A stretch of 64,000 nucleotides of DNA. Origin: Psychroserpens algicola (GTDB lineage Bacteria > Bacteroidota > Bacteroidia > Flavobacteriales > Flavobacteriaceae). Made by a program: the position numbers and the translations under genes. The DNA is taken from positions 1,054,001 through 1,118,000 of the forward strand of contig NZ_JACNMJ010000001.1 of the NCBI RefSeq assembly GCF_014526325.1, in the 5' to 3' direction. The notes below the pieces were generated by a model, which ran no database searches, was not told the DNA's origin, and was given only the letters and a program-made list of their open reading frames with translations. Shown here piece after piece: positions 1 to 64,000 of the stretch (within the stretch, counting starts at the first letter, position 1; every line of letters begins with the position of its first letter).

Positions 1-671
1 AAGTACATGCTATCATGGGACCAAATGGTTCTGGAAAAAGTACATTGGCTTCGGTTATTGCAGGAAAAGAAGAGTATGAAGTTACTAAAGGAGAAATTCT
101 TTTAGATAACGAAGATATTGATGAACTCGCTGCAGAAGAACGCGCTCACAAAGGCGTATTTCTATCGTTTCAATATCCTGTTGAAATTCCGGGTGTTAGT
201 GTGACTAACTTCATGAAAACAGCAATCAATGAAACGAGAAAAGCTAAAGGCTTAGAAGATATGCCAGCAAAGGATATGCTGAAGTTGATTCGTGAAAAAT
301 CTGAGCTTTTAGAAATAGACCGAAAGTTTTTATCACGTTCTCTTAATGAAGGGTTTTCTGGTGGAGAAAAGAAGCGTAATGAGATTTTTCAAATGGCCAT
401 GTTAGAACCTAAACTTGCAATCTTAGACGAAACAGATTCTGGACTTGATATTGATGCCTTACGTATTGTTGCCAATGGTGTCAATAAACTTAAGAGTAAG
501 GATAATGCAGTTATTGTCATTACACATTACCAGCGATTATTAGATTATATCGTACCAGACTTTGTTCACGTATTGTACGATGGACGCATAGTGAAATCTG
601 GCACAAAAGAACTGGCTCATGAGTTAGAAGAAAAGGGCTATGATTGGATTAAAGAAGAAGTGAACGCATAA
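1..671 (+). CDS. sufC: SufC, Fe-S assembly ATPase (5' end outside the window)
   Basis: ABC-type ATPase of the SUF system, which with SufB and SufD forms the SufBC2D scaffold that builds Fe-S clusters in the cytoplasm. The Walker A motif GPNGSGKST lies at the very start of the visible sequence. The reading frame is open from base 3 and the residues before the first ATG (VHAI) belong to the usual strand leading into Walker A, so the true start lies upstream. The SufC-type signature [15 protein letters not shown] and the Walker B stretch [16 protein letters not shown], with its SufC-typical ETDSGLD, are intact, as is the H-loop VITHYQR. It ends one base before sufD. sufB is expected just outside the window. 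Identification is secure. Confidence 0.95.
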
Positions 672-672
672 C

Positions 673-1986
673 ATGGAATTAAAAGATAAATTAGTATCGT
701 CATTTATGGCATTTGAGAATATGGTAGATATTGATGCTCCTGTTCACGATGTTCGTAGTGAAGCGATAAAGTCATTTGAAGATTTAGGGTTTCCAACTAA
801 GCGTGATGAAGCATGGAAGTATACCTCGTTAAACAGTTTGCTTAAACACGACTACAGCGTGTTTCCAAAGCAAGAAAACAGCTTAGAGTTTAGCGATGTA
901 AAACGATATTTTATCCACGATATAGATTCGTATAAAATTGTTTTTATCGACGGAAAATATGCTTCAAATTTATCTCAGACAACACACGATGGCATAGATG
1001 TTTGCTTAATGTCTTCGGCTTTATCAAAGCCAAAGTACAGACTTATTATTGAAAATTATTTTAATAAGGCGGCAACCAAAGATAGTTTGTCTTCTCTCAA
1101 TACAGCATTTTCTCAGGAAGGTGCCTATATTCATATTCCAAAGAATAAAATTGTTGAGAAACCTATTCAAATCATTCATTTTTCCTCAGGTAAAGAATCA
1201 GCATTATTATTACAACCACGTAACCTGATTGTTGTTGAAGAAAACGCTCATGTTCAAATTATGGAGCGCCATCAGAGCTTAACAGATAATGCCGTGTTAA
1301 CCAATAGTGTTACCGAAATATTCGCCAACAAACGTGCTATTGTAGATTATTACAAACTACAAAACGATAAGCCAACAGCATCCTTGATTGATAATACATT
1401 TATCAAGCAAAAACGTGAGAGTCATGCTTCTGTACATACCTTTTCTTTTGGAGGACAACTCACACGTAACAATCTTAACTTTTATCAAGAAGGCGAACGT
1501 ATTGATTCAACGCTAAAAGGTGTGACGATAATTGGTGATAAACAACATGTCGATCACAATACATTAGTGCATCATATACAGCCTAATTGCGAAAGTCATC
1601 AGGATTATAAAGGTATTTTTTCTGATAGGTCGACAGGTGTTTTCAACGGAAAAGTCGTCGTTGATAAAATTGCTCAAAAAACCAATGCGTTTCAGGCAAA
1701 CAATAATATATTATTAAGTGATAAAGCTTCTATCAATACGAAACCACAATTAGAAATTTTTGCTGATGACGTGAAATGTTCTCATGGTTGTACTATTGGT
1801 CAATTAGATGATAGCGCAATGTTTTATATGCGCTCTCGCGGAATTCCTGAAAAAGAAGCCAAAGCCCTATTAATGTTTGCGTTTAGTAATAATGTATTAG
1901 ATTCAGTTAAAATCCCTGAAATTAAACAACGTATTACAAAAATTATTGCAACAAAACTGGGTGTAGATATAGGATTTGATTTATAA
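673..1986 (+). CDS. sufD: SufD, Fe-S scaffold subunit
   Basis: SufD partners SufB and SufC in the cytoplasmic SufBC2D complex. The protein is 437 residues, normal for the family. The C-terminal beta-helix core is recognisable by QTTDAFQ-like KTNAFQANNNILLS and by the DDVKCSHGCTIGQLD motif, which carries the family's conserved Cys and His residues, followed by MRSRGIPEKEA. It starts one base after sufC ends, and its TAA stop shares one base with the sufS ATG, so the three genes are almost certainly translated from one message. Confidence 0.95.
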   Translation: MELKDKLVSSFMAFENMVDIDAPVHDVRSEAIKSFEDLGFPTKRDEAWKYTSLNSLLKHDYSVFPKQENSLEFSDVKRYFIHDIDSYKIVFIDGKYASNLSQTTHDGIDVCLMSSALSKPKYRLIIENYFNKAATKDSLSSLNTAFSQEGAYIHIPKNKIVEKPIQIIHFSSGKESALLLQPRNLIVVEENAHVQIMERHQSLTDNAVLTNSVTEIFANKRAIVDYYKLQNDKPTASLIDNTFIKQKRESHASVHTFSFGGQLTRNNLNFYQEGERIDSTLKGVTIIGDKQHVDHNTLVHHIQPNCESHQDYKGIFSDRSTGVFNGKVVVDKIAQKTNAFQANNNILLSDKASINTKPQLEIFADDVKCSHGCTIGQLDDSAMFYMRSRGIPEKEAKALLMFAFSNNVLDSVKIPEIKQRITKIIATKLGVDIGFDL

Positions 1987-3224
1987 TGAATACTACTGTA
2001 AAGCATACCGAATTTAACATTGATACCATTAGAGAAGATTTCCCTATCTTAAATCGAAAAGTTAACGGAAAACCTTTAGTGTATTTTGATAATGCTGCAA
2101 CATCGCAAACACCAAAACAGGTCATCGATGTGATTGTAGACTATTATTCAAATTACAATGCTAATATTCACAGAGGTGTTCATACCTTGAGTCAGGAGGC
2201 TACCGATTTGTATGAAGCAGCACGACTTAAAATTCAACAACATTTTAATGCAAAACACAGTTACGAAATCATTCTAACTTCTGGTACAACACACGGAATC
2301 AATTTGATTGCCAATGGGTTTACAAATTTATTAGAAAAAGGCGATGAGGTTTTGGTGTCTGCTTTAGAACATCACAGTAATATTGTGCCTTGGCAAATGC
2401 TTTGCGAACGCTCTGGAGCAACCTTAAAAGTGATTCCAATGAATGAGAAAGGAGAGTTAATCATAAGTGATTATGATGCCCTGCTTTCGAAGCGTACAAA
2501 ACTGGTGTTTGTCAACCATATTTCTAATGCTTTAGGAACAATTAATCCTATTGAAGATATGATTAAAAAAGCACATCAGGTTGGTGCAGCGGTTTTGGTT
2601 GATGGCGCACAATCCTGCCCTCATATTAAACCAGATGTCCAAGCTTTAGATGTTGATTTCTATGTAGCCTCAGCTCATAAAATGTGTGGTCCTACAGGTG
2701 TTGGTCTTCTCTACGGGAAAGAAAAATGGCTTAATAAACTTCCACCTTATCAAGGTGGTGGAGAAATGATTGACCAAGTGACATTTGAGAAAACAACTTA
2801 TGCAGGTTTACCTCATAAATTTGAAGCAGGAACACCAAATATTTGTGGAGGTATTGCTTTTGGAGCTGCAATCGATTATATGAATGCGATTGGTTTTGAT
2901 GCTATTGCTACCTATGAACACGAGTTGCTGGATTATGCTACAGCGCAATTATCGGCTATTGAAGGTTTAAAAATCTACGGAACAGCAGACGAAAAAACAT
3001 CTGTAGTCTCATTTAATATTGAAGGTATTCATCCTTACGACATTGGCGCTATTCTGGATAAATTAGGAATAGCCGTTAGAACAGGACATCACTGTGCACA
3101 ACCGATAATGGATTTCTTTAAGATACCAGGAACAGTTAGAGCGTCCTTTGCGTTTTACAATACGAAAGCCGAAATTGATGCTCTAGTTGAAGGCGTTAAG
3201 AAAGCAAAAATGATGCTGTCATAA
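1986..3224 (+). CDS. sufS: SufS, cysteine desulfurase
   Basis: PLP-dependent group II cysteine desulfurase that removes sulfur from L-cysteine and passes it to SufE for Fe-S assembly. Visible features are the LDGAQS-like cofactor-binding stretch VDGAQSCPH, the PLP lysine in ASAHKMCGPTG (about Lys232) and the catalytic cysteine in RTGHHCAQP (about Cys370). The length of 412 is typical. The start overlaps the sufD stop by one base (TAATG). The substrate and pathway follow from the family and from the neighbouring sufC, sufD and sufE genes. Confidence 0.95.
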   Translation: MNTTVKHTEFNIDTIREDFPILNRKVNGKPLVYFDNAATSQTPKQVIDVIVDYYSNYNANIHRGVHTLSQEATDLYEAARLKIQQHFNAKHSYEIILTSGTTHGINLIANGFTNLLEKGDEVLVSALEHHSNIVPWQMLCERSGATLKVIPMNEKGELIISDYDALLSKRTKLVFVNHISNALGTINPIEDMIKKAHQVGAAVLVDGAQSCPHIKPDVQALDVDFYVASAHKMCGPTGVGLLYGKEKWLNKLPPYQGGGEMIDQVTFEKTTYAGLPHKFEAGTPNICGGIAFGAAIDYMNAIGFDAIATYEHELLDYATAQLSAIEGLKIYGTADEKTSVVSFNIEGIHPYDIGAILDKLGIAVRTGHHCAQPIMDFFKIPGTVRASFAFYNTKAEIDALVEGVKKAKMMLS

Positions 3225-3229
3225 ATTTG
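3222..3229 (+). promoter_or_regulatory. Possible -7 box at the sufS stop codon
   Basis: TAAATTTG matches the Bacteroidota -7 consensus TAnnTTTG and includes the sufS stop codon. If used, transcription would begin about 40 bases before the next gene. No clear -33 TTG was found, and a chance match is possible. Confidence 0.3.
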
Positions 3230-3276
3230 GCTTCTTTTTTGTAATATGATATTCGATAATACGAAACACTACCATT

Positions 3277-3768
3277 ATGAAATTCATTCTATGCTTTATT
3301 TTTATGCTTATTTCAGCTAAAGAATGCGACAGTAAGACTGCACAAAAATCGACAAATACGACTTCTGAAGTCACTGCACTTCAATCAAAAAAGACGTCTC
3401 AAATTGACACGAAGATTACTTACCAGGCTTCAACGAGAGGCTTTTTCTTAAAAATCTGGATTGAAGGAGATTTGATTATGGTATCAAAAGATAATAGCCT
3501 GAAAAGTTTTGAAACGTATCCATTTCCGTCAGAAGAAAAAGAAGCTTTTTTAAACCTTTTAAGTGCTATTGATAAAACTGAGCTTACTGCATTAGAAACA
3601 CCTTCTACAACGTTTCAACATGATGCAGCAGCAATGGCATGGTTAGAAATTTCAGATGAAGAGGGAAGTTATAGAACAAAAGTGTTTGATCATGGTAATC
3701 CGCCAGAGTCTATTCAAGAGATTGTAGAAAAAATACAATCCCTTAAATCTATGGTTGAGAAGCCATAG
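3277..3768 (+). CDS. Unrecognised exported protein within the suf cluster
   Basis: A 163-residue protein with a hydrophobic N terminus (about residues 1-14) and an early cysteine at residue 17, so it is probably exported. The context LISAKEC is a poor lipobox, so lipidation is uncertain. After a Ser/Thr/Lys-rich linker (about 18-45) the rest is a compact domain with alternating beta-type sequence, and the motif HDAAAMAWLEISDEEG is notable. I do not recognise the family. It lies between sufS and sufE in the same direction, which is unexpected because SUF proteins are cytoplasmic. Positional association does not prove a role in Fe-S assembly, and it may simply share the transcript. Confidence 0.7.
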   Translation: MKFILCFIFMLISAKECDSKTAQKSTNTTSEVTALQSKKTSQIDTKITYQASTRGFFLKIWIEGDLIMVSKDNSLKSFETYPFPSEEKEAFLNLLSAIDKTELTALETPSTTFQHDAAAMAWLEISDEEGSYRTKVFDHGNPPESIQEIVEKIQSLKSMVEKP

Positions 3769-3776
3769 AGAAGTCT

Positions 3777-3784
3777 TATCTTTG
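3777..3784 (+). promoter_or_regulatory. -7 promoter box before sufE
   Basis: TATCTTTG is an exact match to TAnnTTTG, 20 bases before the sufE ATG and within the suf cluster. It suggests that sufE and the sufT-like gene can be transcribed separately from sufCDS. No convincing -33 element was seen. Confidence 0.5.
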
Positions 3785-3804
3785 CTTATTGAAAAGTGTT
3801 CAAA

Positions 3805-4245
3805 ATGCAAAACGAATTGAAGATGACAATTGCCGAAATACAAGAAGAAATAATTGATGAATTCTCTATGTTTGAGGATTGGGAAGAGCGTTACCAGTAT
3901 ATGATAGATCTTGGTAAAAGTTTGCCGCTTATTGATGAACAATATAAAAACGAGGCGCATATCATTAAGGGCTGCCAAAGTAAGGTTTGGGTGCACGCCG
4001 AAATGAACAATGATACTGTCGAATTTACAGCAGATAGTGATGCCATTATAACTAAAGGGATTATCGCTATTTTAATTCGAGTGTTTTCTGGGCAACATCC
4101 CAAAGCTATCATTGAAAGTAATACCGATTTTATTGATAAAATTGGACTTAAAGAACATTTATCACCAACACGAGCAAATGGTTTGGGAAGCATGATAAAA
4201 CAAATTAAAATGTATGCCGTGGCATACCAGACACAATTAAACTAG
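3805..4245 (+). CDS. sufE: SufE, cysteine desulfurase activator
   Basis: SufE accepts persulfide sulfur from SufS and delivers it to the scaffold. The sulfur-accepting cysteine is in the motif IIKGCQSKVW, about residue 57 from this start. A GTG at 3796 also opens the frame but would lie almost on the predicted transcription start, so I use the ATG at 3805. A second ATG at 3823 begins with MTIAEIQEE, which looks like a normal family start, and would place the active cysteine at residue 51. The family assignment is firm; the exact start is between these two. It is followed after six bases by the sufT-like gene. Confidence 0.93.
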   Translation: MQNELKMTIAEIQEEIIDEFSMFEDWEERYQYMIDLGKSLPLIDEQYKNEAHIIKGCQSKVWVHAEMNNDTVEFTADSDAIITKGIIAILIRVFSGQHPKAIIESNTDFIDKIGLKEHLSPTRANGLGSMIKQIKMYAVAYQTQLN

Positions 4246-4251
4246 TTAAAG

Positions 4252-4578
4252 ATGAGCGACACAACAATAGATACAAATCTTTTAGGCGAAAAAATAGTAC
4301 GCGTTTTAAAAACCATTTATGATCCGGAAATCCCTGTTGATATCTATGAATTGGGTCTTATTTATGATGTGTTTGTGAATGAAGATTATGACGTAAAAAT
4401 CTTAATGACTTTAACGACACCTAATTGCCCTGTTGCAGAGACATTACCCTTAGAGGTTGAAGAAAAAGTGAAGTCGTTAAATGATGTAAAATCTGCTGAA
4501 GTAGAAATTACCTTTGATCCACCTTGGAGCCAAGATTTAATGAGCGAAGAAGCTAAATTAGAACTTGGGATGCTATAA
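4252..4578 (+). CDS. SufT-like DUF59/MIP18-family Fe-S assembly protein
   Basis: A 108-residue single-domain DUF59 protein. The family hallmarks are TIYDPEIPVDIYELGLIYDV near the N terminus and TLTTPNCPVAETLP with the conserved cysteine. The C terminus DPPWSQDLMSEEAKLELGML is that of the SUF-linked members. In bacteria such proteins help maturation or carriage of Fe-S clusters to target proteins. It is the last suf-type gene here, 6 bases after sufE and 15 bases before an ABC exporter. SufT is the closest named relative, but paaD-like members share the same fold, so I leave the symbol blank. Confidence 0.88.
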   Translation: MSDTTIDTNLLGEKIVRVLKTIYDPEIPVDIYELGLIYDVFVNEDYDVKILMTLTTPNCPVAETLPLEVEEKVKSLNDVKSAEVEITFDPPWSQDLMSEEAKLELGML

Positions 4579-4593
4579 TAATGAAGACATTTA

Positions 4594-6429
4594 ATGCCAA
4601 GACAAACACCTAAATCGCTAAAGGATAATAATAAAACAAGTTTAAAAAGATCTTTTAGTGCTTTAATTTTTATTCCGAGGTTTTTTAAAGAAATTTGGAG
4701 AACCAATAAAAAGAAATTCCTTTTATCTGCTTTTTGTCGACTCATTGGAGCTGTTTTGCCTGTTATTATTTTATGGGTTGGTAAAATTATTATTGACGAG
4801 ATTATTCTTCAGTCTAAAGCCGAAACAGCCGACTTAACGAATCTTTGGACTTATGTAGGTGTAGAGTTTGCACTCATTATACTTTCTGATTTAATAAGCA
4901 GAGCTATCGCATTAACCGATAGTCTATTAGGTGATGCCTATTCTATAAGTTCATCGGTAAGCATCATTAAAAAAACCAATCAAATTAATATCAGTCTGCT
5001 TGAAGATTCTGAGTTTTACGATAAGTTAGAACGTGCCAGAACCCAAACTACTGGTCGGGTAGGTTTGATGTCTAATGCACTAGGGGAAGTACAAAGTTTG
5101 GTTTCTATTGCGACCTTAGTTGCCGGACTTATTTATTTTGAACCTTACCTCATAATTCTTTTGATATTGAGTATTATTCCGTCGTTTATTAACGAAATCT
5201 GGTTTAGTCAGAAGCAATATTCACTAGCACGAGGTTGGACAGCCGAAAGACGTGAACTCGATTACCTACGCTTTATTGGAGCAAACAATCAAACGGCCAA
5301 AGAGATTAAATTATTTGGTTTAACCGACTTCGTTGTAGATCGGTTTAAAAATCTATCTAATGAATATTATGAACTGAATAAAAAACTAGCGATTAAGCGT
5401 TCGGCATTAGGTTTTTTATTCAATGTTCTGGGAACCTTAAGCTATTATGGTGCTTACGTTTTTATCATTTATAGAGTCATTTCTGGAGTGATAACTTTAG
5501 GAGAACTTACATTTCTATCGGGTGCTTTTAATAGGCTCACCAGAAACCTTCAGGACTTCTTTTCTAAATTCACCAGAATTACAGAAAGCGCATTATACCT
5601 AAAAGACTATTTTGAGTTTTTAGATATTTCTATAACACCAGCACATATCGAAGATCAAGTTTTACCAGAAACCATCAGTATGGGTTTTGAGTTTAAAAAT
5701 GTACATTTTTCTTATCCAGATGCTGATGTCGAAATTTTAAAAGGTGTAAGTTTTAAAATCAATGCAGGCGAAAAAATGGCTTTTGTTGGTCAAAATGGTG
5801 CAGGAAAAACCACATTGACAAAACTGCTGTTACGCTTTTATGAACCTACTTCGGGAGAGATCCTTTTAGACGGAATTAATATCAACCGATTTAATAAAGC
5901 AGCGTATCAAGAATTTTTTGGTGTTATTTTTCAAGACTTTTTCAAGTATGAATTCACGGTTAAGGAGAATATTGCTATTGGAAATATTGACGAATTAGAT
6001 AATCAAGAGAAAATTGAAACAGCAGCAGCCTTAAGTTTAGCAGATGAAGTGGTTTCAGAATTAAAACTGGGCTATGACCAGCAACTGGGAAAACGCTTTT
6101 ATAAGGGTCAGGAACTTTCTGGAGGCCAATGGCAAAAAGTCGCCTTAGCACGAGCATATATGAAAGATGCCAAGGTGATGATTTTAGACGAACCTACATC
6201 GGCATTAGACGCCAAAGCCGAGAGCGAAGTATTTGAGCGTTTTATTGGTTTAACAAAAGATAAAACCAGTATTATTATTTCACATCGATTTAGTACAGTA
6301 AGACAGGCGGATAGAATTTTGGTTTTAAAAGATGGAAAAGTTCTTGAATTAGGAACGCATCAACAACTTATGGATAACCAGTCACTATATGCACAATTAT
6401 TTGCTTTACAAGCTGAAGGTTACCAATAA
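4594..6429 (+). CDS. ABC exporter, fused membrane and ATPase domains
   Basis: A 611-residue half-transporter of the MsbA/lipid A and multidrug exporter class. Residues about 35-330 contain the transmembrane domain with roughly six hydrophobic helices. The nucleotide-binding domain begins near 360 and has Walker A GQNGAGKTTL, signature LSGGQWQKVALARA, Walker B VMILDEPTSALDAKAE and the H-loop IIISHRFSTV. All catalytic motifs are intact, so it should function as a homodimer or with another half. Substrate cannot be read from the sequence. It follows the sufT-like gene by 15 bases and may read through from it, though no functional link with Fe-S assembly is implied. Confidence 0.88.
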   Translation: MPRQTPKSLKDNNKTSLKRSFSALIFIPRFFKEIWRTNKKKFLLSAFCRLIGAVLPVIILWVGKIIIDEIILQSKAETADLTNLWTYVGVEFALIILSDLISRAIALTDSLLGDAYSISSSVSIIKKTNQINISLLEDSEFYDKLERARTQTTGRVGLMSNALGEVQSLVSIATLVAGLIYFEPYLIILLILSIIPSFINEIWFSQKQYSLARGWTAERRELDYLRFIGANNQTAKEIKLFGLTDFVVDRFKNLSNEYYELNKKLAIKRSALGFLFNVLGTLSYYGAYVFIIYRVISGVITLGELTFLSGAFNRLTRNLQDFFSKFTRITESALYLKDYFEFLDISITPAHIEDQVLPETISMGFEFKNVHFSYPDADVEILKGVSFKINAGEKMAFVGQNGAGKTTLTKLLLRFYEPTSGEILLDGININRFNKAAYQEFFGVIFQDFFKYEFTVKENIAIGNIDELDNQEKIETAAALSLADEVVSELKLGYDQQLGKRFYKGQELSGGQWQKVALARAYMKDAKVMILDEPTSALDAKAESEVFERFIGLTKDKTSIIISHRFSTVRQADRILVLKDGKVLELGTHQQLMDNQSLYAQLFALQAEGYQ

Positions 6430-6438
6430 ATAAAGTAT

Positions 6439-6446
6439 TAAATTTG
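6439..6446 (+). promoter_or_regulatory. -7 promoter box immediately before the DUF2480 gene
   Basis: TAAATTTG matches TAnnTTTG exactly and ends four bases before the ATG at 6451. Transcription would therefore begin at or next to the start codon, predicting a leaderless mRNA. Confidence 0.5.
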
Positions 6447-6450
6447 TAGT

Positions 6451-6957
6451 ATGGCAGAAGAAATCATTAATAGAGTAGCATTAAGTAAGTTAATGGTGGT
6501 AGATTTAGAAGACTACTATCCAGAAGGCGAGCGTGTTGTTTTTGATATTAAAGACTGGTTGTATGAAGGTTTGGTATTAAGAGAAAAAGAGTTTAGACAA
6601 TCTGTTAAAGATTACGATTGGTCCAAACATCAAAATCAGTTTATTGCCTTAACCTGCTCAACAAATGCTATTATTCCAGCTTGGGCCTATATGCTTCTTA
6701 GCATAGAGTTGCAGGCTTATGCCAAAAAAGTTTGTGTAGGAGATTTGGAGACTTTAGAAACGTCAATTTATCAAGATATCATCAATAATTTAGACGTTCA
6801 ACCTTACTTAAACAAACCGCTTATTATTAAAGGTTGCGCTCATAAACCTGTACCTGCAAATGCATATATTCTCTTATCAGCTAAACTCAAATCAGTAGCT
6901 AAATCGATTATGTATGGAGAGGCCTGTTCTTCGGTGCCACTTTTTAAAAAAAAATAA
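6451..6957 (+). CDS. DUF2480 family protein
   Basis: A 168-residue soluble protein that matches the Bacteroidota DUF2480 family, with characteristic stretches DWSKHQNQFIALTCSTNAIIP and KGCAHKPVPANAYILL. No signal peptide or membrane helix is visible, so it is probably cytoplasmic. Its function is unknown. Conserved cysteine and histidine residues in CSTNA and KGCAHK could bind metal, but that is inference. It sits directly downstream of the suf-ABC block and has its own likely promoter. Confidence 0.85.
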   Translation: MAEEIINRVALSKLMVVDLEDYYPEGERVVFDIKDWLYEGLVLREKEFRQSVKDYDWSKHQNQFIALTCSTNAIIPAWAYMLLSIELQAYAKKVCVGDLETLETSIYQDIINNLDVQPYLNKPLIIKGCAHKPVPANAYILLSAKLKSVAKSIMYGEACSSVPLFKKK

Positions 6958-7034
6958 CACCTTTTTCTTGTGACTTCAAATATTATAATGTGTCTAATTT
7001 TCGGACTTAGATAACTAAACTTTAATTTAAATTA

Positions 7035-7066
7035 TTGGTGTCCAATTAACTAATGAATTATATTTG
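7035..7066 (+). promoter_or_regulatory. Promoter of the DUF3078 gene
   Basis: TTG at 7035-7037 and TATATTTG at 7059-7066, separated by 21 bases, fit the Bacteroidota -33/-7 promoter pattern. The predicted 5' leader is about 35 bases. Confidence 0.6.
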
Positions 7067-7104
7067 CAACTTAATTATAAAGTCGAAACCTTAAAACTAA
7101 AATT

Positions 7105-8043
7105 ATGACTAAAAAATTATTTTTAACAGCTGTTTTAATGCTGTCAATATCTTTAGGTTTTTCTCAAACAAAAGAAGAACTACAAGCTCAAAAAGCAGAA
7201 AAACAAGCCGAAGCTGACGCTGCTCAAGCAGAAGCTAATGCTTTACAAGCTCAAATAGATGCCTTACCAGGTTGGAGAGTTGGTGCTTTTGGTGTTATTG
7301 GAGGAAGTTTATCTAACTTTAACAACTGGTATTCTCAAGGTGTTCCAAATAACTCTTCTGGAAATATCGGATTTACTGTAAACGGTTATGCTAATTTGAT
7401 TGAAGATAAATTCTTCTGGAGAAACTCATTAACAACAAATTTAAGTTGGGTAAAATTAGATAATAAAGATACCGATTTGGACTCTGATAATTTTGAGCCA
7501 ACAACAGATGTATTTAATATTTCATCATTATACGGAAGAAAATTAAGCGAAAAATTAGCGGCTTCTGCATTAATGGAATACAGAACAACAATTTTAGATA
7601 ACTTCAATGACCCAGGTTATTTAGATGTAGGTATTGGTGCAACATGGACTCCAATTGAAAATTTAATTGTCGTTATTCACCCATTAAACTACAACTTTGT
7701 ATTTGCTGATAATGATGCCATTTTTGATTCATCTTTAGGTGCTAAAATTGTAGCAGACTATACACGTCAAATAGGAGCAATTGGATTTAAATCTAACTTC
7801 TCAACATTCCAGAGTTATAAGAGTGGTGATTTGTCAAACTTTACATGGACGAACTCATTCAGTTATACATTATGGAAAAGAATTGGTGTAGGATTTGATT
7901 TTGCATTGAGAAGCAATAAGCAAGAAGCTTTAAATTATGCATTGGCTCAGTTTGATGGTGATCCAGCTGATATCCCTACGTTTGACAATGTAGATAATGA
8001 TTTACAAACTTACTATACATTAGGATTAACATATAAATTCTAA
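7105..8043 (+). CDS. DUF3078 outer-membrane-type beta-barrel protein
   Basis: A 312-residue protein with a clear signal peptide ending at GFSQ (about residue 20). An alanine/glutamate/glutamine-rich coiled-coil segment follows (about 22-52), then a DUF3078 domain rich in alternating aromatic beta strands and ending in the outer-membrane-like LGLTYKF. The stretch NFNNWYSQGVPNNSS is typical of the family. Location is probably the outer membrane; the function of DUF3078 is unknown. The short coiled coil before the barrel could allow trimer formation or cell-wall contact, which is only a guess. The gene stands alone, with its own promoter and terminator. Confidence 0.85.
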   Translation: MTKKLFLTAVLMLSISLGFSQTKEELQAQKAEKQAEADAAQAEANALQAQIDALPGWRVGAFGVIGGSLSNFNNWYSQGVPNNSSGNIGFTVNGYANLIEDKFFWRNSLTTNLSWVKLDNKDTDLDSDNFEPTTDVFNISSLYGRKLSEKLAASALMEYRTTILDNFNDPGYLDVGIGATWTPIENLIVVIHPLNYNFVFADNDAIFDSSLGAKIVADYTRQIGAIGFKSNFSTFQSYKSGDLSNFTWTNSFSYTLWKRIGVGFDFALRSNKQEALNYALAQFDGDPADIPTFDNVDNDLQTYYTLGLTYKF

Positions 8044-8062
8044 CATAGCAGTTATAAATAAT

Positions 8063-8098
8063 AAAAAAACGCATCCTAAATAAAGGATGCGTTTTTTT
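8063..8098. terminator. Bidirectional terminator between DUF3078 and hflX
   Basis: An inverted repeat with core ACGCATCCT/AGGATGCGT and a short AT loop is flanked by an A-run on the left and a T-run on the right. It can terminate the plus-strand DUF3078 gene and the convergent hflX gene. Confidence 0.9.
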
Positions 8099-8119
8099 AT
8101 TGATATAGTTCTATCAGAC

Positions 8120-9334
8120 TTATTCAGTGTCTTCGTTATAATCAGGATACAAAAAATGATTGTAAGGAAAACGTGTTACATGAATCTCTCTAACTTCATC
8201 ATAAACTCGTTTCTTAAAAAGATCAATATTCTTTTTGTTTAATGCTGAAATGAATAATGCATTGTTGCCTACGCGATTCATCCAGGTCTTTTTCCACTCG
8301 TCTAATGAATAATGTGATGAGGTACGTTGAGTCACTAAATCATCGTTGTCAAATGGTTCTGGCTCATAAGCATCAATTTTATTAAATACCATGATTGTTG
8401 GTTTGTCAGAACTGTCGATCTCGCCAAGAATTTTATTTACAGAGTCGATATGCTCCTCAAAATTGGGATGAGAAATATCTACTACATGAAGCAAAAGATC
8501 GGCTTCTCGAACTTCATCAAGCGTGCTTTTAAATGACTCGACTAATTGTGTAGGGAGTTTTCTAATAAATCCAACCGTATCAGTTAATAAAAACGGAAGA
8601 TTTTGAATGACCACTTTTCTAACTGTGGTATCTAAAGTAGCAAACAACTTGTTTTCGGCAAATACATCACTCTTACTAATCACATTCATTAGTGTTGATT
8701 TCCCAACGTTTGTATAACCGACCAAAGCAACTCTAACCATCTTACCTCGATTACCTCGCTGAACAGCCATTTGCTTGTCAATGGTTTTAATCTTAGCTTT
8801 TAATAACGCAATTTTATCTCGTACTATACGTCTATCGGTTTCAATTTCGGTTTCACCAGGACCACGCATTCCAATACCACCTTTTTGTCGTTCAAGGTGA
8901 GTCCACATTCCTTTTAATCGCGGTAATAAATATTCACATTGTGCTAATTCTACTTGTGTACGCGCATAACTTGTGGTAGCTCTTTGAGCAAAAATATCAA
9001 GAATGAGGTTAGTTCTATCTAGGACTTTACAGCCTAATATTTTACTAATATTGCGTTCTTGAGCCGCTGAGAGCTCATCATCAAAAATAGCAGTGCCAAC
9101 ATCATTATCTTCAATAAATTGTTGTACATCCTGCATTTTACCAGAGCCAATAAATGTTTTGGGATTTGGCATATCCATTTTCTGGGTAAAACGCTTCAAA
9201 ACTTCACCACCAGCAGTGTAAGTCAAAAACTCTAGTTCATCTAAATACTCTTTAGATTGCTCCTCATTTTGTTCTTGGGTGATTACACCTATAAGAACGG
9301 TTTTTTCTAAAGCGATATCTTTTTTCTCAATCAT
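8120..9334 (-). CDS. hflX: HflX, ribosome-associated GTPase
   Basis: A 404-residue GTPase of the Obg-HflX group. Residues about 1-190 form the HflX N-terminal domain, with the glycine-rich GERGPGETEIETDRR-like sequence GMRGPGETEIETDRR. The G domain contains G1 GYTNVGKST, the DTVGF G3 motif and NKID as G4. HflX binds the large ribosomal subunit and splits stalled ribosomes after stress; this role comes from studies of the family. Transcription starts from the divergent region shared with the EEP gene. Length and motifs are complete. Confidence 0.95.
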   Translation of the reverse strand: MIEKKDIALEKTVLIGVITQEQNEEQSKEYLDELEFLTYTAGGEVLKRFTQKMDMPNPKTFIGSGKMQDVQQFIEDNDVGTAIFDDELSAAQERNISKILGCKVLDRTNLILDIFAQRATTSYARTQVELAQCEYLLPRLKGMWTHLERQKGGIGMRGPGETEIETDRRIVRDKIALLKAKIKTIDKQMAVQRGNRGKMVRVALVGYTNVGKSTLMNVISKSDVFAENKLFATLDTTVRKVVIQNLPFLLTDTVGFIRKLPTQLVESFKSTLDEVREADLLLHVVDISHPNFEEHIDSVNKILGEIDSSDKPTIMVFNKIDAYEPEPFDNDDLVTQRTSSHYSLDEWKKTWMNRVGNNALFISALNKKNIDLFKKRVYDEVREIHVTRFPYNHFLYPDYNEDTE

Positions 9335-9351
9335 AAATTCAAATAAAAAAA

Positions 9352-9359
9352 CAAAGTTA
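9352..9359 (-). promoter_or_regulatory. -7 promoter box of hflX
   Basis: On the minus strand this reads TAACTTTG, an exact TAnnTTTG match, 17 bases upstream of the hflX ATG. No clear -33 TTG was found. Confidence 0.55.
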
Positions 9360-9394
9360 CATAATTGAAGCTTCGTCTATTGCATTTTAAAACT

Positions 9395-9402
9395 TAAATT
9401 TG
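9395..9402 (+). promoter_or_regulatory. -7 promoter box immediately before the EEP gene
   Basis: TAAATTTG matches the consensus and ends four bases before the GTG start at 9407, the same spacing as in the DUF2480 gene. A leaderless mRNA is predicted. Confidence 0.5.
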
Positions 9403-9406
9403 TGAA

Positions 9407-10372
9407 GTGAATTCCCAAGATTTAAAAACAATTACTTATACCGTTGCATTTTATAATCTCGAAAATCTGTTCGATATCTATAATGATGCTACAAAACATG
9501 ATAACGATTTCCTTCCAGGTACTGATAAACGCTGGACAAAAAAGCGGTATGACCGAAAACTCTACAAATTAGGTCAAGTTATTTCTAAGATTGGTTTTGA
9601 AGATGCCCAAAAGCCACCAGCTATTGTAGGCTTAGCAGAGGTTGAAAACAAAAATGTACTTCAGGATCTAATACAAAGTAAAGATTTAGAGGCTTATGAC
9701 TACGGGATTGTTCATTATAATTCTCAAGACGAAAGAGGTATCGATGTCGGACTAATTTATGATAAAACAGTTTTTTCGGTTGATAACTCTAAAACGTATT
9801 CCATTTATATTGAAGATGATATCGGCGAACAAGATTATACCAGAGATATTTTATTGGTTTCTGGGGTACTTCATTCAGAAAAAATTCACTGTATAGTAAA
9901 TCATTGGCCTTCAAGGCGAGAAGGCGAGATTGAATCGATGCCTAAACGTTTAAAAGCAGCCGAAAAAGTTATAGAAATTATTAATTCTATAAAAGTTAAA
10001 GATACCAATGCAAAGATTATTGTAATGGGTGATTTTAACGATAACCCAAGTAATGAAAGTATAAAGTTTTTGAGTAGTAATGGGCATTTATTTAATCCTA
10101 TGGAAACAATGTTGTCCTACACAAGAGGCAGTCTAAATCATAATTTCAAATGGAATTTATTTGACCAAATACTAATCTCTACAAACTTTTTTGAGACTAA
10201 TAAAGAGCGCCTAAAATTTGATGAAGCCGACATATTTGATGAGAAATTTCTAACGCAATATAAAGGTAAGTTTAAAGGACAGCCGTTCAGAACTTATGTT
10301 GGAAAAAAATACAAAGGCGGATACAGTGATCATTTCCCAGTTTATATACAATTAAATGCTGCAAAAAATTAA
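9407..10372 (+). CDS. Endonuclease/exonuclease/phosphatase (EEP) family protein, no signal peptide
   Basis: A 321-residue metal-dependent phosphodiesterase of the EEP (DNase I-like) superfamily. Catalytic motifs are visible: NLENLFD near the N terminus, GLAEVENK with the metal-binding glutamate, NHWPSRR with the catalytic histidine, MGDFNDNP and the terminal SDHFPV. There is no ATG near the start, so GTG is used. It has no signal peptide, unlike the related secreted protein at 28206. Substrate may be DNA, RNA or another phosphodiester and cannot be resolved here. It is monocistronic and divergent from hflX. Confidence 0.85.
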   Translation: MNSQDLKTITYTVAFYNLENLFDIYNDATKHDNDFLPGTDKRWTKKRYDRKLYKLGQVISKIGFEDAQKPPAIVGLAEVENKNVLQDLIQSKDLEAYDYGIVHYNSQDERGIDVGLIYDKTVFSVDNSKTYSIYIEDDIGEQDYTRDILLVSGVLHSEKIHCIVNHWPSRREGEIESMPKRLKAAEKVIEIINSIKVKDTNAKIIVMGDFNDNPSNESIKFLSSNGHLFNPMETMLSYTRGSLNHNFKWNLFDQILISTNFFETNKERLKFDEADIFDEKFLTQYKGKFKGQPFRTYVGKKYKGGYSDHFPVYIQLNAAKN

Positions 10373-10430
10373 GTTCTTAAAGTCTTTTTCTTTTTGTCGA
10401 TAATAATTGCGTTTTATCTATTATAACAGT

Positions 10431-10447
10431 GTTAACAGTTTGTTAAC
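10431..10447. promoter_or_regulatory. Palindrome overlapping the adhesin promoter
   Basis: GTTAACA and TGTTAAC form perfect 7-base arms around GTT. The site overlaps the presumed -33 element of the adhesin promoter, as expected for an operator; the regulator is unknown. Confidence 0.45.
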
Positions 10448-10467
10448 TGGCATTTTTTTTATCTTCG
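10439..10467 (+). promoter_or_regulatory. Probable promoter of the T9SS adhesin locus
   Basis: TTTG at 10439-10442 is followed, 17 bases on, by TATCTTCG at 10460-10467, a one-base variant of TAnnTTTG. The leader would be about 115 bases. Confidence 0.45.
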
Positions 10468-10587
10468 GTTACTTAATGCGAGTCATTTTTTACGGCTCAA
10501 TTGTCAAAGGCTCTCCATTCTGCCCTAAGGAATCAGCTCAAGACACTAACAATCAACTGATTAAACAATTTAATAGCATTCATTGAT

Positions 10588-13500
10588 ATGAAAAAAATTT
10601 TACTCTCGTTGCCATTCCTTTTTGTGTTTTCAATTTGGTGTGCTGATGCACAAATTACATCCTATCCTTATCTTGAAGATTTTGAATCTGGCGATGGTGG
10701 TTGGGTTGTAGATGCAGCTAATCCAGGAAGCTGGGCCTTAGGAACTCCAGCCGCAACCGTTATTAATAGTGCCGATTCTGGTACTAATGCATGGGTAACT
10801 AATTTAACTGGTGACTATGTCGCCAACGAAAATGGGATTGTTACCAGCCCTGTTTTTGATTTATCTACTTTAGTTGCACCTTCTATAGAGATGAGTGTCT
10901 GGTGGAATTCTGAGTTTAGTTGGGATGGGATGGTATTACAATCTTCAATTGATGGAGGAACGTCATGGCAAAATGTAGGTGCTTTTGGTGATCCAAACAA
11001 TTGGTATAACGATAATTCTATTGCAGGTAATCCTGGTGGACAGCAAGAAGGCTGGACTGGACGCGGAACTTCAGGTTCTGGAGGTTGGGTTATAGCCAGA
11101 CATGCTTTAAATGGATTAGGCGGTCAGGCTAATGTAATTTTAAGAGTTGCATTTGGTTCTGATGGTTCTGTTCAAGATGAAGGTGTTGCTTTTGATACGG
11201 TTTCTATTTTTGAAGTGAGTTGCCCTGAGCCTTCTGGTATTACTATTGCTGCAGTAACCGAAAACTCTGCCGAAGTAAGTTGGACACCTGGAGGAGCAGA
11301 AACAACTTGGGAAATAGCCATACAAAATGCTGGAACTGGTATCCCATCTGGAGGTACTACTACAATGAATAACAACCCTTACGATGCCATGTCATTAACA
11401 CCAAGTACAGCTTATGAAGTTTACGTAAGAAGTGATTGTGGTGCTGATGGATTTAGTAATTGGGTTGGACCATTTAACTTTACAACATTAAATACACCTC
11501 CACCACCTCCACTAGGAGTAAATTGTGTGACGGGAACATCATCGTTTATATTCACTGAAAATTTTGACCAAGATCCGCCAGCAGGTTGGACAGGTACAGG
11601 GTTTGATGGTACCGATGGTAATTGGGATATAACTGGTGCAGGAGCCAATTCTTTTGGTACAGGTCCTGCAAATGCATATGATGGAGGAACAGGAAGTCAC
11701 TTAGAATACGAAGCTTCAGGTAATGCAACCGATATTGCGTCTGCAATTAGTCCGGCAATCGATTTAACCAGTGCTGTAGATGGTGCTGAATTATCATTCT
11801 TTTTCCATGCTTTTGGAGAAGATATGGGAACATTAAATGTCAATATTGCAAACGATGCAGCTGGTCCTTTCACAACATTATTTACATGGGTTGGTGATTT
11901 GCAAATTACCGATGATGAAGCTTGGGTGCCAGTTGGGATCAACTTAGATGCTTACTTAGGGCAAGTAATCTACTTAGAGTTTAGCTATGGCGGTGCAGGT
12001 TCTGGTTTTGAAGGCGATATGGCTATCGATTTTGTAAGAGTAGAGTCGTGTGGATCGTTTTGTATTCCACCTAGTGCAATTACTGTTACTGACATCACAG
12101 GAACATCAGCAGAGATTAGCTGGACGCCTAATAACGGAGAAACATCTTGGGAATATGTGGTTGTTCCAGCAGGAACAGGTGAGCCAACCGGACCAGGAAC
12201 CACAACTTCAACACCTTCTGCAAGTATTTCAGGTTTAGATTTTGAAACAGAATACGAAGTATGGGTTAGAGCAGATTGTGGATCAAGTTTTAGTATATGG
12301 GGTGGACCAGTAACGTTTACTACAACCATTCAAACTAATTTTGATGTGGATTGTGCTGTAGGTCCAGTTGATAGTTTCTTATGCTACGGAAATAACGATT
12401 CTGAGATATTTACTTATACAAGCTCTGATGGATCGCCACTTAATTTAACGATTAATACAGGTGAAATAGAAGGAGCGCCATTTGATTTCTTATTGGTGTC
12501 AGACGGAAATGGAACTGTATTATACAATGATGAAGGAAATGATGGTGTACTTGATGGCTTAACATTTCAATCTATAACAGATACCATAACTATTCAAATT
12601 TTATCTGATGGTTCAGTAAGTTGTGAATCTGGAAGCTTTTGTTGTTCAGACGGTATAGATTATACTGTTGCTTGTGCTACTTGTATTAACCCTGTTGCAA
12701 CTTATCAAGTGATAGATGATTGTGATAATGGTGATCAATTCTTAATTGATGTAAATATAACAAGTTTAGGAGATGCCACATCGCTAACTATTTCAAACAA
12801 TATAGATGCTACTACAGTTCCTGTTACAGCAACTGGAGTTTATCAAATTGGACCATTTCCATTTTTAGTAGATGTTGTGGTTACGGTGAGTAATGATCAA
12901 GATGTCAATTGTGTTATTAATAGCAGTCCAATTCAATTATTGGCTTGTCCTCCAGAAAATGACAATCCATGTGGTGCCATAGTTGCGGTCGTTAATGATG
13001 ACCAATCGTGTGATTTGGTTACTCCAGGAACATTGGTTGAAGCAACAGATTCTGGTGTCCCTGCGGGAAGTTGTGCAGGAAACCCTGATGACGACGTATG
13101 GTTTCAATTTACAGCCTTAAATGAAGTGCAATTGATTTCAGTTATAAATATAGCTGGAGGTGGTTTTAATACTGACCATGCTTTATATGAAGGTGATGAT
13201 TGTAATAACTTAGTTGAAATTGAATGTACTGATGGTGTAGCAAGTGTAACGCCTCAATTAGTTGTAGGAAACACCTATTATGTCAGAGTGTTTTCAGGAG
13301 GTAATAATCCAGAGACTACAACATTTGATTTATGTATAAAAGAAGCGCCAACAAATATTATTTGTGAAAATGCAGAGAATTTCTGTGCTGAAGCTGGAGG
13401 TGCTTTAACAACGTCTAATATTATTGGTATTCCTGATCCAACAGATATCGCATGTTTAGGCTCAGCACCTAACCCAACTTGGAATATCATTCAAATTGGA

Positions 13501-15192
13501 GAGCCTGGTTTAATCGAAATTGAAATAGCTCAAACTGATGAGGATGGAAATGGTTTAGATGTCGATTTCGTGCTTTGGGGACCATTTGATGATTTAGAAG
13601 GCGCTTGTGACAATTTAGATTTAGGTTGTCCAGACCCTAATGATTGTCCAAATAATACTACAAGTCCAGACTTTTATCCGTTTGGTAATATTGTAGATTG
13701 TAGTTATTCTTTTGTATCTACTGAAAACCTAACTATAGACAATGCTCAAACAGGGGAAATTTACTTACTACTTGTAACGAATTTCTCTGATGATCCAGGA
13801 ACTATCTCGATTAGTCAGACGAACACTGGTGGAGAAAATGATGGTGATATAACTGCTGAAATTGAAGTAGATTTAGGGCCTGATCAAGACCTTTGTGGAT
13901 TTGACACTTTTGAAATCATAGCAGAATCGCCATTTGCAGATACTTGGGAATGGTATTGTGATGGATTCATTATTGAAGGAGAAACATCATCGTCATTAGT
14001 TGTTTCTGAAACATGTACTTATACTGTTATTGTTTATGATGAACAATGTGATGCTCAAGCTCAGGATTCAGTAACTATAACATTTGGAGATGAGCCAGTT
14101 GCTAATAGTGTTCCAGACATGATCACTTGTGATGATATTTCCGCAGATGAGATTGAAGATTTTGATTTAGAAACGCAAACTGCAGGTATATTAGGAGCAC
14201 AAGATGCTACCGAGTTTAATGTATCGTACCATTTAACCTTAGCAGACGCTCAATCTAATGTAGGAGCCTTAAGTTCACCATATACTAACATTTCTAATCC
14301 ACAAACTATTTTTGTGAGAATTGAAGATGCTAATGCAACATTTTGCTCTGCTACAACGAGTTTTAATTTAATCATATCTGGTCCAACACCAGATGCAACA
14401 AGTGTTCCAATTGAAGTTTGTGACGATGATACAGATGGTGTTACATTATTTGATTTAGCAGCACATGATGCTAACATTTTAAATGGACAAAGTGATGTTG
14501 ATTTTTCTGTTAGCTATTATGAGACAGAAGCAGACGCTGAAGCAGGAACTGGTGCCATTGATACCTCTGTTCTATATAGCAGTTCATCGCAAACTATTTA
14601 TGCAAGAGTTGAAAGTAATATCGCTTTTGATTGTTATTCAACAACACCTTTCGATTTAATTGTTAAACCATTGCCTAGTACGTCATTTACTACCGATTTT
14701 GATTATGAAGTTTGTCCTAATGCAACGGTTCCAATTTTAATTACTGCTACTGCAAACAACTATACTGAATCTGAAGTAAGTATTGTTTGGTACAGAGATG
14801 GAGGTGTTATTGCTGGAGAATCAGGATTAACCTTATCAGTATTAGAGGCTGGGCTTTACGAAATTGAAGTGACTTTCAATGACAGTACAATGTGTTCAAG
14901 CATCACAGCTCAGACTGTTATCGAATTAGAAAGCTGTGTCATCCCTCAAGGAATTTCACCAAATGGAGATGGAATGAATGATGTGTTTGATTTAAGTAGT
15001 TATGATGTAAGCAAGCTTGAAATTTTTAACCGTAATGGTACTTTGGTTTACTCTAAAAATAACTATACCAATGAGTGGTATGGTCAAACAAACGATGGAG
15101 ATGAATTACCAGTAGGAACATATTTCTATACGATGGAGTATGAAGACGGTAAGCGTAGAAGTGCTTGGGTATACATCCAACGTCTAAATTAA
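10588..15192 (+). CDS. Giant T9SS surface protein with gliding-type C-terminal domain (adhesin 1)
   Basis: A 1534-residue secreted protein. Signal peptide is about residues 1-21. Then come a MAM/cleaved-adhesin-like domain (22-208), a fibronectin type III domain (212-300), a second MAM-like domain (312-490), a second FN3 (493-580), a CUB-like cysteine-rich module (585-690) and PPC-like and Ig-like beta domains up to about 1440. The C terminus (1450-1534) is a CHU_C/gliding-associated type B T9SS sorting domain starting with SPNGDGMNDVF and containing LEIFNR and GTYFYT. It is probably exported through the T9SS and exposed on the cell surface. The downstream PorP/SprF protein likely helps its secretion. 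Ligand is unknown. It shares long modules with the protein at 18224. Confidence 0.92.
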   Translation: MKKILLSLPFLFVFSIWCADAQITSYPYLEDFESGDGGWVVDAANPGSWALGTPAATVINSADSGTNAWVTNLTGDYVANENGIVTSPVFDLSTLVAPSIEMSVWWNSEFSWDGMVLQSSIDGGTSWQNVGAFGDPNNWYNDNSIAGNPGGQQEGWTGRGTSGSGGWVIARHALNGLGGQANVILRVAFGSDGSVQDEGVAFDTVSIFEVSCPEPSGITIAAVTENSAEVSWTPGGAETTWEIAIQNAGTGIPSGGTTTMNNNPYDAMSLTPSTAYEVYVRSDCGADGFSNWVGPFNFTTLNTPPPPPLGVNCVTGTSSFIFTENFDQDPPAGWTGTGFDGTDGNWDITGAGANSFGTGPANAYDGGTGSHLEYEASGNATDIASAISPAIDLTSAVDGAELSFFFHAFGEDMGTLNVNIANDAAGPFTTLFTWVGDLQITDDEAWVPVGINLDAYLGQVIYLEFSYGGAGSGFEGDMAIDFVRVESCGSFCIPPSAITVTDITGTSAEISWTPNNGETSWEYVVVPAGTGEPTGPGTTTSTPSASISGLDFETEYEVWVRADCGSSFSIWGGPVTFTTTIQTNFDVDCAVGPVDSFLCYGNNDSEIFTYTSSDGSPLNLTINTGEIEGAPFDFLLVSDGNGTVLYNDEGNDGVLDGLTFQSITDTITIQILSDGSVSCESGSFCCSDGIDYTVACATCINPVATYQVIDDCDNGDQFLIDVNITSLGDATSLTISNNIDATTVPVTATGVYQIGPFPFLVDVVVTVSNDQDVNCVINSSPIQLLACPPENDNPCGAIVAVVNDDQSCDLVTPGTLVEATDSGVPAGSCAGNPDDDVWFQFTALNEVQLISVINIAGGGFNTDHALYEGDDCNNLVEIECTDGVASVTPQLVVGNTYYVRVFSGGNNPETTTFDLCIKEAPTNIICENAENFCAEAGGALTTSNIIGIPDPTDIACLGSAPNPTWNIIQIGEPGLIEIEIAQTDEDGNGLDVDFVLWGPFDDLEGACDNLDLGCPDPNDCPNNTTSPDFYPFGNIVDCSYSFVSTENLTIDNAQTGEIYLLLVTNFSDDPGTISISQTNTGGENDGDITAEIEVDLGPDQDLCGFDTFEIIAESPFADTWEWYCDGFIIEGETSSSLVVSETCTYTVIVYDEQCDAQAQDSVTITFGDEPVANSVPDMITCDDISADEIEDFDLETQTAGILGAQDATEFNVSYHLTLADAQSNVGALSSPYTNISNPQTIFVRIEDANATFCSATTSFNLIISGPTPDATSVPIEVCDDDTDGVTLFDLAAHDANILNGQSDVDFSVSYYETEADAEAGTGAIDTSVLYSSSSQTIYARVESNIAFDCYSTTPFDLIVKPLPSTSFTTDFDYEVCPNATVPILITATANNYTESEVSIVWYRDGGVIAGESGLTLSVLEAGLYEIEVTFNDSTMCSSITAQTVIELESCVIPQGISPNGDGMNDVFDLSSYDVSKLEIFNRNGTLVYSKNNYTNEWYGQTNDGDELPVGTYFYTMEYEDGKRRSAWVYIQRLN

Positions 15193-15260
15193 AACCAATT
15201 AAAATCAACAATAAGAATTTACAAAATTCAACCAAACAACTAAAATCAAACAACTAACAA

Positions 15261-16163
15261 ATGAAAAAAATTTATATCATTATTGTATTGCTTATAGCAA
15301 CACAAGTGTATGGACAACAAGACCCTCAATACACCCAATACATGTATAATATGAATGTCATTAATCCAGCTTACGCAGGTTCTAAAGAGAATTTGTCTTT
15401 TGGATTGCTTTATCGTTCACAATGGGCAGGATTAGATGGTGCTCCACAAACAGGAACCTTTTTTGGTCACTTACCTGTTGGTGAGAAAGTAGGTATTGGT
15501 TTATCAATCATCTCAGATGAGGTAGGTCCAATTAAAGAAACTAATGCTTATGCTGATTTCTCTTATACTTTGCAACTAGGAGGAGAGCACAGACTAGCTT
15601 TTGGTATCAAAGCCGGAGCAACGTTTCATGATATCGGATTGGCAGGAATTGATTTAATAGATCCTAATGATCCGTTTTTTCAAAACATAAACACTACTAC
15701 ACCTAATATTGGAGCAGGATTCTTTTATTATACCGACAATTATTATTTAGCAGGATCTGTACCTAATATACTTAATTCGGTTCATTTAGATGCCGATGGA
15801 AATAAGCTGGGATCTGAAGAAGCTCATTATTTCATTACTGGTGGATATGTATTTGAGTTATCACCAAACACAAAATTAAAGCCTTCTTTTCTAGTGAAAT
15901 CAGCATTTAGTGCACCAACATCATTTGATGTTAATTTAAATGCCTTGTTTTTTGAGAAGTTAGAATTAGGAGCTTCTTATAGATTAGATGATTCGTTTTC
16001 AGGGTTAATAAACTTTGCAATCACACCTACAGTACGTGTAGGATATGCTTACGATAGTGTGACTTCGGATATTAAAAAGTACGCACCAGCATCTCATGAA
16101 TTTTTGCTGTTATTTGATTTAAATTTCCCGAAGAAAGTTTCACGTTCACCAAGATATTTCTAA
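15261..16163 (+). CDS. PorP/SprF family T9SS outer-membrane protein
   Basis: A 300-residue outer-membrane beta-barrel with a signal peptide ending at VYGQ. The hallmark start QDPQYTQYMYNMNVINPAYAG is the PorP/SprF signature, and the barrel follows to the end. Members assist secretion of T9SS cargo with type B C-terminal domains and are usually encoded beside their cargo, as SprF is beside SprB. The gene follows adhesin 1 by 68 bases and precedes the OmpA-type gene by 18. I infer that it serves adhesin 1 and perhaps the related adhesin 2. Confidence 0.95.
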   Translation: MKKIYIIIVLLIATQVYGQQDPQYTQYMYNMNVINPAYAGSKENLSFGLLYRSQWAGLDGAPQTGTFFGHLPVGEKVGIGLSIISDEVGPIKETNAYADFSYTLQLGGEHRLAFGIKAGATFHDIGLAGIDLIDPNDPFFQNINTTTPNIGAGFFYYTDNYYLAGSVPNILNSVHLDADGNKLGSEEAHYFITGGYVFELSPNTKLKPSFLVKSAFSAPTSFDVNLNALFFEKLELGASYRLDDSFSGLINFAITPTVRVGYAYDSVTSDIKKYAPASHEFLLLFDLNFPKKVSRSPRYF

Positions 16164-16181
16164 ACAGTTAAGCTAAAGATT

Positions 16182-18095
16182 ATGAAAAAAATATTAACAC
16201 TTTTTACAATAGCAGCATTAAGTAGTTTCAGCTTAATTGCTCAAAATAAAGACACGAAAAAAGCAGACAAACATTTTAATAGATATGAATTTGTTGAAGC
16301 TGCAGAAGATTACGCCAAATTAGTAGAAAACGGAAAAGGGAGCCCTTACGTTTACAGCCAGTTAGCAGAATCCTATTATAACGTATTCAATACACAAGAG
16401 GCCGAAAGATGGTATGCTAAAGCACTTGAAGCTAATCCTAGCCCAGAAATGATTTTCAAATATTCTCAGATGCTTAAAGCCAATGGGAAGTACGAAGAAT
16501 CTAATGCACAGATGGCAAAGTTTGCTCAAATGCGTCCAAGCGATGATAGAGCTATAGCGTTTAATAAAAACCCAGACTATCTACCAAAGATTTTAGAAAA
16601 AGGAAAGAAATTTAATATTCAAAACTTAGGGTTTAATACAGAGTATTCTGATTTTGGAGGGACATTACAAGATGGAAAATTATACATTACTTCTGCTAGA
16701 AATACATCTCGTAAAACTTATGGATGGAATGAAGAGCCGTTTTTAGATATTTATGAATTAACCAAAAATGATGACGGCACTTATCAAGCAGCAGCATTAG
16801 CTGGAAATAAAGTCAATACAAAATATCACGAAGGTGTTGTTTCATTCTCTCCAGATGGAAAGACAATGTACTTTTCTCGTGAGAGTTATTTTGAAAAAGA
16901 ATATGAAAGAGATTCTATAACCAATTATAGAATAAGCCAGTTACATTTATTTAAGGCAAGAAAAACTGGTGATGGTTGGAGCAATGTTGAAGGTTTTCCA
17001 ATTAACAGTGAAAATTATTCAGTAAAAAATCCTTCGGTGAGTGCTGATGGTAAAACGCTTTATTTTGCTTCTAATATGCCTGGAGGTTATGGATTGTTTG
17101 ATATTTATAAAGCAAGCATCAATGATGATGGTACTTTAGGTGAGCCAGAAAATCTAGGACAAAAGGTCAATACCCAAGGTCAGGAAATGTTTCCTTTCAT
17201 AAGTAGTAATAATACACTGTATTTTTCTTCTACTGGTCATTTAGGTTTAGGAAATCTTGATGTCTTTTATTCAAAAGTAGTTGATGGAAAAATGGGACCA
17301 GTACGAAACGTTGGTGTTCCAGTAAATAGTAATGCTGATGATTTTGCCTTTCATTTAGATGAAGAGACCGAAGAAGGTTTTGTATCTTCTAACAGAGAAG
17401 GTGGATTAGGAGGAGATGATGTTTATGCTATTAAAAAATTACAGCCATTATGTGATGTGTTAATTTCAGGAATTGTTACAGATTCTAAAACAGGAAATCC
17501 GATAAACGCAGCTAATGTAACGCTATACGATGATCAAGGCAATATGATTTTATCTAAAGTTACTAATTCTGATGGAATCGTAGAATTTATTGTTGAATGT
17601 GGTAAGCAATCTGAATTAGAAGTTGTAATGGACGGTTATGAAAGTCAGAAGTTAACAGTTTCTGCTTCTGAAGAAGAAGAGGAAGAAGTTAGCATCATGT
17701 TAGATCCAATTGAAGTTATTGTCGGACCTGAAGTGGTTAGCTTAAACCCAATTTATTTCGACTATGACAAATCTAATATCACAGCTCAGGCAGCTTTTGA
17801 ATTAGATAAGCTTGTTCAAATCATGAATAAATACCCAGAAATGGTTATCAACGCAACTTCGCATACCGATAGTAGAGGTTCGGCTTCTTATAATGAAAGA
17901 TTGTCTGATAGGAGAGCTAAAACTACAGTTCAGTATGTAATTTCAAAAGGAATAGATAAATCAAGAATTTCTGGAACAGGTAAAGGAGAAAACGAGCCAA
18001 AAGTAGATTGTGGCTCTAATTGTACAGATGAAGAACATCAAATGAACAGAAGATCAGAATTTATTATCGTAAGTGGTGGTCCACAAGCTCAATAA
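16182..18095 (+). CDS. PorE-like OmpA-family protein with TPR, PD40 and regulatory domains
   Basis: A 637-residue envelope protein. The order is signal peptide (1-20), TPR-like helices (22-120), PD40/WD40-like beta-propeller (about 145-420, with repeats such as SFSPDGKTMYFS and SADGKTLYFAS), a carboxypeptidase-regulatory-like domain (about 424-505) and an OmpA peptidoglycan-binding domain (520-635) with FDYDKSNI and THTDSRG-like HTDSRGSASYNERLSDRRA. This is the architecture of PorE, a T9SS component thought to anchor the system to peptidoglycan. The acidic EEEEEE patch lies between the last two domains. It forms an operon with the PorP/SprF gene. Confidence 0.92.
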   Translation: MKKILTLFTIAALSSFSLIAQNKDTKKADKHFNRYEFVEAAEDYAKLVENGKGSPYVYSQLAESYYNVFNTQEAERWYAKALEANPSPEMIFKYSQMLKANGKYEESNAQMAKFAQMRPSDDRAIAFNKNPDYLPKILEKGKKFNIQNLGFNTEYSDFGGTLQDGKLYITSARNTSRKTYGWNEEPFLDIYELTKNDDGTYQAAALAGNKVNTKYHEGVVSFSPDGKTMYFSRESYFEKEYERDSITNYRISQLHLFKARKTGDGWSNVEGFPINSENYSVKNPSVSADGKTLYFASNMPGGYGLFDIYKASINDDGTLGEPENLGQKVNTQGQEMFPFISSNNTLYFSSTGHLGLGNLDVFYSKVVDGKMGPVRNVGVPVNSNADDFAFHLDEETEEGFVSSNREGGLGGDDVYAIKKLQPLCDVLISGIVTDSKTGNPINAANVTLYDDQGNMILSKVTNSDGIVEFIVECGKQSELEVVMDGYESQKLTVSASEEEEEEVSIMLDPIEVIVGPEVVSLNPIYFDYDKSNITAQAAFELDKLVQIMNKYPEMVINATSHTDSRGSASYNERLSDRRAKTTVQYVISKGIDKSRISGTGKGENEPKVDCGSNCTDEEHQMNRRSEFIIVSGGPQAQ

Positions 18096-18127
18096 TACTT
18101 AGAATACAATGATCAACTAACCAATAT

Positions 18128-18157
18128 AAAGCCCTGAACTAATCAAGCAGGGCTTTT
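18128..18157 (+). terminator. Terminator after the OmpA gene
   Basis: AAAGCCCTG pairs with CAGGGCTTT over an 11-base loop, followed by a short T-rich tail. It separates adhesin 2 from the preceding operon. Confidence 0.85.
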
Positions 18158-18223
18158 ATTGTTTATAATATAGATTGCTAAACTATATCATGTAAAAGAA
18201 AAAAGTTAAAACAACCAACACCA

Positions 18224-21200
18224 ATGAAAAAATATATTATAATACTAACACTCTTGTTCACTTGTTCTTGGGTGGACGCGCAAACGTATTTACAAGAAAA
18301 TTTTGATACTGAAATTCCAGATACATGGACCATTACAGATGAAGGTGGTGCGACAGGGGATTCGTGGATTTCTGGTCAGCAAGGCGGAATAAATAGTCTT
18401 GATGGTACTAACTGTGCTATTGCAGATAGTGATACTAACGGAAACGGGACCGAACTTATTGAGACTTTGACCTCACCTGTATTTGATACTACAGGAGCAG
18501 TGGCCTTGTTTTTAGATTTTGATCAGTTTTACAATAATATTGGTCCAGACACAGCTGTTGTTGAAGTTTTTGATGGTACGAACTGGATTGAACTTTTAAA
18601 TCAAAATGCTGATGTTGGAGGATTCAATGCACCAGATGAGCAACATATAGACATTACAGCATATTCTAATGCTAACATGCAAATTAGATTCGTCTACAAT
18701 GATGGGAATGATTGGGCATGGTATTGGTTAGTTGATAATGTTCAAGTTTATAATTCAACTTGTAATTTCCCTACTGATTTAACAGTAACTAATATTACAT
18801 CAAACACAGCTGATTTAAGTTGGACACCAGGTGGAACTGAAACCGTTTGGGAGGTTATTAACCAAGAGGCTGGAGGACCAGCGCCAACAGATGCAGATTC
18901 GGGTACTGTGACAACCAACAATCCTTACACAGCAACAGGATTAACTGAAGGTACAAATTATGACTTCTATGTTAGAGGAGATTGCGGAGCAGATGGCACA
19001 AGTATTTGGGTTGGACCATTCGCATATAGATTAAGTGGACCTGGTGAGGTTTGTGAAAACCCTATAGTCGTTACTACACCTTTACCATATGTCTCAACAG
19101 ACAATACTTCAAACTATTTAGATGATTATGCTGGTGTACCTGGAACTGATTGTGGATCTGGTTTTGGATATTTAAATGGTGACGATGTTGTCTATGCCTA
19201 CACACCTACTGCTGATACGTCTATAGATATTTCTTTATCAGGTTTAGATGATAATTATGCAGGTGTTTTTGTGTATACAGATTGTGCTAATATTGGAAAC
19301 CAATGTGAAGCTGGTATTGTGAACGGTTTTGCTCAAGATGATTTAATCATAGATAATTTTACGGTTACTAATGGACAAACCTATTATATCGTAATATCTA
19401 CTTGGGCATCGCCTCAAAGTGTAGCTTATACTCTAACTATTACAGAAAACACTTGTGTAGATCCTGTTGTAGATTTCATTGTTAGACAAGATTGTATCAA
19501 CGGACCACAATTTTTTGTAGATGTTGATTTAACCGATCTAGGTTCTGCAACATCGATGACTATTTCTGATGATCAAGGAAGTGCCGCTCAAAATACAACT
19601 GTTACGGGTGTGTTTACGTTTGGTCCTTTTGCAAATAATACGCCTGTTGTAATTACAGTAGAAAATGATGATGATGCAAATTGTAATACAACCAGTAGTA
19701 CATTAACACAAGAACAATGTGTATTAAACCTCGTAGATTGTACACAACCACCACTTCAATTTAATTACTGTTATGATAATAATGACGATACAGCTTGGTT
19801 GTTTGAATCTACAGACGGAAGTCCAGTTAGGTTAACATTTAACGCTGGAGGTATAGAATCTTGTTGTGATGATATATTAGTGTACGATGGTCAAGATAAT
19901 ACGGCACCATTAATTTATCAAGGTAATAATGGAGGTGACCTTTCAGGATTACAATTTGATTCAACGGGTGATTCCTTATATTTAGAAATTGATGCCGATG
20001 GTTCTGTAAGTTGTGCATCTGGTAGTTTCTGTTGTACTACAGAGTGGGACTTTACAGTTGCTTGTGCAACTTGTGTAAATCCTGAAGCAACATACACAGT
20101 AGTGTCAGATTGCGCTGTATCACCAGGATTTTTCGTTGATGTTGATTTAACAGACTTAGGTTCTGCAACATCAGTAACTATTAGTGATAACCAAGGAAGT
20201 GCTCCTCAAACCGTGAGTGCTACAGGTGTTGTTTCTTTTGGTCCTTTTGCAAATAATACACCTGTTGAAATTACAGTTGCTAATGATGATGATCCAAATT
20301 GTACATTAACAAGCAATTCATTAACTCAGGAGTTTTGTATCGATAATATTGTAGATTGTTCATCAGGTCCTTTAAACGCATTCTATTGTTATGATAATAA
20401 TGATGCTAATCAGTTTTCTTACACAAGTTCTGATGGTTCACCAGTAAGAATTACGATTAATTCTGGAGAAATTGAAGGTGCGCCATTTGATTTCCTTGTG
20501 GTTTTAGATACCGATGGAGTAACAGAATTATATAATGGTGAAGGTAATGATGGTGTATTAGACGGATTAGTATTTCAATCAACAGGAGATACCATCTTTT
20601 TTCAAATAACATCAGACGGCTCAGTAAGTTGTGCATCTAATAGTTTCTGTTGTTCTGATGGTATCGACTATACAGTCACTTGCGCGACATGTATAAACCC
20701 TACTGCAACGTATCAAGTTGTTGATGACTGTGACAATGGAGAGCAATTTTTAGTCGATGTGAATGTCACTTCTTTAGGAGACGCAACATCACTAACGATT
20801 TCTAATAATATAGATGCTAATACTGTGTCTGCCTCTGCCACTGGTGTATATCAGGTTGGTCCATTCCCATTTGGTGTAGATGTAATTATCACTTTAAGCA
20901 ATGATCAAGATGTTAATTGTGTTATCAATAGTAATGCGATTCAATTATTAGCTTGTCCACCAGATAATGATAACCCTTGTAATGCAACGGTTGCTGGTGT
21001 GAATGCTGATGACAGTTGTGATATTATTACTCCTGGAACTTTATTAGAAGCTACAGAATCTGGAATTCCGGTAGGAACATGTGCTGGAGATCCTGATGAT
21101 GATGTATGGTTCGAGTTTACAGCAGTTGATGAATTTCAAATAATTCAATTACTAAATATTGATGGAGGAGGTTTCTTTCAGGATTTAGATCACGCTGTTT

Positions 21201-23149
21201 ATGAAGGTACTTGCGATACTCCAGTTGAGTTATACTGTTCGGCAGATAACGCAAGTATAACACCATCTTTAACTATTGGTAATACGTACTATATTAGAGT
21301 ATTTTCTGCAGGTGATGAAGGTGTCGATTATACCTTCGATTTATGTATCAGACCAGGCACAGGAAACGTATCAGTAGATCAGGATACTTATACTATTGAA
21401 GAACTTGTTGTAGATATTTTAATAGATAGTCCTTGTGCTCAAATTACAAATATTGAATTCACGACAGGAACAGATTTTGGAGATGTAAATGGTATTGGCT
21501 ATTTCTCTTCTGATGAAGGAAGTTTCCCTTTCGAAGAGGGTATCATATTAACATCAGGAGATGCTAGTAGAGCATCAGGGCCTAACTTTGATGCGATGAG
21601 TGATGGTGGCTTTGGTTGGCCTGGAGATGCCGAATTAGATGCCGCTGTAGGAATTACTTCTAATAACGCTAGTATTATCGAATTTGATTTTGTACCACTT
21701 TCAGATGAAATAAGTTTTGATTTCTTAATGGCTTCAGAAGAATATAATGGAAGTACTGGCGGAACGTTTGAATGTACATTCTCAGATGCATTTGCATTTC
21801 TATTAACTGATGAAAATGGTATTACAACAAATCTTGCTGTATTACCAGGAACTACAACGCCTATATTAGTAACAAATATTCACCCTGAAAATCCAGGATG
21901 TCCTGCCATAAATGAAGAGTACTTTGGAGGTTATATACCTCAAAACCTTCCTCCAATTTCTTTTGATGGTAGAACCACAGTATTTACAGCGTTTTCTCCT
22001 GTGAACATTGGTGAAACCTATCACATAAAATTAGTTATGGCAGATGCTACAGATACAGCGTTAGATTCTGGGGTATTCTTAAAAGCAGGTAGTTTTGATA
22101 TTGGTGAAGTAGAATTAGGAGCAGATATTACTATCGCTTCTGGTACTGCTGCATGTTTAGGGGAGCCAATTACTTTACAAACGCAGGCACCTTCAGTAGA
22201 TCATGTATGGTTTAAAGATGGTTTTGTAATTGATGGAGAGACTTCAAATACATTGATAGTAACTGAACCAGGAAATTATACAACACAAATTATTTTCTCA
22301 CCGTCTTGTATCATCTCTGATGATATTTTAGTTGAATTTTTGCCACTACCTATTGCAAATACACCACCTGATTTAGTAGGTTGTTCTATAGGAAATGATA
22401 CAGCAGTATTTAATTTACCTGACAGTGATTTACCAATTTTAGGAGAGACTCAAAGTCCGGACGATTTTACCGTAACGTATCATTTGACTGAACAAGATGC
22501 AATAGATGGCGTGAGTCCTTTGGCGAGTCCTTATACAAGTTTATCAAACCCACAAACTGTACATGCATTGGTTGTAAATAATGATACAGGTTGTCAAAGT
22601 ACTACAAGCTTTAATCTGGTATTAGGAATTGAGCCAGAGACAACTTTTACTCAAGATTTTGATTATGAAGTTTGTCCTAATGCTACTGTACCAATTATTA
22701 TTGAAGCTACACCTGTAAATTATTCAGTTTCAGAAGTTACAATTAACTGGTACTTAGATGGTGTGTTGATTGACGGAGAAAATGGATTGACACTTCCGGT
22801 ATTAATTGCTGGAGATTATGAAATTGAAGCTATTTTCAATGATACAGGCTGTTCTAGTATTACAACTCAAACTGTTATAGAATTAGAAAGTTGTGTGATT
22901 CCTCAGGGAATTTCTCCAAATGGGGACGGTATGAACGACACATTTGATTTGAGTAGTTATGAAGTAAGTAAATTAGAAATATTTAACAGATTAGGAACTT
23001 TAGTCTATTCTAAAACGAATTATACTGATGAATGGTATGGACAAACCAATGATGGTGAAGAATTGCCTGTTGGAACTTATTTCTATACCATGGAATACAG
23101 AGATGGTGAAAGAAGAAGCGCTTGGGTTTACATACAAAGAGCTAATTAA
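18224..23149 (+). CDS. Giant T9SS surface protein with gliding-type C-terminal domain (adhesin 2)
   Basis: A 1641-residue relative of adhesin 1. Signal peptide (1-20) is followed by a MAM-like domain (to about 180), FN3 (182-270), a PPC-like domain, two successive CUB-like cysteine-rich modules (about 500-800), another PPC-like module (to about 1045) and a choice-of-anchor L domain (about 1049-1290) that adhesin 1 lacks. Ig-like segments lead to the type B T9SS sorting domain from about residue 1557, with SPNGDGMNDTF. The last 190 residues and a roughly 340-residue central block closely match adhesin 1. It has its own start after a terminator and ends at another, so it is probably transcribed alone. 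Ligand is unknown. Confidence 0.92.
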   Translation: MKKYIIILTLLFTCSWVDAQTYLQENFDTEIPDTWTITDEGGATGDSWISGQQGGINSLDGTNCAIADSDTNGNGTELIETLTSPVFDTTGAVALFLDFDQFYNNIGPDTAVVEVFDGTNWIELLNQNADVGGFNAPDEQHIDITAYSNANMQIRFVYNDGNDWAWYWLVDNVQVYNSTCNFPTDLTVTNITSNTADLSWTPGGTETVWEVINQEAGGPAPTDADSGTVTTNNPYTATGLTEGTNYDFYVRGDCGADGTSIWVGPFAYRLSGPGEVCENPIVVTTPLPYVSTDNTSNYLDDYAGVPGTDCGSGFGYLNGDDVVYAYTPTADTSIDISLSGLDDNYAGVFVYTDCANIGNQCEAGIVNGFAQDDLIIDNFTVTNGQTYYIVISTWASPQSVAYTLTITENTCVDPVVDFIVRQDCINGPQFFVDVDLTDLGSATSMTISDDQGSAAQNTTVTGVFTFGPFANNTPVVITVENDDDANCNTTSSTLTQEQCVLNLVDCTQPPLQFNYCYDNNDDTAWLFESTDGSPVRLTFNAGGIESCCDDILVYDGQDNTAPLIYQGNNGGDLSGLQFDSTGDSLYLEIDADGSVSCASGSFCCTTEWDFTVACATCVNPEATYTVVSDCAVSPGFFVDVDLTDLGSATSVTISDNQGSAPQTVSATGVVSFGPFANNTPVEITVANDDDPNCTLTSNSLTQEFCIDNIVDCSSGPLNAFYCYDNNDANQFSYTSSDGSPVRITINSGEIEGAPFDFLVVLDTDGVTELYNGEGNDGVLDGLVFQSTGDTIFFQITSDGSVSCASNSFCCSDGIDYTVTCATCINPTATYQVVDDCDNGEQFLVDVNVTSLGDATSLTISNNIDANTVSASATGVYQVGPFPFGVDVIITLSNDQDVNCVINSNAIQLLACPPDNDNPCNATVAGVNADDSCDIITPGTLLEATESGIPVGTCAGDPDDDVWFEFTAVDEFQIIQLLNIDGGGFFQDLDHAVYEGTCDTPVELYCSADNASITPSLTIGNTYYIRVFSAGDEGVDYTFDLCIRPGTGNVSVDQDTYTIEELVVDILIDSPCAQITNIEFTTGTDFGDVNGIGYFSSDEGSFPFEEGIILTSGDASRASGPNFDAMSDGGFGWPGDAELDAAVGITSNNASIIEFDFVPLSDEISFDFLMASEEYNGSTGGTFECTFSDAFAFLLTDENGITTNLAVLPGTTTPILVTNIHPENPGCPAINEEYFGGYIPQNLPPISFDGRTTVFTAFSPVNIGETYHIKLVMADATDTALDSGVFLKAGSFDIGEVELGADITIASGTAACLGEPITLQTQAPSVDHVWFKDGFVIDGETSNTLIVTEPGNYTTQIIFSPSCIISDDILVEFLPLPIANTPPDLVGCSIGNDTAVFNLPDSDLPILGETQSPDDFTVTYHLTEQDAIDGVSPLASPYTSLSNPQTVHALVVNNDTGCQSTTSFNLVLGIEPETTFTQDFDYEVCPNATVPIIIEATPVNYSVSEVTINWYLDGVLIDGENGLTLPVLIAGDYEIEAIFNDTGCSSITTQTVIELESCVIPQGISPNGDGMNDTFDLSSYEVSKLEIFNRLGTLVYSKTNYTDEWYGQTNDGEELPVGTYFYTMEYRDGERRSAWVYIQRAN

Positions 23150-23171
23150 TACTAACTCAATACGTATAATC

Positions 23172-23206
23172 AAAAAGCCTCTAACAATTATGTTAGAGGC
23201 TTTTTT
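23172..23206 (+). terminator. Terminator after adhesin 2
   Basis: A 15-base stem AAAAAGCCTCTAACA with a four-base loop and its complement is followed by a T-run. It may also act on the convergent gene at 23299. Confidence 0.92.
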
Positions 23207-23298
23207 ATGAAGCATATTTACCCGTATTAAAATAGATTAGAATACTTCTTAAGTCTATTGTTGATGAGGCAAATAGATAATACTTCTAAAAATTGATA

Positions 23299-23676
23299 TT
23301 ACGCCATAAGTAAAATGATTGATAAAGCTGTAGAACCTATTAAAAAAGCCCAGAGCACCCAGATATTATAGTGTTGAGGTTGATGTTTCGTATTTTTTTT
23401 AGCATTTAGAACCCGTCTTTTTTTTCCACTATACTGAATCCAGTTTTTAAAATAAATAAAGATGCTCGCCATAATGAAAAGCGTCCATGCTTTACCTGAA
23501 GATAAGGCTACTGTATTCATCTCATTTAGGAACAAGGCTATAAGAACTCCTGAAAGTAAAAGTAGGCTACATTGAAGTGTTGAAATATAAAATAAGGCTA
23601 TCGTATTAGCTTTCTTTTTTTGAGTAGGCTTATAATGATGGAAAACATTAAAAAATAATAAATCAAATGTAGTCAT
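23299..23676 (-). CDS. Small integral membrane protein, unknown function
   Basis: A 125-residue protein with three or four hydrophobic helices and a basic cytoplasmic loop (GKKRRVLNAKKNTKHQ). It resembles small Bacteroidota inner-membrane proteins of unknown function. An upstream GTG would add eight residues, but that GTG lies in the arm of a strong terminator hairpin, so I choose the ATG at 23676 (MTTFDLLFF). It is downstream of the DUF5689 gene on the same strand, but the hairpin between them makes a shared transcript unlikely. Confidence 0.65.
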   Translation of the reverse strand: MTTFDLLFFNVFHHYKPTQKKKANTIALFYISTLQCSLLLLSGVLIALFLNEMNTVALSSGKAWTLFIMASIFIYFKNWIQYSGKKRRVLNAKKNTKHQPQHYNIWVLWAFLIGSTALSIILLMA

Positions 23677-23691
23677 AGGTAATAGATATAA

Positions 23692-23720
23692 AAAAGCCAC
23701 ATCAAAAGTGATGTGGCTTT
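23692..23720 (-). terminator. Terminator after the DUF5689 lipoprotein gene
   Basis: AAAAGCCACATCA and TGATGTGGCTTTT form a 13-base stem with a three-base loop, followed on the minus strand by a T-run. It ends the receptor-DUF5689 operon. Confidence 0.88.
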
Positions 23721-23738
23721 TATAATAAGAGTTTAATA

Positions 23739-25157
23739 TTATTGAGCGTCGATACTCACAAAATCTAATTCGTAAGTTCCATCAAAATCAGATTCACCAC
23801 TTCCAACATACTTGAATGCGATATAAATTTGACCTGATCCACAAGATAAATCAACGTTTCCAGACTCAAACCAATCTCCAAAGAAGTCACTGTCTTGAGT
23901 TACATATGCATCGTTAACAATTCCCCAAGTAGCACTAGTAATACCAGCTTCAGTTCCATCCCAATCATTTGAGAATAAAATTTCTAAAGTACTACCATCA
24001 GAGAAACTGTTAGACGTTTCAAAGTTTAATGTAACACCAGTGTTAGCATCTAAATCAATTTCAGGAGTAATTAACCAAGCTACAGTACTAGCATCACCAG
24101 AGTTAAATGAACCAACTCTAGCAGAAATGCCTTGTGATGAATTGGTACCTGTTTGAGTATAAGCTTCCCATCCTTCTGAACCTGCTTCGATGAAATTTGT
24201 CCAACCATTACCAGAAATTAAAGAATTTGTAGATTGCGATTCGAAATCATCTTCAAAAAGGTTATTTGTTCCTGTTGTATCTGCTAAACCACATGATAAC
24301 TCAATAGGATCACAACGTACATCATTATCAAAATTGATATCTTCTGGAGAATTGATATAAATTGTATAAAATTCATCAAAGAAATCTCTAGTAAGAATAC
24401 CATCAACACTACCTCTGTTTGCAGGTAATAATAATGATTTAAAATCTGAAAAGGTACTTGTGCTAAAGATTACTGAAGAGCTACTTGTACAGCTTTCTAA
24501 CACACGCTCTCCATCAAACTGATCGGTATCTTCGGCTGCAAACGTTTTTGGGTTGTCACCAAGAACGTCATCTCTGTTAAATTGTACATCGCTTAAACGA
24601 ATGTATAAACTTTCTAAATCATTAGAAAAATCACTAATGCTCACTTCTAAAGGTACAATTGTAGCAACTTCAGAAGTTCGAAGAATAGTTTCTGACATTT
24701 GAGAAGCAGCAATTTTTTCTAAGTTATTACCTTCTCTTCTTCCAATTTGTACAACACCATTATCAACAGCAACTGATAAACCATCAAGTTTAATATAAAC
24801 TTTTCTTCCAAAGTCATAAATTGTAAACAATGGGTTAACATCAACTTGAACAACAATACCAGCTGTTGGGTTTTCAGGTTTATCTTGTAATACTAATTCT
24901 TCAAAAAAGTTACCACCTTCATCACTAGAAATCACATAACCTTCCATAAAGTTATTTGTATCTTCAAATGTGATAATATCTTCTCCAGACTGTGTTAAGT
25001 TTCCAATAACAGCATCAATATCAATAATATTTCCAGTGATAACAGGGTCAGTTACATCTACATTAGGTGTATCGAAATCATCATCCTGAACACAAGCATT
25101 AAATACCACTAAACCTAAAGCGAGTAGTATGATTTTGTTTAATTTAATTGTTTTCAT
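23739..25157 (-). CDS. DUF5689 surface lipoprotein
   Basis: A 472-residue lipoprotein. The frame is open further upstream, but the natural start is the ATG at 25157 because a signal peptide and lipobox VFNAC follow it directly. The N-terminal half (about 40-290) is a DUF5689 domain, typical of Bacteroidota lipoproteins paired with TonB-dependent receptors. The C-terminal half (about 310-470) is a MAM/choice-of-anchor J-like beta-sandwich with TPEIDLDANTGVTLNFE and ending YELDFVSIDAQ. It lies 64 bases after the receptor gene, so the two are probably one operon. I infer that it captures substrate at the cell surface for the receptor; the substrate is unknown. Confidence 0.85.
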   Translation of the reverse strand: MKTIKLNKIILLALGLVVFNACVQDDDFDTPNVDVTDPVITGNIIDIDAVIGNLTQSGEDIITFEDTNNFMEGYVISSDEGGNFFEELVLQDKPENPTAGIVVQVDVNPLFTIYDFGRKVYIKLDGLSVAVDNGVVQIGRREGNNLEKIAASQMSETILRTSEVATIVPLEVSISDFSNDLESLYIRLSDVQFNRDDVLGDNPKTFAAEDTDQFDGERVLESCTSSSSVIFSTSTFSDFKSLLLPANRGSVDGILTRDFFDEFYTIYINSPEDINFDNDVRCDPIELSCGLADTTGTNNLFEDDFESQSTNSLISGNGWTNFIEAGSEGWEAYTQTGTNSSQGISARVGSFNSGDASTVAWLITPEIDLDANTGVTLNFETSNSFSDGSTLEILFSNDWDGTEAGITSATWGIVNDAYVTQDSDFFGDWFESGNVDLSCGSGQIYIAFKYVGSGESDFDGTYELDFVSIDAQ

Positions 25158-25221
25158 TTTTTCTTTTTTTATCTCATCCTTAATAAAGGATATTATTTTG
25201 TAATTTATGTTTAAGCTTTTT

Positions 25222-28068
25222 TTAGAATCTAAGATATACATTTAAATAGTATGTAGTTCCATTCCCGTTAAAATAACGCGAACCAAACACAGGACCATTA
25301 TCTCTTGATTGATCTTCTAGTAATCTATCGTATTTAGGTAATCTTGATTGCTCAAACCCACCTGTTTTGTATTCTTGGTTGAATATATTATTTATAGTGG
25401 CAAAGAATCCAACAAAATAATCACCTACTCTCCAAGATTTTCCACCTACAACATTAACAAGTATATAGTCGTCAAACTGTTCTTGTTTAAGTAATTCTCT
25501 TGCAATGTCTTCATCATATCCAACGATTGGTTGACCGTCAAAGTCTGTCGTGAAGTTAGATGATCTAGCCAAGTTGCTTACATCAATATAGGCATTAGAA
25601 AAATAGTTGGTAGTAAGACCTACATTCCAAAAATCTGGATCACGGTATTCAAATCCTATTTGATAAGCGCGTTCAGGCCCACCAGCTACATGGTAATCTT
25701 TGATGTTAGTTGTTCCATCTCCAAAAGTTAATGGGCCATCAAAATCATCACTAGTTAGGTATAAGTTAGGATTGTTATTAAATGTATACTGCCCAACAGA
25801 AGCTGCTGCTTTTAATTTAATAGTTGGGGTTACTTGAGCTTCAATACCTAATTCTGCACCGATATGTCTTTTTTCTACGTTAGTAAGCACTTCTTGTACA
25901 AAAGCATCACCTGTATCTAAACCTAATCCGGCAAGGTCTTCAGTAAAGAAAAATCCGATATCTGTTCCATTTGAAAATCCAGAGTAGAATCCAGTAAGTC
26001 TGGCTTTTACAATTGGAGATCTAAAAATATAACTTGCATCAACAGATTGAATTTGTTCGCTTTCTAATCCAATAATAACATCATTATTTTGTCTTGCATT
26101 ACTGAAAGAATTTCTGATTGTTGGTGCTTTTGTAAAATAACTAGCATTAACATCAATAAGATGACGACCAGTAACTTTATAAGTAGCACCAGCTTTAATA
26201 CCATAATTAGAAAAGTCTAACTTTTCACTTTTTCCAAAAGAACGTGAGCCAGAAAAGTTTCCGTTTTCAAACAATCCATTTCTTTGGTAAGTGGTTTGAG
26301 AAATATTTGCACCAACGTAAAAATCTACTTTGTTGTATTTAAATTGTGCCTGAGCAAAACCTGTAACAACATTTGCATCAATTTCATAGTTGTATTTGTA
26401 ACGGTCTCCTTCCTGTACGATACGATTAGGATTTCTTAAATCACTTTGAGCAACATCTTCTAAAGATTCAATAACATTTGAATCCTCTTCAGCAAAGAAA
26501 TCAACATCTAAGTAACCTGTTCCTCCTAAAAGATCTTTAAGGTTGGCAAAGTTTTCACTTTTTAGTTTTCTGTAGCTTACCATGGCGTTAAGTCTAACGC
26601 GGTCAGATAATTCAGTATCTAAAATTGAGTTGATTGTAAATTGAGAATCATCATTTCTATCTTCTTGGATTGCGTAAATAGAATTTCCACCTTGAGCTCT
26701 TACAGTAGCATTAGCACTATATAAAGCATCCCAGTCGAGTTGACCATCGTTTCTAAAGTTACGCTCAGCTAGGAAAGCCTGTTCGTAATCGTAAGACGTT
26801 GGATTTTCATCTCTTAAATGATAACTTGGTAAATTTTGGTAGTAAGATGGATCTGGGTTTCTAGCACCACCTATGTAACTTGCCTGACCGTTGAAGTTCA
26901 CAAGACGTGTTCCTCCATTATCAATTCTAGTGTTACCTATTTTACCAAATTGGTAAGCAATATTTGTATTTAATTTTGTTTTAGAAGAAATATCCCAGAA
27001 ATGATTTAACATTAAAATAGGCTCTTCTATTTCTCTTACTCTAGAGTTTCTAGCTTCACCATCTTGAGTCCCCCAAAACGGATTGTATTGTCTTCCCTTT
27101 AAGTTAAGAACTTCATCTGTAATCGCTGTAGAACGACCACGTCTGTTCTGAGCATATATTCCTGTAAAGTTAATACTATGCTTGTCGTTGATTTTTTTCT
27201 CAACAGCAGCAAAAAATGAATTTGAATCGTATAGCGTTCCGTCTACATAACCTTCATCTCCATAACGTCTAGAGGCTAAAACAGAGTAAGACCATCCACC
27301 TTCAAGAATACCTGAATTGTAACTTGCCATAATACGTCCAGTATAACTTCTGTTAGCTGAAGCGTAAGATACTCTACCACCTTCACGATATCTAGAGGCT
27401 CTCATAACAATATTGTTGGTACCAGCAAGATCACCAAAGGAGTAATCATTAGCAGACATACCCATAGAAAATTCCTGATTTCTCTGAACATCATTTAGTC
27501 CACCCCAGTTTCCCCATTGTGGTCTACCACTAAACTGTTTGTTCATTTCAATACCATTAATAAGCACTTTTCCGTTAGCATTATCTAAACCTCTAGGTCT
27601 AAAAAATGTGGCGCTAAAATCGAAAGCTGCTGCGCTTAAAAATTGATCTCTAGATGCTTGAAGTAAACCAGAGATATTGTCGGTTAATCCATCGTCTTCA
27701 CTATTTAAATTGTCATCAGAAATTGAAATAACGAAAGAATCAGATTTGTCACTATCAAAGTTAAGAGTCATTCCGCTAATATCTACGGTTTGACCTTCAT
27801 TAACAACAATAGGATAACGTTTTGTAACATAACCTTGCTTTTCAACTCTAAGTACTTGTTCACCTAAAGGAACAATGGTGTTAAATTGAAATTCTCCATT
27901 AGAATCTGTGGTTACAGATTGTGAGGTTTCTTCAATTGTAATAGTTACATCGGGAATTGGTTCTCCTGTTGTTCCATCTAAAACACTACCTTTAACAATA
28001 GTGTCTTGTGCAAATGCAGTCAATAGCGAGAACATTCCAAATAAAATAATAAAAAAACTTTTTTTCAT
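25222..28068 (-). CDS. TonB-dependent receptor with carboxypeptidase-regulatory domain
   Basis: A 948-residue outer-membrane receptor. Signal peptide ends at TAFAQ (about 21). A carboxypeptidase-regulatory-like domain (about 24-110) begins VKGSVLDGTTGEPIPDV. The plug (about 120-230) and a 22-stranded-type barrel fill the rest, ending in LNVYLRF with the terminal aromatic of outer-membrane proteins. It should import a substrate too big for porins, using energy from TonB. The regulatory-like domain makes it similar to SusC-type and oligopeptide receptors, but no SusD partner is present; a DUF5689 lipoprotein takes that position. The divergent secreted nuclease hints at nucleic acid or phosphodiester substrates. 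Confidence 0.92.
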   Translation of the reverse strand: MKKSFFIILFGMFSLLTAFAQDTIVKGSVLDGTTGEPIPDVTITIEETSQSVTTDSNGEFQFNTIVPLGEQVLRVEKQGYVTKRYPIVVNEGQTVDISGMTLNFDSDKSDSFVISISDDNLNSEDDGLTDNISGLLQASRDQFLSAAAFDFSATFFRPRGLDNANGKVLINGIEMNKQFSGRPQWGNWGGLNDVQRNQEFSMGMSANDYSFGDLAGTNNIVMRASRYREGGRVSYASANRSYTGRIMASYNSGILEGGWSYSVLASRRYGDEGYVDGTLYDSNSFFAAVEKKINDKHSINFTGIYAQNRRGRSTAITDEVLNLKGRQYNPFWGTQDGEARNSRVREIEEPILMLNHFWDISSKTKLNTNIAYQFGKIGNTRIDNGGTRLVNFNGQASYIGGARNPDPSYYQNLPSYHLRDENPTSYDYEQAFLAERNFRNDGQLDWDALYSANATVRAQGGNSIYAIQEDRNDDSQFTINSILDTELSDRVRLNAMVSYRKLKSENFANLKDLLGGTGYLDVDFFAEEDSNVIESLEDVAQSDLRNPNRIVQEGDRYKYNYEIDANVVTGFAQAQFKYNKVDFYVGANISQTTYQRNGLFENGNFSGSRSFGKSEKLDFSNYGIKAGATYKVTGRHLIDVNASYFTKAPTIRNSFSNARQNNDVIIGLESEQIQSVDASYIFRSPIVKARLTGFYSGFSNGTDIGFFFTEDLAGLGLDTGDAFVQEVLTNVEKRHIGAELGIEAQVTPTIKLKAAASVGQYTFNNNPNLYLTSDDFDGPLTFGDGTTNIKDYHVAGGPERAYQIGFEYRDPDFWNVGLTTNYFSNAYIDVSNLARSSNFTTDFDGQPIVGYDEDIARELLKQEQFDDYILVNVVGGKSWRVGDYFVGFFATINNIFNQEYKTGGFEQSRLPKYDRLLEDQSRDNGPVFGSRYFNGNGTTYYLNVYLRF

Positions 28069-28124
28069 GCCTTATTTTAAGATTAATAGTTCTTATGCAT
28101 TAAATAATAGTTATTTAAAGCGTG

Positions 28125-28132
28125 CAAATTTA
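28125..28132 (-). promoter_or_regulatory. -7 promoter box of the receptor operon
   Basis: On the minus strand this reads TAAATTTG, an exact match, about 57 bases upstream of the receptor ATG. Confidence 0.55.
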
Positions 28133-28152
28133 CATTATTTATAATAAATACA

Positions 28153-28160
28153 TACTTTTG
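28153..28160 (+). promoter_or_regulatory. -7 promoter box of the secreted EEP gene
   Basis: TACTTTTG matches TAnnTTTG and lies 45 bases before the ATG at 28206. It is only 20 bases from the opposite-strand box of the receptor operon, so the two promoters probably share control. Confidence 0.55.
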
Positions 28161-28205
28161 GCTCGACATTTGTAAACATCATAACGATAACATAATATTT
28201 AAACT

Positions 28206-29273
28206 ATGAAACGACTACATTTTTCTTTAGCAATTATCTGTTTTTTAACGGCATTTAATGGCTTCTCCCAAAATGGAAAAAAAGAAAAACGATTTAAAAT
28301 TCACACTGTAGCATTCTACAATTTAGAGAATTTATTTGATACTATTAATGATGTAACAAAGTTTGATGAGCGCAGCCCTATAATGGAAATTAAAGCTGAT
28401 AGATCAGGCATTTATAAAAAGAAAGTCAACAATATGGCTAGAGTTATAGCCGATATTGGAGCTGACGTTACTGGAAATACACCTGCAATTATTGGTGTTT
28501 GTGAAATTGAAAACAGAGCCGTATTGGTCGATGTTGTTAATCATCCACTGTTATTAGCTAAAGATTACGGAATTATTCATTACGAATCTCCAGACGTAAG
28601 AGGAATTGATGTAGCATTGCTTTATCAGAAAAAATTATTTAAGCCTACGAGTCATGAATCATATGAGTTATTAATTTATGATGATGTTAAAAGAGACCGT
28701 GTGATTACCAGAGATCAGTTACTGGTTAGTGGTGAATTAGATGGCGATCCTATTCACGTCATTGTAAATCACTGGCCATCTAGAAGTGGTGGTGAAGCGC
28801 GAAGTCGTTCAAAACGTGTTGGAGCTGCACAACTTAATAAGAAAATAATAGATTCACTTCAATCTAAAGATCCTCATGCTAAAATTTTCACCATGGGCGA
28901 TTTAAATGATGATCCTACAAACTCGAGTGTAAAAGATGTTTTAAAAGCTAAAGCTGATAAAGATGATATCGATTTAAAGGAAATATACAATCCTTTTGAA
29001 AAAATGTTTACTGAAAAAGGCTACGGAACAACAGCTTACCGAGACGCCTGGAGTTTATTCGATCAAATTATGCTTACTGAGCCGCTAATTGCTAAAGATG
29101 ATTATTCGTCTTTTAGATTTTATAAAGCTGGTATTTATAACAAAACCTACCTTACTAACAAAAGAGGACGATATAAAGGGTATCCATTTAGAAGTTTTGC
29201 TGACGGCGGATTTACTAACGGATTTAGTGACCACTTCCCTGTGTATGTTTACCTTATTAAACAAGTAGACTAA
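28206..29273 (+). CDS. Secreted EEP-family nuclease/phosphodiesterase
   Basis: A 355-residue EEP-superfamily enzyme with a signal peptide ending near GFSQ (about 22), so it acts in the periplasm or outside. Motifs are VAFYNLENLFDTIND, GVCEIENRAVL with the metal-binding glutamate, NHWPSRSGG with the catalytic histidine, MGDLNDDP and SDHFPVYV. It is a paralog of the cytoplasmic protein at 9407 and shares its motif spacing. Divergent from a TonB-dependent receptor operon, it may release nucleotides or other phosphodiester products for uptake. Substrate is not visible in the sequence. Confidence 0.88.
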   Translation: MKRLHFSLAIICFLTAFNGFSQNGKKEKRFKIHTVAFYNLENLFDTINDVTKFDERSPIMEIKADRSGIYKKKVNNMARVIADIGADVTGNTPAIIGVCEIENRAVLVDVVNHPLLLAKDYGIIHYESPDVRGIDVALLYQKKLFKPTSHESYELLIYDDVKRDRVITRDQLLVSGELDGDPIHVIVNHWPSRSGGEARSRSKRVGAAQLNKKIIDSLQSKDPHAKIFTMGDLNDDPTNSSVKDVLKAKADKDDIDLKEIYNPFEKMFTEKGYGTTAYRDAWSLFDQIMLTEPLIAKDDYSSFRFYKAGIYNKTYLTNKRGRYKGYPFRSFADGGFTNGFSDHFPVYVYLIKQVD

Positions 29274-29291
29274 AAACAAATTATCATTGAT

Positions 29292-29329
29292 AAAAAAAAT
29301 GCGCTATAAATTTATAGCGCATTTTTTTT
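29292..29329. terminator. Bidirectional terminator
   Basis: A near-perfect inverted repeat centred on AAATTT with arms containing TGCGCTATAAA and A- and T-run flanks. It serves the EEP gene on plus and the convergent cytochrome-b-like gene on minus, whose stop codon abuts it. Confidence 0.9.
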
Positions 29330-29772
29330 TACATCCAGCTCATCCAGTTTGACCAAGGAATTCTTGAGAGTACAAGAACCAAACCTAAGGTGTAAAATAT
29401 AGCTAACATCTTAAATTTTGGCTTAGAAGTAAGTTTCTTTTTATGCTTAGAATAGCCAATCGTAATTAAAGTTACAGCCAAAATCCCAACAAAAGGATGG
29501 TCTACTGCTAGTAGTCGGGATAAAGCATCTAAACCACTAACACCATTAGCACTTAAATTTTTAAATCCGAAAGGCGATGTAAAATACAATACAAAGCCTA
29601 TTAAGAGTTGAATATGCATCACGATTAATGTAAACAGCGAAATTCTAAAGTCAACTGCTTGAAATTCTTTGTTCCCAAAAAACTTAAATAATGCATTCAA
29701 TGATGCAATAACAATCATTAGTAAAGCCAGATATGCCCAATAAGAATGGAGCATTTTAACAACGTCGTACAT
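29329..29772 (-). CDS. Four-helix cytochrome-b-like membrane protein
   Basis: A 147-residue protein with four predicted membrane helices. Histidines at about residues 9, 53 and 92 lie in or at the ends of helices, in the contexts MLHSYW, IVMHIQLLIGFVLYF and VDHPFVGI. This resembles the small Bacteroidota membrane proteins annotated as cytochrome B, where paired histidines could ligate heme. Heme binding is inferred from these residues, not shown. It follows pbpC by 56 bases and has its own likely promoter box in that gap. Confidence 0.7.
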   Translation of the reverse strand: MYDVVKMLHSYWAYLALLMIVIASLNALFKFFGNKEFQAVDFRISLFTLIVMHIQLLIGFVLYFTSPFGFKNLSANGVSGLDALSRLLAVDHPFVGILAVTLITIGYSKHKKKLTSKPKFKMLAIFYTLGLVLVLSRIPWSNWMSWM

Positions 29773-29798
29773 GTTTAATAGTTTAGAAATTAGATAAA

Positions 29799-29806
29799 CA
29801 AATGTA
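29799..29806 (-). promoter_or_regulatory. -7 promoter box of the cytochrome-b-like gene
   Basis: On the minus strand this reads TACATTTG, an exact TAnnTTTG match, 26 bases before the ATG at 29772. Confidence 0.5.
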
Positions 29807-29828
29807 ATAATTTAATACGCCTTATGTG

Positions 29829-32177
29829 TTATTCTGAAATAGAAATCTCTCGTTTTGTTTCGTTTCCAAATGCATCAACAACCGTAATAATGTGTTTGCC
29901 TTTCTTCGGAATTATCGCCAACTCATGAATGTCTTTCGTAGAACCTACATAGGTTTCATCCAGATACCAGTAGACCTGAGTTTCGGGTTTTGAATGTGCA
30001 ATTTTTAGAATTAAATCATTCGTTTTGCCGTTAAAATCCTTCGGAAGAAAAATCGAATTGTTTCGTTTCGGATAAATAAAATTCATAGTTTCCTGAACTT
30101 CTCCAGCACAATCCAGTCGCAATTTTGGAAGTGGTTTATAAAACGGATTTTTAGATTTGTAATAATGGGCTTTTAAAGGTGATAATACAAACCAAGATGT
30201 ATGCTTGATGGCATTTAAATCTTCACAGGACGAATTGACCTGATAGGTTTCAGTGCGATCCACATGTGCTAAAATATGATACGGACAAGGTTCTGTCTTT
30301 AAACCACTATTCTGAATAAACGTAGGTTCCACGTCATCGCAAACTGGTGAGGCACGATGACCACTTTTTGAACAGATGTTTACCTCTTGCATCTCGTCAT
30401 AGGGTTTTGCAAACCAATCACTATGAGGTAATATATCAAACACATCAAATAAAATAGGCGCTGCAGTTTGAACGCCAACCAAACCTGGACGCCCTTCACC
30501 ATCGGCATTACCAACCCAAACACCTACAACATAATCTTTGGTGGTACCAATTGCCCAGGCGTCCCGAAAACCAAAACTCGTTCCTGTTTTCCAGGCGATT
30601 TGTTTCGAATCGTCAAAAAATTCCCAGCTTTCATCACCTTCAGGACGATTGACTTTTTTTAAACTCTCATAGGTTAAATAAATCGACGCGGCATCAAATA
30701 ACGTTTTGTCAGTTGATGTTGTTCCAAAATCGACGCTTTCCGAAGCTATAAAAGTGGGCTCTACAAATTCGTTGGTGTAATATTCGCTCGAGGTTTCAGA
30801 AAAATGATTGAGTGTAGACGAGAGCGATGCATAGCTTTTACACAAATCCCAAAGATTACTTTCTGCGCCTCCCAAAATAAGGGATAATCCATAATGGTTG
30901 GCATTGTATTTTAAATCTTTAAGATTGAGTTGTTTTAAATATTGATGAAACCGATCCAGTCCAAAATCTTGTAACATACGAACCGCAGGAACGTTTAACG
31001 AACGTGATAAAGCGCGACTCGCAGGAACAACACCATCATAATCTTTATTAAAGTTTTCGGGATTATAACTCCCAAACTGACTTGGAATATCGGCTACTAA
31101 AGTATTGGGCAACAAATCACCTGCATCTAACATTGAAGCGTACAAAAAGGGTTTTAAAATGCTTCCTGTGCTTCGAGGTTTGTCAATAATATCAACATCT
31201 TTTTGGTGCGCTTTATCGGTTGGTGTATTGCCAACATAAGCCAGTACTTCTCGGGTATGTACATTGAGAACAAGTACTGCGGCATTATGAATTTCGTTTT
31301 GTTTTAAAATGTTATACTGGTTTTTAACCACATGATTAATACGTTCCTGAAGCTTGGTATCTAAAGTGGTTTGAATGCGTTCACCACGATGCGATTGCGC
31401 AACTTTTTGTAAAAGATGTGGCGCTATTTGAGGTAATGCATAAGGCTTCTGAGGAAGTGCTTCGGAAATGGATAACTGGTAGGTCAAGTCGTCTATAATG
31501 CCATTGTCTAATAATTTTTTGAGTAAACGGTTTCGTTTTGCTAATAAGCGCTCTTGATTTTTCCCAGGATAAATTAAACTTGGGGCATTGGGCAAAACAG
31601 CCAGTGTTGCACTTTCCGCCCAGGATAATTGATGCGCATCTCTATTAAAATAACGCCATGATGCCGCATCCAACCCAACAACATTACCGCCAAATGGAGC
31701 ATTACTAGCATAGTAAGCCAGGATTTCAGATTTTGAATCGCGGAGTTCTAAGCGTGTGGCGAGCACTATTTCTTTGATTTTTTCAAGATAGGTTCGCGCT
31801 TGTCCTTTTCGGGATAAACGAATCACTTGCTGAGTTAAAGTACTGCCACCACGTTTGACTTCTCCAGAGCTTATATTGTCTTTTAAGGCCTTAAAAATTG
31901 AAATAGGATTAAATCCTGGATGTTCGTAAAAGTATTCATCTTCAAACTGAATGATACAGGTTTTAAATTTTTCTGGGATACTATCATTATGAGGAAAACG
32001 CCATTGGCCATCAGTAGCGATTTGAGCTCCTAAAAGCTCCTTGTTTTTACTCGTAATTACTGTGGCTGTTGGATCTTTAAATAATTCCGCAGGTAAACAA
32101 AAAGCATACACGATGAGAAGTATTCCAAAAACGACAGACTTCCTTTTATGTTTTTTTATGTAGCGTATGAGTTTCAT
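29829..32177 (-). CDS. pbpC: Penicillin-binding protein 1C
   Basis: A 782-residue class A penicillin-binding protein. A membrane anchor (about 12-28) is followed by a GT51 glycosyltransferase domain with EDEYFYEHPGF and RGGSTLTQQ. The transpeptidase domain has the SxxK active serine in GSILKP, SLN in SRSLNVPA and the KTG box WKTGTSFG. The C-terminal domain is the BiPBP_C type found in PBP1C. All catalytic motifs are present. It is encoded after alpha-2-macroglobulin, the same association as yfhM-pbpC in E. coli, where it is thought to pair periplasmic protease trapping with cell-wall repair. Confidence 0.95.
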   Translation of the reverse strand: MKLIRYIKKHKRKSVVFGILLIVYAFCLPAELFKDPTATVITSKNKELLGAQIATDGQWRFPHNDSIPEKFKTCIIQFEDEYFYEHPGFNPISIFKALKDNISSGEVKRGGSTLTQQVIRLSRKGQARTYLEKIKEIVLATRLELRDSKSEILAYYASNAPFGGNVVGLDAASWRYFNRDAHQLSWAESATLAVLPNAPSLIYPGKNQERLLAKRNRLLKKLLDNGIIDDLTYQLSISEALPQKPYALPQIAPHLLQKVAQSHRGERIQTTLDTKLQERINHVVKNQYNILKQNEIHNAAVLVLNVHTREVLAYVGNTPTDKAHQKDVDIIDKPRSTGSILKPFLYASMLDAGDLLPNTLVADIPSQFGSYNPENFNKDYDGVVPASRALSRSLNVPAVRMLQDFGLDRFHQYLKQLNLKDLKYNANHYGLSLILGGAESNLWDLCKSYASLSSTLNHFSETSSEYYTNEFVEPTFIASESVDFGTTSTDKTLFDAASIYLTYESLKKVNRPEGDESWEFFDDSKQIAWKTGTSFGFRDAWAIGTTKDYVVGVWVGNADGEGRPGLVGVQTAAPILFDVFDILPHSDWFAKPYDEMQEVNICSKSGHRASPVCDDVEPTFIQNSGLKTEPCPYHILAHVDRTETYQVNSSCEDLNAIKHTSWFVLSPLKAHYYKSKNPFYKPLPKLRLDCAGEVQETMNFIYPKRNNSIFLPKDFNGKTNDLILKIAHSKPETQVYWYLDETYVGSTKDIHELAIIPKKGKHIITVVDAFGNETKREISISE

Positions 32178-32183
32178 TGTCTT

Positions 32184-32212
32184 TACCTTGAACTTACTTC
32201 AGAATCTCATTA
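32184..32212. repeat. Degenerate copy of a TTCTGAA-type intergenic repeat
   Basis: Contains CTTGAACTTACTTCAGAATC, a decayed form of the palindromic repeat seen intact at 32590. It fills the gap between the monooxygenase-fold gene and pbpC. Confidence 0.45.
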
Positions 32213-32524
32213 GTTATCTTTTGTGAATTCGTATTCACGCTCCACTTTACAGATGCGTACTTTATAGTAACTGTACCAGTCTTTACGTCCTTTTTGTTGC
32301 GCGATGAGATGATCACTGTGTTGCTTCCAATTTTTAATAGCATCGAGGCTTTCCCAGTAACTTACTGTGATTCCGAGGTCGCTTCTAGCGCTTTCTATCC
32401 CTAAAAAACCCTCTTGTTGTTTTGCTGAAACTTCCATCTGATTGGCCATTTCTGAATAGCCTTCAGTGTTTTCAGACTGCAATGAAGTAAATATGACAGC
32501 GTAGTAAGGTTTCGTGTTTTTCAT
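32210..32524 (-). CDS. Antibiotic biosynthesis monooxygenase (ABM) fold protein
   Basis: A 104-residue ferredoxin-like alpha-beta protein of the ABM/DUF-type family. The start YYAVIFTSLQSENTEGY, the segment QEGFLGIESAR and the motif VSYWESLDAIKNWKQHSDH are characteristic. Relatives include heme-degrading and quinone-oxidising enzymes and many of unknown role; I cannot pick one. No signal peptide, so it is cytoplasmic. It lies between the alpha-2-macroglobulin and pbpC genes with repeat-filled gaps of 125 and 32 bases, so it may be a later insertion into that pair. Confidence 0.85.
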   Translation of the reverse strand: MKNTKPYYAVIFTSLQSENTEGYSEMANQMEVSAKQQEGFLGIESARSDLGITVSYWESLDAIKNWKQHSDHLIAQQKGRKDWYSYYKVRICKVEREYEFTKDN

Positions 32525-32544
32525 CTTAAATTATATTATTTCGA

Positions 32545-32612
32545 TATTCTGAACTCGTTGACTCATTACTATTAATTGTAAATTTCGTCATTCTGAACTC
32601 GTTTCAGAATCT
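32545..32612. repeat. TTCTGAA-type palindromic repeats, one intact and one partial
   Basis: ATTCTGAA and TTCAGAAT form 8-base arms around CTCGT at 32590-32610. A partial copy, ATTCTGAACTCGTTG, lies at 32547. Short palindromes of this kind are scattered between genes in many flavobacteria and resemble REP elements. Confidence 0.6.
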
Positions 32613-32649
32613 CACACGTTTGGTCAAATGTTTTATTTACAAGCATTTT

Positions 32650-35600
32650 TTATTTCTTAACCTCAATCCAACTTCCCTTATTTCGCACAAAGAAATCATT
32701 ATCATACATGGCTTCAACTTGTGTTCCTGGTAAATAATAAGTTCCTAAATACGAGGCATTCAGCATGACTGTAAAGACTTTGGTTCCGTGTTTCCCCTTT
32801 GATGGTAAATCGAAATAGAAATTCACACGGTCGTCTCTAATATCTGTATATCGCGCTGCACTCGTTGTGGTATCTCCATAATCTGTAAAACGCGTATTCA
32901 CTATTTCCCATCCCGATGGAAAAATTTGAGTCAAGGCGACATCCCGAAGGTTTTCACTCTTTAAATTACTTACGCTCACTCTAGCCACAATATCTTGTCC
33001 TTGTTGTAAGCTTTTTACATCGATACGATTTCCTTTTAAATCGGTATAAATTACCGAAACACTTAAGCCGCGTTGTTCGGCAAGTTCTTCGCCTAATGGT
33101 AACTTACCAGAATTTAAAACCCTTACATAAACAAGATTCCCAGCTTCATTTTTAAGTTGTAAGGTGTTGGTGCCATCCACTACAGCTAACTCACGCTGTG
33201 CAATGGTGCTCTTGGTGGTTATAGTTTCCGTTTTACCTCCAAAAGTATAGGTGAAATTCATATCTTTTCCACCATTGGCTTCCACCATTTTCGCCATAGC
33301 TAATAAGCTGTAAGCGGTCGTTTGTGTACTCATCCAATTAGTACTCGACAAATCTTTTGCAATTTGTTCTGAAAGTGCTCGGGCTTTTGGATTTTGTGTA
33401 ATAATCATGGTTTCTAAAGCCATAGCGCGATTACGATCTACCGAACCATAGGTATAATAATTATACTTTGGTGGTTTAAAATCGATATTAGCCGATTGCG
33501 ACAATTGTGCACTCGCTTCTTTTTGTCCGGCTAAAGCATAAGCCGCAGCCAATCGCCATTTGGCTTCGTTCGAAATTTCACTAAACTCACGTAAGCGATT
33601 CATAGACGCAAGATCTGGGCTACCCGCCAAAGCCAACGTGTATAACCTATAGGCTTGTGCTAAATCGGAATTATAGTTTCTGTAACTAGGCCTCCAATCT
33701 CGAGCCGCTTGCTTTTGGTAGCTTAACCAGTTACTTTTAAAAGTAAGTGGCAATACAAAACCTTTCTTTTCGGCTTCAATTAAGAAATGCCCAGCATAGC
33801 TCGTTCCCCAGTCATTAGCTGTATTTTCTCCAATCCAGTAACTCATGCCACCATTTGGACGTTGGAAATTTCCTAAGCGTCTGATGCCGTTTTCTATGTT
33901 CGACTGAATTTCTTGTTTTTTCTCATATTTTAAATCGAATATATCACTCAAATATAACTGCGGAAAGACACTTGAGGTCGTTTGCTCTACACAGCCATGC
34001 GGATATTGAATCAAGTATTGTAAGCGTTTTGAGAAATCCATTGGTGGAAGCGTGGAGAATTCCACTGTTGCCGTATTGGTTCCAGGCACGCCGAAGGTTC
34101 TAAAGTCTAAACGCTCTGAAGCATTGGCTTCTAGTTTTGCATTTTCGTATAATGAAGTTATCGGATTCGGATTTACCACATCCAATTCAACTTTATAGCT
34201 TGACTTTTCACCATTTCCAGTAGCAATGACTTCAACTGTATTAATGCCTTTTGCTTTGCTGACATCTAATTCGAAGTAAGCCATTTGCTCGTCAGGTTTT
34301 GCAAAAGTCATTTGCTGACTGCTATTTCCAACAACTGAAATTCCGTCACTCAATGTCAAGCTTAAGTTCACATTTTTGACCTTAGGTTCCATCGCAAATA
34401 CGGTTACAGGAAGTGTTACTTTTTCTCCCGGACTTAACTTTCTCGGTAAAGTCGCTAAGACCATTAATGGTTTTTTTACTTCTACAGATTTGTCGGTACT
34501 TCCATAAGCTTCCGTTTGGTTATTTCCAGCAACAACCATGGTTCGCACCGCACCAACATAATTTGGCATTTTGATTTTATGCGATTTAGACTTTCCGGCT
34601 TCTAACTCAAATGGACCTAAATAAGTGACAACCGGCTTAAAGCGATTCGCTTTTTTATTCTTGCCTTTGGCAGCACTGCCATCTCCACCAATAGCTAAGA
34701 CCTGATCGATACTTCCAGAATAAGCACCAATCACATCATCAAAAATATCCCAGGTTTTCACACCTAATGCTTCACGCGAATAAAAATCGTTCCATGCATT
34801 TGGAGTTTTAAAACGTGTTAAATCTAATAAACCTTCTTCTACCATCGCAATGGTATAGGTCATTGGTTTTTTGTTTTTTTCGGAAACAAAGACTTCAAAT
34901 TCTTGTTCTGGTCTAAGTACACTGGCCATTCGTAATTCTGGTTCGAGAATGGTTTTTGGATCTTCTACCAAAATTGGAATGACACCATAGAGTCGTATTG
35001 GTAAATCGTTACTTGTGATGGCATGTGGTTGTAATAAGGAGATGTTGACAAATACATTGGGCGCCATTTCCGAAGTAATCGGAATGTCAACCGTGGTTTC
35101 TCCTTTGTTAGTTTTTACCCATTTGTGTTCTATAACATCTGAGCCATTTTCAATGCTTATTAAAGCACGACCTTCACTTCCGGAAGGGAATTTAATGGTC
35201 GCGGTTTCACCAACATTATAATTGTCTTTATCTGAAGCAAATACCAGCATTTTTGCCGCTTCTTTGTCATTTCCTGTTGACATACCAGACCAGTTTTTAT
35301 AGAAATAGGCAGTTCGTCCCGTCGCATGGCCACTCACAGGATCATAAACTCTAATGAGGTAACGGCCTCTTTCATTTTCAGGGATTTTGATATTAAATGA
35401 GGTTTTTCCGTTGGCACCTGTTGATGCTTTTTGATTTAAAATGGGTCTGTGGTAACTACTCGATACATAATTGGAAAGGTTGTCATACGAGGAGTTCCAC
35501 CACCAGCGCCATTCAATTTTATACACTTTTATTTCCAAGTCGTTTCGTTGTACAGGTTTTCCGTCTTTATCAACAACGGCTAAATCAAAGGTTTGGTTAG

Positions 35601-38232
35601 TGTCTGTAAAATAAGAACCATAATAATTACCCTTCGGAGATTTGAGTCCGACATAAGATGCATAAGGCGAATAGGTTTTCGTAAATGCATCTAAAGAAAA
35701 ATCGCCGCCATTTTCGAAAGCTCGAACTAGAAACTGTGCATTAAGCATTCCTGGAGCATTCTTTCCAACATCTAAATTGGTAGTGATGGTTGCTGTTCCT
35801 TCTTCATCAAGATGCCCTTCAAAAACATTGAGTTCTTCCGAATTAAATTGACGCGCAGGATCGGTAAACATATAGCCTTTAAAGTTTTTAAAACTTGTAT
35901 AAGAACTGCTGAATTTAGCCTTAATTTCTGCCTTGATTTGTTTAGCAGGCGCACCATGTAACCATTTTACATCAAGTGTTCCGTTGAGAAGTTCGTTGCT
36001 TGACAATACGTCTTTATCAAAATCTACTTTAATTTTCAGGCGGTTCGGTTTGACCGTTTCCACCTTTAAAGATTTATAAAACTGGGCACCTCCAACAGAA
36101 ACTTTAGCATTGTAGTTTCCTGTTTTTCCTTCGGAAGACGTTGGTACAATAAACTTAAAGAAGTTGTTGACATTATCAGTTGTCACGTGTTTGTACACCA
36201 GTTTTCCATTGGGATCGGTAACTTCAAGTTTTACAGGATGGCCTTTAGGAAGTTCGTTGGCTTTATCATTCAGCATAAATGTCAGGAAAAGTGAGTCACC
36301 TGGTCGCCAAACACCACGCTCTCCGTAGATGTAGCCTTTGAGTCCGCGTTGTAAACGATTCCCCGAAACATCAAACTTACTTAAGGAGAGTGAATTTCCG
36401 TCTGTTAGTCGGAGATAACTGGTATTATTGCCTTTAGTTACAATAGCAAAAGTGGCATATTTATTAGATTCGAAAACCGCTAAACCTTCACTATTGGTTG
36501 AGGTCGAACCAATTTCCTGTTGCTGAAAATTATACAATTTGATTGTGGCTCCAGCTTCCGGATTGGTATTTAAAATATTGGTAACCGCAAAATAATAATT
36601 GTTGTTAACGCCTTGTTTTACGATGACACCTAAGTTGGATGCTAATAGATTTTGGGATACAATGCGGTTTTCATTATAATAGGCATCGTCGCATGGGTTA
36701 TCGCGTTGTCTCCAGTTATAGGTGTAATTTCGGTAACGGTACGTACGATTGTCCCAGTATTCTTGTTCTTTAAGTTCTTCGTCTTCGGTAGTTGTATCCG
36801 CAAAATCATCGTAATAATAATCCTCTTCATAATAGTAATCGTCATACTCATCATTGTCGTTTAAAGCACCTTGCGGATTTGCCTCGCAATCATACAAAGA
36901 ATAGTTTCTGGAATAACTCAGTTCGACTCTGTAAATGGCACCTGGATCGGCTTTAAAAAATTTGGATAAATCGATACTGTATGCTTTCCATTTTCCTGAA
37001 TTTTCAGCAGCAGATTGCAACGTAATAGTTTGCTTTGCTATACGACGACCAACACGTTTAATTTCGTTTTGATTGTTGCTGTTCATCGGGTTGTCTTGAA
37101 GAAACTGTAAGACGTTATCTTCAAATATTTTAATAACCCTTACATCTACAGCACTTAAATTAACGGCTTCAAAATTAAATTTAAGCTCATTAGAATTAGG
37201 TAAAATTGTGCCGTTACTTATGAGACGAACCTGAGGTTTTATTTCTTCAAAAGAGATGGCTTCAGAAAATGCCGTTTTAAGTTTGTAACCATCCGTATTT
37301 TTAATGCCCTGAAATACATCGACCTGGATATTACCAACCAGTTTGGTGTCTGGATAAACTTTTAGCACATTTCCGACGACAACAAATTTTGGGTTTTTGA
37401 CATTCTGAATGGTTACCAAACCATCAAAATTTTGCTGATTTTTAATAGGATCAGAGAAGTTGATGTATAGGAATTGTTCCGGACTTTTATACGCTTCAAC
37501 ATTTACGATTTTGAAATTATTAATCCCAGGAATCAGGACTTTGTTTTCGCCTTTGTTTTCTGCCTTTATCGCTTTTCCATTCCATGTTATGGTAATTTCA
37601 GAATCTTCAACAAAACGGTTGATACTATCAATTTTAAACTTAAAATAATTAGAATGTTGCTCTACTTCATCGAAAGCTAATTTTAGCGATTTTCCTTTTT
37701 GAGTTGCTTCCACCAGTTTTTTAGCATCTGTAAGTGATATGATATCTGCCGATTTGATTACAGCTTCGATGTATTGCCATTTTTTACTGTACGATTGCAA
37801 GCTGTTTGTTACAATATTAAAGTTGGGTGTTATGGTTTTAAACTGAAATACATAGTCTTCATAATCTTTAGGCATGTCCTTGTAAATCTTGTCGAGTTTT
37901 ACGGCTACCGTATATTCTGTCGCGGGATCTAAATGCTCATCAGGTATAAAAACTAAAGTATGTTTATTAGAAGCTTTTAAGGTGCCGTCAACATGCGGAG
38001 AAATTTTAATAATGGCATCGTCAATAACAGTGTCGATGTCCCAACCTTCCACATCATTGGACAGATTAATGGTAATGGGTTCTGTCACCGATTGTAAGCC
38101 CGAAGAGGTATAGCTGATATAATCTCTGAATTTGAAGAGGTTATCGGTTTCTTGAGTGATACTGTCCTTTTTTTTACAGGAAACAGCAAATGCAAGGCAA
38201 AAAATAAGAGCAAATAGATGTTTAAGTGTCAT
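32650..38232 (-). CDS. Bacterial alpha-2-macroglobulin lipoprotein
   Basis: An 1860-residue lipoprotein with lipobox FAVSCKK. The N-terminal MG-type domains are followed by an MG2 domain (near KGYIYGERGVWRPGDSLF), bait-region-type sequence, the A2M domain (VVAGNNQTEAYGS) and the thioester domain. The thioester motif GCVEQ is intact, with Cys at about residue 1414. Such proteins trap proteases in the periplasm by a covalent thioester reaction. An unusual Asp/Glu/Tyr-rich stretch occurs near residues 460-490 (DDYYYEEDYYYDD). Its association with pbpC matches the thioester-containing YfhM class. It heads the envelope block, with a 160-base non-coding region upstream. Confidence 0.93.
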   Translation of the reverse strand: MTLKHLFALIFCLAFAVSCKKKDSITQETDNLFKFRDYISYTSSGLQSVTEPITINLSNDVEGWDIDTVIDDAIIKISPHVDGTLKASNKHTLVFIPDEHLDPATEYTVAVKLDKIYKDMPKDYEDYVFQFKTITPNFNIVTNSLQSYSKKWQYIEAVIKSADIISLTDAKKLVEATQKGKSLKLAFDEVEQHSNYFKFKIDSINRFVEDSEITITWNGKAIKAENKGENKVLIPGINNFKIVNVEAYKSPEQFLYINFSDPIKNQQNFDGLVTIQNVKNPKFVVVGNVLKVYPDTKLVGNIQVDVFQGIKNTDGYKLKTAFSEAISFEEIKPQVRLISNGTILPNSNELKFNFEAVNLSAVDVRVIKIFEDNVLQFLQDNPMNSNNQNEIKRVGRRIAKQTITLQSAAENSGKWKAYSIDLSKFFKADPGAIYRVELSYSRNYSLYDCEANPQGALNDNDEYDDYYYEEDYYYDDFADTTTEDEELKEQEYWDNRTYRYRNYTYNWRQRDNPCDDAYYNENRIVSQNLLASNLGVIVKQGVNNNYYFAVTNILNTNPEAGATIKLYNFQQQEIGSTSTNSEGLAVFESNKYATFAIVTKGNNTSYLRLTDGNSLSLSKFDVSGNRLQRGLKGYIYGERGVWRPGDSLFLTFMLNDKANELPKGHPVKLEVTDPNGKLVYKHVTTDNVNNFFKFIVPTSSEGKTGNYNAKVSVGGAQFYKSLKVETVKPNRLKIKVDFDKDVLSSNELLNGTLDVKWLHGAPAKQIKAEIKAKFSSSYTSFKNFKGYMFTDPARQFNSEELNVFEGHLDEEGTATITTNLDVGKNAPGMLNAQFLVRAFENGGDFSLDAFTKTYSPYASYVGLKSPKGNYYGSYFTDTNQTFDLAVVDKDGKPVQRNDLEIKVYKIEWRWWWNSSYDNLSNYVSSSYHRPILNQKASTGANGKTSFNIKIPENERGRYLIRVYDPVSGHATGRTAYFYKNWSGMSTGNDKEAAKMLVFASDKDNYNVGETATIKFPSGSEGRALISIENGSDVIEHKWVKTNKGETTVDIPITSEMAPNVFVNISLLQPHAITSNDLPIRLYGVIPILVEDPKTILEPELRMASVLRPEQEFEVFVSEKNKKPMTYTIAMVEEGLLDLTRFKTPNAWNDFYSREALGVKTWDIFDDVIGAYSGSIDQVLAIGGDGSAAKGKNKKANRFKPVVTYLGPFELEAGKSKSHKIKMPNYVGAVRTMVVAGNNQTEAYGSTDKSVEVKKPLMVLATLPRKLSPGEKVTLPVTVFAMEPKVKNVNLSLTLSDGISVVGNSSQQMTFAKPDEQMAYFELDVSKAKGINTVEVIATGNGEKSSYKVELDVVNPNPITSLYENAKLEANASERLDFRTFGVPGTNTATVEFSTLPPMDFSKRLQYLIQYPHGCVEQTTSSVFPQLYLSDIFDLKYEKKQEIQSNIENGIRRLGNFQRPNGGMSYWIGENTANDWGTSYAGHFLIEAEKKGFVLPLTFKSNWLSYQKQAARDWRPSYRNYNSDLAQAYRLYTLALAGSPDLASMNRLREFSEISNEAKWRLAAAYALAGQKEASAQLSQSANIDFKPPKYNYYTYGSVDRNRAMALETMIITQNPKARALSEQIAKDLSSTNWMSTQTTAYSLLAMAKMVEANGGKDMNFTYTFGGKTETITTKSTIAQRELAVVDGTNTLQLKNEAGNLVYVRVLNSGKLPLGEELAEQRGLSVSVIYTDLKGNRIDVKSLQQGQDIVARVSVSNLKSENLRDVALTQIFPSGWEIVNTRFTDYGDTTTSAARYTDIRDDRVNFYFDLPSKGKHGTKVFTVMLNASYLGTYYLPGTQVEAMYDNDFFVRNKGSWIEVKK

Positions 38233-38392
38233 GGCTTCGGATATGTTTATTGGTTTATGTGCTTACTATTCAAACTATCAAAAGAATCGTTGAATACTAT
38301 AAAACTAGGGCAATCAAAGGGATTTATGAGTTGTGTTTTGTTATGTGTTACAAATAAAATAGAATTCGTTGTTAAACTGAGAGTATTCGTTA

Positions 38393-39475
38393 TTACTCCT
38401 TATAAATCCCTATAGTCAACTCGCCTTTTGCATTCATAGAAGCCCGATACATTCCAGCGGTATTAAACTCGGCCACCATGTTGCCATGTTTATCAACAGC
38501 AACAATACCACCATCTCCACCAAGTTCTGGAACTTTCTTTTGAATTACCTCTTGGGCAGCTTCTTTAAGTGATACACCTTTGTATTGCATCAAAGCCGAA
38601 ATATCGTGAGCTACCATAGCTCTAATAAAATATTCGCCCCAACCTGTGCTAGACACTGCACAAGAATTATTGTTGGCATAAGTGCCAGCACCAATGATTG
38701 GTGCATCACCAACACGACCATAGCGCTTGTTCGTCATTCCACCAGTTGAGGTGCCAGCGGCTAAATTTCCATTTTTATCAAGCGCAGCACAGCCCACAGT
38801 TCCGAATTTATAATTTTGAATCTCAGCATCAAAAAAGGCTGTTTTATCATCGTGGTCTAATTCTATTTGTTCACGCTCTTTTGCTCGTTTTACTGAATTT
38901 AGGCGGTTTTCAGTATAAAAATAAGATGGATCTACGATGATCAGATTTTGTTCTTTTGCATAAGTTTCGGCACCAACACCAGCCATCATAACGTGTGGTG
39001 ATTTATCCATGATAATTCGCGCTAAGTTAATCGGATTTTTTACTGTGGTTGTTCCTGCAGAAGCACCAGCATTTAAGGTTTTTCCGTCCATAATGGAAGC
39101 GTCTAACTCATTGGTTTCTGCATTGGTGTATACGGCACCTTTTCCGGCGTTAAAGAGTGGCGAATCTTCCATCACATTAATGGTTTTTTGAACTGCATCC
39201 AAACTGCTTCCGCCCTGTTTTAAAATTTCATAACCTACTCTGATAGCTTCCTCTAATGTGGCTTTATAGGCCGCTTCTTTTTCAGGAGTCATATTTTGTT
39301 TTAGAATTGTACCTGCGCCACCATGGATGATTATAGCAAACTCAGCTTTTGTTTCTGTGTTAATTTTGAACTCATTGGTTGTGGTATTTTCGTTTTTGTT
39401 TTCTGAAGTTTTGGAGGTCTCAGCACAATTAAAACAGATGAACAATATTAAAATAGAACAGATAGAATATCTCAT
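38393..39475 (-). CDS. Isoaspartyl peptidase / L-asparaginase, exported
   Basis: A 360-residue Ntn-hydrolase of the plant-type asparaginase family. Autocleavage should occur before the threonine in FGTVGCAAL (about Thr226), giving alpha and beta subunits; GTSTGGMTNKRYGRVGDAP, which forms the substrate pocket, is intact. It hydrolyses isoaspartyl dipeptides and asparagine. The N terminus has a signal sequence with a lipobox-like ICFNC, so it is probably a periplasmic lipoprotein. It is transcribed alone and diverges from the aldehyde dehydrogenase gene. Confidence 0.93.
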   Translation of the reverse strand: MRYSICSILILFICFNCAETSKTSENKNENTTTNEFKINTETKAEFAIIIHGGAGTILKQNMTPEKEAAYKATLEEAIRVGYEILKQGGSSLDAVQKTINVMEDSPLFNAGKGAVYTNAETNELDASIMDGKTLNAGASAGTTTVKNPINLARIIMDKSPHVMMAGVGAETYAKEQNLIIVDPSYFYTENRLNSVKRAKEREQIELDHDDKTAFFDAEIQNYKFGTVGCAALDKNGNLAAGTSTGGMTNKRYGRVGDAPIIGAGTYANNNSCAVSSTGWGEYFIRAMVAHDISALMQYKGVSLKEAAQEVIQKKVPELGGDGGIVAVDKHGNMVAEFNTAGMYRASMNAKGELTIGIYKE

Positions 39476-39500
39476 GATTAGGTGTGATTTTTAAGTGCAT

Positions 39501-39508
39501 TAAAGTTA
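39501..39508 (-). promoter_or_regulatory. Probable -7 box of the isoaspartyl peptidase gene
   Basis: On the minus strand this reads TAACTTTA, one base from TAnnTTTG, about 25 bases before the ATG. Confidence 0.35.
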
Positions 39509-39596
39509 CATTTTTCAACACCTTTCATCAAGCAAAACTGACAATTTATTAGTAACTTCGCTTCAAAATTTAATAATTCTTAAAAAACAAGCATAT

Positions 39597-41150
39597 ATGG
39601 AAGCTATTGCTACCGATTTCGGAATAAAAGAAGCCTTAAAACAATTAGGCGTTAATGCTATAAATGATGGAACATCTACAGGTTCTGATAATTTTTCTAA
39701 TGGAGATATCATTGAATCTTATTCTCCTGTTGATGGTCAATTGATAGGAAAAGTAAGAACGACAACACGAGCAGATTACGATAAAGTCATGGATGTTGCT
39801 ACTAAAGCATTTAAATCCTGGAGAGATATTCCTGCGCCACAGCGTGGAGAAATTGTACGTCAGTTTGGAAATAAATTAAGAGATTTAAAAGAACCACTCG
39901 GTAAGTTAGTGTCTTACGAAATGGGGAAATCATTGCAAGAAGGGTATGGTGAAGTTCAGGAAATGATTGATATCTGTGATTTTGCAGTGGGATTATCAAG
40001 ACAGCTTAACGGTCAAACAATTCCTTCGGAACGTCCTGGTCATGTCATGAGAGAACAATGGCATCCAATTGGTGTGGTAGGAATCATTTCTGCTTTTAAC
40101 TTTCCTGTGGCTGTTTGGGCTTGGAATACTGCATTGGCATGGATTTGTGGCGATGTATGTGTGTGGAAAGCTTCGGAAAAAGCACCTCTATGTTCTGTAG
40201 CATGTCAAAATATTATTGCAGGAATTTTAAAAGAAAATAATTTACCAGAAGGGATTTCTTGCATCATCAATGGCGATTACAAAGTTGGTGAGTTTATGAC
40301 TACAGATACCAGAATTCCTTTAGTGTCTGCTACAGGTTCTACCAGAATGGGACGTATTGTTGGAAAAACAGTTGCCGAACGTTTTGGGAAGTCATTGTTA
40401 GAATTAGGAGGAAATAACGCTATTATTATTACTCCATCTGCCGATTTAAAAGTGGTGGTTCCAGGTGCTGTATTTGGAGCTGTTGGAACTTGTGGACAAC
40501 GTTGTACGTCGACCCGTCGTTTAATTATTCACGAGTCTGTTTATGATAAAGTGAGAGATGCCATTGTTGGTGCTTATGGTCAATTAACTATTGGTAACCC
40601 TCTGGATGAAAAAAATCATATTGGTCCGTTAATAGACAAAGATGCCGTGAACATGTACTTAGCAGCTATTGAAAAAGCAAAAGCTGAAGGTGGAAACGTT
40701 TTAGTTGAAGGTGGTGTTTTAGAAGGCGAAGGTTATGAGTCTGGATGCTACGTAAAACCAGCAATTATTGAAGCTGAAAATCATTTTGAAATTGTACAAC
40801 ACGAAACATTTGCACCTATTTTATATTTGATGAAGTATTCTGGTGATATCGAAAATGCGATTGAAACCCAAAATGGTGTAGCGCAAGGTTTATCTTCGGC
40901 GATTATGACCAATGAAATGAAAGAAGCTGAAAAGTTCTTATCATATGCAGGTTCTGATTGCGGAATTGCAAACGTCAATATCGGAACTTCAGGTGCAGAA
41001 ATTGGAGGCGCATTTGGTGGCGAAAAGGAAACAGGTGGTGGACGCGAGTCTGGATCTGATGCATGGAAAGTGTATATGAGACGTCAAACAAATACGATTA
41101 ACTATTCTGATGAATTGCCGTTAGCACAAGGGATTAAATTTGATCTTTAA
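39597..41150 (+). CDS. ALDH7-family aldehyde dehydrogenase (aminoadipate semialdehyde type)
   Basis: A 517-residue NAD-dependent dehydrogenase of the ALDH7/antiquitin family, which oxidises alpha-aminoadipate semialdehyde in lysine breakdown. The cofactor site ISAFNFPVAVWAWN, the glutamate of LELGGNNAI and the catalytic cysteine in GTCGQRCTSTRRL (about Cys303) are intact. The C-terminal GGEKETGGGRESGSDAWK is the family signature. No signal peptide. It is transcribed alone, with its own terminator. No other lysine catabolism gene is present here, so the substrate rests on family membership only. Confidence 0.92.
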   Translation: MEAIATDFGIKEALKQLGVNAINDGTSTGSDNFSNGDIIESYSPVDGQLIGKVRTTTRADYDKVMDVATKAFKSWRDIPAPQRGEIVRQFGNKLRDLKEPLGKLVSYEMGKSLQEGYGEVQEMIDICDFAVGLSRQLNGQTIPSERPGHVMREQWHPIGVVGIISAFNFPVAVWAWNTALAWICGDVCVWKASEKAPLCSVACQNIIAGILKENNLPEGISCIINGDYKVGEFMTTDTRIPLVSATGSTRMGRIVGKTVAERFGKSLLELGGNNAIIITPSADLKVVVPGAVFGAVGTCGQRCTSTRRLIIHESVYDKVRDAIVGAYGQLTIGNPLDEKNHIGPLIDKDAVNMYLAAIEKAKAEGGNVLVEGGVLEGEGYESGCYVKPAIIEAENHFEIVQHETFAPILYLMKYSGDIENAIETQNGVAQGLSSAIMTNEMKEAEKFLSYAGSDCGIANVNIGTSGAEIGGAFGGEKETGGGRESGSDAWKVYMRRQTNTINYSDELPLAQGIKFDL

Positions 41151-41187
41151 TCAGAACTTTTTCTGTATTTACATACAAATCAAGATT

Positions 41188-41220
41188 TAAAACCGTTTCA
41201 ATTATTGAAGCGGTTTTTTT
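41188..41220 (+). terminator. Terminator after the aldehyde dehydrogenase gene
   Basis: AAAACCGTTTCAA pairs with TTGAAGCGGTTTT over a short loop, with one G-T wobble, followed by a T-run. Confidence 0.88.
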
Positions 41221-41292
41221 ATGATTTCAACTTTGGAATCATTTTTGAACGTATATCATTAAACTTAGTATCAGTTTTTTAGTCTAAGAATT

Positions 41293-42666
41293 ATGACACA
41301 GCGCCACATACAACATTTATATTGGAGGGCAGGTTTCGGAGCTACACCAAATCAATTCAGAACCTTGACTCATAAAAGCAGAAAAGACGTCGTAGATGCC
41401 TTATTTTCTAACTCTAAAACGATGTTGCGTTTAACAGTTGACACCTCTGATATACTTCCTTTGGTTTCTAAAGAATTACTTAAAAATAAAAGTAAGCGAA
41501 TGGAGTTTGCTAAGCGTAGTAGAGAAAAACTCAAAAAATATAATGTGATTTGGGTAAATCGCTTAGTAACTTCTGATGCAACATTAAGAGAAAAGATGAC
41601 CTTGTTTTGGGCGAATCATTTTGTATGTCAAGACCAAAATATCTTTCATGTACAACAATATAATAATACCCTAAGAACCTATGCTCTTGGTAATTTTGGT
41701 GATTTTGTAAAGGCAATTTCAAAAGAGGCTGCTATGCTTAAATATTTAAATAATAAGCAAAACCGAAAGCAAAAGCCAAATGAAAATTTTGCCAGAGAAC
41801 TTATGGAGTTGTTTACTTTAGGAGAAGGACATTACTCAGAAGACGATATTAAAGAAAGCGCTAAAGCTTTTACGGGCTATGATAATAATTTCAAAGGTGA
41901 ATTTATACTTCGAAGGTTCTATCATGATGATGATTTTAAAACTTTTTTTGGACACACAGGACGTTATGATGGCGATGATATTATTGATATCATTTTAAAA
42001 CAAAAGCAGTGTGCTCGTTTTATATGTGGAAAAATCTACAAGTATTTCGTTAGTGACACTATACATGAAAAACGAGTTGAAGAATTAACAAATATCTTTT
42101 TCAAAGACTATAATATTGAACGCTTAATGCACCATGTGTTTATGTCTGACTGGTTTTACGAAGAAGCCAATATAGGAACAAAGATAAAATCTCCAATTGA
42201 GTTTTTAGTCGGTATGAGAAAAACAGTACCTGTCACTTTTGAAAAAACGAATGATGTTTTAAAAATTCAAAAATTACTCGGACAAACATTATTAAATCCA
42301 CCAAATGTAGCAGGATGGTCTGGTGGAAAAAACTGGATCGACAGTAATACTATTATGTTGCGATTAAAGTTACCATCAATTATTTTATCCAATGCTAAAA
42401 TATCAATACGTGAAAAAGGTGAGTTTGAGGATACATTTGAAACATATTACAACAGTAAAAAGAAGAATAGGTTTGTAACCGTAAAAGTAGACTGGGATAC
42501 ATTTAATACTCAATTTAAAAGCTTCTCGGCTAACGAATTAAAGTCACAAATTATAGTTCCAAAGTTAAGTGATGGAACTGAAACTTATCTAAAGACATTA
42601 AGTCAATCGTCTAAACAAGACTTTTGCGTTCAATTGATGTCAATACCTGAATATCAAATGTGTTAA
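41293..42666 (+). CDS. DUF1800 domain protein
   Basis: A 457-residue DUF1800 protein. Family features are the start HLYWRAGFGATPNQ, the MTLFWANHFVC segment, ARELMELFTLGEGHYSEDDI and PPNVAGWSGGKNWID. It has no obvious signal peptide in its first residues. Function is unknown. The DUF1501 gene begins two bases after its stop. DUF1800 and DUF1501 genes are paired in many Bacteroidota, Planctomycetes and Proteobacteria, so the proteins probably act together. Length is within the family range. Confidence 0.93.
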   Translation: MTQRHIQHLYWRAGFGATPNQFRTLTHKSRKDVVDALFSNSKTMLRLTVDTSDILPLVSKELLKNKSKRMEFAKRSREKLKKYNVIWVNRLVTSDATLREKMTLFWANHFVCQDQNIFHVQQYNNTLRTYALGNFGDFVKAISKEAAMLKYLNNKQNRKQKPNENFARELMELFTLGEGHYSEDDIKESAKAFTGYDNNFKGEFILRRFYHDDDFKTFFGHTGRYDGDDIIDIILKQKQCARFICGKIYKYFVSDTIHEKRVEELTNIFFKDYNIERLMHHVFMSDWFYEEANIGTKIKSPIEFLVGMRKTVPVTFEKTNDVLKIQKLLGQTLLNPPNVAGWSGGKNWIDSNTIMLRLKLPSIILSNAKISIREKGEFEDTFETYYNSKKKNRFVTVKVDWDTFNTQFKSFSANELKSQIIVPKLSDGTETYLKTLSQSSKQDFCVQLMSIPEYQMC

Positions 42667-42668
42667 TT

Positions 42669-43859
42669 ATGGATAGAAGACATTTTTTAAAACAATCAAG
42701 CCTTGCAAGTAGCCTTTTTTTTGTGCCTAGTTTTATAAAGGCATTTGAAAACTTTTCAGCGTCTAGTTTGGGGTATAAACGATTAGTGATTATTCAGCTG
42801 TCGGGAGGAAATGATGGTTTAAATACAGTTATTCCGTTTAATAATGATACATATTATCGCAATCGCCCCAAAATTGCTATTCCCAAAACAGATGTGCTAA
42901 GACTTACCGATGAATTAGGGTTTCATACCAGTTTATTGCCACTTAAAATATTATATGATGCAGGTCAACTTACTATTATAAATAATGTAGGATATCCAAA
43001 TCCTAATCGGTCTCATTTTAGAGCAACCGATATATGGCAAACAGGAAGTGGTGCACACCAATATATACAAACCGGTTGGATTGGACGCTATTTGGATGCC
43101 TACGGAAATAAGCCATATAATGCGATCGAAATTGATGATAGTTTGTCCTTGGCTTTAAAAGGAAAGCAAACCCATGGGATTGCAACAACTAATCCCGAAG
43201 TGTTGTTTAGAACATCTCAAGACCCATATTTTAAAAATGTTCTTAAGCATTATAAAGATGAGCATCTCAGTGAACATAATTTAGGTTATTTATATAAAAC
43301 AATGATTTCGGCAGAATCTTCTGCTACATATATTTTTGAAAAACATAAAACAGCATCTAGCACGCAAGAGTATCCAAAGAATACATTTGCTAATCAGTTA
43401 AAAACAACGTCTAGACTGATAAGCTCAGGTATAGAAACAAAAGTATTTTATGCGTCTCTTGGCGGATTTGACACACATGCTGGTCAATTAAATAGTCAAT
43501 CACGTTTGTTAAAAATATATGCAGATAGTATTCAAGCTTTTGTTAAAGACCTAAAGCAGCAAGGAACTTTTAATGATACACTTATTTTAACATTTTCAGA
43601 ATTTGGTAGACGCGTAAAACAAAATGCCGCTAATGGGACAGATCATGGTGCTGCAAGTAATTTATTTGTTATTGGAAACCAGTTAAAAACTCCAGGTTTT
43701 TATAATGAATTAGCTAGTCTTTCTGATTTAGATAGTAATGGAGATTTGAAGTATACTGTAGATTTTAGATCAGTATATGCTACTGTTTTAGACAAGTGGC
43801 TGGCAGTTGAAGATGATGCAATCTTAAATGGATCTTTTCAGAAATTAAATTTTATTTAA
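42669..43859 (+). CDS. DUF1501 domain protein with Tat-like signal
   Basis: A 396-residue member of the alkaline-phosphatase-like DUF1501 family. I use the ATG at 42669, since it starts MDRRHFLKQSSLASSL, a twin-arginine-type signal; an earlier GTG overlaps the DUF1800 stop. The domain carries VIIQLSGGNDGLNTVIP, SFRATD-like HFRATDIWQTGS, GGFDTHAGQ and TFSEFGRRVKQN, which include the presumed metal ligands. Export in folded form to the periplasm is inferred from the signal. Function is unknown. It ends just before the region of structured repeats, which is convergent to it. Confidence 0.93.
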   Translation: MDRRHFLKQSSLASSLFFVPSFIKAFENFSASSLGYKRLVIIQLSGGNDGLNTVIPFNNDTYYRNRPKIAIPKTDVLRLTDELGFHTSLLPLKILYDAGQLTIINNVGYPNPNRSHFRATDIWQTGSGAHQYIQTGWIGRYLDAYGNKPYNAIEIDDSLSLALKGKQTHGIATTNPEVLFRTSQDPYFKNVLKHYKDEHLSEHNLGYLYKTMISAESSATYIFEKHKTASSTQEYPKNTFANQLKTTSRLISSGIETKVFYASLGGFDTHAGQLNSQSRLLKIYADSIQAFVKDLKQQGTFNDTLILTFSEFGRRVKQNAANGTDHGAASNLFVIGNQLKTPGFYNELASLSDLDSNGDLKYTVDFRSVYATVLDKWLAVEDDAILNGSFQKLNFI

Positions 43860-43865
43860 ATGCCT

Positions 43866-43938
43866 AAAAAACAAAAACCCTGTTTCACATTCGATACATC
43901 GACAATGAAACAAGGTTATATGTAATTGATTAATAGCA
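43866..43938 (-). ncRNA. Predicted small RNA, copy 1
   Basis: On the minus strand the sequence starts with the conserved TGCTATTAATCAATTACATA. It then forms a stem AACCTTGTTTCA/TGAAACAGGGTT (12 pairs with one U-G), enclosing a second helix TCGA-TGTA-TCGA, and ends in TTTTTGTTTTTT, the layout of an intrinsic terminator. The RNA would be about 73 nt. TACGATTTT, at 43944-43952, sits where a -7 box would be expected. The gene is not coding in any frame I can support and is antiparallel to the DUF1501 gene. This is a sequence prediction only. Confidence 0.55.
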
Positions 43939-44012
43939 CTGCTAAAATCGTAAAAATTAAGGTTGCTTTCTAAAAAAAACTATAAGTGGTAAAAAAAACT
44001 GTATGAATGGTA
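43871..44012. repeat. 142-base repeat unit, copy 1
   Basis: Aligns without indels to 44086-44227. Conservation is strongest in the stem-loop arms, the loop, the 19-base segment following it and the ATGAATGGTA end. The segment 43939-44000 is much more diverged. This pattern suggests functional modules, not recent copying of junk. Confidence 0.85.
43982..44012 (-). promoter_or_regulatory. LytTR-type direct repeat upstream of small RNA 1
   Basis: On the minus strand TACCATTCAT (44003-44012) and TACCACTTAT (43982-43991) are spaced exactly 21 bases start to start, with a T-rich spacer. LytTR-domain response regulators bind such 9-bp direct repeats 12 bp apart. The site would sit at about -44 to -74 of the predicted RNA start, a position suited to activation. 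Confidence 0.45.
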
Positions 44013-44079
44013 GTTATAAAATTTTTCTAAGCTAAAAAACGGAATTTTTAAAACAATTTGGAAAGATTAGTAATCTTAT

Positions 44080-44153
44080 AAAAAAACAAAAACCTTATTT
44101 CGTATTCGATACATCGACATTGAAATAAGGTTATATGTAATTGATTAATAGCA
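44080..44153 (-). ncRNA. Predicted small RNA, copy 2
   Basis: Same design as copy 1. The conserved leader TGCTATTAATCAATTACATA is followed by a stem AACCTTATTTC/GAAATAAGGTT (11 perfect pairs), the same TCGA-TGTA-TCGA inner helix, and a tail TTTTTGTTTTTTT. Relative to copy 1 a G-C pair has become A-U on both arms and a U-G pair has become U-A, so pairing is kept while sequence changes. The upstream TACGATTTT is also conserved. The tail is on the minus strand only, which sets the direction. Confidence 0.55.
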
Positions 44154-44227
44154 ATCCAAAAATCGTAAAATGCTTAGTAATTGTAGAATTAATACTACAA
44201 GAGGCAAAAAAAAAGGTATGAATGGTA
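44086..44227. repeat. 142-base repeat unit, copy 2
   Basis: Direct-repeat partner of 43871-44012, at a constant offset of 215 bases. The two units are separated by 73 bases with no visible feature. Together they fill most of the 389-base gene-free stretch 43860-44248. Confidence 0.85.
44197..44227 (-). promoter_or_regulatory. LytTR-type direct repeat upstream of small RNA 2
   Basis: On the minus strand TACCATTCAT (44218-44227) is followed 21 bases later by TGCCTCTTGT (44197-44206). The second half-site is less conserved than in copy 1 (7 of 10 bases shared with TACCACTTAT) and the T-rich spacer is kept. Confidence 0.4.
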
Positions 44228-44248
44228 ATTTATACCAAATTACTTCGA

Positions 44249-45382
44249 TTAACTGTACTTAACCTTCCTTAATATTCGAGTAGCTTCTTGATATGAACTA
44301 TACACAGATGTACTGTGTTTTTTTAAATATGGCTTAGCTTCGTTAAGTTTGTCTATTGCTTCATGAAATAAGTTAAGATAGCAAATAAGATAAGTTGCAG
44401 GTAGGTTATTAAGGTCTAACTCCTCATTTTTGTTAAGAGTCAACCCTTTCTTTAATTTTTCTAAAATAGCATTATTGGCATTGTAGATATGGTGTAAAAC
44501 TTTCTTATCAAATTGTGGTGGTTCAAATAAGAGTTTGGTTTCAATATTATAATGAGCATTATCTTCAAAATGAATGATGGTTTCTTCGAGTTTATAATAT
44601 TTGTTTTGATTTTGAAGTCCTAAGCTAACATATTCAACAATCTTAAATGTATCATTATTATAGGTTATAGCGACTTCATCAAGAGTAGAAAAAAATAAAC
44701 GTACCTGCTCATTAATTAATTCAATATCAACTCTTGAGTAAAACACATCTTCTTTAATTATTTTTTTCTGTCCAGACCAACACAAGACAAAATATTCCTT
44801 AAATACTTTGTATTGAGGGTTGTAATCTTTTCGCTTATTCATAAAATCGAAAACGCCATCTAAAGTGTACTCGATATTATTTTGAGCATGAGACTCAATA
44901 GCATGAACAATTTTTGAATTAACATCTTTTATTTCAATATCAAAAACCTTGGGCATACTCATACTGCCATCTCTAAAGAAGACAGAACCACCATAATATT
45001 TCCAGATATTTTTTCTTAACGATGTAATTTTATCGATAGGTCTGATAGTGACCAATCCAACAACCTTATCGTCTGGTAAATGTGGAAATGGAATATTTTC
45101 GTACTGTACAATTGGAGGATTTGTAAGATAAGCATTGATGAGGTTTTGAATTTTGCTGTCATCAAAAAAGTTAACACCAATTATCTTGTTGTCTTCATCT
45201 TCAACACCAATTACGATATACGAATTGTTTTTAGGATTGCTGTTTGAAAGTGCACATATATGCTTTAGAAACTTCGCCTTTCCTTCTTTATGAGTGATAT
45301 CTACTTTTCGCTTCTTATCATAAAAACTGTTCTCATCATTGTGAGCAAGTAAATTTTTAATAAGTAAACGTTTGTTAATCAT
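44249..45382 (-). CDS. AlbA_2-domain (Schlafen-like) protein
   Basis: A 377-residue cytoplasmic protein. The N-terminal third (about 15-150) is an AlbA_2 domain, with HKEGKAKFLKHICALSNS and SYIVIGVEDEDNKIIGV, found in nucleic-acid-binding or regulatory proteins related to Schlafen and often annotated as ATP-binding. The remaining part (about 150-377) is not recognised; its end is helical and lysine-rich. The start overlaps the stop of the upstream phosphodiester-glycosidase-like gene by four bases (ATGA), so the two are coupled. It is last in a five-gene operon. The function is unknown. Confidence 0.75.
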   Translation of the reverse strand: MINKRLLIKNLLAHNDENSFYDKKRKVDITHKEGKAKFLKHICALSNSNPKNNSYIVIGVEDEDNKIIGVNFFDDSKIQNLINAYLTNPPIVQYENIPFPHLPDDKVVGLVTIRPIDKITSLRKNIWKYYGGSVFFRDGSMSMPKVFDIEIKDVNSKIVHAIESHAQNNIEYTLDGVFDFMNKRKDYNPQYKVFKEYFVLCWSGQKKIIKEDVFYSRVDIELINEQVRLFFSTLDEVAITYNNDTFKIVEYVSLGLQNQNKYYKLEETIIHFEDNAHYNIETKLLFEPPQFDKKVLHHIYNANNAILEKLKKGLTLNKNEELDLNNLPATYLICYLNLFHEAIDKLNEAKPYLKKHSTSVYSSYQEATRILRKVKYS

Positions 45383-46101
45383 TCTTTAATTTCAGCAATT
45401 ATAACTCCAAAATGTCCATCTAATTGCTCCCATTTTTTCTTTGGAAGGTATGTTCTTGAAATAAAACCGTCCAGATACAATGCGTTTTCGCAGCCCTGAC
45501 TTTTAAAAAAATCAGCAAAATCGTATAAGGTTATTGTGTCTTTAGACATGGCAAATAATAGCTTCCCGTTAGGTAAAACACCAACACCGTTTCTAATATG
45601 AAAATGTTCAGAATTTTTTTTAAAGACAGCATGAATTTTACCGTCAATAACAAGCATTGGTCCAGATTGAGTAGCATAGGTAATTTTAGGACTGTATGTA
45701 TATTGTGACGTCTCACAAACTATCGCCTTATTCTCATTCGTTATATAAAACACACCATTAGGTTGTAAATAAAAGTTGCCATACCCTGATTTTATAGTAT
45801 TAACGGGTTTTTTTATGGTTCCGTTTTCGATATATAAACCTTGAGGAGAACCGTCTTTGAGGTACATCCCTCCATTTGTGGCAAAAATGAGTTCCTTGTT
45901 TTTGGTTTTCAATTCGTTTTTAAGTTCGTAATGATTTCCAAAATTATATCCGTTGTCATTTTTTAAGTAAAACTTTAATGTTTGTTTGTTTAAATCTACA
46001 ATATAACTCACAAAGCGTTCATCATCAATTTGTTGTGCAGAAGATGAATTTGCTAATAGGAGCATTGAAAAGACAATAGTACATAAGAATAGATGTTTCA
46101 T
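45379..46101 (-). CDS. Exported phosphodiester glycosidase-like protein (DUF2233/NAGPA)
   Basis: A 240-residue protein with a signal peptide ending near SSAQQ (about 23). The NAGPA-type domain has FATNGGMYLKDGSPQGLYI, TQSGPMLVIDGKIH, RNGVGVLPNGKLLF and ALYLDGFISRTY, all family features. The eukaryotic relative uncovers mannose-6-phosphate by cleaving a GlcNAc phosphodiester; bacterial members act on envelope or cell-wall sugars, and the substrate here is unknown. It lies two bases after the HD-domain gene and overlaps the AlbA_2 gene. Confidence 0.88.
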   Translation of the reverse strand: MKHLFLCTIVFSMLLLANSSSAQQIDDERFVSYIVDLNKQTLKFYLKNDNGYNFGNHYELKNELKTKNKELIFATNGGMYLKDGSPQGLYIENGTIKKPVNTIKSGYGNFYLQPNGVFYITNENKAIVCETSQYTYSPKITYATQSGPMLVIDGKIHAVFKKNSEHFHIRNGVGVLPNGKLLFAMSKDTITLYDFADFFKSQGCENALYLDGFISRTYLPKKKWEQLDGHFGVIIAEIKE

Positions 46102-46103
46102 AG

Positions 46104-46733
46104 TTATAATAAACTGATTTCTTTTTTTAAATTGATACGTGCTTGCTCTTCATATTTATTTTGATAGTATTCAGTAAAGTAAATTGTTGGACGCTCTAAA
46201 AAATGTAACATGGCTTTTTTACGACCTTTTTTATAAATGAAATCGGGATATATGGCATATTCTTTTCTGATATTCTGAGTGTAGGCTTCATACAGATTCC
46301 AATCTGTACCCAAAATGGACAAATCCATATCTAACAAATAAGCATTGTCGCTTGTTGTGTTCAATAGAATATCGTGTTTTTGAGTTGATTTTATCAATTT
46401 ATTGACGATTTTCAGGCTTTTTTGATCAAAATTTAAAGATTTTAGTCGTTTTTCGGAAAATTCTGCACTTTTTGTTTCGTTATTCTTTTTAGTGGCGTTA
46501 TAAATAATATCATGATACCATATAGCAAACCGAAACGTATTATAATCAATAATAGTAGCTTTTAGATTATGAGCTTGTTGCAGCATGTTATAGATATGAG
46601 ACAGATTGTGATAATGTCTGTTTTTAGAGGTGTAATGGTTTTCGATATCTTCCCAATATTCTGAAATGACTGCATCATCTTTAGTATACAATGACACTAA
46701 AGTTTTCCATTCGTTACGCAGCCAATCAATCAT
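46104..46733 (-). CDS. HD-superfamily metal-dependent phosphohydrolase (COG4339-like)
   Basis: A 209-residue soluble protein. The metal-binding residues of the HD superfamily are visible in RHYHNLSHI, FAIWYHDIIYN (the HD pair) and LLDMDLSILG. These proteins hydrolyse phosphate esters of nucleotides or related molecules, but the substrate of this subgroup is unknown. The ATG overlaps the stop of the SDR gene by four bases, and it ends two bases before the next gene, so it is translationally coupled within the operon. Confidence 0.85.
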   Translation of the reverse strand: MIDWLRNEWKTLVSLYTKDDAVISEYWEDIENHYTSKNRHYHNLSHIYNMLQQAHNLKATIIDYNTFRFAIWYHDIIYNATKKNNETKSAEFSEKRLKSLNFDQKSLKIVNKLIKSTQKHDILLNTTSDNAYLLDMDLSILGTDWNLYEAYTQNIRKEYAIYPDFIYKKGRKKAMLHFLERPTIYFTEYYQNKYEEQARINLKKEISLL

Positions 46734-47482
46734 GAGTCTTTTTTTACAATTGTAGAATTAGCCTGTGCTGTACAAAATAATAGTACATCTGCAATATTTA
46801 CATGAGCGGGTCGGGAAATGGCGAACTGAATAACTTCAGCAATATCCTCAGCCTGTAAAGCTTTGTAGCCTTTGTATACGTTATCGGCAATAGCATCACC
46901 TTTAAAGCGGACTTGTGAAAATTCGGTTTCGACAAGGCCAGGATTTATAGCAGTAACTTTTATTCCAAAAGGATTCAAATCAATACGCATCCCTTCAGTT
47001 ATGGCCAGAACGGCATGTTTACTTCCGCAATATACATTGCCTTTTGGATATACTTCTTTTCCAGCAGACGATCCAATATTGATAATATGTCCGCTTTTTC
47101 GTTCAGTCATTTGAGGAATAATAGCTTTACTCACATATAATAAACCTTTAACATTAATATCCATCATGGCATCCCAGTCGTCTATATTTCCAGATTGAAT
47201 AGGATCTAATCCGTGAGCATTTCCAGCATTATTGATTAAAATATCAATGGTTTTAAAATCATCAGGAAGTGAGGTAATAGCATTAAACGTCGCATCTTTA
47301 TCTCTTACGTCAAAGTTAAGTGTATGCACTTGAGTTTGTTTACTTAATGCTTGTTGAATCGTGTGTAGTCGTTCTTGTCGTCTACCACAAAGAATCAAAT
47401 GAATCCCGTGTTTTGCAAATTCATGAGCAGTTGCCCTTCCAATTCCACTGGTAGCTCCAGTTATTAATGCTGTTTTAGTCAT
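46730..47482 (-). CDS. Short-chain dehydrogenase/reductase (SDR)
   Basis: A 250-residue NAD(P)-dependent classical SDR. The cofactor motif TGATSGIG, the NNAG motif, the serine in INIGSSAGKE and the YxxxK catalytic pair in YCGSKHAV are present. It is closest in style to the YdfG/serine 3-dehydrogenase group, which reduces or oxidises small hydroxy acids, but the substrate is not certain. It lies 15 bases after the aldo/keto reductase gene and overlaps the HD gene. Confidence 0.9.
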   Translation of the reverse strand: MTKTALITGATSGIGRATAHEFAKHGIHLILCGRRQERLHTIQQALSKQTQVHTLNFDVRDKDATFNAITSLPDDFKTIDILINNAGNAHGLDPIQSGNIDDWDAMMDINVKGLLYVSKAIIPQMTERKSGHIINIGSSAGKEVYPKGNVYCGSKHAVLAITEGMRIDLNPFGIKVTAINPGLVETEFSQVRFKGDAIADNVYKGYKALQAEDIAEVIQFAISRPAHVNIADVLLFCTAQANSTIVKKDS

Positions 47483-47497
47483 AGTTATTTTTATAAG

Positions 47498-48361
47498 TTA
47501 TGGAACTTCAATGCCTTGACTAGCTTCTAAGATTTTAAACCAGTCTTCTAATGCCAAATCAATGGTTAGCGCTTTGACAGCATCTGAAATTCGTTGTTTT
47601 GTAGTTGTGCCAATAACAGGATGAATTTGTGAAGGATGCTTTAAAAGCCAGGCCAATAACAATTGATCTTCAGTAGCATTATAGGTGTCTAGTAATTTCC
47701 CGAGTTGTTTGTGTATGCGTCGTGTTTGTTCATTGTCTTCCCTAAATACACTTCCTAGTGGTGACCAGGCCATAGGTGTTATATGTTTTGTGGCCATATG
47801 GTCTAAAGTGCCATCATACATGGCATTATTTTGGGTTAGGGAGCATTCTATTTGATTAACAGATATATCAACAGATTTTGATAACAACTCTAGTTGAGAC
47901 ACTGTAAAATTAGACACTCCAAAATTTGCAATCAAGCCTCTGTCTTTTAAATTCAATACTGCTTCAGAAATCTCGTCAGGTTGCATTAGTGGGCTTGGCC
48001 TATGTAATAAAAGCAGATCGAGATAATCGGTTTTTAATTGTTTTAAGGATCTTTCGGCAGACCATATAATATAGTCTTTGTTATAATTATAGTGTTTTAC
48101 CGAATTCTTTCTATTGGCACTTTTCAGTTGAATTCCGCACTTACTAATTAGTTGAATATCACTTCTGCTTATGCCACTTTCAGCATACGCTTTACCAAAA
48201 TTGGCTTCAGTGGTATAGTCGCCATAAATATCAGCATGATCAAATGTGGTGATATTTAGGTCAATACAAAAGTGTAGTAAGTCAATTATTTTGGTTGTAT
48301 TGAGTTGTTTGCCCCAAATTCCCCAGGTCATTGTACCTGCAATTAATCGAGAATATGTCAC
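47498..48361 (-). CDS. Aldo/keto reductase
   Basis: A 287-residue (beta/alpha)8-barrel NADPH-dependent reductase of the YdhF type. The catalytic Asp and Tyr are in FDHADIYGDY, the Lys in LISKCGI and the His in LLLLHRPSP. The cofactor end RISDAVKALTIDL is present. The start is GTG: an in-frame stop lies just upstream and the next ATG would remove the first beta strand. It heads the five-gene operon reductase, SDR, HD, NAGPA-like and AlbA_2. Confidence 0.9.
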   Translation of the reverse strand: MTYSRLIAGTMTWGIWGKQLNTTKIIDLLHFCIDLNITTFDHADIYGDYTTEANFGKAYAESGISRSDIQLISKCGIQLKSANRKNSVKHYNYNKDYIIWSAERSLKQLKTDYLDLLLLHRPSPLMQPDEISEAVLNLKDRGLIANFGVSNFTVSQLELLSKSVDISVNQIECSLTQNNAMYDGTLDHMATKHITPMAWSPLGSVFREDNEQTRRIHKQLGKLLDTYNATEDQLLLAWLLKHPSQIHPVIGTTTKQRISDAVKALTIDLALEDWFKILEASQGIEVP

Positions 48362-48464
48362 TTTTTTTTCTGTTTATGCGGATTTTTTTGCAATTCACGT
48401 ATAAAAATAGTCAAATAATGAAGAATGAGGTATTATTGATTTGTAATTATTTAATGTCCCAATC

Positions 48465-49037
48465 ATGAAATATTTTAAAAACCATTACGCGACTATATAT
48501 AGTATCATTCTTTTGTTATTTATGACAAGCTGTTCTAAGGAATACGATACAGAAACATACGATAATAGTAGTTTGGTTACAATAAAACTTCAAGGAACCG
48601 AAAGTATTTACAGTAAAGTTAATATTGAAATAATAGACGTGCAGTTTAGAGTTTTAGAAGATGAAAACGACCCGAATGCATGGATAAGTTTGAATACAGT
48701 AAACATAGGAATTCATAATCTGACAGATATTACCGATAATCAAGTTGTTACTTTAGTCGATTTTGAAGAAGTACCTTCAGAGTTTGTTTACAATATCAAA
48801 CTAGTATTAGGAGATCATAATACAGTCGTTAAAAATGGTGTTGAATATGAACTGGATATGTCGCCTGAAAGTGAAAACACTTCAGTAAACATAGTAGAAA
48901 AACAATTGATTTCTAATAAGTTGTATGATTTTGTGATTGAATTTAATCTCGATGAATCTATAGAAATGTCTTCAGAAGGTAATGCAAATCTCAAACCTAA
49001 AATGAATACGTTGATGAGACTTTTTAATTTATTCTAA
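48465..49037 (+). CDS. DUF4382 lipoprotein, short form
   Basis: A 190-residue lipoprotein with lipobox FMTSC. The DUF4382 domain has the motif VNIEIIDVQFRVLEDENDPNAW near the start and IKLVLGDHNTVVKNG, matching its neighbour at 49100. It lacks the C-terminal domain present there. Function is unknown; DUF4382 resembles a beta-sandwich exposed on the surface or in the periplasm. The tandem arrangement suggests duplication. A 62-base gap separates the two genes. Confidence 0.85.
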   Translation: MKYFKNHYATIYSIILLLFMTSCSKEYDTETYDNSSLVTIKLQGTESIYSKVNIEIIDVQFRVLEDENDPNAWISLNTVNIGIHNLTDITDNQVVTLVDFEEVPSEFVYNIKLVLGDHNTVVKNGVEYELDMSPESENTSVNIVEKQLISNKLYDFVIEFNLDESIEMSSEGNANLKPKMNTLMRLFNLF

Positions 49038-49099
49038 GTATTCTAACATCTTAACAGCTTACCTTAATCGTATATAGTTTGTAACAAATAAATGATAAT

Positions 49100-49909
49100 A
49101 TGAACTTGAATACTTTTAAAACTTTTTTATTTATAGCCTTTTTTTCACTTACTGCTCTAAGTTGTAGTGATGATGACTCATCTTCGATCACACAAGGTTC
49201 TTCTAAATTAACGATAAAATTAGTGGATAATCCTGGAGATTATGATCATGTCTATGTTGATGTAGTTGATGTCATGGTTAAAGTCAATGATGATACTGAT
49301 GATGATAATGGTTGGCTGAGTTTAGAGGCAATTAATACAGGTGTCTATGATTTATTAGAATTAACAGGAGGTTTAAATGTTTTATTGGCTGATAATTACG
49401 AAATCCCTTCAGGCACTCTCAATCAAATTCGTCTAGTCCTTGGTGATAATAATACTATTGTTATTGATGGAGACACATTTCCATTAACAACGCCAAGTGC
49501 GCAGCAATCTGGACTTAAAATTCAAGTCAATGAAACCTTAGAACCTAATTTTGAATATACATTTTGGTTAGATTTCGATGTTTGCCAGTCAATTGTTGAG
49601 GCTGGAAATTCTGGAAATATTATTTTAAAACCAGTAATAAGAGCTGTAGCTGAAGTCTCTACGGGAAATATTAGCGGAAGTATTTTACCAAGTAATGTGC
49701 AAACCCAAATTAGCGTGATAGTAGGAACTGATGTAATTTCTACTTATACAGATGAAAATGGAAACTTTATACTAGTTGGCTTGCCTTCAGGAACTTATGA
49801 TGTGATCGTGAATCCAAATCCTGAATCTGGCTTTGAAGAAGCTACTCTAGAAGATGTGGTCGTTGTTGTAGGTCAAACAACAGTACTTGAAACTATAGAA
49901 CTACAATAA
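49100..49909 (+). CDS. DUF4382 lipoprotein with carboxypeptidase-regulatory domain
   Basis: A 269-residue lipoprotein with lipobox TALSC. Residues about 35-185 are DUF4382 (VDVVDVMVKVNDDTDDDNGW, IRLVLGDNNTIVIDG). Residues about 188-269 are a carboxypeptidase-regulatory-like beta-sandwich (GNISGSILP...TDENGNFILVGLPSGTYDV). It aligns over the DUF4382 part with the preceding gene, so one copy gained or lost the C-terminal domain. Probably surface or periplasmic; role unknown. It ends before a good terminator. Confidence 0.87.
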   Translation: MNLNTFKTFLFIAFFSLTALSCSDDDSSSITQGSSKLTIKLVDNPGDYDHVYVDVVDVMVKVNDDTDDDNGWLSLEAINTGVYDLLELTGGLNVLLADNYEIPSGTLNQIRLVLGDNNTIVIDGDTFPLTTPSAQQSGLKIQVNETLEPNFEYTFWLDFDVCQSIVEAGNSGNIILKPVIRAVAEVSTGNISGSILPSNVQTQISVIVGTDVISTYTDENGNFILVGLPSGTYDVIVNPNPESGFEEATLEDVVVVVGQTTVLETIELQ

Positions 49910-49929
49910 AACAAAATTTAGTTGTAGAT

Positions 49930-49964
49930 AAGGGTAATGCTAATGGTATTACCCTTATTTTTTT
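49930..49964 (+). terminator. Terminator after the DUF4382 pair
   Basis: AAGGGTAAT pairs with ATTACCCTT over a nine-base loop, followed by a T-run. Confidence 0.9.
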
Positions 49965-50056
49965 AACCAATTCTTAACAGCATTGCAACGAAAATTTTAA
50001 CAATTTGCGTAACTAAATTAAAGCGTGTTAAACATAGCGTTAAAAACCTATAAATA

Positions 50057-51058
50057 ATGGAAGAAACAGGTACAATTGACATTAAGAGCATTAATGAGAA
50101 AATAGAAAAAGAAAGTGCTTTTGTTGATTTGTTAATGATGGAAATGAATAAAGTCATCGTTGGACAAAAACACATGGTAGAACGACTACTTATTGGTTTG
50201 TTAGGACGAGGCCATATTTTATTAGAAGGTGTGCCAGGACTCGCAAAAACCCTAGCAATTAATACGCTTTCGCAAGCGGTTGCTGGAAGTTTTAGTAGAA
50301 TTCAGTTTACACCAGATTTATTACCAGCTGATGTTGTTGGAACCCTAATCTACAATATGAAAGAGAATGACTTCTCAATTAAAAAAGGACCAATCTTCGC
50401 GAATTTCGTTCTTGCAGATGAAATTAACAGAGCGCCAGCTAAAGTGCAATCTGCATTACTAGAAGCCATGCAAGAAAAGCAGGTGACTATTGGAGACGAA
50501 ACCTTTATTTTAGATAAACCATTTCTGGTAATGGCGACTCAAAACCCTGTTGAGCAAGAGGGAACGTATCCTTTACCAGAAGCTCAGGTTGACCGTTTCA
50601 TGTTGAAAACAGTTATTGATTATCCAAAACAAGCCGAAGAGCAACTCATCATGAGAGCTAACCTTAAAGGTAATTGGGATAAGGTGAATCCAGTGGTGTC
50701 TGTGTCACAAATCTTAAAAGCACAGGAGGTTGTTAGAGACGTTTATATGGATGAAAAAATCGAAAAATATATCCTTGATATCATTTTCGCGACACGTTAT
50801 CCGGAACAATACAAACTTGCCGATTTGAAACCACTAATTTCTTTTGGTGCTTCTCCTCGTGGTAGCATCAACCTTGCTACTGCTGCAAAATGCTATGCTT
50901 TTATTAAGCGTCGTGGTTATGTGATTCCTGAAGATGTTCGTGCCGTTGTTCATGATGTGTTACGTCACAGAATCGGAATTACCTATGAAGCTGAAGCAGA
51001 AAATATAACATCTGAAGATATTATCAATAAAATTGTAAACGAAATCGAAGTACCATAG
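50057..51058 (+). CDS. MoxR-family AAA+ ATPase
   Basis: A 333-residue AAA+ ATPase of the MoxR group. Walker A GVPGLAKT, Walker B VLADEINRAP and sensor MATQNPVEQEGTYPLPEAQ are intact. MoxR ATPases act as chaperones that activate or assemble partner proteins with VWA domains. It heads the Bat-type cluster (moxR, DUF58, BatD-like, batA, batB), the classical arrangement for the aerotolerance genes of Bacteroidota. Confidence 0.95.
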   Translation: MEETGTIDIKSINEKIEKESAFVDLLMMEMNKVIVGQKHMVERLLIGLLGRGHILLEGVPGLAKTLAINTLSQAVAGSFSRIQFTPDLLPADVVGTLIYNMKENDFSIKKGPIFANFVLADEINRAPAKVQSALLEAMQEKQVTIGDETFILDKPFLVMATQNPVEQEGTYPLPEAQVDRFMLKTVIDYPKQAEEQLIMRANLKGNWDKVNPVVSVSQILKAQEVVRDVYMDEKIEKYILDIIFATRYPEQYKLADLKPLISFGASPRGSINLATAAKCYAFIKRRGYVIPEDVRAVVHDVLRHRIGITYEAEAENITSEDIINKIVNEIEVP

Positions 51059-51153
51059 TAGATACTGAATATCAGTAAAAGGATAAAGAGATTAATTAAT
51101 AGCTATTTAATATATGCTGCTATTAAATTCTAAATGTGTGAAAGCGACTATAA

Positions 51154-52020
51154 ATGGATACTAAGGAATTACTAAAAAAAGTACGAAAAATTGAGATTAA
51201 GACACGTCGACTGTCTGATCATATATTTGGAGGTGAGTACCACTCGACGTTCAAAGGTCGTGGTATGACTTTTTCTGAAGTAAGACAGTATCAGTTTGGC
51301 GATGATGTTCGTAATATCGACTGGAATGTCACCGCACGCTATAATGAGCCATTTGTTAAAGTGTTTGAAGAAGAACGCGAATTAACAATGATGCTCATGG
51401 TTGATATTTCAGGATCTGAATTGTTTGGAACCGAAGAACAATTTAAAAATGAAATTGTTACCGAAATTGCTGCCACATTAGCCTTTTCTGCTACTCAAAA
51501 TAACGATAAAATCGGACTTATTTTGTTTTCAGATGATATCGAATTATATATTCCTCCAAAAAAAGGACGCTCGCATGTATTGCGAATTATTAGAGAATTA
51601 ATTGAGTTTAAACCTAAAAGTAAACTCACTAACATCGCCGAAGCTTTTAAGTTTTTGTCTAATGTGATGAAAAAGAAAGCCATCGTATTTGTACTTAGCG
51701 ATTTTATTGCTGATGATTATAAACAAAACTTGAAAATTGCTGCCGGACGCCATGATATTACAGGAATTAGAGTCTTTGATAAACGCGAGGAATCTATTCC
51801 AAACTTAGGAATGGTACAAATGGAAGATGAAGAATCTGGAGAACTGGTTTTGGTTAATACAGCGTCAAAATCTGTAAGAACCAACTACAGTAAATATTAC
51901 CACGAAAAAGTAAATTATTTTAAAGATACATTTACAAAATCTGGGTCTGGTACTATCGATTGTCGCGTCGATGAAAGTTATGTAAAAAAACTATTAGGCT
52001 ATTTTAAACGAAGAGGATAA
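51154..52020 (+). CDS. DUF58 protein with VWA-type fold
   Basis: A 288-residue DUF58 protein. The N-terminal motif GRGMTFSEVRQYQFGDDVRNIDWNVTAR is characteristic. The C-terminal half is VWA-like with a MIDAS motif DISGS (in MLMVDISGSELF). DUF58 proteins are constant partners of MoxR ATPases. It is 95 bases downstream of moxR and 19 bases before the next gene. No membrane segment is seen, so it should be cytoplasmic. Function beyond MoxR partnership is unknown. Confidence 0.93.
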   Translation: MDTKELLKKVRKIEIKTRRLSDHIFGGEYHSTFKGRGMTFSEVRQYQFGDDVRNIDWNVTARYNEPFVKVFEEERELTMMLMVDISGSELFGTEEQFKNEIVTEIAATLAFSATQNNDKIGLILFSDDIELYIPPKKGRSHVLRIIRELIEFKPKSKLTNIAEAFKFLSNVMKKKAIVFVLSDFIADDYKQNLKIAAGRHDITGIRVFDKREESIPNLGMVQMEDEESGELVLVNTASKSVRTNYSKYYHEKVNYFKDTFTKSGSGTIDCRVDESYVKKLLGYFKRRG

Positions 52021-52039
52021 TCTGGTTAAAAATCAAAAA

Positions 52040-53692
52040 TTGAATTCAATAAACATCCATAAAAAAGAAAATAATTACAGCTTCAAGGTACTGTGCTTCT
52101 TTACTATTGTCTTTTTTTTAGCGCCTTTATATTTGTGTGCGCAGGTCACTTCGTCAATTGATACAACCAGTATAAAAATTGGTGAGCAAATCACTTATAA
52201 AATTCAAGTTGAAGCCGATACTACCGATTTGGTTGTGTTTCCAGAGGGACAAACATTTATGCCTCTTGAGATGATTGAATCATATAAAGTCGATACTACA
52301 AAAGTAAAAGCCAGACTTAAACTCATTAAACGTTATGGCCTAACGCAATTTGATTCGGGCTCTTATACTATTCCGAAGCAAAAAATTGTCATTGGAACCA
52401 AAACGGTGTTTACCGATTCTTTAAAAGTTGAGGTCAGAGCCATAGCTGTCGATACTACAAAACAAAACTTGTATGATATTAAACCAATGATTGAGGTTGA
52501 AAAAGCCTCAAGTGACTGGTGGAAATATTTTCTTATAGGATTGCTAATTGCTGGCTTGGCAGGATTTTTATTATACTGGTTAATCTGGCGTAAAAAACCT
52601 TTAACCGAAGAAGAAGAAATCGCGTTGTTGCCACCTTATGACCGAGCAAAATTAGCACTTAAAAAGTTAGATGGCAGCGATTACCTTCAGCGGGAAGAAT
52701 TAAAAGATTACTATTCTGAGTTAACGTTTATTATCAGAAAATATTTAGACGAAAAAGTATATGATCGTGCCCTTGAGAGCACAACCGACGAATTGGTGAA
52801 CCGACTACATTTACTTCGCGATGCTAATAAAATTGAGTTAAGTACAGACGATATAAATAATATTGAAACGATACTGAAACGTGCCGACTTGGTAAAATTT
52901 GCAAAGTCAGCTCCAGATATTGAGCTTGCAAAAATTGACAGAAATACTATCGATCTCGAAATAGATCAGGTTCGAGACGCATTACCAGAACTTACAGAAG
53001 AACAAAAATTAAGAAATAAGCAATACGAACAAGAGCAGGCTAAAAAGAAAAAGTTAGAAAAAATACTGCTAACGGTTGCTGCAAGCATTCTTATAATGAT
53101 TGCGACTTATGTTGGTTTCGGACTTAAATACGGGTTCAAATATGTTGCCGATTCAATTGTCGGAAGTGACACCAAAGAGTTATTAGAAGGTGAGTGGGTG
53201 CAAAGTGACTATGGTATTCCGCCAATTAGTATTTCTACACCTATAGTTTTAGAACGTGTTGAAATGGCTAAAGACACTACTCAAAACACAAAAGTTAGCA
53301 TGTTTACTTATGGTAATTTTTCATCGCCATTATATATCAGTTTAAGCACCACAAAGCTTAGTGAAGACAATGAAACCGAACTGGATCCTTTAGCTGTTGC
53401 CGAAATGCAAATTAAAACCTTTGAAAATAATGGCACGCAAAATATCATTGTAAAACGCGAACAATTTATTACACCCAATGCTGCCGAAGGGTTAAAAGTT
53501 TACGGAACAGGAAGTTTACCTGGTGAGGCTGCTGGAGAGTTTAAACCTATGGAATATGCCGTTTTTGTATTTACGGCTAAAGGTGTGATGCAACAAATTA
53601 CACTAATTTGGAACAATCAAGATGATTATACTAATCAAACCGTTGAACGAATCATAAATTCAATAGAACTTATTAAACCAAAAGAAGAGTGA
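52040..53692 (+). CDS. BatD-like membrane protein with DUF4381-type region
   Basis: A 550-residue protein with a signal peptide ending at LCAQ (about 35). The periplasmic N-terminal domain resembles the BatD beta-sandwich (TSIKIGEQITYKIQVEAD). A membrane helix is near 160-183 and the motif LLPPYDRAKLALKKL is typical of the DUF4381-like cytoplasmic part. A second helix lies near 345-370. Start is TTG at 52040; no ATG precedes the signal peptide. It sits between DUF58 and batA, where Bacteroidota clusters usually encode such a protein. It shares one base with batA. Confidence 0.75.
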   Translation: MNSINIHKKENNYSFKVLCFFTIVFFLAPLYLCAQVTSSIDTTSIKIGEQITYKIQVEADTTDLVVFPEGQTFMPLEMIESYKVDTTKVKARLKLIKRYGLTQFDSGSYTIPKQKIVIGTKTVFTDSLKVEVRAIAVDTTKQNLYDIKPMIEVEKASSDWWKYFLIGLLIAGLAGFLLYWLIWRKKPLTEEEEIALLPPYDRAKLALKKLDGSDYLQREELKDYYSELTFIIRKYLDEKVYDRALESTTDELVNRLHLLRDANKIELSTDDINNIETILKRADLVKFAKSAPDIELAKIDRNTIDLEIDQVRDALPELTEEQKLRNKQYEQEQAKKKKLEKILLTVAASILIMIATYVGFGLKYGFKYVADSIVGSDTKELLEGEWVQSDYGIPPISISTPIVLERVEMAKDTTQNTKVSMFTYGNFSSPLYISLSTTKLSEDNETELDPLAVAEMQIKTFENNGTQNIIVKREQFITPNAAEGLKVYGTGSLPGEAAGEFKPMEYAVFVFTAKGVMQQITLIWNNQDDYTNQTVERIINSIELIKPKEE

Positions 53693-54696
53693 TGTTTGAA
53701 GGTGTAGAATTTTTAAATAAAGAGTTTTTCTGGCTGTTTTTATTACTGCCTCTAGCAATTGTTTGGTATGTTTTTAAGCGAAAGTATCAAACAGCTGAAC
53801 TTAAAATGTCGAGTATTAAAGGGTTTAAAGTTGGTAACTCTATCCTGCCTAAATTACGGCCGCTATTGTTTGTGTTTCGATTACTTGCCTTAGCTTTTTT
53901 AATTACAGCCTTGGCACGACCGAGAACCTCTGATGAAACAACAAAAACAAAAACGACCAAAGGAATTGATATCGTCATGGCTATAGATGTTTCGGCAAGT
54001 ATGTTGGCAAAAGACTTGCTGCCAAACCGTCTGGAAGCTTTAAAAAAAGTTGCTGCTGAGTTTATTCAGGGACGACCAAATGATCGCATAGGCTTAGTGG
54101 AATATGCTGGTGAAAGCTATACTAAAACACCAATTACCAGTGATAAAGCCATTGTGCTAAGGTCTCTTCGGGATATTAAATACAATACCATTATAGAAGG
54201 AGGGACTGCCATTGGAATGGGACTTGCAACGTCTGTTAATCGTATAAAAGATAGTAAAGCCAAGAGTAAAATTATTATTCTACTTACAGATGGAGTTAAC
54301 AATTCGGGATTTATAGATCCTAAAATTGCGAGTGAGCTCGCTGTTGAATATGGTATAAAAGTTTACACCATTGGAATTGGGACAAACGGAATGGCACTTT
54401 CGCCATATACCATGTCAAAAAACGGAACATTTCAATATCGTAGAGTGCAGGTAGAAATCGATGAAGATTTACTTAACGAGATTGCTGATGTAACAGGAGG
54501 TCGCTACTTTAGAGCGACAAACAATAAGAAACTTAAAGAGATTTATAACGAAATAAATAAACTGGAAAAAACTGAAATTGAAGAAATCAAGTATACAACT
54601 TACGATGAAAAATATCGTCCGTTAATCTTGATTGCCATTGGGCTACTGCTTTTAGAAGTATTACTTCGATTAACTGTTTTTAGAAGCTTTGTATAA
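53692..54696 (+). CDS. batA: BatA, VWA-domain membrane protein
   Basis: A 334-residue protein with membrane helices near each end and a central VWA domain (about 85-290). The MIDAS motif DVSAS is in IVMAIDVSASMLAKDL, with the second metal loop TPITSDK and VDGVN-like LLTDGVNNSG. BatA and BatB interact in the Bacteroides aerotolerance complex. An ATG at 53692 begins within the previous gene's TGA and is preferred to the preceding GTG. It is followed after five bases by batB. Confidence 0.93.
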   Translation: MFEGVEFLNKEFFWLFLLLPLAIVWYVFKRKYQTAELKMSSIKGFKVGNSILPKLRPLLFVFRLLALAFLITALARPRTSDETTKTKTTKGIDIVMAIDVSASMLAKDLLPNRLEALKKVAAEFIQGRPNDRIGLVEYAGESYTKTPITSDKAIVLRSLRDIKYNTIIEGGTAIGMGLATSVNRIKDSKAKSKIIILLTDGVNNSGFIDPKIASELAVEYGIKVYTIGIGTNGMALSPYTMSKNGTFQYRRVQVEIDEDLLNEIADVTGGRYFRATNNKKLKEIYNEINKLEKTEIEEIKYTTYDEKYRPLILIAIGLLLLEVLLRLTVFRSFV

Positions 54697-54701
54697 ATAA
54701 T

Positions 54702-55745
54702 ATGTTTGATTTTCAATTAGAAGAAAAAATTTGGTTTTGGGTATTGCTGAGCATTCCAGTGATTACCTTGCTGTTTGTGATACTTCAAATTTGGAAACGA
54801 AGCGCGCAAAAGCGATTTGGTAACAGTAAATTATTAAAACGATTAAGTCCTAATCAATCGCTGTTTAAATCAATTTTAAAACTTGTGGTATTGTCTTTAG
54901 CCATTGCCTGCCTTACAATTGCTTTAGTTAATCCTAAAATTGGAACCAAGCTGGAAACAATAAAACGTCAAGGTGTAGATATTGTATTTGCTGTTGATGT
55001 ATCCAAAAGTATGTTAGCCGAAGATGTGGCTCCCAACCGATTAGATAAATCGAAACAATTGGTAACTCAAATTATTAATAATCTTGCCAGTGATCGTGTT
55101 GGAATTATCGCTTACGCTGGTAAAGCATTCCCACAACTGCCAATTACTACAGATTATGCATCTGCAAAAATGTTCTTGCAAAACATGAATACCGATATGT
55201 TGTCCTCTCAGGGAACAGCAATCAATGAAGCTATAGAACTGGCAAAAACCTATTTTGATGACGATCAGCAAACCAACCGAGTATTAATTATCATTTCTGA
55301 CGGAGAAGACCATAGTGATGTTGCTGGTAATGTTGCTGAAGAAGCCAGCAATGAAGGCATTCGTATTTTTACCATTGGTGTTGGTGATGTCAAAGGAGGA
55401 CCAATTCCTATAAAGCGGAATGGTGTACTTTTAAACTATAAAAAAGACAGTCAGGGAGAAACTGTAGTTACCAAACTAAATGAAGATACACTCAAGGAAA
55501 TAGCCGAAGAGGCTAATGGCGCTTATATCAACGGGAGTAATACTTCCGAAGTTATTAAAGAAATCAAAGACATTTTAAATCGAATGGATAAAACTGAATT
55601 TGAAGCTAAAGAATTTGCCGATTTCAAAGATCAATTCCAATGGTTTTTAGGGTTCGGTATTTTTTTCCTATTCATAGATATATTTTTATTAGAACGAAAA
55701 ACGGCATGGTTAAAACGATTGAACCTGTTTAATGAAAATTTTTAA
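54702..55745 (+). CDS. batB: BatB, VWA-domain membrane protein
   Basis: A 347-residue paralog of BatA, with two N-terminal helices, a VWA domain (about 85-300) with MIDAS DVSKS in FAVDVSKSMLAED, the loop LPITTDY and IISDGEDHSD, and a C-terminal helix (near FGIFFLFIDIFLL). Partners are BatA and the TPR proteins. It is followed by a strong terminator, so the batC gene is not on this transcript. In related genomes batC often follows directly. Confidence 0.93.
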   Translation: MFDFQLEEKIWFWVLLSIPVITLLFVILQIWKRSAQKRFGNSKLLKRLSPNQSLFKSILKLVVLSLAIACLTIALVNPKIGTKLETIKRQGVDIVFAVDVSKSMLAEDVAPNRLDKSKQLVTQIINNLASDRVGIIAYAGKAFPQLPITTDYASAKMFLQNMNTDMLSSQGTAINEAIELAKTYFDDDQQTNRVLIIISDGEDHSDVAGNVAEEASNEGIRIFTIGVGDVKGGPIPIKRNGVLLNYKKDSQGETVVTKLNEDTLKEIAEEANGAYINGSNTSEVIKEIKDILNRMDKTEFEAKEFADFKDQFQWFLGFGIFFLFIDIFLLERKTAWLKRLNLFNENF

Positions 55746-55770
55746 TTTTTAGCAAAATAATTTCTTTTAT

Positions 55771-55810
55771 TAAATAGAAGTTGAGTTTTTATAGTCTCAA
55801 CTTCTATTTA
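55771..55810. terminator. Strong bidirectional terminator after batB
   Basis: A perfect 15-base stem TAAATAGAAGTTGAG with its complement and a ten-base loop, flanked by AT-rich sequence. It separates batAB from the lipoprotein island and ends the opposite-strand small gene. Confidence 0.82.
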
Positions 55811-55872
55811 AAACAGATACTTCTTTAAGGTATTATTTTCTAACTTACTTAAATCTTAAAGTATTATAATTA

Positions 55873-56073
55873 TTATAAATCCTTTCTTATTTTTTTAATT
55901 TTAAGTTTCAAATATTTAACCAGAAGAATGTATAAATAAATGATTCCTGCATAAAATAGAATAATAGATAAAATGTAAAAAATTATAAGCAAATTGCTCG
56001 CTTCAAAAAAGGAATCATTCTCTACTTTATAAGTATAGTCTTTTTGAATTAAAAATAATAGTATTGCATTCAT
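55873..56073 (-). CDS. Small two-helix membrane protein
   Basis: A 66-residue protein with hydrophobic segments near residues 2-9 and 28-52 and a basic C terminus (KYLKLKIKKIRKDL), as expected for a small inner-membrane protein with a cytoplasmic tail. It lies 15 bases downstream of the lipoprotein gene on the same strand, so they are probably one transcript. I do not recognise a family. The AT-rich composition allows chance ORFs, so I am only moderately confident it is translated. Confidence 0.45.
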   Translation of the reverse strand: MNAILLFLIQKDYTYKVENDSFFEASNLLIIFYILSIILFYAGIIYLYILLVKYLKLKIKKIRKDL

Positions 56074-56088
56074 GTTTTAATTTGTTTT

Positions 56089-57453
56089 TCATTCTCTAAT
56101 CATATAGTAATCTATTACTGAGCCCGTTGAGTAATCAAATACTTGTACTAAGGTAACTAATTCTGTGATTTTAAAAGGGTAACCATCGATTTTTATTCCG
56201 ATTGTCAATTTACCTCTTGTGAAAACAGTTAGTTGATTACCGTTATCTGAAACCTGTGTACTATGGTTACCAACTTGTTCCCATTCGGCAAGTGTCGTAT
56301 TGCCATATAAAATTGTGTTTACATCCGTTATTTCTATACATTCACAAGAATTAGCTGATGGTAAATTTGAATCAACCTCTACTCTTAAAGTAAAAGAAAA
56401 CAAGCTTAAATCAAACTCGTAATTAAAAGTTGTTCTTTTGGAGACACCATCATCATTTTCTGTTTCAGAAGATCCATAACTTACATCATCAAATAAATCA
56501 TAATAAAATTCTTCAAACTCTTCAACAGTATCAAACCCTATAACTTCATAGTCGGTTAATGAATCATCAAATGTATAATCACCTTCATTTATTATATCGT
56601 TTAGCCTATCCTCAATTGAAATAACTTCACTGGAATAACATCCTCCATCACTACCCGTTAACCCTACATTACCTGTTATGTCATCTTCACATGTATTAGA
56701 AGGCATTGGATTTGTAGGATTCGAATTTGGAGATCCTCCTCCTCCTGTATTAGGACCAGAAGGAGGGTCAATTGATTCATTTAACGGGTCATTTTCACTA
56801 GTTTCATAGCATATGTCATATGTTATATCAAACATATCGGATGGTGTACAATTTTCACCCGCTGCATGCGTTGTACCACCATTGTCGCAATAAGTTAGTG
56901 TAATAGATTTACAAATTCTTCTTGCATTCAAACCGTCTAAACTACCATCGTAATTTAAAGGTTCATAATTGATTGTCCCTTGAAAAGGAGTTTGATTATT
57001 AGTTGGATATGAATTTAAATAATCTTGAGAGGGAACATAATTAAGAATAAATGCTGTTGTTGGACTATCATCAATAAATTTTACAATAAGGTTGCTAAAT
57101 TCGTAAATGTTTTGGTTATTTTTTTGAATTGCCAATGTGTAAGTTGTTGAAGTAGAATCAGTATAAATATATACCTCTTTGTCTTCAATGATTAAAAAAT
57201 CATTATTATCTTCAATTGAAGTTCGGCTCATTTTGCTCACTTGATTTTTTTTAAGTGTTTTGACATAAGAAGATAGCTCTTCAAGGTTATAATACATTTC
57301 AGTTTTAATAACTTCATTAGAGCTATTGCTAATCAACTCTAATGTAGTTGTCTGTTGTTCGTCAATAGATTCCTCTTGACAACTGTTTAATACTACTAAG
57401 AACCCCATGATTAGGATCCCAGTTTTGGTCAGAATTTTAATTGTACTTTTCAT
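56089..57453 (-). CDS. Unrecognised secreted lipoprotein within the bat cluster
   Basis: A 454-residue lipoprotein with lipobox VLNSC. The N-terminal half (about 30-180) is a mixed alpha-beta region with no clear family. A cysteine-containing segment (SITLTYCDNGGTTHAAGENC) precedes a Pro/Gly/Ser/Asn linker (about 230-260), and the C-terminal half is beta-rich. Related flavobacterial lipoproteins with such Cys patches are of unknown function. It is transcribed against the bat genes, between batB and batC, and has paired operator-like palindromes at its promoter. Confidence 0.7.
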   Translation of the reverse strand: MKSTIKILTKTGILIMGFLVVLNSCQEESIDEQQTTTLELISNSSNEVIKTEMYYNLEELSSYVKTLKKNQVSKMSRTSIEDNNDFLIIEDKEVYIYTDSTSTTYTLAIQKNNQNIYEFSNLIVKFIDDSPTTAFILNYVPSQDYLNSYPTNNQTPFQGTINYEPLNYDGSLDGLNARRICKSITLTYCDNGGTTHAAGENCTPSDMFDITYDICYETSENDPLNESIDPPSGPNTGGGGSPNSNPTNPMPSNTCEDDITGNVGLTGSDGGCYSSEVISIEDRLNDIINEGDYTFDDSLTDYEVIGFDTVEEFEEFYYDLFDDVSYGSSETENDDGVSKRTTFNYEFDLSLFSFTLRVEVDSNLPSANSCECIEITDVNTILYGNTTLAEWEQVGNHSTQVSDNGNQLTVFTRGKLTIGIKIDGYPFKITELVTLVQVFDYSTGSVIDYYMIRE

Positions 57454-57475
57454 AATTTCTTGGTATTTATTAATT

Positions 57476-57483
57476 CAAACATA
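57476..57483 (-). promoter_or_regulatory. -7 promoter box of the bat-island lipoprotein gene
   Basis: On the minus strand this reads TATGTTTG, an exact TAnnTTTG match, 22 bases before the ATG. It overlaps the nearer palindrome by three bases. Confidence 0.5.
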
Positions 57484-57538
57484 GAAAATATTCTATACAA
57501 TTCATCGAATTATATAAAAAATATAGAAAATATTCTAT
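57481..57538. promoter_or_regulatory. Twin 16-bp palindromes (candidate operators)
   Basis: ATAGAAAATATTCTAT occurs identically at 57481-57496 and 57523-57538. Each is a near-palindrome with ATAGAA and TTCTAT arms. Their starts are 42 bases apart, about four DNA turns, so bound proteins would lie on the same face. The first overlaps the -7 box of the lipoprotein gene, consistent with repression, and the pair lies in the intergenic region shared with the divergent gene at 57669. Confidence 0.6.
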
Positions 57539-57668
57539 GATTAATATAAATTTATTTCATTTTTTTGATTTGAATTTATATCTCATAACTAATAAAAACC
57601 TAATCAATAATTTATAAATTCTTTAACTATATCAAGGCATTCAGTTTTTTATCTTGCTGCTTACTAAT

Positions 57669-58178
57669 ATGAGAAATCTAGGTGCAAACATATTCGTCTT
57701 ATTTTATTTAGTTCCAATGTCTATAATTGGTCAAGCTAATGAATTGTCTGTATTTGACAATCTAATCCATAAAACATGGAGTGCTGAGGGTCGATGGGAA
57801 AATAATGGACCGCAATTTAAACAGGAAATCACTTTTCAATTTGATTTAGAAAACACCATTATTATTGCTGACTCTAAAGGGTTTATTGATAAAGAACAAA
57901 CTAAGTTTGGCCATAGAAATCATGGAATACGTCAATATGATAAAGCGAGCAATACGATTAAGTTTTGGGAGTTTGATGTCTTCGGAAATGTAACTTCCGG
58001 AACCGTTTTTGCTGAAGGTAAAAACATCATTTATCAATATAAATATGGTGAATCTGTACTGACTGATATGTGGGAATATGTAGATGAGTCAACCTATAAT
58101 TTTAAAGTTGGAACTTATAATAATGGGACTTGGGAGCAAATTTATCTCAATACTGTTTTTAAAGAAAAAATTAAATGA
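57669..58178 (+). CDS. Unrecognised exported protein coupled to batC
   Basis: A 169-residue protein with a signal peptide ending at IIGQ (about 21). The rest is a beta-rich domain, with DNLIHKTWSAEGRWENNG and FEFDVFGNVTSGTVFAEG, reminiscent of lipocalin-like single-domain proteins, although I do not assign a family. I use the ATG at 57669; a TTG at 57654 is also open but lies before the signal. Its stop overlaps the batC start (ATGA), so batC translation should depend on it. It may be a bat-specific accessory of this lineage. Confidence 0.72.
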   Translation: MRNLGANIFVLFYLVPMSIIGQANELSVFDNLIHKTWSAEGRWENNGPQFKQEITFQFDLENTIIIADSKGFIDKEQTKFGHRNHGIRQYDKASNTIKFWEFDVFGNVTSGTVFAEGKNIIYQYKYGESVLTDMWEYVDESTYNFKVGTYNNGTWEQIYLNTVFKEKIK

Positions 58179-59008
58179 AACAATTATTTATAATGTGTTT
58201 AGCGTTGTTAACGAGTATGTCCTTTGCTCAGGATAAGGACAAAGAAAAAGAGCTACAACGCACCCTTGAGACAGCCAAAGATTATGTCTATCAAGGAAAC
58301 GAGCTTGTTGATGCTGAGAATTACATCAACGCTGAAATGGAGTATAGAAAGGCTATTTCTAAAGCTCCATCTGTTGTTGCAGGTGCCTATAACCTCGGTA
58401 ACTCCTATTATGAAAAGGGTAATTATGAGGAGGCTTTATTTCGTCATGCTCAGGCTGCTGAAACAGCGACATCTAAAGCCGAAAAACATAAGGCTTATCA
58501 CAATATGGGAAACATCCTGATGAAAGAAGAACTCTGTCAAGAGGCTGTTGAGGCGTACAAAAATGCTCTGAGAAATGATCCTACAGATGATGAAACACGC
58601 TATAATTTTGTAATAGCTAAAGACTGCGCCGAACAACAAAAAAAGCAGGATCAGGACAAAGAGGAAGATAAAAAAGACGAAGATAAAGAGGACGACAAGA
58701 ATCAGGAAGATAAAAAAGAAGACGACCAGAAAAAGGATGACCCTAAAGATGAAGGTGATCAGGATAAAAAAGATGGTGATGATCAAAACGATGAAGGTAA
58801 GCCTAAGGATGAAAAAGACAACGGTGAAGGCGATAAGAAAGAGGATCAAAAACAAAATGGAAAACCTAAACCACAACCTGGCCAATTATCGCCGCAGCAA
58901 ATTAAAAACTTGTTAGAAGCCATGAATAATCAGGAACAAAAAGTTCAGGAAAAAATAAATGCAGAAAAGCAAAAAGGGGTAAAAGTAAAAACAGAAAAAG
59001 ACTGGTAA
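58175..59008 (+). CDS. batC: BatC, TPR protein
   Basis: A 277-residue protein with a signal peptide ending at SFAQ (about 18). Residues about 25-155 hold TPR-like repeats (YNLGNSYYEKGNYEEALFRHAQAA, YHNMGNILMKEE). A long Lys/Asp/Glu/Gln-rich disordered region (about 156-225) follows, and the C-terminal segment (LSPQQIKNLLEAMNNQEQKVQEKI) is typical of BatC. BatC is a periplasmic partner of BatA and BatB. The start overlaps the preceding gene by four bases. Confidence 0.9.
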   Translation: MKQLFIMCLALLTSMSFAQDKDKEKELQRTLETAKDYVYQGNELVDAENYINAEMEYRKAISKAPSVVAGAYNLGNSYYEKGNYEEALFRHAQAAETATSKAEKHKAYHNMGNILMKEELCQEAVEAYKNALRNDPTDDETRYNFVIAKDCAEQQKKQDQDKEEDKKDEDKEDDKNQEDKKEDDQKKDDPKDEGDQDKKDGDDQNDEGKPKDEKDNGEGDKKEDQKQNGKPKPQPGQLSPQQIKNLLEAMNNQEQKVQEKINAEKQKGVKVKTEKDW

Positions 59009-59019
59009 AAAAAGCAAAT

Positions 59020-59517
59020 ATGAAATTCATAAAACCTAGTTTAATGTTTGTCTTGTTACTGTTGTGTAGTAGTTTTACTAATACAGAATCAAAACTTACG
59101 TTTAGTACTTTGGAATTAGATAATGCTGTTCATTTCGTTGTAGAAGTTACCAATAATCATATAGCCTTAGGGCAATCTACCGAAGTAACACATAAACTCT
59201 ATGTATCCCAAAGCGCAGGTATTTCGAATTGGAAAAACTTCAAGACACCGAACTTTAATGGTTTTGATGTTGAAAACATTGATGCGAAATCTATGAAGGT
59301 ATTCACCGAAAAGTTTAAAGGAGAAACCTATCGATATGTTATATTGCGCAAATCAATATTAACAGCAAAACAAAAAGGAGAGTTTCAGTTTGAACCATCA
59401 CAACTCAATGTGACTATTGAGATACCTTCCCAAAAAAAAGATAATAACGGTTTAAGGGCTTTAGAGACCGTAAATAAGGATTTTGAAACGGAACCTTTTA
59501 CGATTACTGTCAAATAA
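59020..59517 (+). CDS. Stand-alone BatD-domain protein
   Basis: A 165-residue exported protein with an N-terminal signal (about 1-22). It aligns with only one internal domain of the following BatD: shared stretches include KLYVS...GISNWK, GETYRYVILRKS and FEPSQLNVTIEIPS, corresponding to BatD about residues 145-285. It lacks BatD's other domains and membrane helix. It is probably a duplicated or split-off BatD domain. It lies between batC and batD in the same direction, with 11- and 23-base gaps, and may bind the same partner surfaces. Confidence 0.8.
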   Translation: MKFIKPSLMFVLLLLCSSFTNTESKLTFSTLELDNAVHFVVEVTNNHIALGQSTEVTHKLYVSQSAGISNWKNFKTPNFNGFDVENIDAKSMKVFTEKFKGETYRYVILRKSILTAKQKGEFQFEPSQLNVTIEIPSQKKDNNGLRALETVNKDFETEPFTITVK

Positions 59518-59540
59518 TTTAAATTGAATTGATAACTGAG

Positions 59541-61316
59541 ATGAAAGTCTTAAAACACATCACATTACTTTTAATTGTACTATGCTCAGGTACAATGTTT
59601 GCTCAGGTCAAATTTGAAGCAAAAGTAAGTAAGGAAAAACTAGGAATTAACGAGCGCTTACGCATTGACTTTGTCATGAATCAGGATGGCGATAATTTTA
59701 GTCCGCCAGATTTTTCAAATTTTAATGTTGTTGGAGGCCCAAATACATCTGTAAGTAATTCATGGCTCAATGGGAAACATTCCTATACAAAAACATATAG
59801 TTATTTTTTAGCACCAAAAAAACAGGGTAAGTTCACCATAGGTCAAGGAAGTATTGAAATTGACGGTGAAGTATATAAGTCACAAGCTGTAACAGTTCAA
59901 ATAACTAAAGCAGTACAACGACCAAATGATCCTTACAATGTTGAAGGTGTTGCTTCGGAGAACATTCACTTAGTCGCCGAAGTTTCTAAATCAGACCCTT
60001 ATCTCAATGAAGCCATAACTGTCGTTTACAAGTTATACGTTTCGGCAACTACAGGTGTGAGTAACTGGAGAGAAGTTGAAAACCCTAGGTATAATGATTT
60101 CTGGAGCCAGAAAATCGAAACCAAAGGCCTGAAAATTCAAAATGGAACCTACAAAGGTGAAGATTATCGATATGTTGTACTTCGCAAAACAGTACTCTAT
60201 CCTCAAAAAACTGGAAAGCTAGAAATTGAGCCATTAACACTTGATATCACAGTTGAGGTTCCGACGGCACGTCGTGATATTTTTGGAGGAAGACATATGG
60301 CACAAATAAACCGAACAGTATCAGCAGGAAGTAGAACTATCAATGTAAAACCTCTACCTGAAGCAGGTAAACCTGATGATTTTACAGGAGCTGTTGGTGA
60401 TTTTGAATTCAATGTGATTACTTCTAAATCTGAACTTAATGCTTCCGAATCGTTACAAGCTAGAGTTGAAGTTACTGGAAAAGGAAACCTTAATTTGTTT
60501 CAGTTGCCTAAATTATCATTGCCAAGTTCTTTAGAAGTTTATGAGCCGGAACATAATGAAACTATCAGAACAAATTTAAGCGGCATGCAAGGTTCTATTT
60601 CTGATAATTACACCATTGTGCCACAATACAAAGGAAAATACCCTATACCAAGCGTGTCTTTTTCATATTTTGATTTAGAAACGGAAACGTATAAGCGGGT
60701 GTCTTCAGGAGAAATTATTATTGATGTTATTGAAGGTCCTGTGAATAATTCTTCAGGAGATGATCATTTAACAACTGCTACTGGAGATAAAAAAGAAGTA
60801 ACATTAAGTAGCGATCAGTTTGCGTTTATTAAAACTAGCGCTAATCTGAAACCAATTGAAGGCGATAATTTCTTTAAATCTACAGGGTTTTGGAGTTCGT
60901 TATTACTTCCGTTATTGGCAATTCCATTAGCTATGGTTTATCGTAAAAAGAAAGAAGAACGCGATGCTGATGTCTTTGGAAATAAAATTAGAAAAGCCGA
61001 TAGATTAGCTAAACGCTATTTAAGCGAAGCAAAAAAAGCACTAGGACAAAAAGAAGCATTTTACATCGCTCTTGAAAAAGCATTGCATAATTATTTAAAG
61101 GCGAAACTTCAAATTGAAACAAGTGATTTTAGCAAAGAAAAAATCGAACATATTTTATTAGAGCGTCAGGTCAATGAACCTTCTGTCAAAGAGTTTATTA
61201 GTATCTTAGAACATTGTGAATTAGCAAGGTATACACCTATTACAAATGTTGAAATGAAACAGGATTATGAAAAGGCAGCTTCAACAATTTCTATAATCGA
61301 TAAAGAAATTAAATAG
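59541..61316 (+). CDS. batD: BatD, aerotolerance membrane protein
   Basis: A 591-residue protein with a signal peptide ending at MFAQ (about 22). It has three or so BatD/oxygen-tolerance beta-sandwich domains (about 24-130, 145-280, 300-420), a membrane helix near 445-465 (WSSLLLPLLAIPLAMVY) and a cytoplasmic helical tail. An upstream TTG adds four residues, but the ATG at 59541 directly precedes the signal peptide. Periplasmic Bat partner; the biochemical function is not known. It ends two bases before the batE ATG. Confidence 0.92.
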   Translation: MKVLKHITLLLIVLCSGTMFAQVKFEAKVSKEKLGINERLRIDFVMNQDGDNFSPPDFSNFNVVGGPNTSVSNSWLNGKHSYTKTYSYFLAPKKQGKFTIGQGSIEIDGEVYKSQAVTVQITKAVQRPNDPYNVEGVASENIHLVAEVSKSDPYLNEAITVVYKLYVSATTGVSNWREVENPRYNDFWSQKIETKGLKIQNGTYKGEDYRYVVLRKTVLYPQKTGKLEIEPLTLDITVEVPTARRDIFGGRHMAQINRTVSAGSRTINVKPLPEAGKPDDFTGAVGDFEFNVITSKSELNASESLQARVEVTGKGNLNLFQLPKLSLPSSLEVYEPEHNETIRTNLSGMQGSISDNYTIVPQYKGKYPIPSVSFSYFDLETETYKRVSSGEIIIDVIEGPVNNSSGDDHLTTATGDKKEVTLSSDQFAFIKTSANLKPIEGDNFFKSTGFWSSLLLPLLAIPLAMVYRKKKEERDADVFGNKIRKADRLAKRYLSEAKKALGQKEAFYIALEKALHNYLKAKLQIETSDFSKEKIEHILLERQVNEPSVKEFISILEHCELARYTPITNVEMKQDYEKAASTISIIDKEIK

Positions 61317-61318
61317 TG

Positions 61319-62077
61319 ATGAAACAATTAATTTATGTGCTACTGCTATTATTTAGCGGATTGACATTTGCTCAAAATAATGCAGATTTCGAAAAAGCAA
61401 ATACCTTATACAACGAAGGTAATTATACAGAGGCATTAGAAACATATAAGTCTGTTTTAGAAACCGGAGTGCATTCTGCTGAGCTGTATTTTAATATGGC
61501 TAACACACATTACAAGCTCAATCATATTGCGCCAAGTATTTATTATTATGAAAAAGCTCTGCTGCTTAAGCCAAATGATAAGGACATTCTTAATAATATA
61601 GCTTATGCCAGAAATATGACGATCGATAGTGTTGATGAGGTTCCTGATGTCGGATTTAGCAGATTAATTAATAATGCAACACATACGTTGAGTTTTGATA
61701 ACTGGGCAAAACTATCAGTGGGTCTAATGATACTTTTCGTTTTATTATTCTTAGGCTATTATTTTTCTTATAAGACATCAAAAAAACGTTTAGCTTTTGT
61801 GACGAGTTTGTCATCCTTAGGTTTAGCTGTGGTAGCCATATTATTTGCATTTCATAAATATGAGTTGGTTGAAAAAGACCAGCCAGCAATAGTTTTTGCT
61901 CAGGAAGCTCAAATCAAAACGGAACCCAATCTGAGAAGCAATGAAGCTTTTAAAATTCATGAAGGCACTAAAGTGCAAGTGCTAGATACGGTTAACAATT
62001 GGAAGGAAATTAAACTGGCCGATGGCAAAACAGGATGGGTTGTTAGCGACGATATCAAAATGATAAAAACGTTTTAA
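61319..62077 (+). CDS. batE: BatE, TPR and SH3-domain protein
   Basis: A 252-residue protein with a signal peptide ending at TFAQ (about 18). A TPR region (about 20-100; YNEGNYTEALETYKSVLE) is followed by a membrane helix pair (about 130-185) and a C-terminal bacterial SH3 domain (about 195-250), with KTEPNLRSNEAFKIHEGTKVQV and GKTGWV. The ATG two bases after the batD stop is used, not the GTG at 61316. Last of the bat genes. Confidence 0.88.
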   Translation: MKQLIYVLLLLFSGLTFAQNNADFEKANTLYNEGNYTEALETYKSVLETGVHSAELYFNMANTHYKLNHIAPSIYYYEKALLLKPNDKDILNNIAYARNMTIDSVDEVPDVGFSRLINNATHTLSFDNWAKLSVGLMILFVLLFLGYYFSYKTSKKRLAFVTSLSSLGLAVVAILFAFHKYELVEKDQPAIVFAQEAQIKTEPNLRSNEAFKIHEGTKVQVLDTVNNWKEIKLADGKTGWVVSDDIKMIKTF

Positions 62078-62111
62078 AGTTTTTTTAACAAAAAAATTAA
62101 TGTTCAAACCT

Positions 62112-62119
62112 TATCTTTG
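62112..62119 (+). promoter_or_regulatory. -7 promoter box of the small secreted protein gene
   Basis: TATCTTTG matches TAnnTTTG exactly, 16 bases before the chosen ATG at 62136. Confidence 0.5.
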
Positions 62120-62135
62120 TACATTAAGCCCAACT

Positions 62136-62438
62136 ATGAAATCAAAGCTTTCAGCGATTTTCTTTCTTTTGATATTTTCAGCGCTCATTACAGCGCCTTC
62201 CATACTTGTGGCTATTGATGACTCGATTGATATCACTTGTTTTTACACTATAACTGAAGAAGAGGAAGAATCAGGGCACCAAATTTCTAAGGAAGGTAAA
62301 GTGTTTTATCAGGAGTCAACAAATATGATAAACTACTTAAAAGGGTTTGAAAAAAATAGGCAACAAGCGTATTATTTTAAAAACTACCCCAAACCACATC
62401 TCAATTTAATTTCTCCTCCTCCCGAATTCATTTTATAA
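62136..62438 (+). CDS. Small exported protein, unknown function
   Basis: A 100-residue protein with an N-terminal hydrophobic segment (about 6-26). The exported part is acidic near the start (TEEEEESG), then mixed, and ends in PPPEFIL. I start at the ATG at 62136 because an earlier in-frame ATG at 62100 lies ahead of the predicted promoter box and would add a non-signal-like N terminus. The gene precedes the SulP transporter by 98 bases on the same strand, so they may share function or regulation. I do not recognise the family. Confidence 0.65.
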   Translation: MKSKLSAIFFLLIFSALITAPSILVAIDDSIDITCFYTITEEEEESGHQISKEGKVFYQESTNMINYLKGFEKNRQQAYYFKNYPKPHLNLISPPPEFIL

Positions 62439-62497
62439 TTTTTAACGTAACGGAAGGGATGATTACTATATCCCCAAAAAATTATTAAAAAATTAAG

Positions 62498-62518
62498 CTA
62501 TAGAAAAGCATTCTATAG
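62498..62518. promoter_or_regulatory. Palindrome upstream of the SulP gene
   Basis: CTATAGAA and TTCTATAG are perfect 8-base arms around a five-base spacer, 18 bases before the ATG. It shares the ATAGAA/TTCTAT half-site with the twin palindromes at 57481. Confidence 0.4.
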
Positions 62519-62536
62519 TACAAATGAATTATATAT

Positions 62537-64000
62537 ATGTTTAAAACTATTAAAAGCGACTTGCCAGCGAGTTTAGTCGTGTTTTTTGTTGCATTACCAT
62601 TATGCTTAGGTATTGCATTAGCCAGTGGAGCACCTCTTTTCTCTGGTTTAATTGCTGGAATTGTAGGAGGAATTGTTGTAGGATCATTAAGTGGTTCTAA
62701 AATTGGTGTTAGTGGTCCTGCCGCAGGACTAGCTGCAATTGTATTGACTGCTATCGGAACTTTGGGTGGTTATCAAAACTTCTTGGTTGCCGTTGTTTTA
62801 GGTGGAATTATCCAACTTATATTTGGTTTTCTTAAAGCAGGAGTTATTGGGTATTATTTCCCTTCTTCTGTAATTAAAGGGATGCTTACAGGTATCGGTA
62901 TTATAATTATTTTAAAACAAATACCTCACTTTTTTGGGTATGATTCTGAACCAGAAGGTGCTGATAGCTTTTTTGAAGCTTCAGGAGAAAACACCTTTTC
63001 AGCGATTTTAAATATCGTTGATAATATCACTATAGGATCAATGGTTATTGGTATGATTGGCTTAGCAATTCTATTACTATGGGATAAAGTGCTATCAAAA
63101 AAAGGAAAGATTTTTCAACTTATTCAAGGTCCTTTAGTAGCTGTTGTTGTCGGAATTATTTTCTTTTCATTAACACAGTCTAGTGAGTCTTTAGCAATAA
63201 GTCAATCGCATTTAGTTAGCGTTCCTATACCAGAAGATGCTGCATCATTCTTAGGACAATTTAGTTTTCCTAATTTTTCAGCCATATCAAATCCAGATAT
63301 ATGGATTGTTGCATTTACTATCGCACTTGTAGCAAGTTTAGAAACCCTACTTTGTGTTGAAGCGACAGATAAACTTGATCCTGAAAAAAATGTAACTCCA
63401 ACAAATAGAGAATTATTAGCACAAGGAACAGGTAATATTGTTTCAGGACTAATAGGAGGTTTACCAATTACTCAGGTAATTGTTAGAAGTTCTGCCAATA
63501 TCCAATCAGGTGGTAAAAGTAAAGCTTCAGCCATCATTCATGGGTTTTTCTTATTAATATCAGTAATTCTAATTCCAAGGTTGCTTAATATGATTCCGTT
63601 ATCTGTTTTAGCTGCGATCTTATTTATTGTGGGATTCAAATTAGCAAAACCTAAACTGTTTAAGCAGATGTATCTGTTAGGATGGAAGCAATTTGTGCCT
63701 TTTATTGTAACTGTTTTAGGAATTGTTTTTATCGATTTACTTTGGGGAATTGGCTTAGGCTTAGCCGTTGGTATCGTTGTGATATTACTTAAAAGCTACC
63801 AAAACTCTCACTTTTTACATATGGTAGATGAAAGTAATGGGAAACATAAAATTAAAATGACTCTAGCAGAAGAAGTAACCTTTTTTAATAAAGGTGCCAT
63901 TTTAAAAGAGTTAGACAGCTTGCCAAGAGATACCTATTTAGAACTGGATGTTAGAAAGACCAGATATCTTGATAACGATATAATTGAAATTCTAGATGAC
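62537..64000 (+). CDS. SulP-family anion transporter (3' end outside the window)
   Basis: The first 488 residues of an inner-membrane SulP transporter. Family features are DLPASLVVFFVALPLCLGIALA, the SGPAAGLAAIV anion-site stretch, YYFPSSVIKGMLTGIGI and the loop NRELLAQGTGNIVSGLIGGLP. At least ten membrane helices lie before a cytoplasmic STAS domain, which starts near residue 430 and is cut by the window end. Substrates of SulP proteins include bicarbonate and sulfate; the substrate here is unknown. Nothing downstream is visible to settle this. Confidence 0.9.
   Translation, partial: MFKTIKSDLPASLVVFFVALPLCLGIALASGAPLFSGLIAGIVGGIVVGSLSGSKIGVSGPAAGLAAIVLTAIGTLGGYQNFLVAVVLGGIIQLIFGFLKAGVIGYYFPSSVIKGMLTGIGIIIILKQIPHFFGYDSEPEGADSFFEASGENTFSAILNIVDNITIGSMVIGMIGLAILLLWDKVLSKKGKIFQLIQGPLVAVVVGIIFFSLTQSSESLAISQSHLVSVPIPEDAASFLGQFSFPNFSAISNPDIWIVAFTIALVASLETLLCVEATDKLDPEKNVTPTNRELLAQGTGNIVSGLIGGLPITQVIVRSSANIQSGGKSKASAIIHGFFLLISVILIPRLLNMIPLSVLAAILFIVGFKLAKPKLFKQMYLLGWKQFVPFIVTVLGIVFIDLLWGIGLGLAVGIVVILLKSYQNSHFLHMVDESNGKHKIKMTLAEEVTFFNKGAILKELDSLPRDTYLELDVRKTRYLDNDIIEILDD

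Follow-up and report, generated by a model that had tools for sequence, protein, structure and literature searches.

Organisation of the S1 locus

The window, a stretch of 64,000 nt from contig NZ_JACNMJ010000001.1 of Psychroserpens algicola, carries two tandem units, S1-A and S1-B, on its minus strand. Upstream of them lies a syntenic gene for an SLFN_AlbA_2 and DUF5929 protein (44249..45382, minus strand; Pfam PF04326 and PF19351), and their convergent neighbour is a gene for a DUF1501 protein (42660..43859, plus strand; Pfam PF07394). An earlier note, made from the letters of this DNA, had described two minus-strand units at a constant offset of 215 bases and free of indels. Both points were borne out, as the operators start at 44227 and 44012, and MAFFT aligned S1-A with S1-B from operator to T-run with no internal gaps.

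In each unit, a tandem LytTR-like operator is followed by a -7 box, then by the 5' tail TGCTATTAATCAATT, and finally by a terminator hairpin and its T-run. Counting from the operator start, ACCATTCAT is followed by a second 9-mer 21 bases on, TACGATTTT lies at base 60 and TGCTATTAATCAATTACATATAACC at base 74. The operator of S1-A (44195..44227, minus strand) comprises ACCATTCAT and GCCTCTTGT, 21 bases apart, starts 74 bases before the RNA, and has a score of 16/18 and a matrix match of 43.4; that of S1-B (43980..44012, minus strand) comprises ACCATTCAT and ACCACTTAT at the same distance, with a score of 18/18 and a matrix match of 49.4. The operator thus stands upstream of the RNA start, as the earlier note had placed it, spanning -74 to -42 before the 5' T with its repeats 21 bases apart (9 + 12). 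The -7-like box TACGATTTT is found 60 bases from the operator start in both S1-A (44159..44167, minus strand) and S1-B (43944..43952, minus strand), and presumably fits the Bacteroidota -7 box.

From the presumed starts, S1-A is a predicted small RNA of approximately 74 nt (44080..44153, minus strand) and S1-B one of approximately 73 nt (43866..43938, minus strand), a prediction based on folding, copies in relatives and stem covariation. Each has a 14-nt 5' word, GCTATTAATCAATT (44139..44152 in S1-A and 43924..43937 in S1-B, minus strand), recognised by word counts and alignment, and a terminator hairpin with an inner helix and then a T-run (44091..44132 and 43876..43917, minus strand), recognised by folding and covariation. 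The conserved sequence, the stem with its inner helix and the T-run previously reported for each unit were all recovered, TGCTATTAATCAATTACATATAACC being identical in S1-A and S1-B, and so was the exchange within the stem, with A-U against G-C on both arms plus U-A against U-G. Folding energies were -16.6 and -21.7 kcal/mol (z -4.0 and -5.8), and 0/200 shuffles were equally stable.

S1 is a conserved RNA family of Flavobacteriaceae

The proposal of a multicopy small-RNA family behind a LytTR-type operator gained support from copies elsewhere, from compensatory changes in the stem and from the fixed distance of the operator. Copies were found in both the genus and the family. A scan of the fetched loci gave 43 copies of S1 in 22 of the 23 genomes of the window's genus, mostly two or three in each; of the 22 other genus genomes, 21 have the RNA core and the remaining one (G003) has one diverged copy. 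A covariance model of S1, run with stricter filters, matched 55/199 family genomes and 54/198 genera at E<=0.01, the weakest matches being less certain. In named genomes, 81 stretches fitted a fixed pattern, mostly in Winogradskyella, Psychroserpens and their kin. Six pattern matches in other phyla (L269, L271, L277, L290, L305 and L307) had no hairpin, looked like chance and were dropped before the counts. Copies in tandem are usual within the window's genus; of the loci seen beyond it, most have a single copy.

In 74 distinct sequences the ten-pair stem of S1 was paired in 97.6% of cells, and changes on both sides were seen at 6 of the 10 pairs. None of 500 shuffles was as good, a figure that is not a probability because the 74 sequences are related, and sliding the partners by one to three columns gave 32-60%. 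The hairpin and its T-run are thus conserved with compensatory changes, as in a small RNA ending at an intrinsic terminator. The tail GCTATTAATC is invariant across the 74 sequences, in part by choice, since 53 of the 74 rows of the alignment (A4; reduced from 92 to 73 rows by removal of near-duplicates, with one window row added) had been picked by the fixed pattern beginning TGCTATTAATCA; it is also present in all 28 printed model-found loci, though the model weights the tail.

The genomic setting of S1 is conserved as well. The AlbA_2/DUF5929 gene lies upstream on the same strand at 95 of 101 S1 loci (94 distinct S1 cores, so that in some cases the same genome is present twice), within 500 nt at 85 of them and 865-1177 nt away at the other 10. 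In four of the six loci lacking this gene, the available sequence reaches no more than 156 bases upstream of S1. A DUF1501 gene lies opposite S1 at 64 of the 101 loci, a count to be read knowing that many loci end too soon to tell. Among the 27 S1 loci found by the model, two (G027 and G031) are in the model, and the AlbA_2/DUF5929 gene is present at 24 of the other 25, which gives independent support for the family. So constant a neighbour, together with the lack of a hairpin, by eye, between this gene and the operator in the window, would also suit a reading in which S1 derives chiefly from the 3' UTR of the AlbA_2/DUF5929 mRNA by processing and has no initiation of its own. We consider that highly improbable: an operator and a -7-like box of its own accompany every tandem copy at a constant spacing, and the 10 loci with the gene at 865-1177 nt speak against it too. 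S1 as a separately transcribed small RNA is the reading followed below.

No described family had been known to fit, and Rfam 15 offers none: neither the window nor 20 related loci matched any of its covariance models at the gathering score. Flavo-1, which the earlier note wished to see excluded, was not among the S1 matches even at E<=10, where five weak, chance-level matches from other Rfam families fell on the S1 stretch, all below the gathering score. By sequence comparison, S1 is a conserved predicted RNA family of Flavobacteriaceae without a match in Rfam. A literature search (subscription papers and supplements outside its scope) found no publication on the S1 RNA, and the titles listed for its sequence letters were likewise off-subject.

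A LytTR-type operator and a candidate regulator

Two 9-bp direct repeats 12 bp apart precede the S1 promoter. Two half-sites scoring at least 15/18 were present in 85 of 110 S1 upstream regions, compared with 10.3% of shuffled regions; upstream regions shorter than 95 bases were left out of this count. Eighty of the 85 operators start at -73/-74 before S1, with a period of 21, and this fixed position is a stronger point than the score, since the half-site was drawn from the same sequences. The other 25 regions, that of G003 included, have no good operator. A scan of the entire G000 genome for the operator pattern, allowing up to 3 mismatches, returned the S1-A and S1-B sites and no others (control 0). 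Compared by eye with the published LytTR repeat consensus, ACCGTTCAT of some copies appears to fit and ACCATTCAT is off at one base.

G000 has 12 LytTR genes. The one at G000:C8:1210990 encodes a receiver-LytTR protein (Pfam) and adjoins a TPR histidine kinase of the PF06580 type. Upstream of it stands TACCAATTATAC-N9-AACCAACTATAC, with the S1 type of operator and geometry; the same arrangement was found in G005, and similar forms precede S1 in other genera. This LytTR response regulator is the best candidate activator of S1, as judged from the operator beside its gene. The operator points away from the LytTR gene, toward a unit designated S0 and then a ribonucleotide reductase gene.

S0 is a small-RNA-like unit situated between the LytTR response regulator gene and the ribonucleotide reductase gene (L313:2337-2530 in G000:C8; L323 in G005). 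Its operator is of the S1 type; it also contains a conserved TGATCGTGGGGATTC, and TGCTATTAATCA stands ahead of its terminator. Against Rfam it gave no match above the gathering score and weak, chance-level matches only. A lipoprotein-like mRNA approximately 3 kb from S1 in G001 (L328, G001:C23:234266) also has the S1-type operator and spacing, and would start with TGCTATCAACAA. The distance from the operator start to the end of TTTG is 72 bases in this mRNA and in S0 of both G000 and G005.

The 14-nt word in other small RNAs and mRNA leaders

The 5' word of S1 is not confined to S1. In the genus, GCTATTAATCAATT occurs at 210 sites in 23/23 genomes, with 2 to 13 sites each and none for the reversed control in any of them, a control that takes no account of preferred codons, which could spell the word (GCT ATT AAT CAA TTx). 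Family-wide, it was found in 85/199 genomes, the control giving single matches in two. The 81 word sites read in nine genus genomes (G000-G005, G009, G011 and G022) comprised 15 in S1, 4 coding, 38 other sense sites, 22 antisense sites and 2 unassigned.

Two further predicted small RNAs account for a number of the sense sites. S2 was present in 8 of the 9 genomes, preceded in most of them by the palindrome ATACGTAGAACTACGTAT and by a gene of approximately 212 aa, which is of the NarL type by Pfam in G000. At L060, L120, L122, L098, L143, L346, L351 and L355, S2 appears as a small-RNA-like unit beginning with the 14-nt word. S3 was likewise present in 8 of the 9 genomes. In mRNA leaders, the word begins a very short 5' leader of a gene for a 46-aa secreted peptide in 8/9 genomes (L065, L354 and orthologues; the peptide had no match in Pfam), and a leader of an ECF sigma factor gene holds the sense word in 6/9. 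Eight sense sites are scattered, among them an OmpA-like leader. The class between murB and the ECF sigma gene was first taken as antisense, and was re-read as a sense leader because of its -7-like box and the gene downstream. S2, S3, the two recurrent leaders (46-aa peptide and ECF sigma) and the opposing RNA A1, described below, recur in other genera.

Elsewhere, the word lies in a conserved stretch in seven other genomes (L169, L171, L173, L184, L185, L189 and L190), 201-269 nt from the start of a divergent gene of 377-378 aa; at L169 this gene reads as aminotransferase-like, with an epimerase-like gene on the other side (both names given by eye). In G068 (L182 and L331-L341), all 12 copies of the word belong to one dispersed repeat unrelated to S1, and were dropped before the counts.

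Several of these observations would agree with another account, in which the 14 letters are a DNA element or a 5'-end signal (an initiation context or a protein-binding site), the complement on the terminator side has another cause, and S1 merely starts with the word. The sense sites often follow a TAnnTTTG-like box by 4-6 bases (by eye), the word resembles preferred codons and has its 4 coding sites in 81, and the G068 copies are confined to a repeat. We nevertheless hold this account to be improbable, on the evidence of the antisense sites, which precede terminators rather than promoters, and of A1, which is absent from most genomes that lack S1.

A complementary RNA, A1, and 3' regions of surface-protein genes

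The exact complement of the 14-nt word was found before the terminator of a second conserved RNA, A1, located beside purE in 7 of the 9 genomes. In an equal number, the complement lies in the 3' UTR of a CAP lipoprotein gene, 7-18 nt past the stop codon, and in 3/9 after fasciclin lipoprotein genes. It also occurs on the far 3' side of an outer-membrane-like gene (3 genomes), and besides at one small lipoprotein gene and one GH28 gene. A terminator stands beside most antisense sites; L068, L153, L154 and L163 score none on the antisense side.

Read against purE, A1 shows a TAnnTTTG-like box, a variable stretch, the complement and a terminator helix, in which 7 of 10 pairs have changes on both sides. 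TTAATAGC is invariant in 24/24 rows of the A1 set, all of which were chosen to hold at least that core (G206, with no A1 core, was left out). The gene purE was located by protein match in 30/30 genomes, 15 with S1 and 15 without. At least 12 of the 14 letters of the A1 word lay within 36 nt of the purE stop in 11/15 S1 genomes compared with 1/15 of the others, kinship being uncorrected. The 15 S1-negative genomes had been picked for having no R1 match and no exact 14-mer, so that an exact A1 was excluded there by choice; 14 of them had nothing above 10/14 and one had 13.

Predicted pairing of S1 with A1

Between the S1 tail and A1 of G000, 14 pairs were predicted at -17.2 kcal/mol; 300 shuffles averaged -7.0, the best of them reaching -14.6. 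S1 has a complementary partner, the 14-nt complement being exact in A1 and in 3' regions; in three genomes (G159, G165 and G178) only 8 contiguous S1-A1 pairs remain. In G003, 19 bases are paired with wobbles, the A1 of G003 and of G031 keeping the pairing through G-U pairs only, and G027 has one compensatory change, at base 13.

Cognate S1-A1 combinations were compared with swapped ones in 23 genomes, with kinship uncorrected. Contiguous pairs numbered 309 for cognates against a mean of 299.8, and 106 of 5000 shuffles were as high; without eight genus genomes, G003 being kept, the values were 196 against 185.4 (60/5000). When total pairs were counted, 192/5000 were as high over 14 letters, and the cognate advantage was not seen over 16 or 18 letters (940/5000 and 4425/5000). 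For the altered seed CTTTT (G159, G168 and G178), no matching complement was found in those genomes; the search, of 11 genomes, gave one place in G174 besides S1, and one control match in G168. For CAGTT (G003, G031 and G165), 10 genomes were searched and no exactly matching complement was found among the 8 places: three S1, S3 of G165, one unassigned place in G003, L384 and L386, and one coding site. In G165, S3 thus shares the changed CAGTT seed with its own S1; L384 and L386 are hairpin-bearing sites of another kind. Evidence for coevolution of the whole 14 nt between the S1 seed and its complement is weak.

Proposed mechanism

By comparison among relatives, each unit almost certainly makes S1, a trans-acting small RNA of approximately 74 nt with a free 5' tail of 14-15 nt and a terminator hairpin. 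Activation of the S1 promoter would come from a LytTR response regulator occupying the pair of 9-bp repeats between -74 and -42, which are separated by 12 bp; we regard this as very likely. The 5' tail of S1 would then pair with the complement in A1 and in the 3' regions of some surface-protein mRNAs, and for A1 such pairing is probable. Taken together, and in whichever direction it may work, the balance leans somewhat toward S1 being a LytTR-controlled small RNA that acts through pairing of the word with its complement.

Sequence does not decide the direction itself. Leaders of mRNAs that have the same 5' word could be bound near the start codon by an A1-type RNA; when the LytTR system fires, S1 would mimic these leaders and soak up A1. 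Other signals would reach this pool through S2, which lies beside a NarL-type regulator gene, and through S3. We tentatively put forward this part of a LytTR-induced decoy for A1 as the most likely role of S1, and prefer it on the ground that the same-sense word is retained in mRNA leaders, where an A1-type RNA alone could read it.

The main rival uses identical parts in the opposite direction. There, S1 would be an ordinary regulator whose 5' seed acts on mRNAs with the complement in their 3' region (among them those of the CAP and fasciclin surface lipoproteins), with A1 as a sponge that would limit S1, S2 and S3. The position of the complement just past the CAP lipoprotein stop and after the fasciclin genes argues for it, as does the presence of several seed-bearing small RNA genes and one A1 gene. 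We think it rather unlikely, since the same-sense leaders of the 46-aa peptide and ECF sigma genes could not pair with S1 and would be left without a reason.

Comparison with known systems and significance

RNAIII under AgrA and VR-RNA under VirR are LytTR-controlled RNAs of Firmicutes. Like S1, a putative regulatory RNA behind LytTR-like repeats, each is a regulatory RNA preceded by tandem LytTR repeats; unlike S1, they belong to another phylum, are longer, and do not consist of a 5' tail and one hairpin. Multicopy small RNAs such as Qrr and the csRNAs resemble S1 in having near-identical copies per genome under one regulator, which for S1 would be the candidate LytTR protein. The 5' word of S1, by contrast, also occurs in small RNAs and mRNA leaders that are otherwise unrelated to it, and a conserved putative partner RNA carries its complement. 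Sponge and decoy RNAs are similarly complementary to another small RNA, a parallel that extends to S1 and A1 as putative antagonists; the S1 system differs in having several decoy-like RNAs with one common word.

In its own family, S1 may be compared with Rfp18 of Flavobacterium psychrophilum, a conserved small RNA of Flavobacteriaceae that is likewise thought to pair with mRNAs (PMC9723704). Rfp18 is predicted to pair through a third stem-loop and to target chiefly metalloproteases, and the main text of that paper contains no occurrence of LytTR (PMC9723704). Rfp18 was set aside as a match for S1 on its differing architecture, as given in the description of it there (PMC9723704).

Small RNAs, siblings and sponges are already known kinds. 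What is apparently new, as far as our searches go, is that unrelated small RNAs and leaders have one word in common and that an opposing small RNA carries the complement of this word; the complementary RNA A1 and the other seed-bearing RNAs, which lie outside the window, are the more novel part of the system than the S1 pair itself.

The wider possibility, to which we give somewhat less than an even chance, is a hub extending through the family. One 14-nt word would start several unrelated small RNAs and leaders, its exact complement being in the opposing small RNA and in surface-protein 3' regions, and different two-component systems would each induce a decoy of their own (LytTR acting on S1, a NarL-type regulator on S2 and some other input on S3), to be summed in a common RNA currency that sets surface-protein expression in Flavobacteriaceae.

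To our knowledge, the usual small-RNA helper proteins are absent or unclear in Bacteroidota. How small RNAs of Bacteroidota find their partners is an open question, and the S1 system offers a compact test of it, with a conserved small RNA, an operator and a candidate regulator, a named complementary partner and defined mRNA ends with the word. If the proposal is true, the network would be wired by one shared sequence read from both base-pairing strands, and not by one small RNA with many loose targets.
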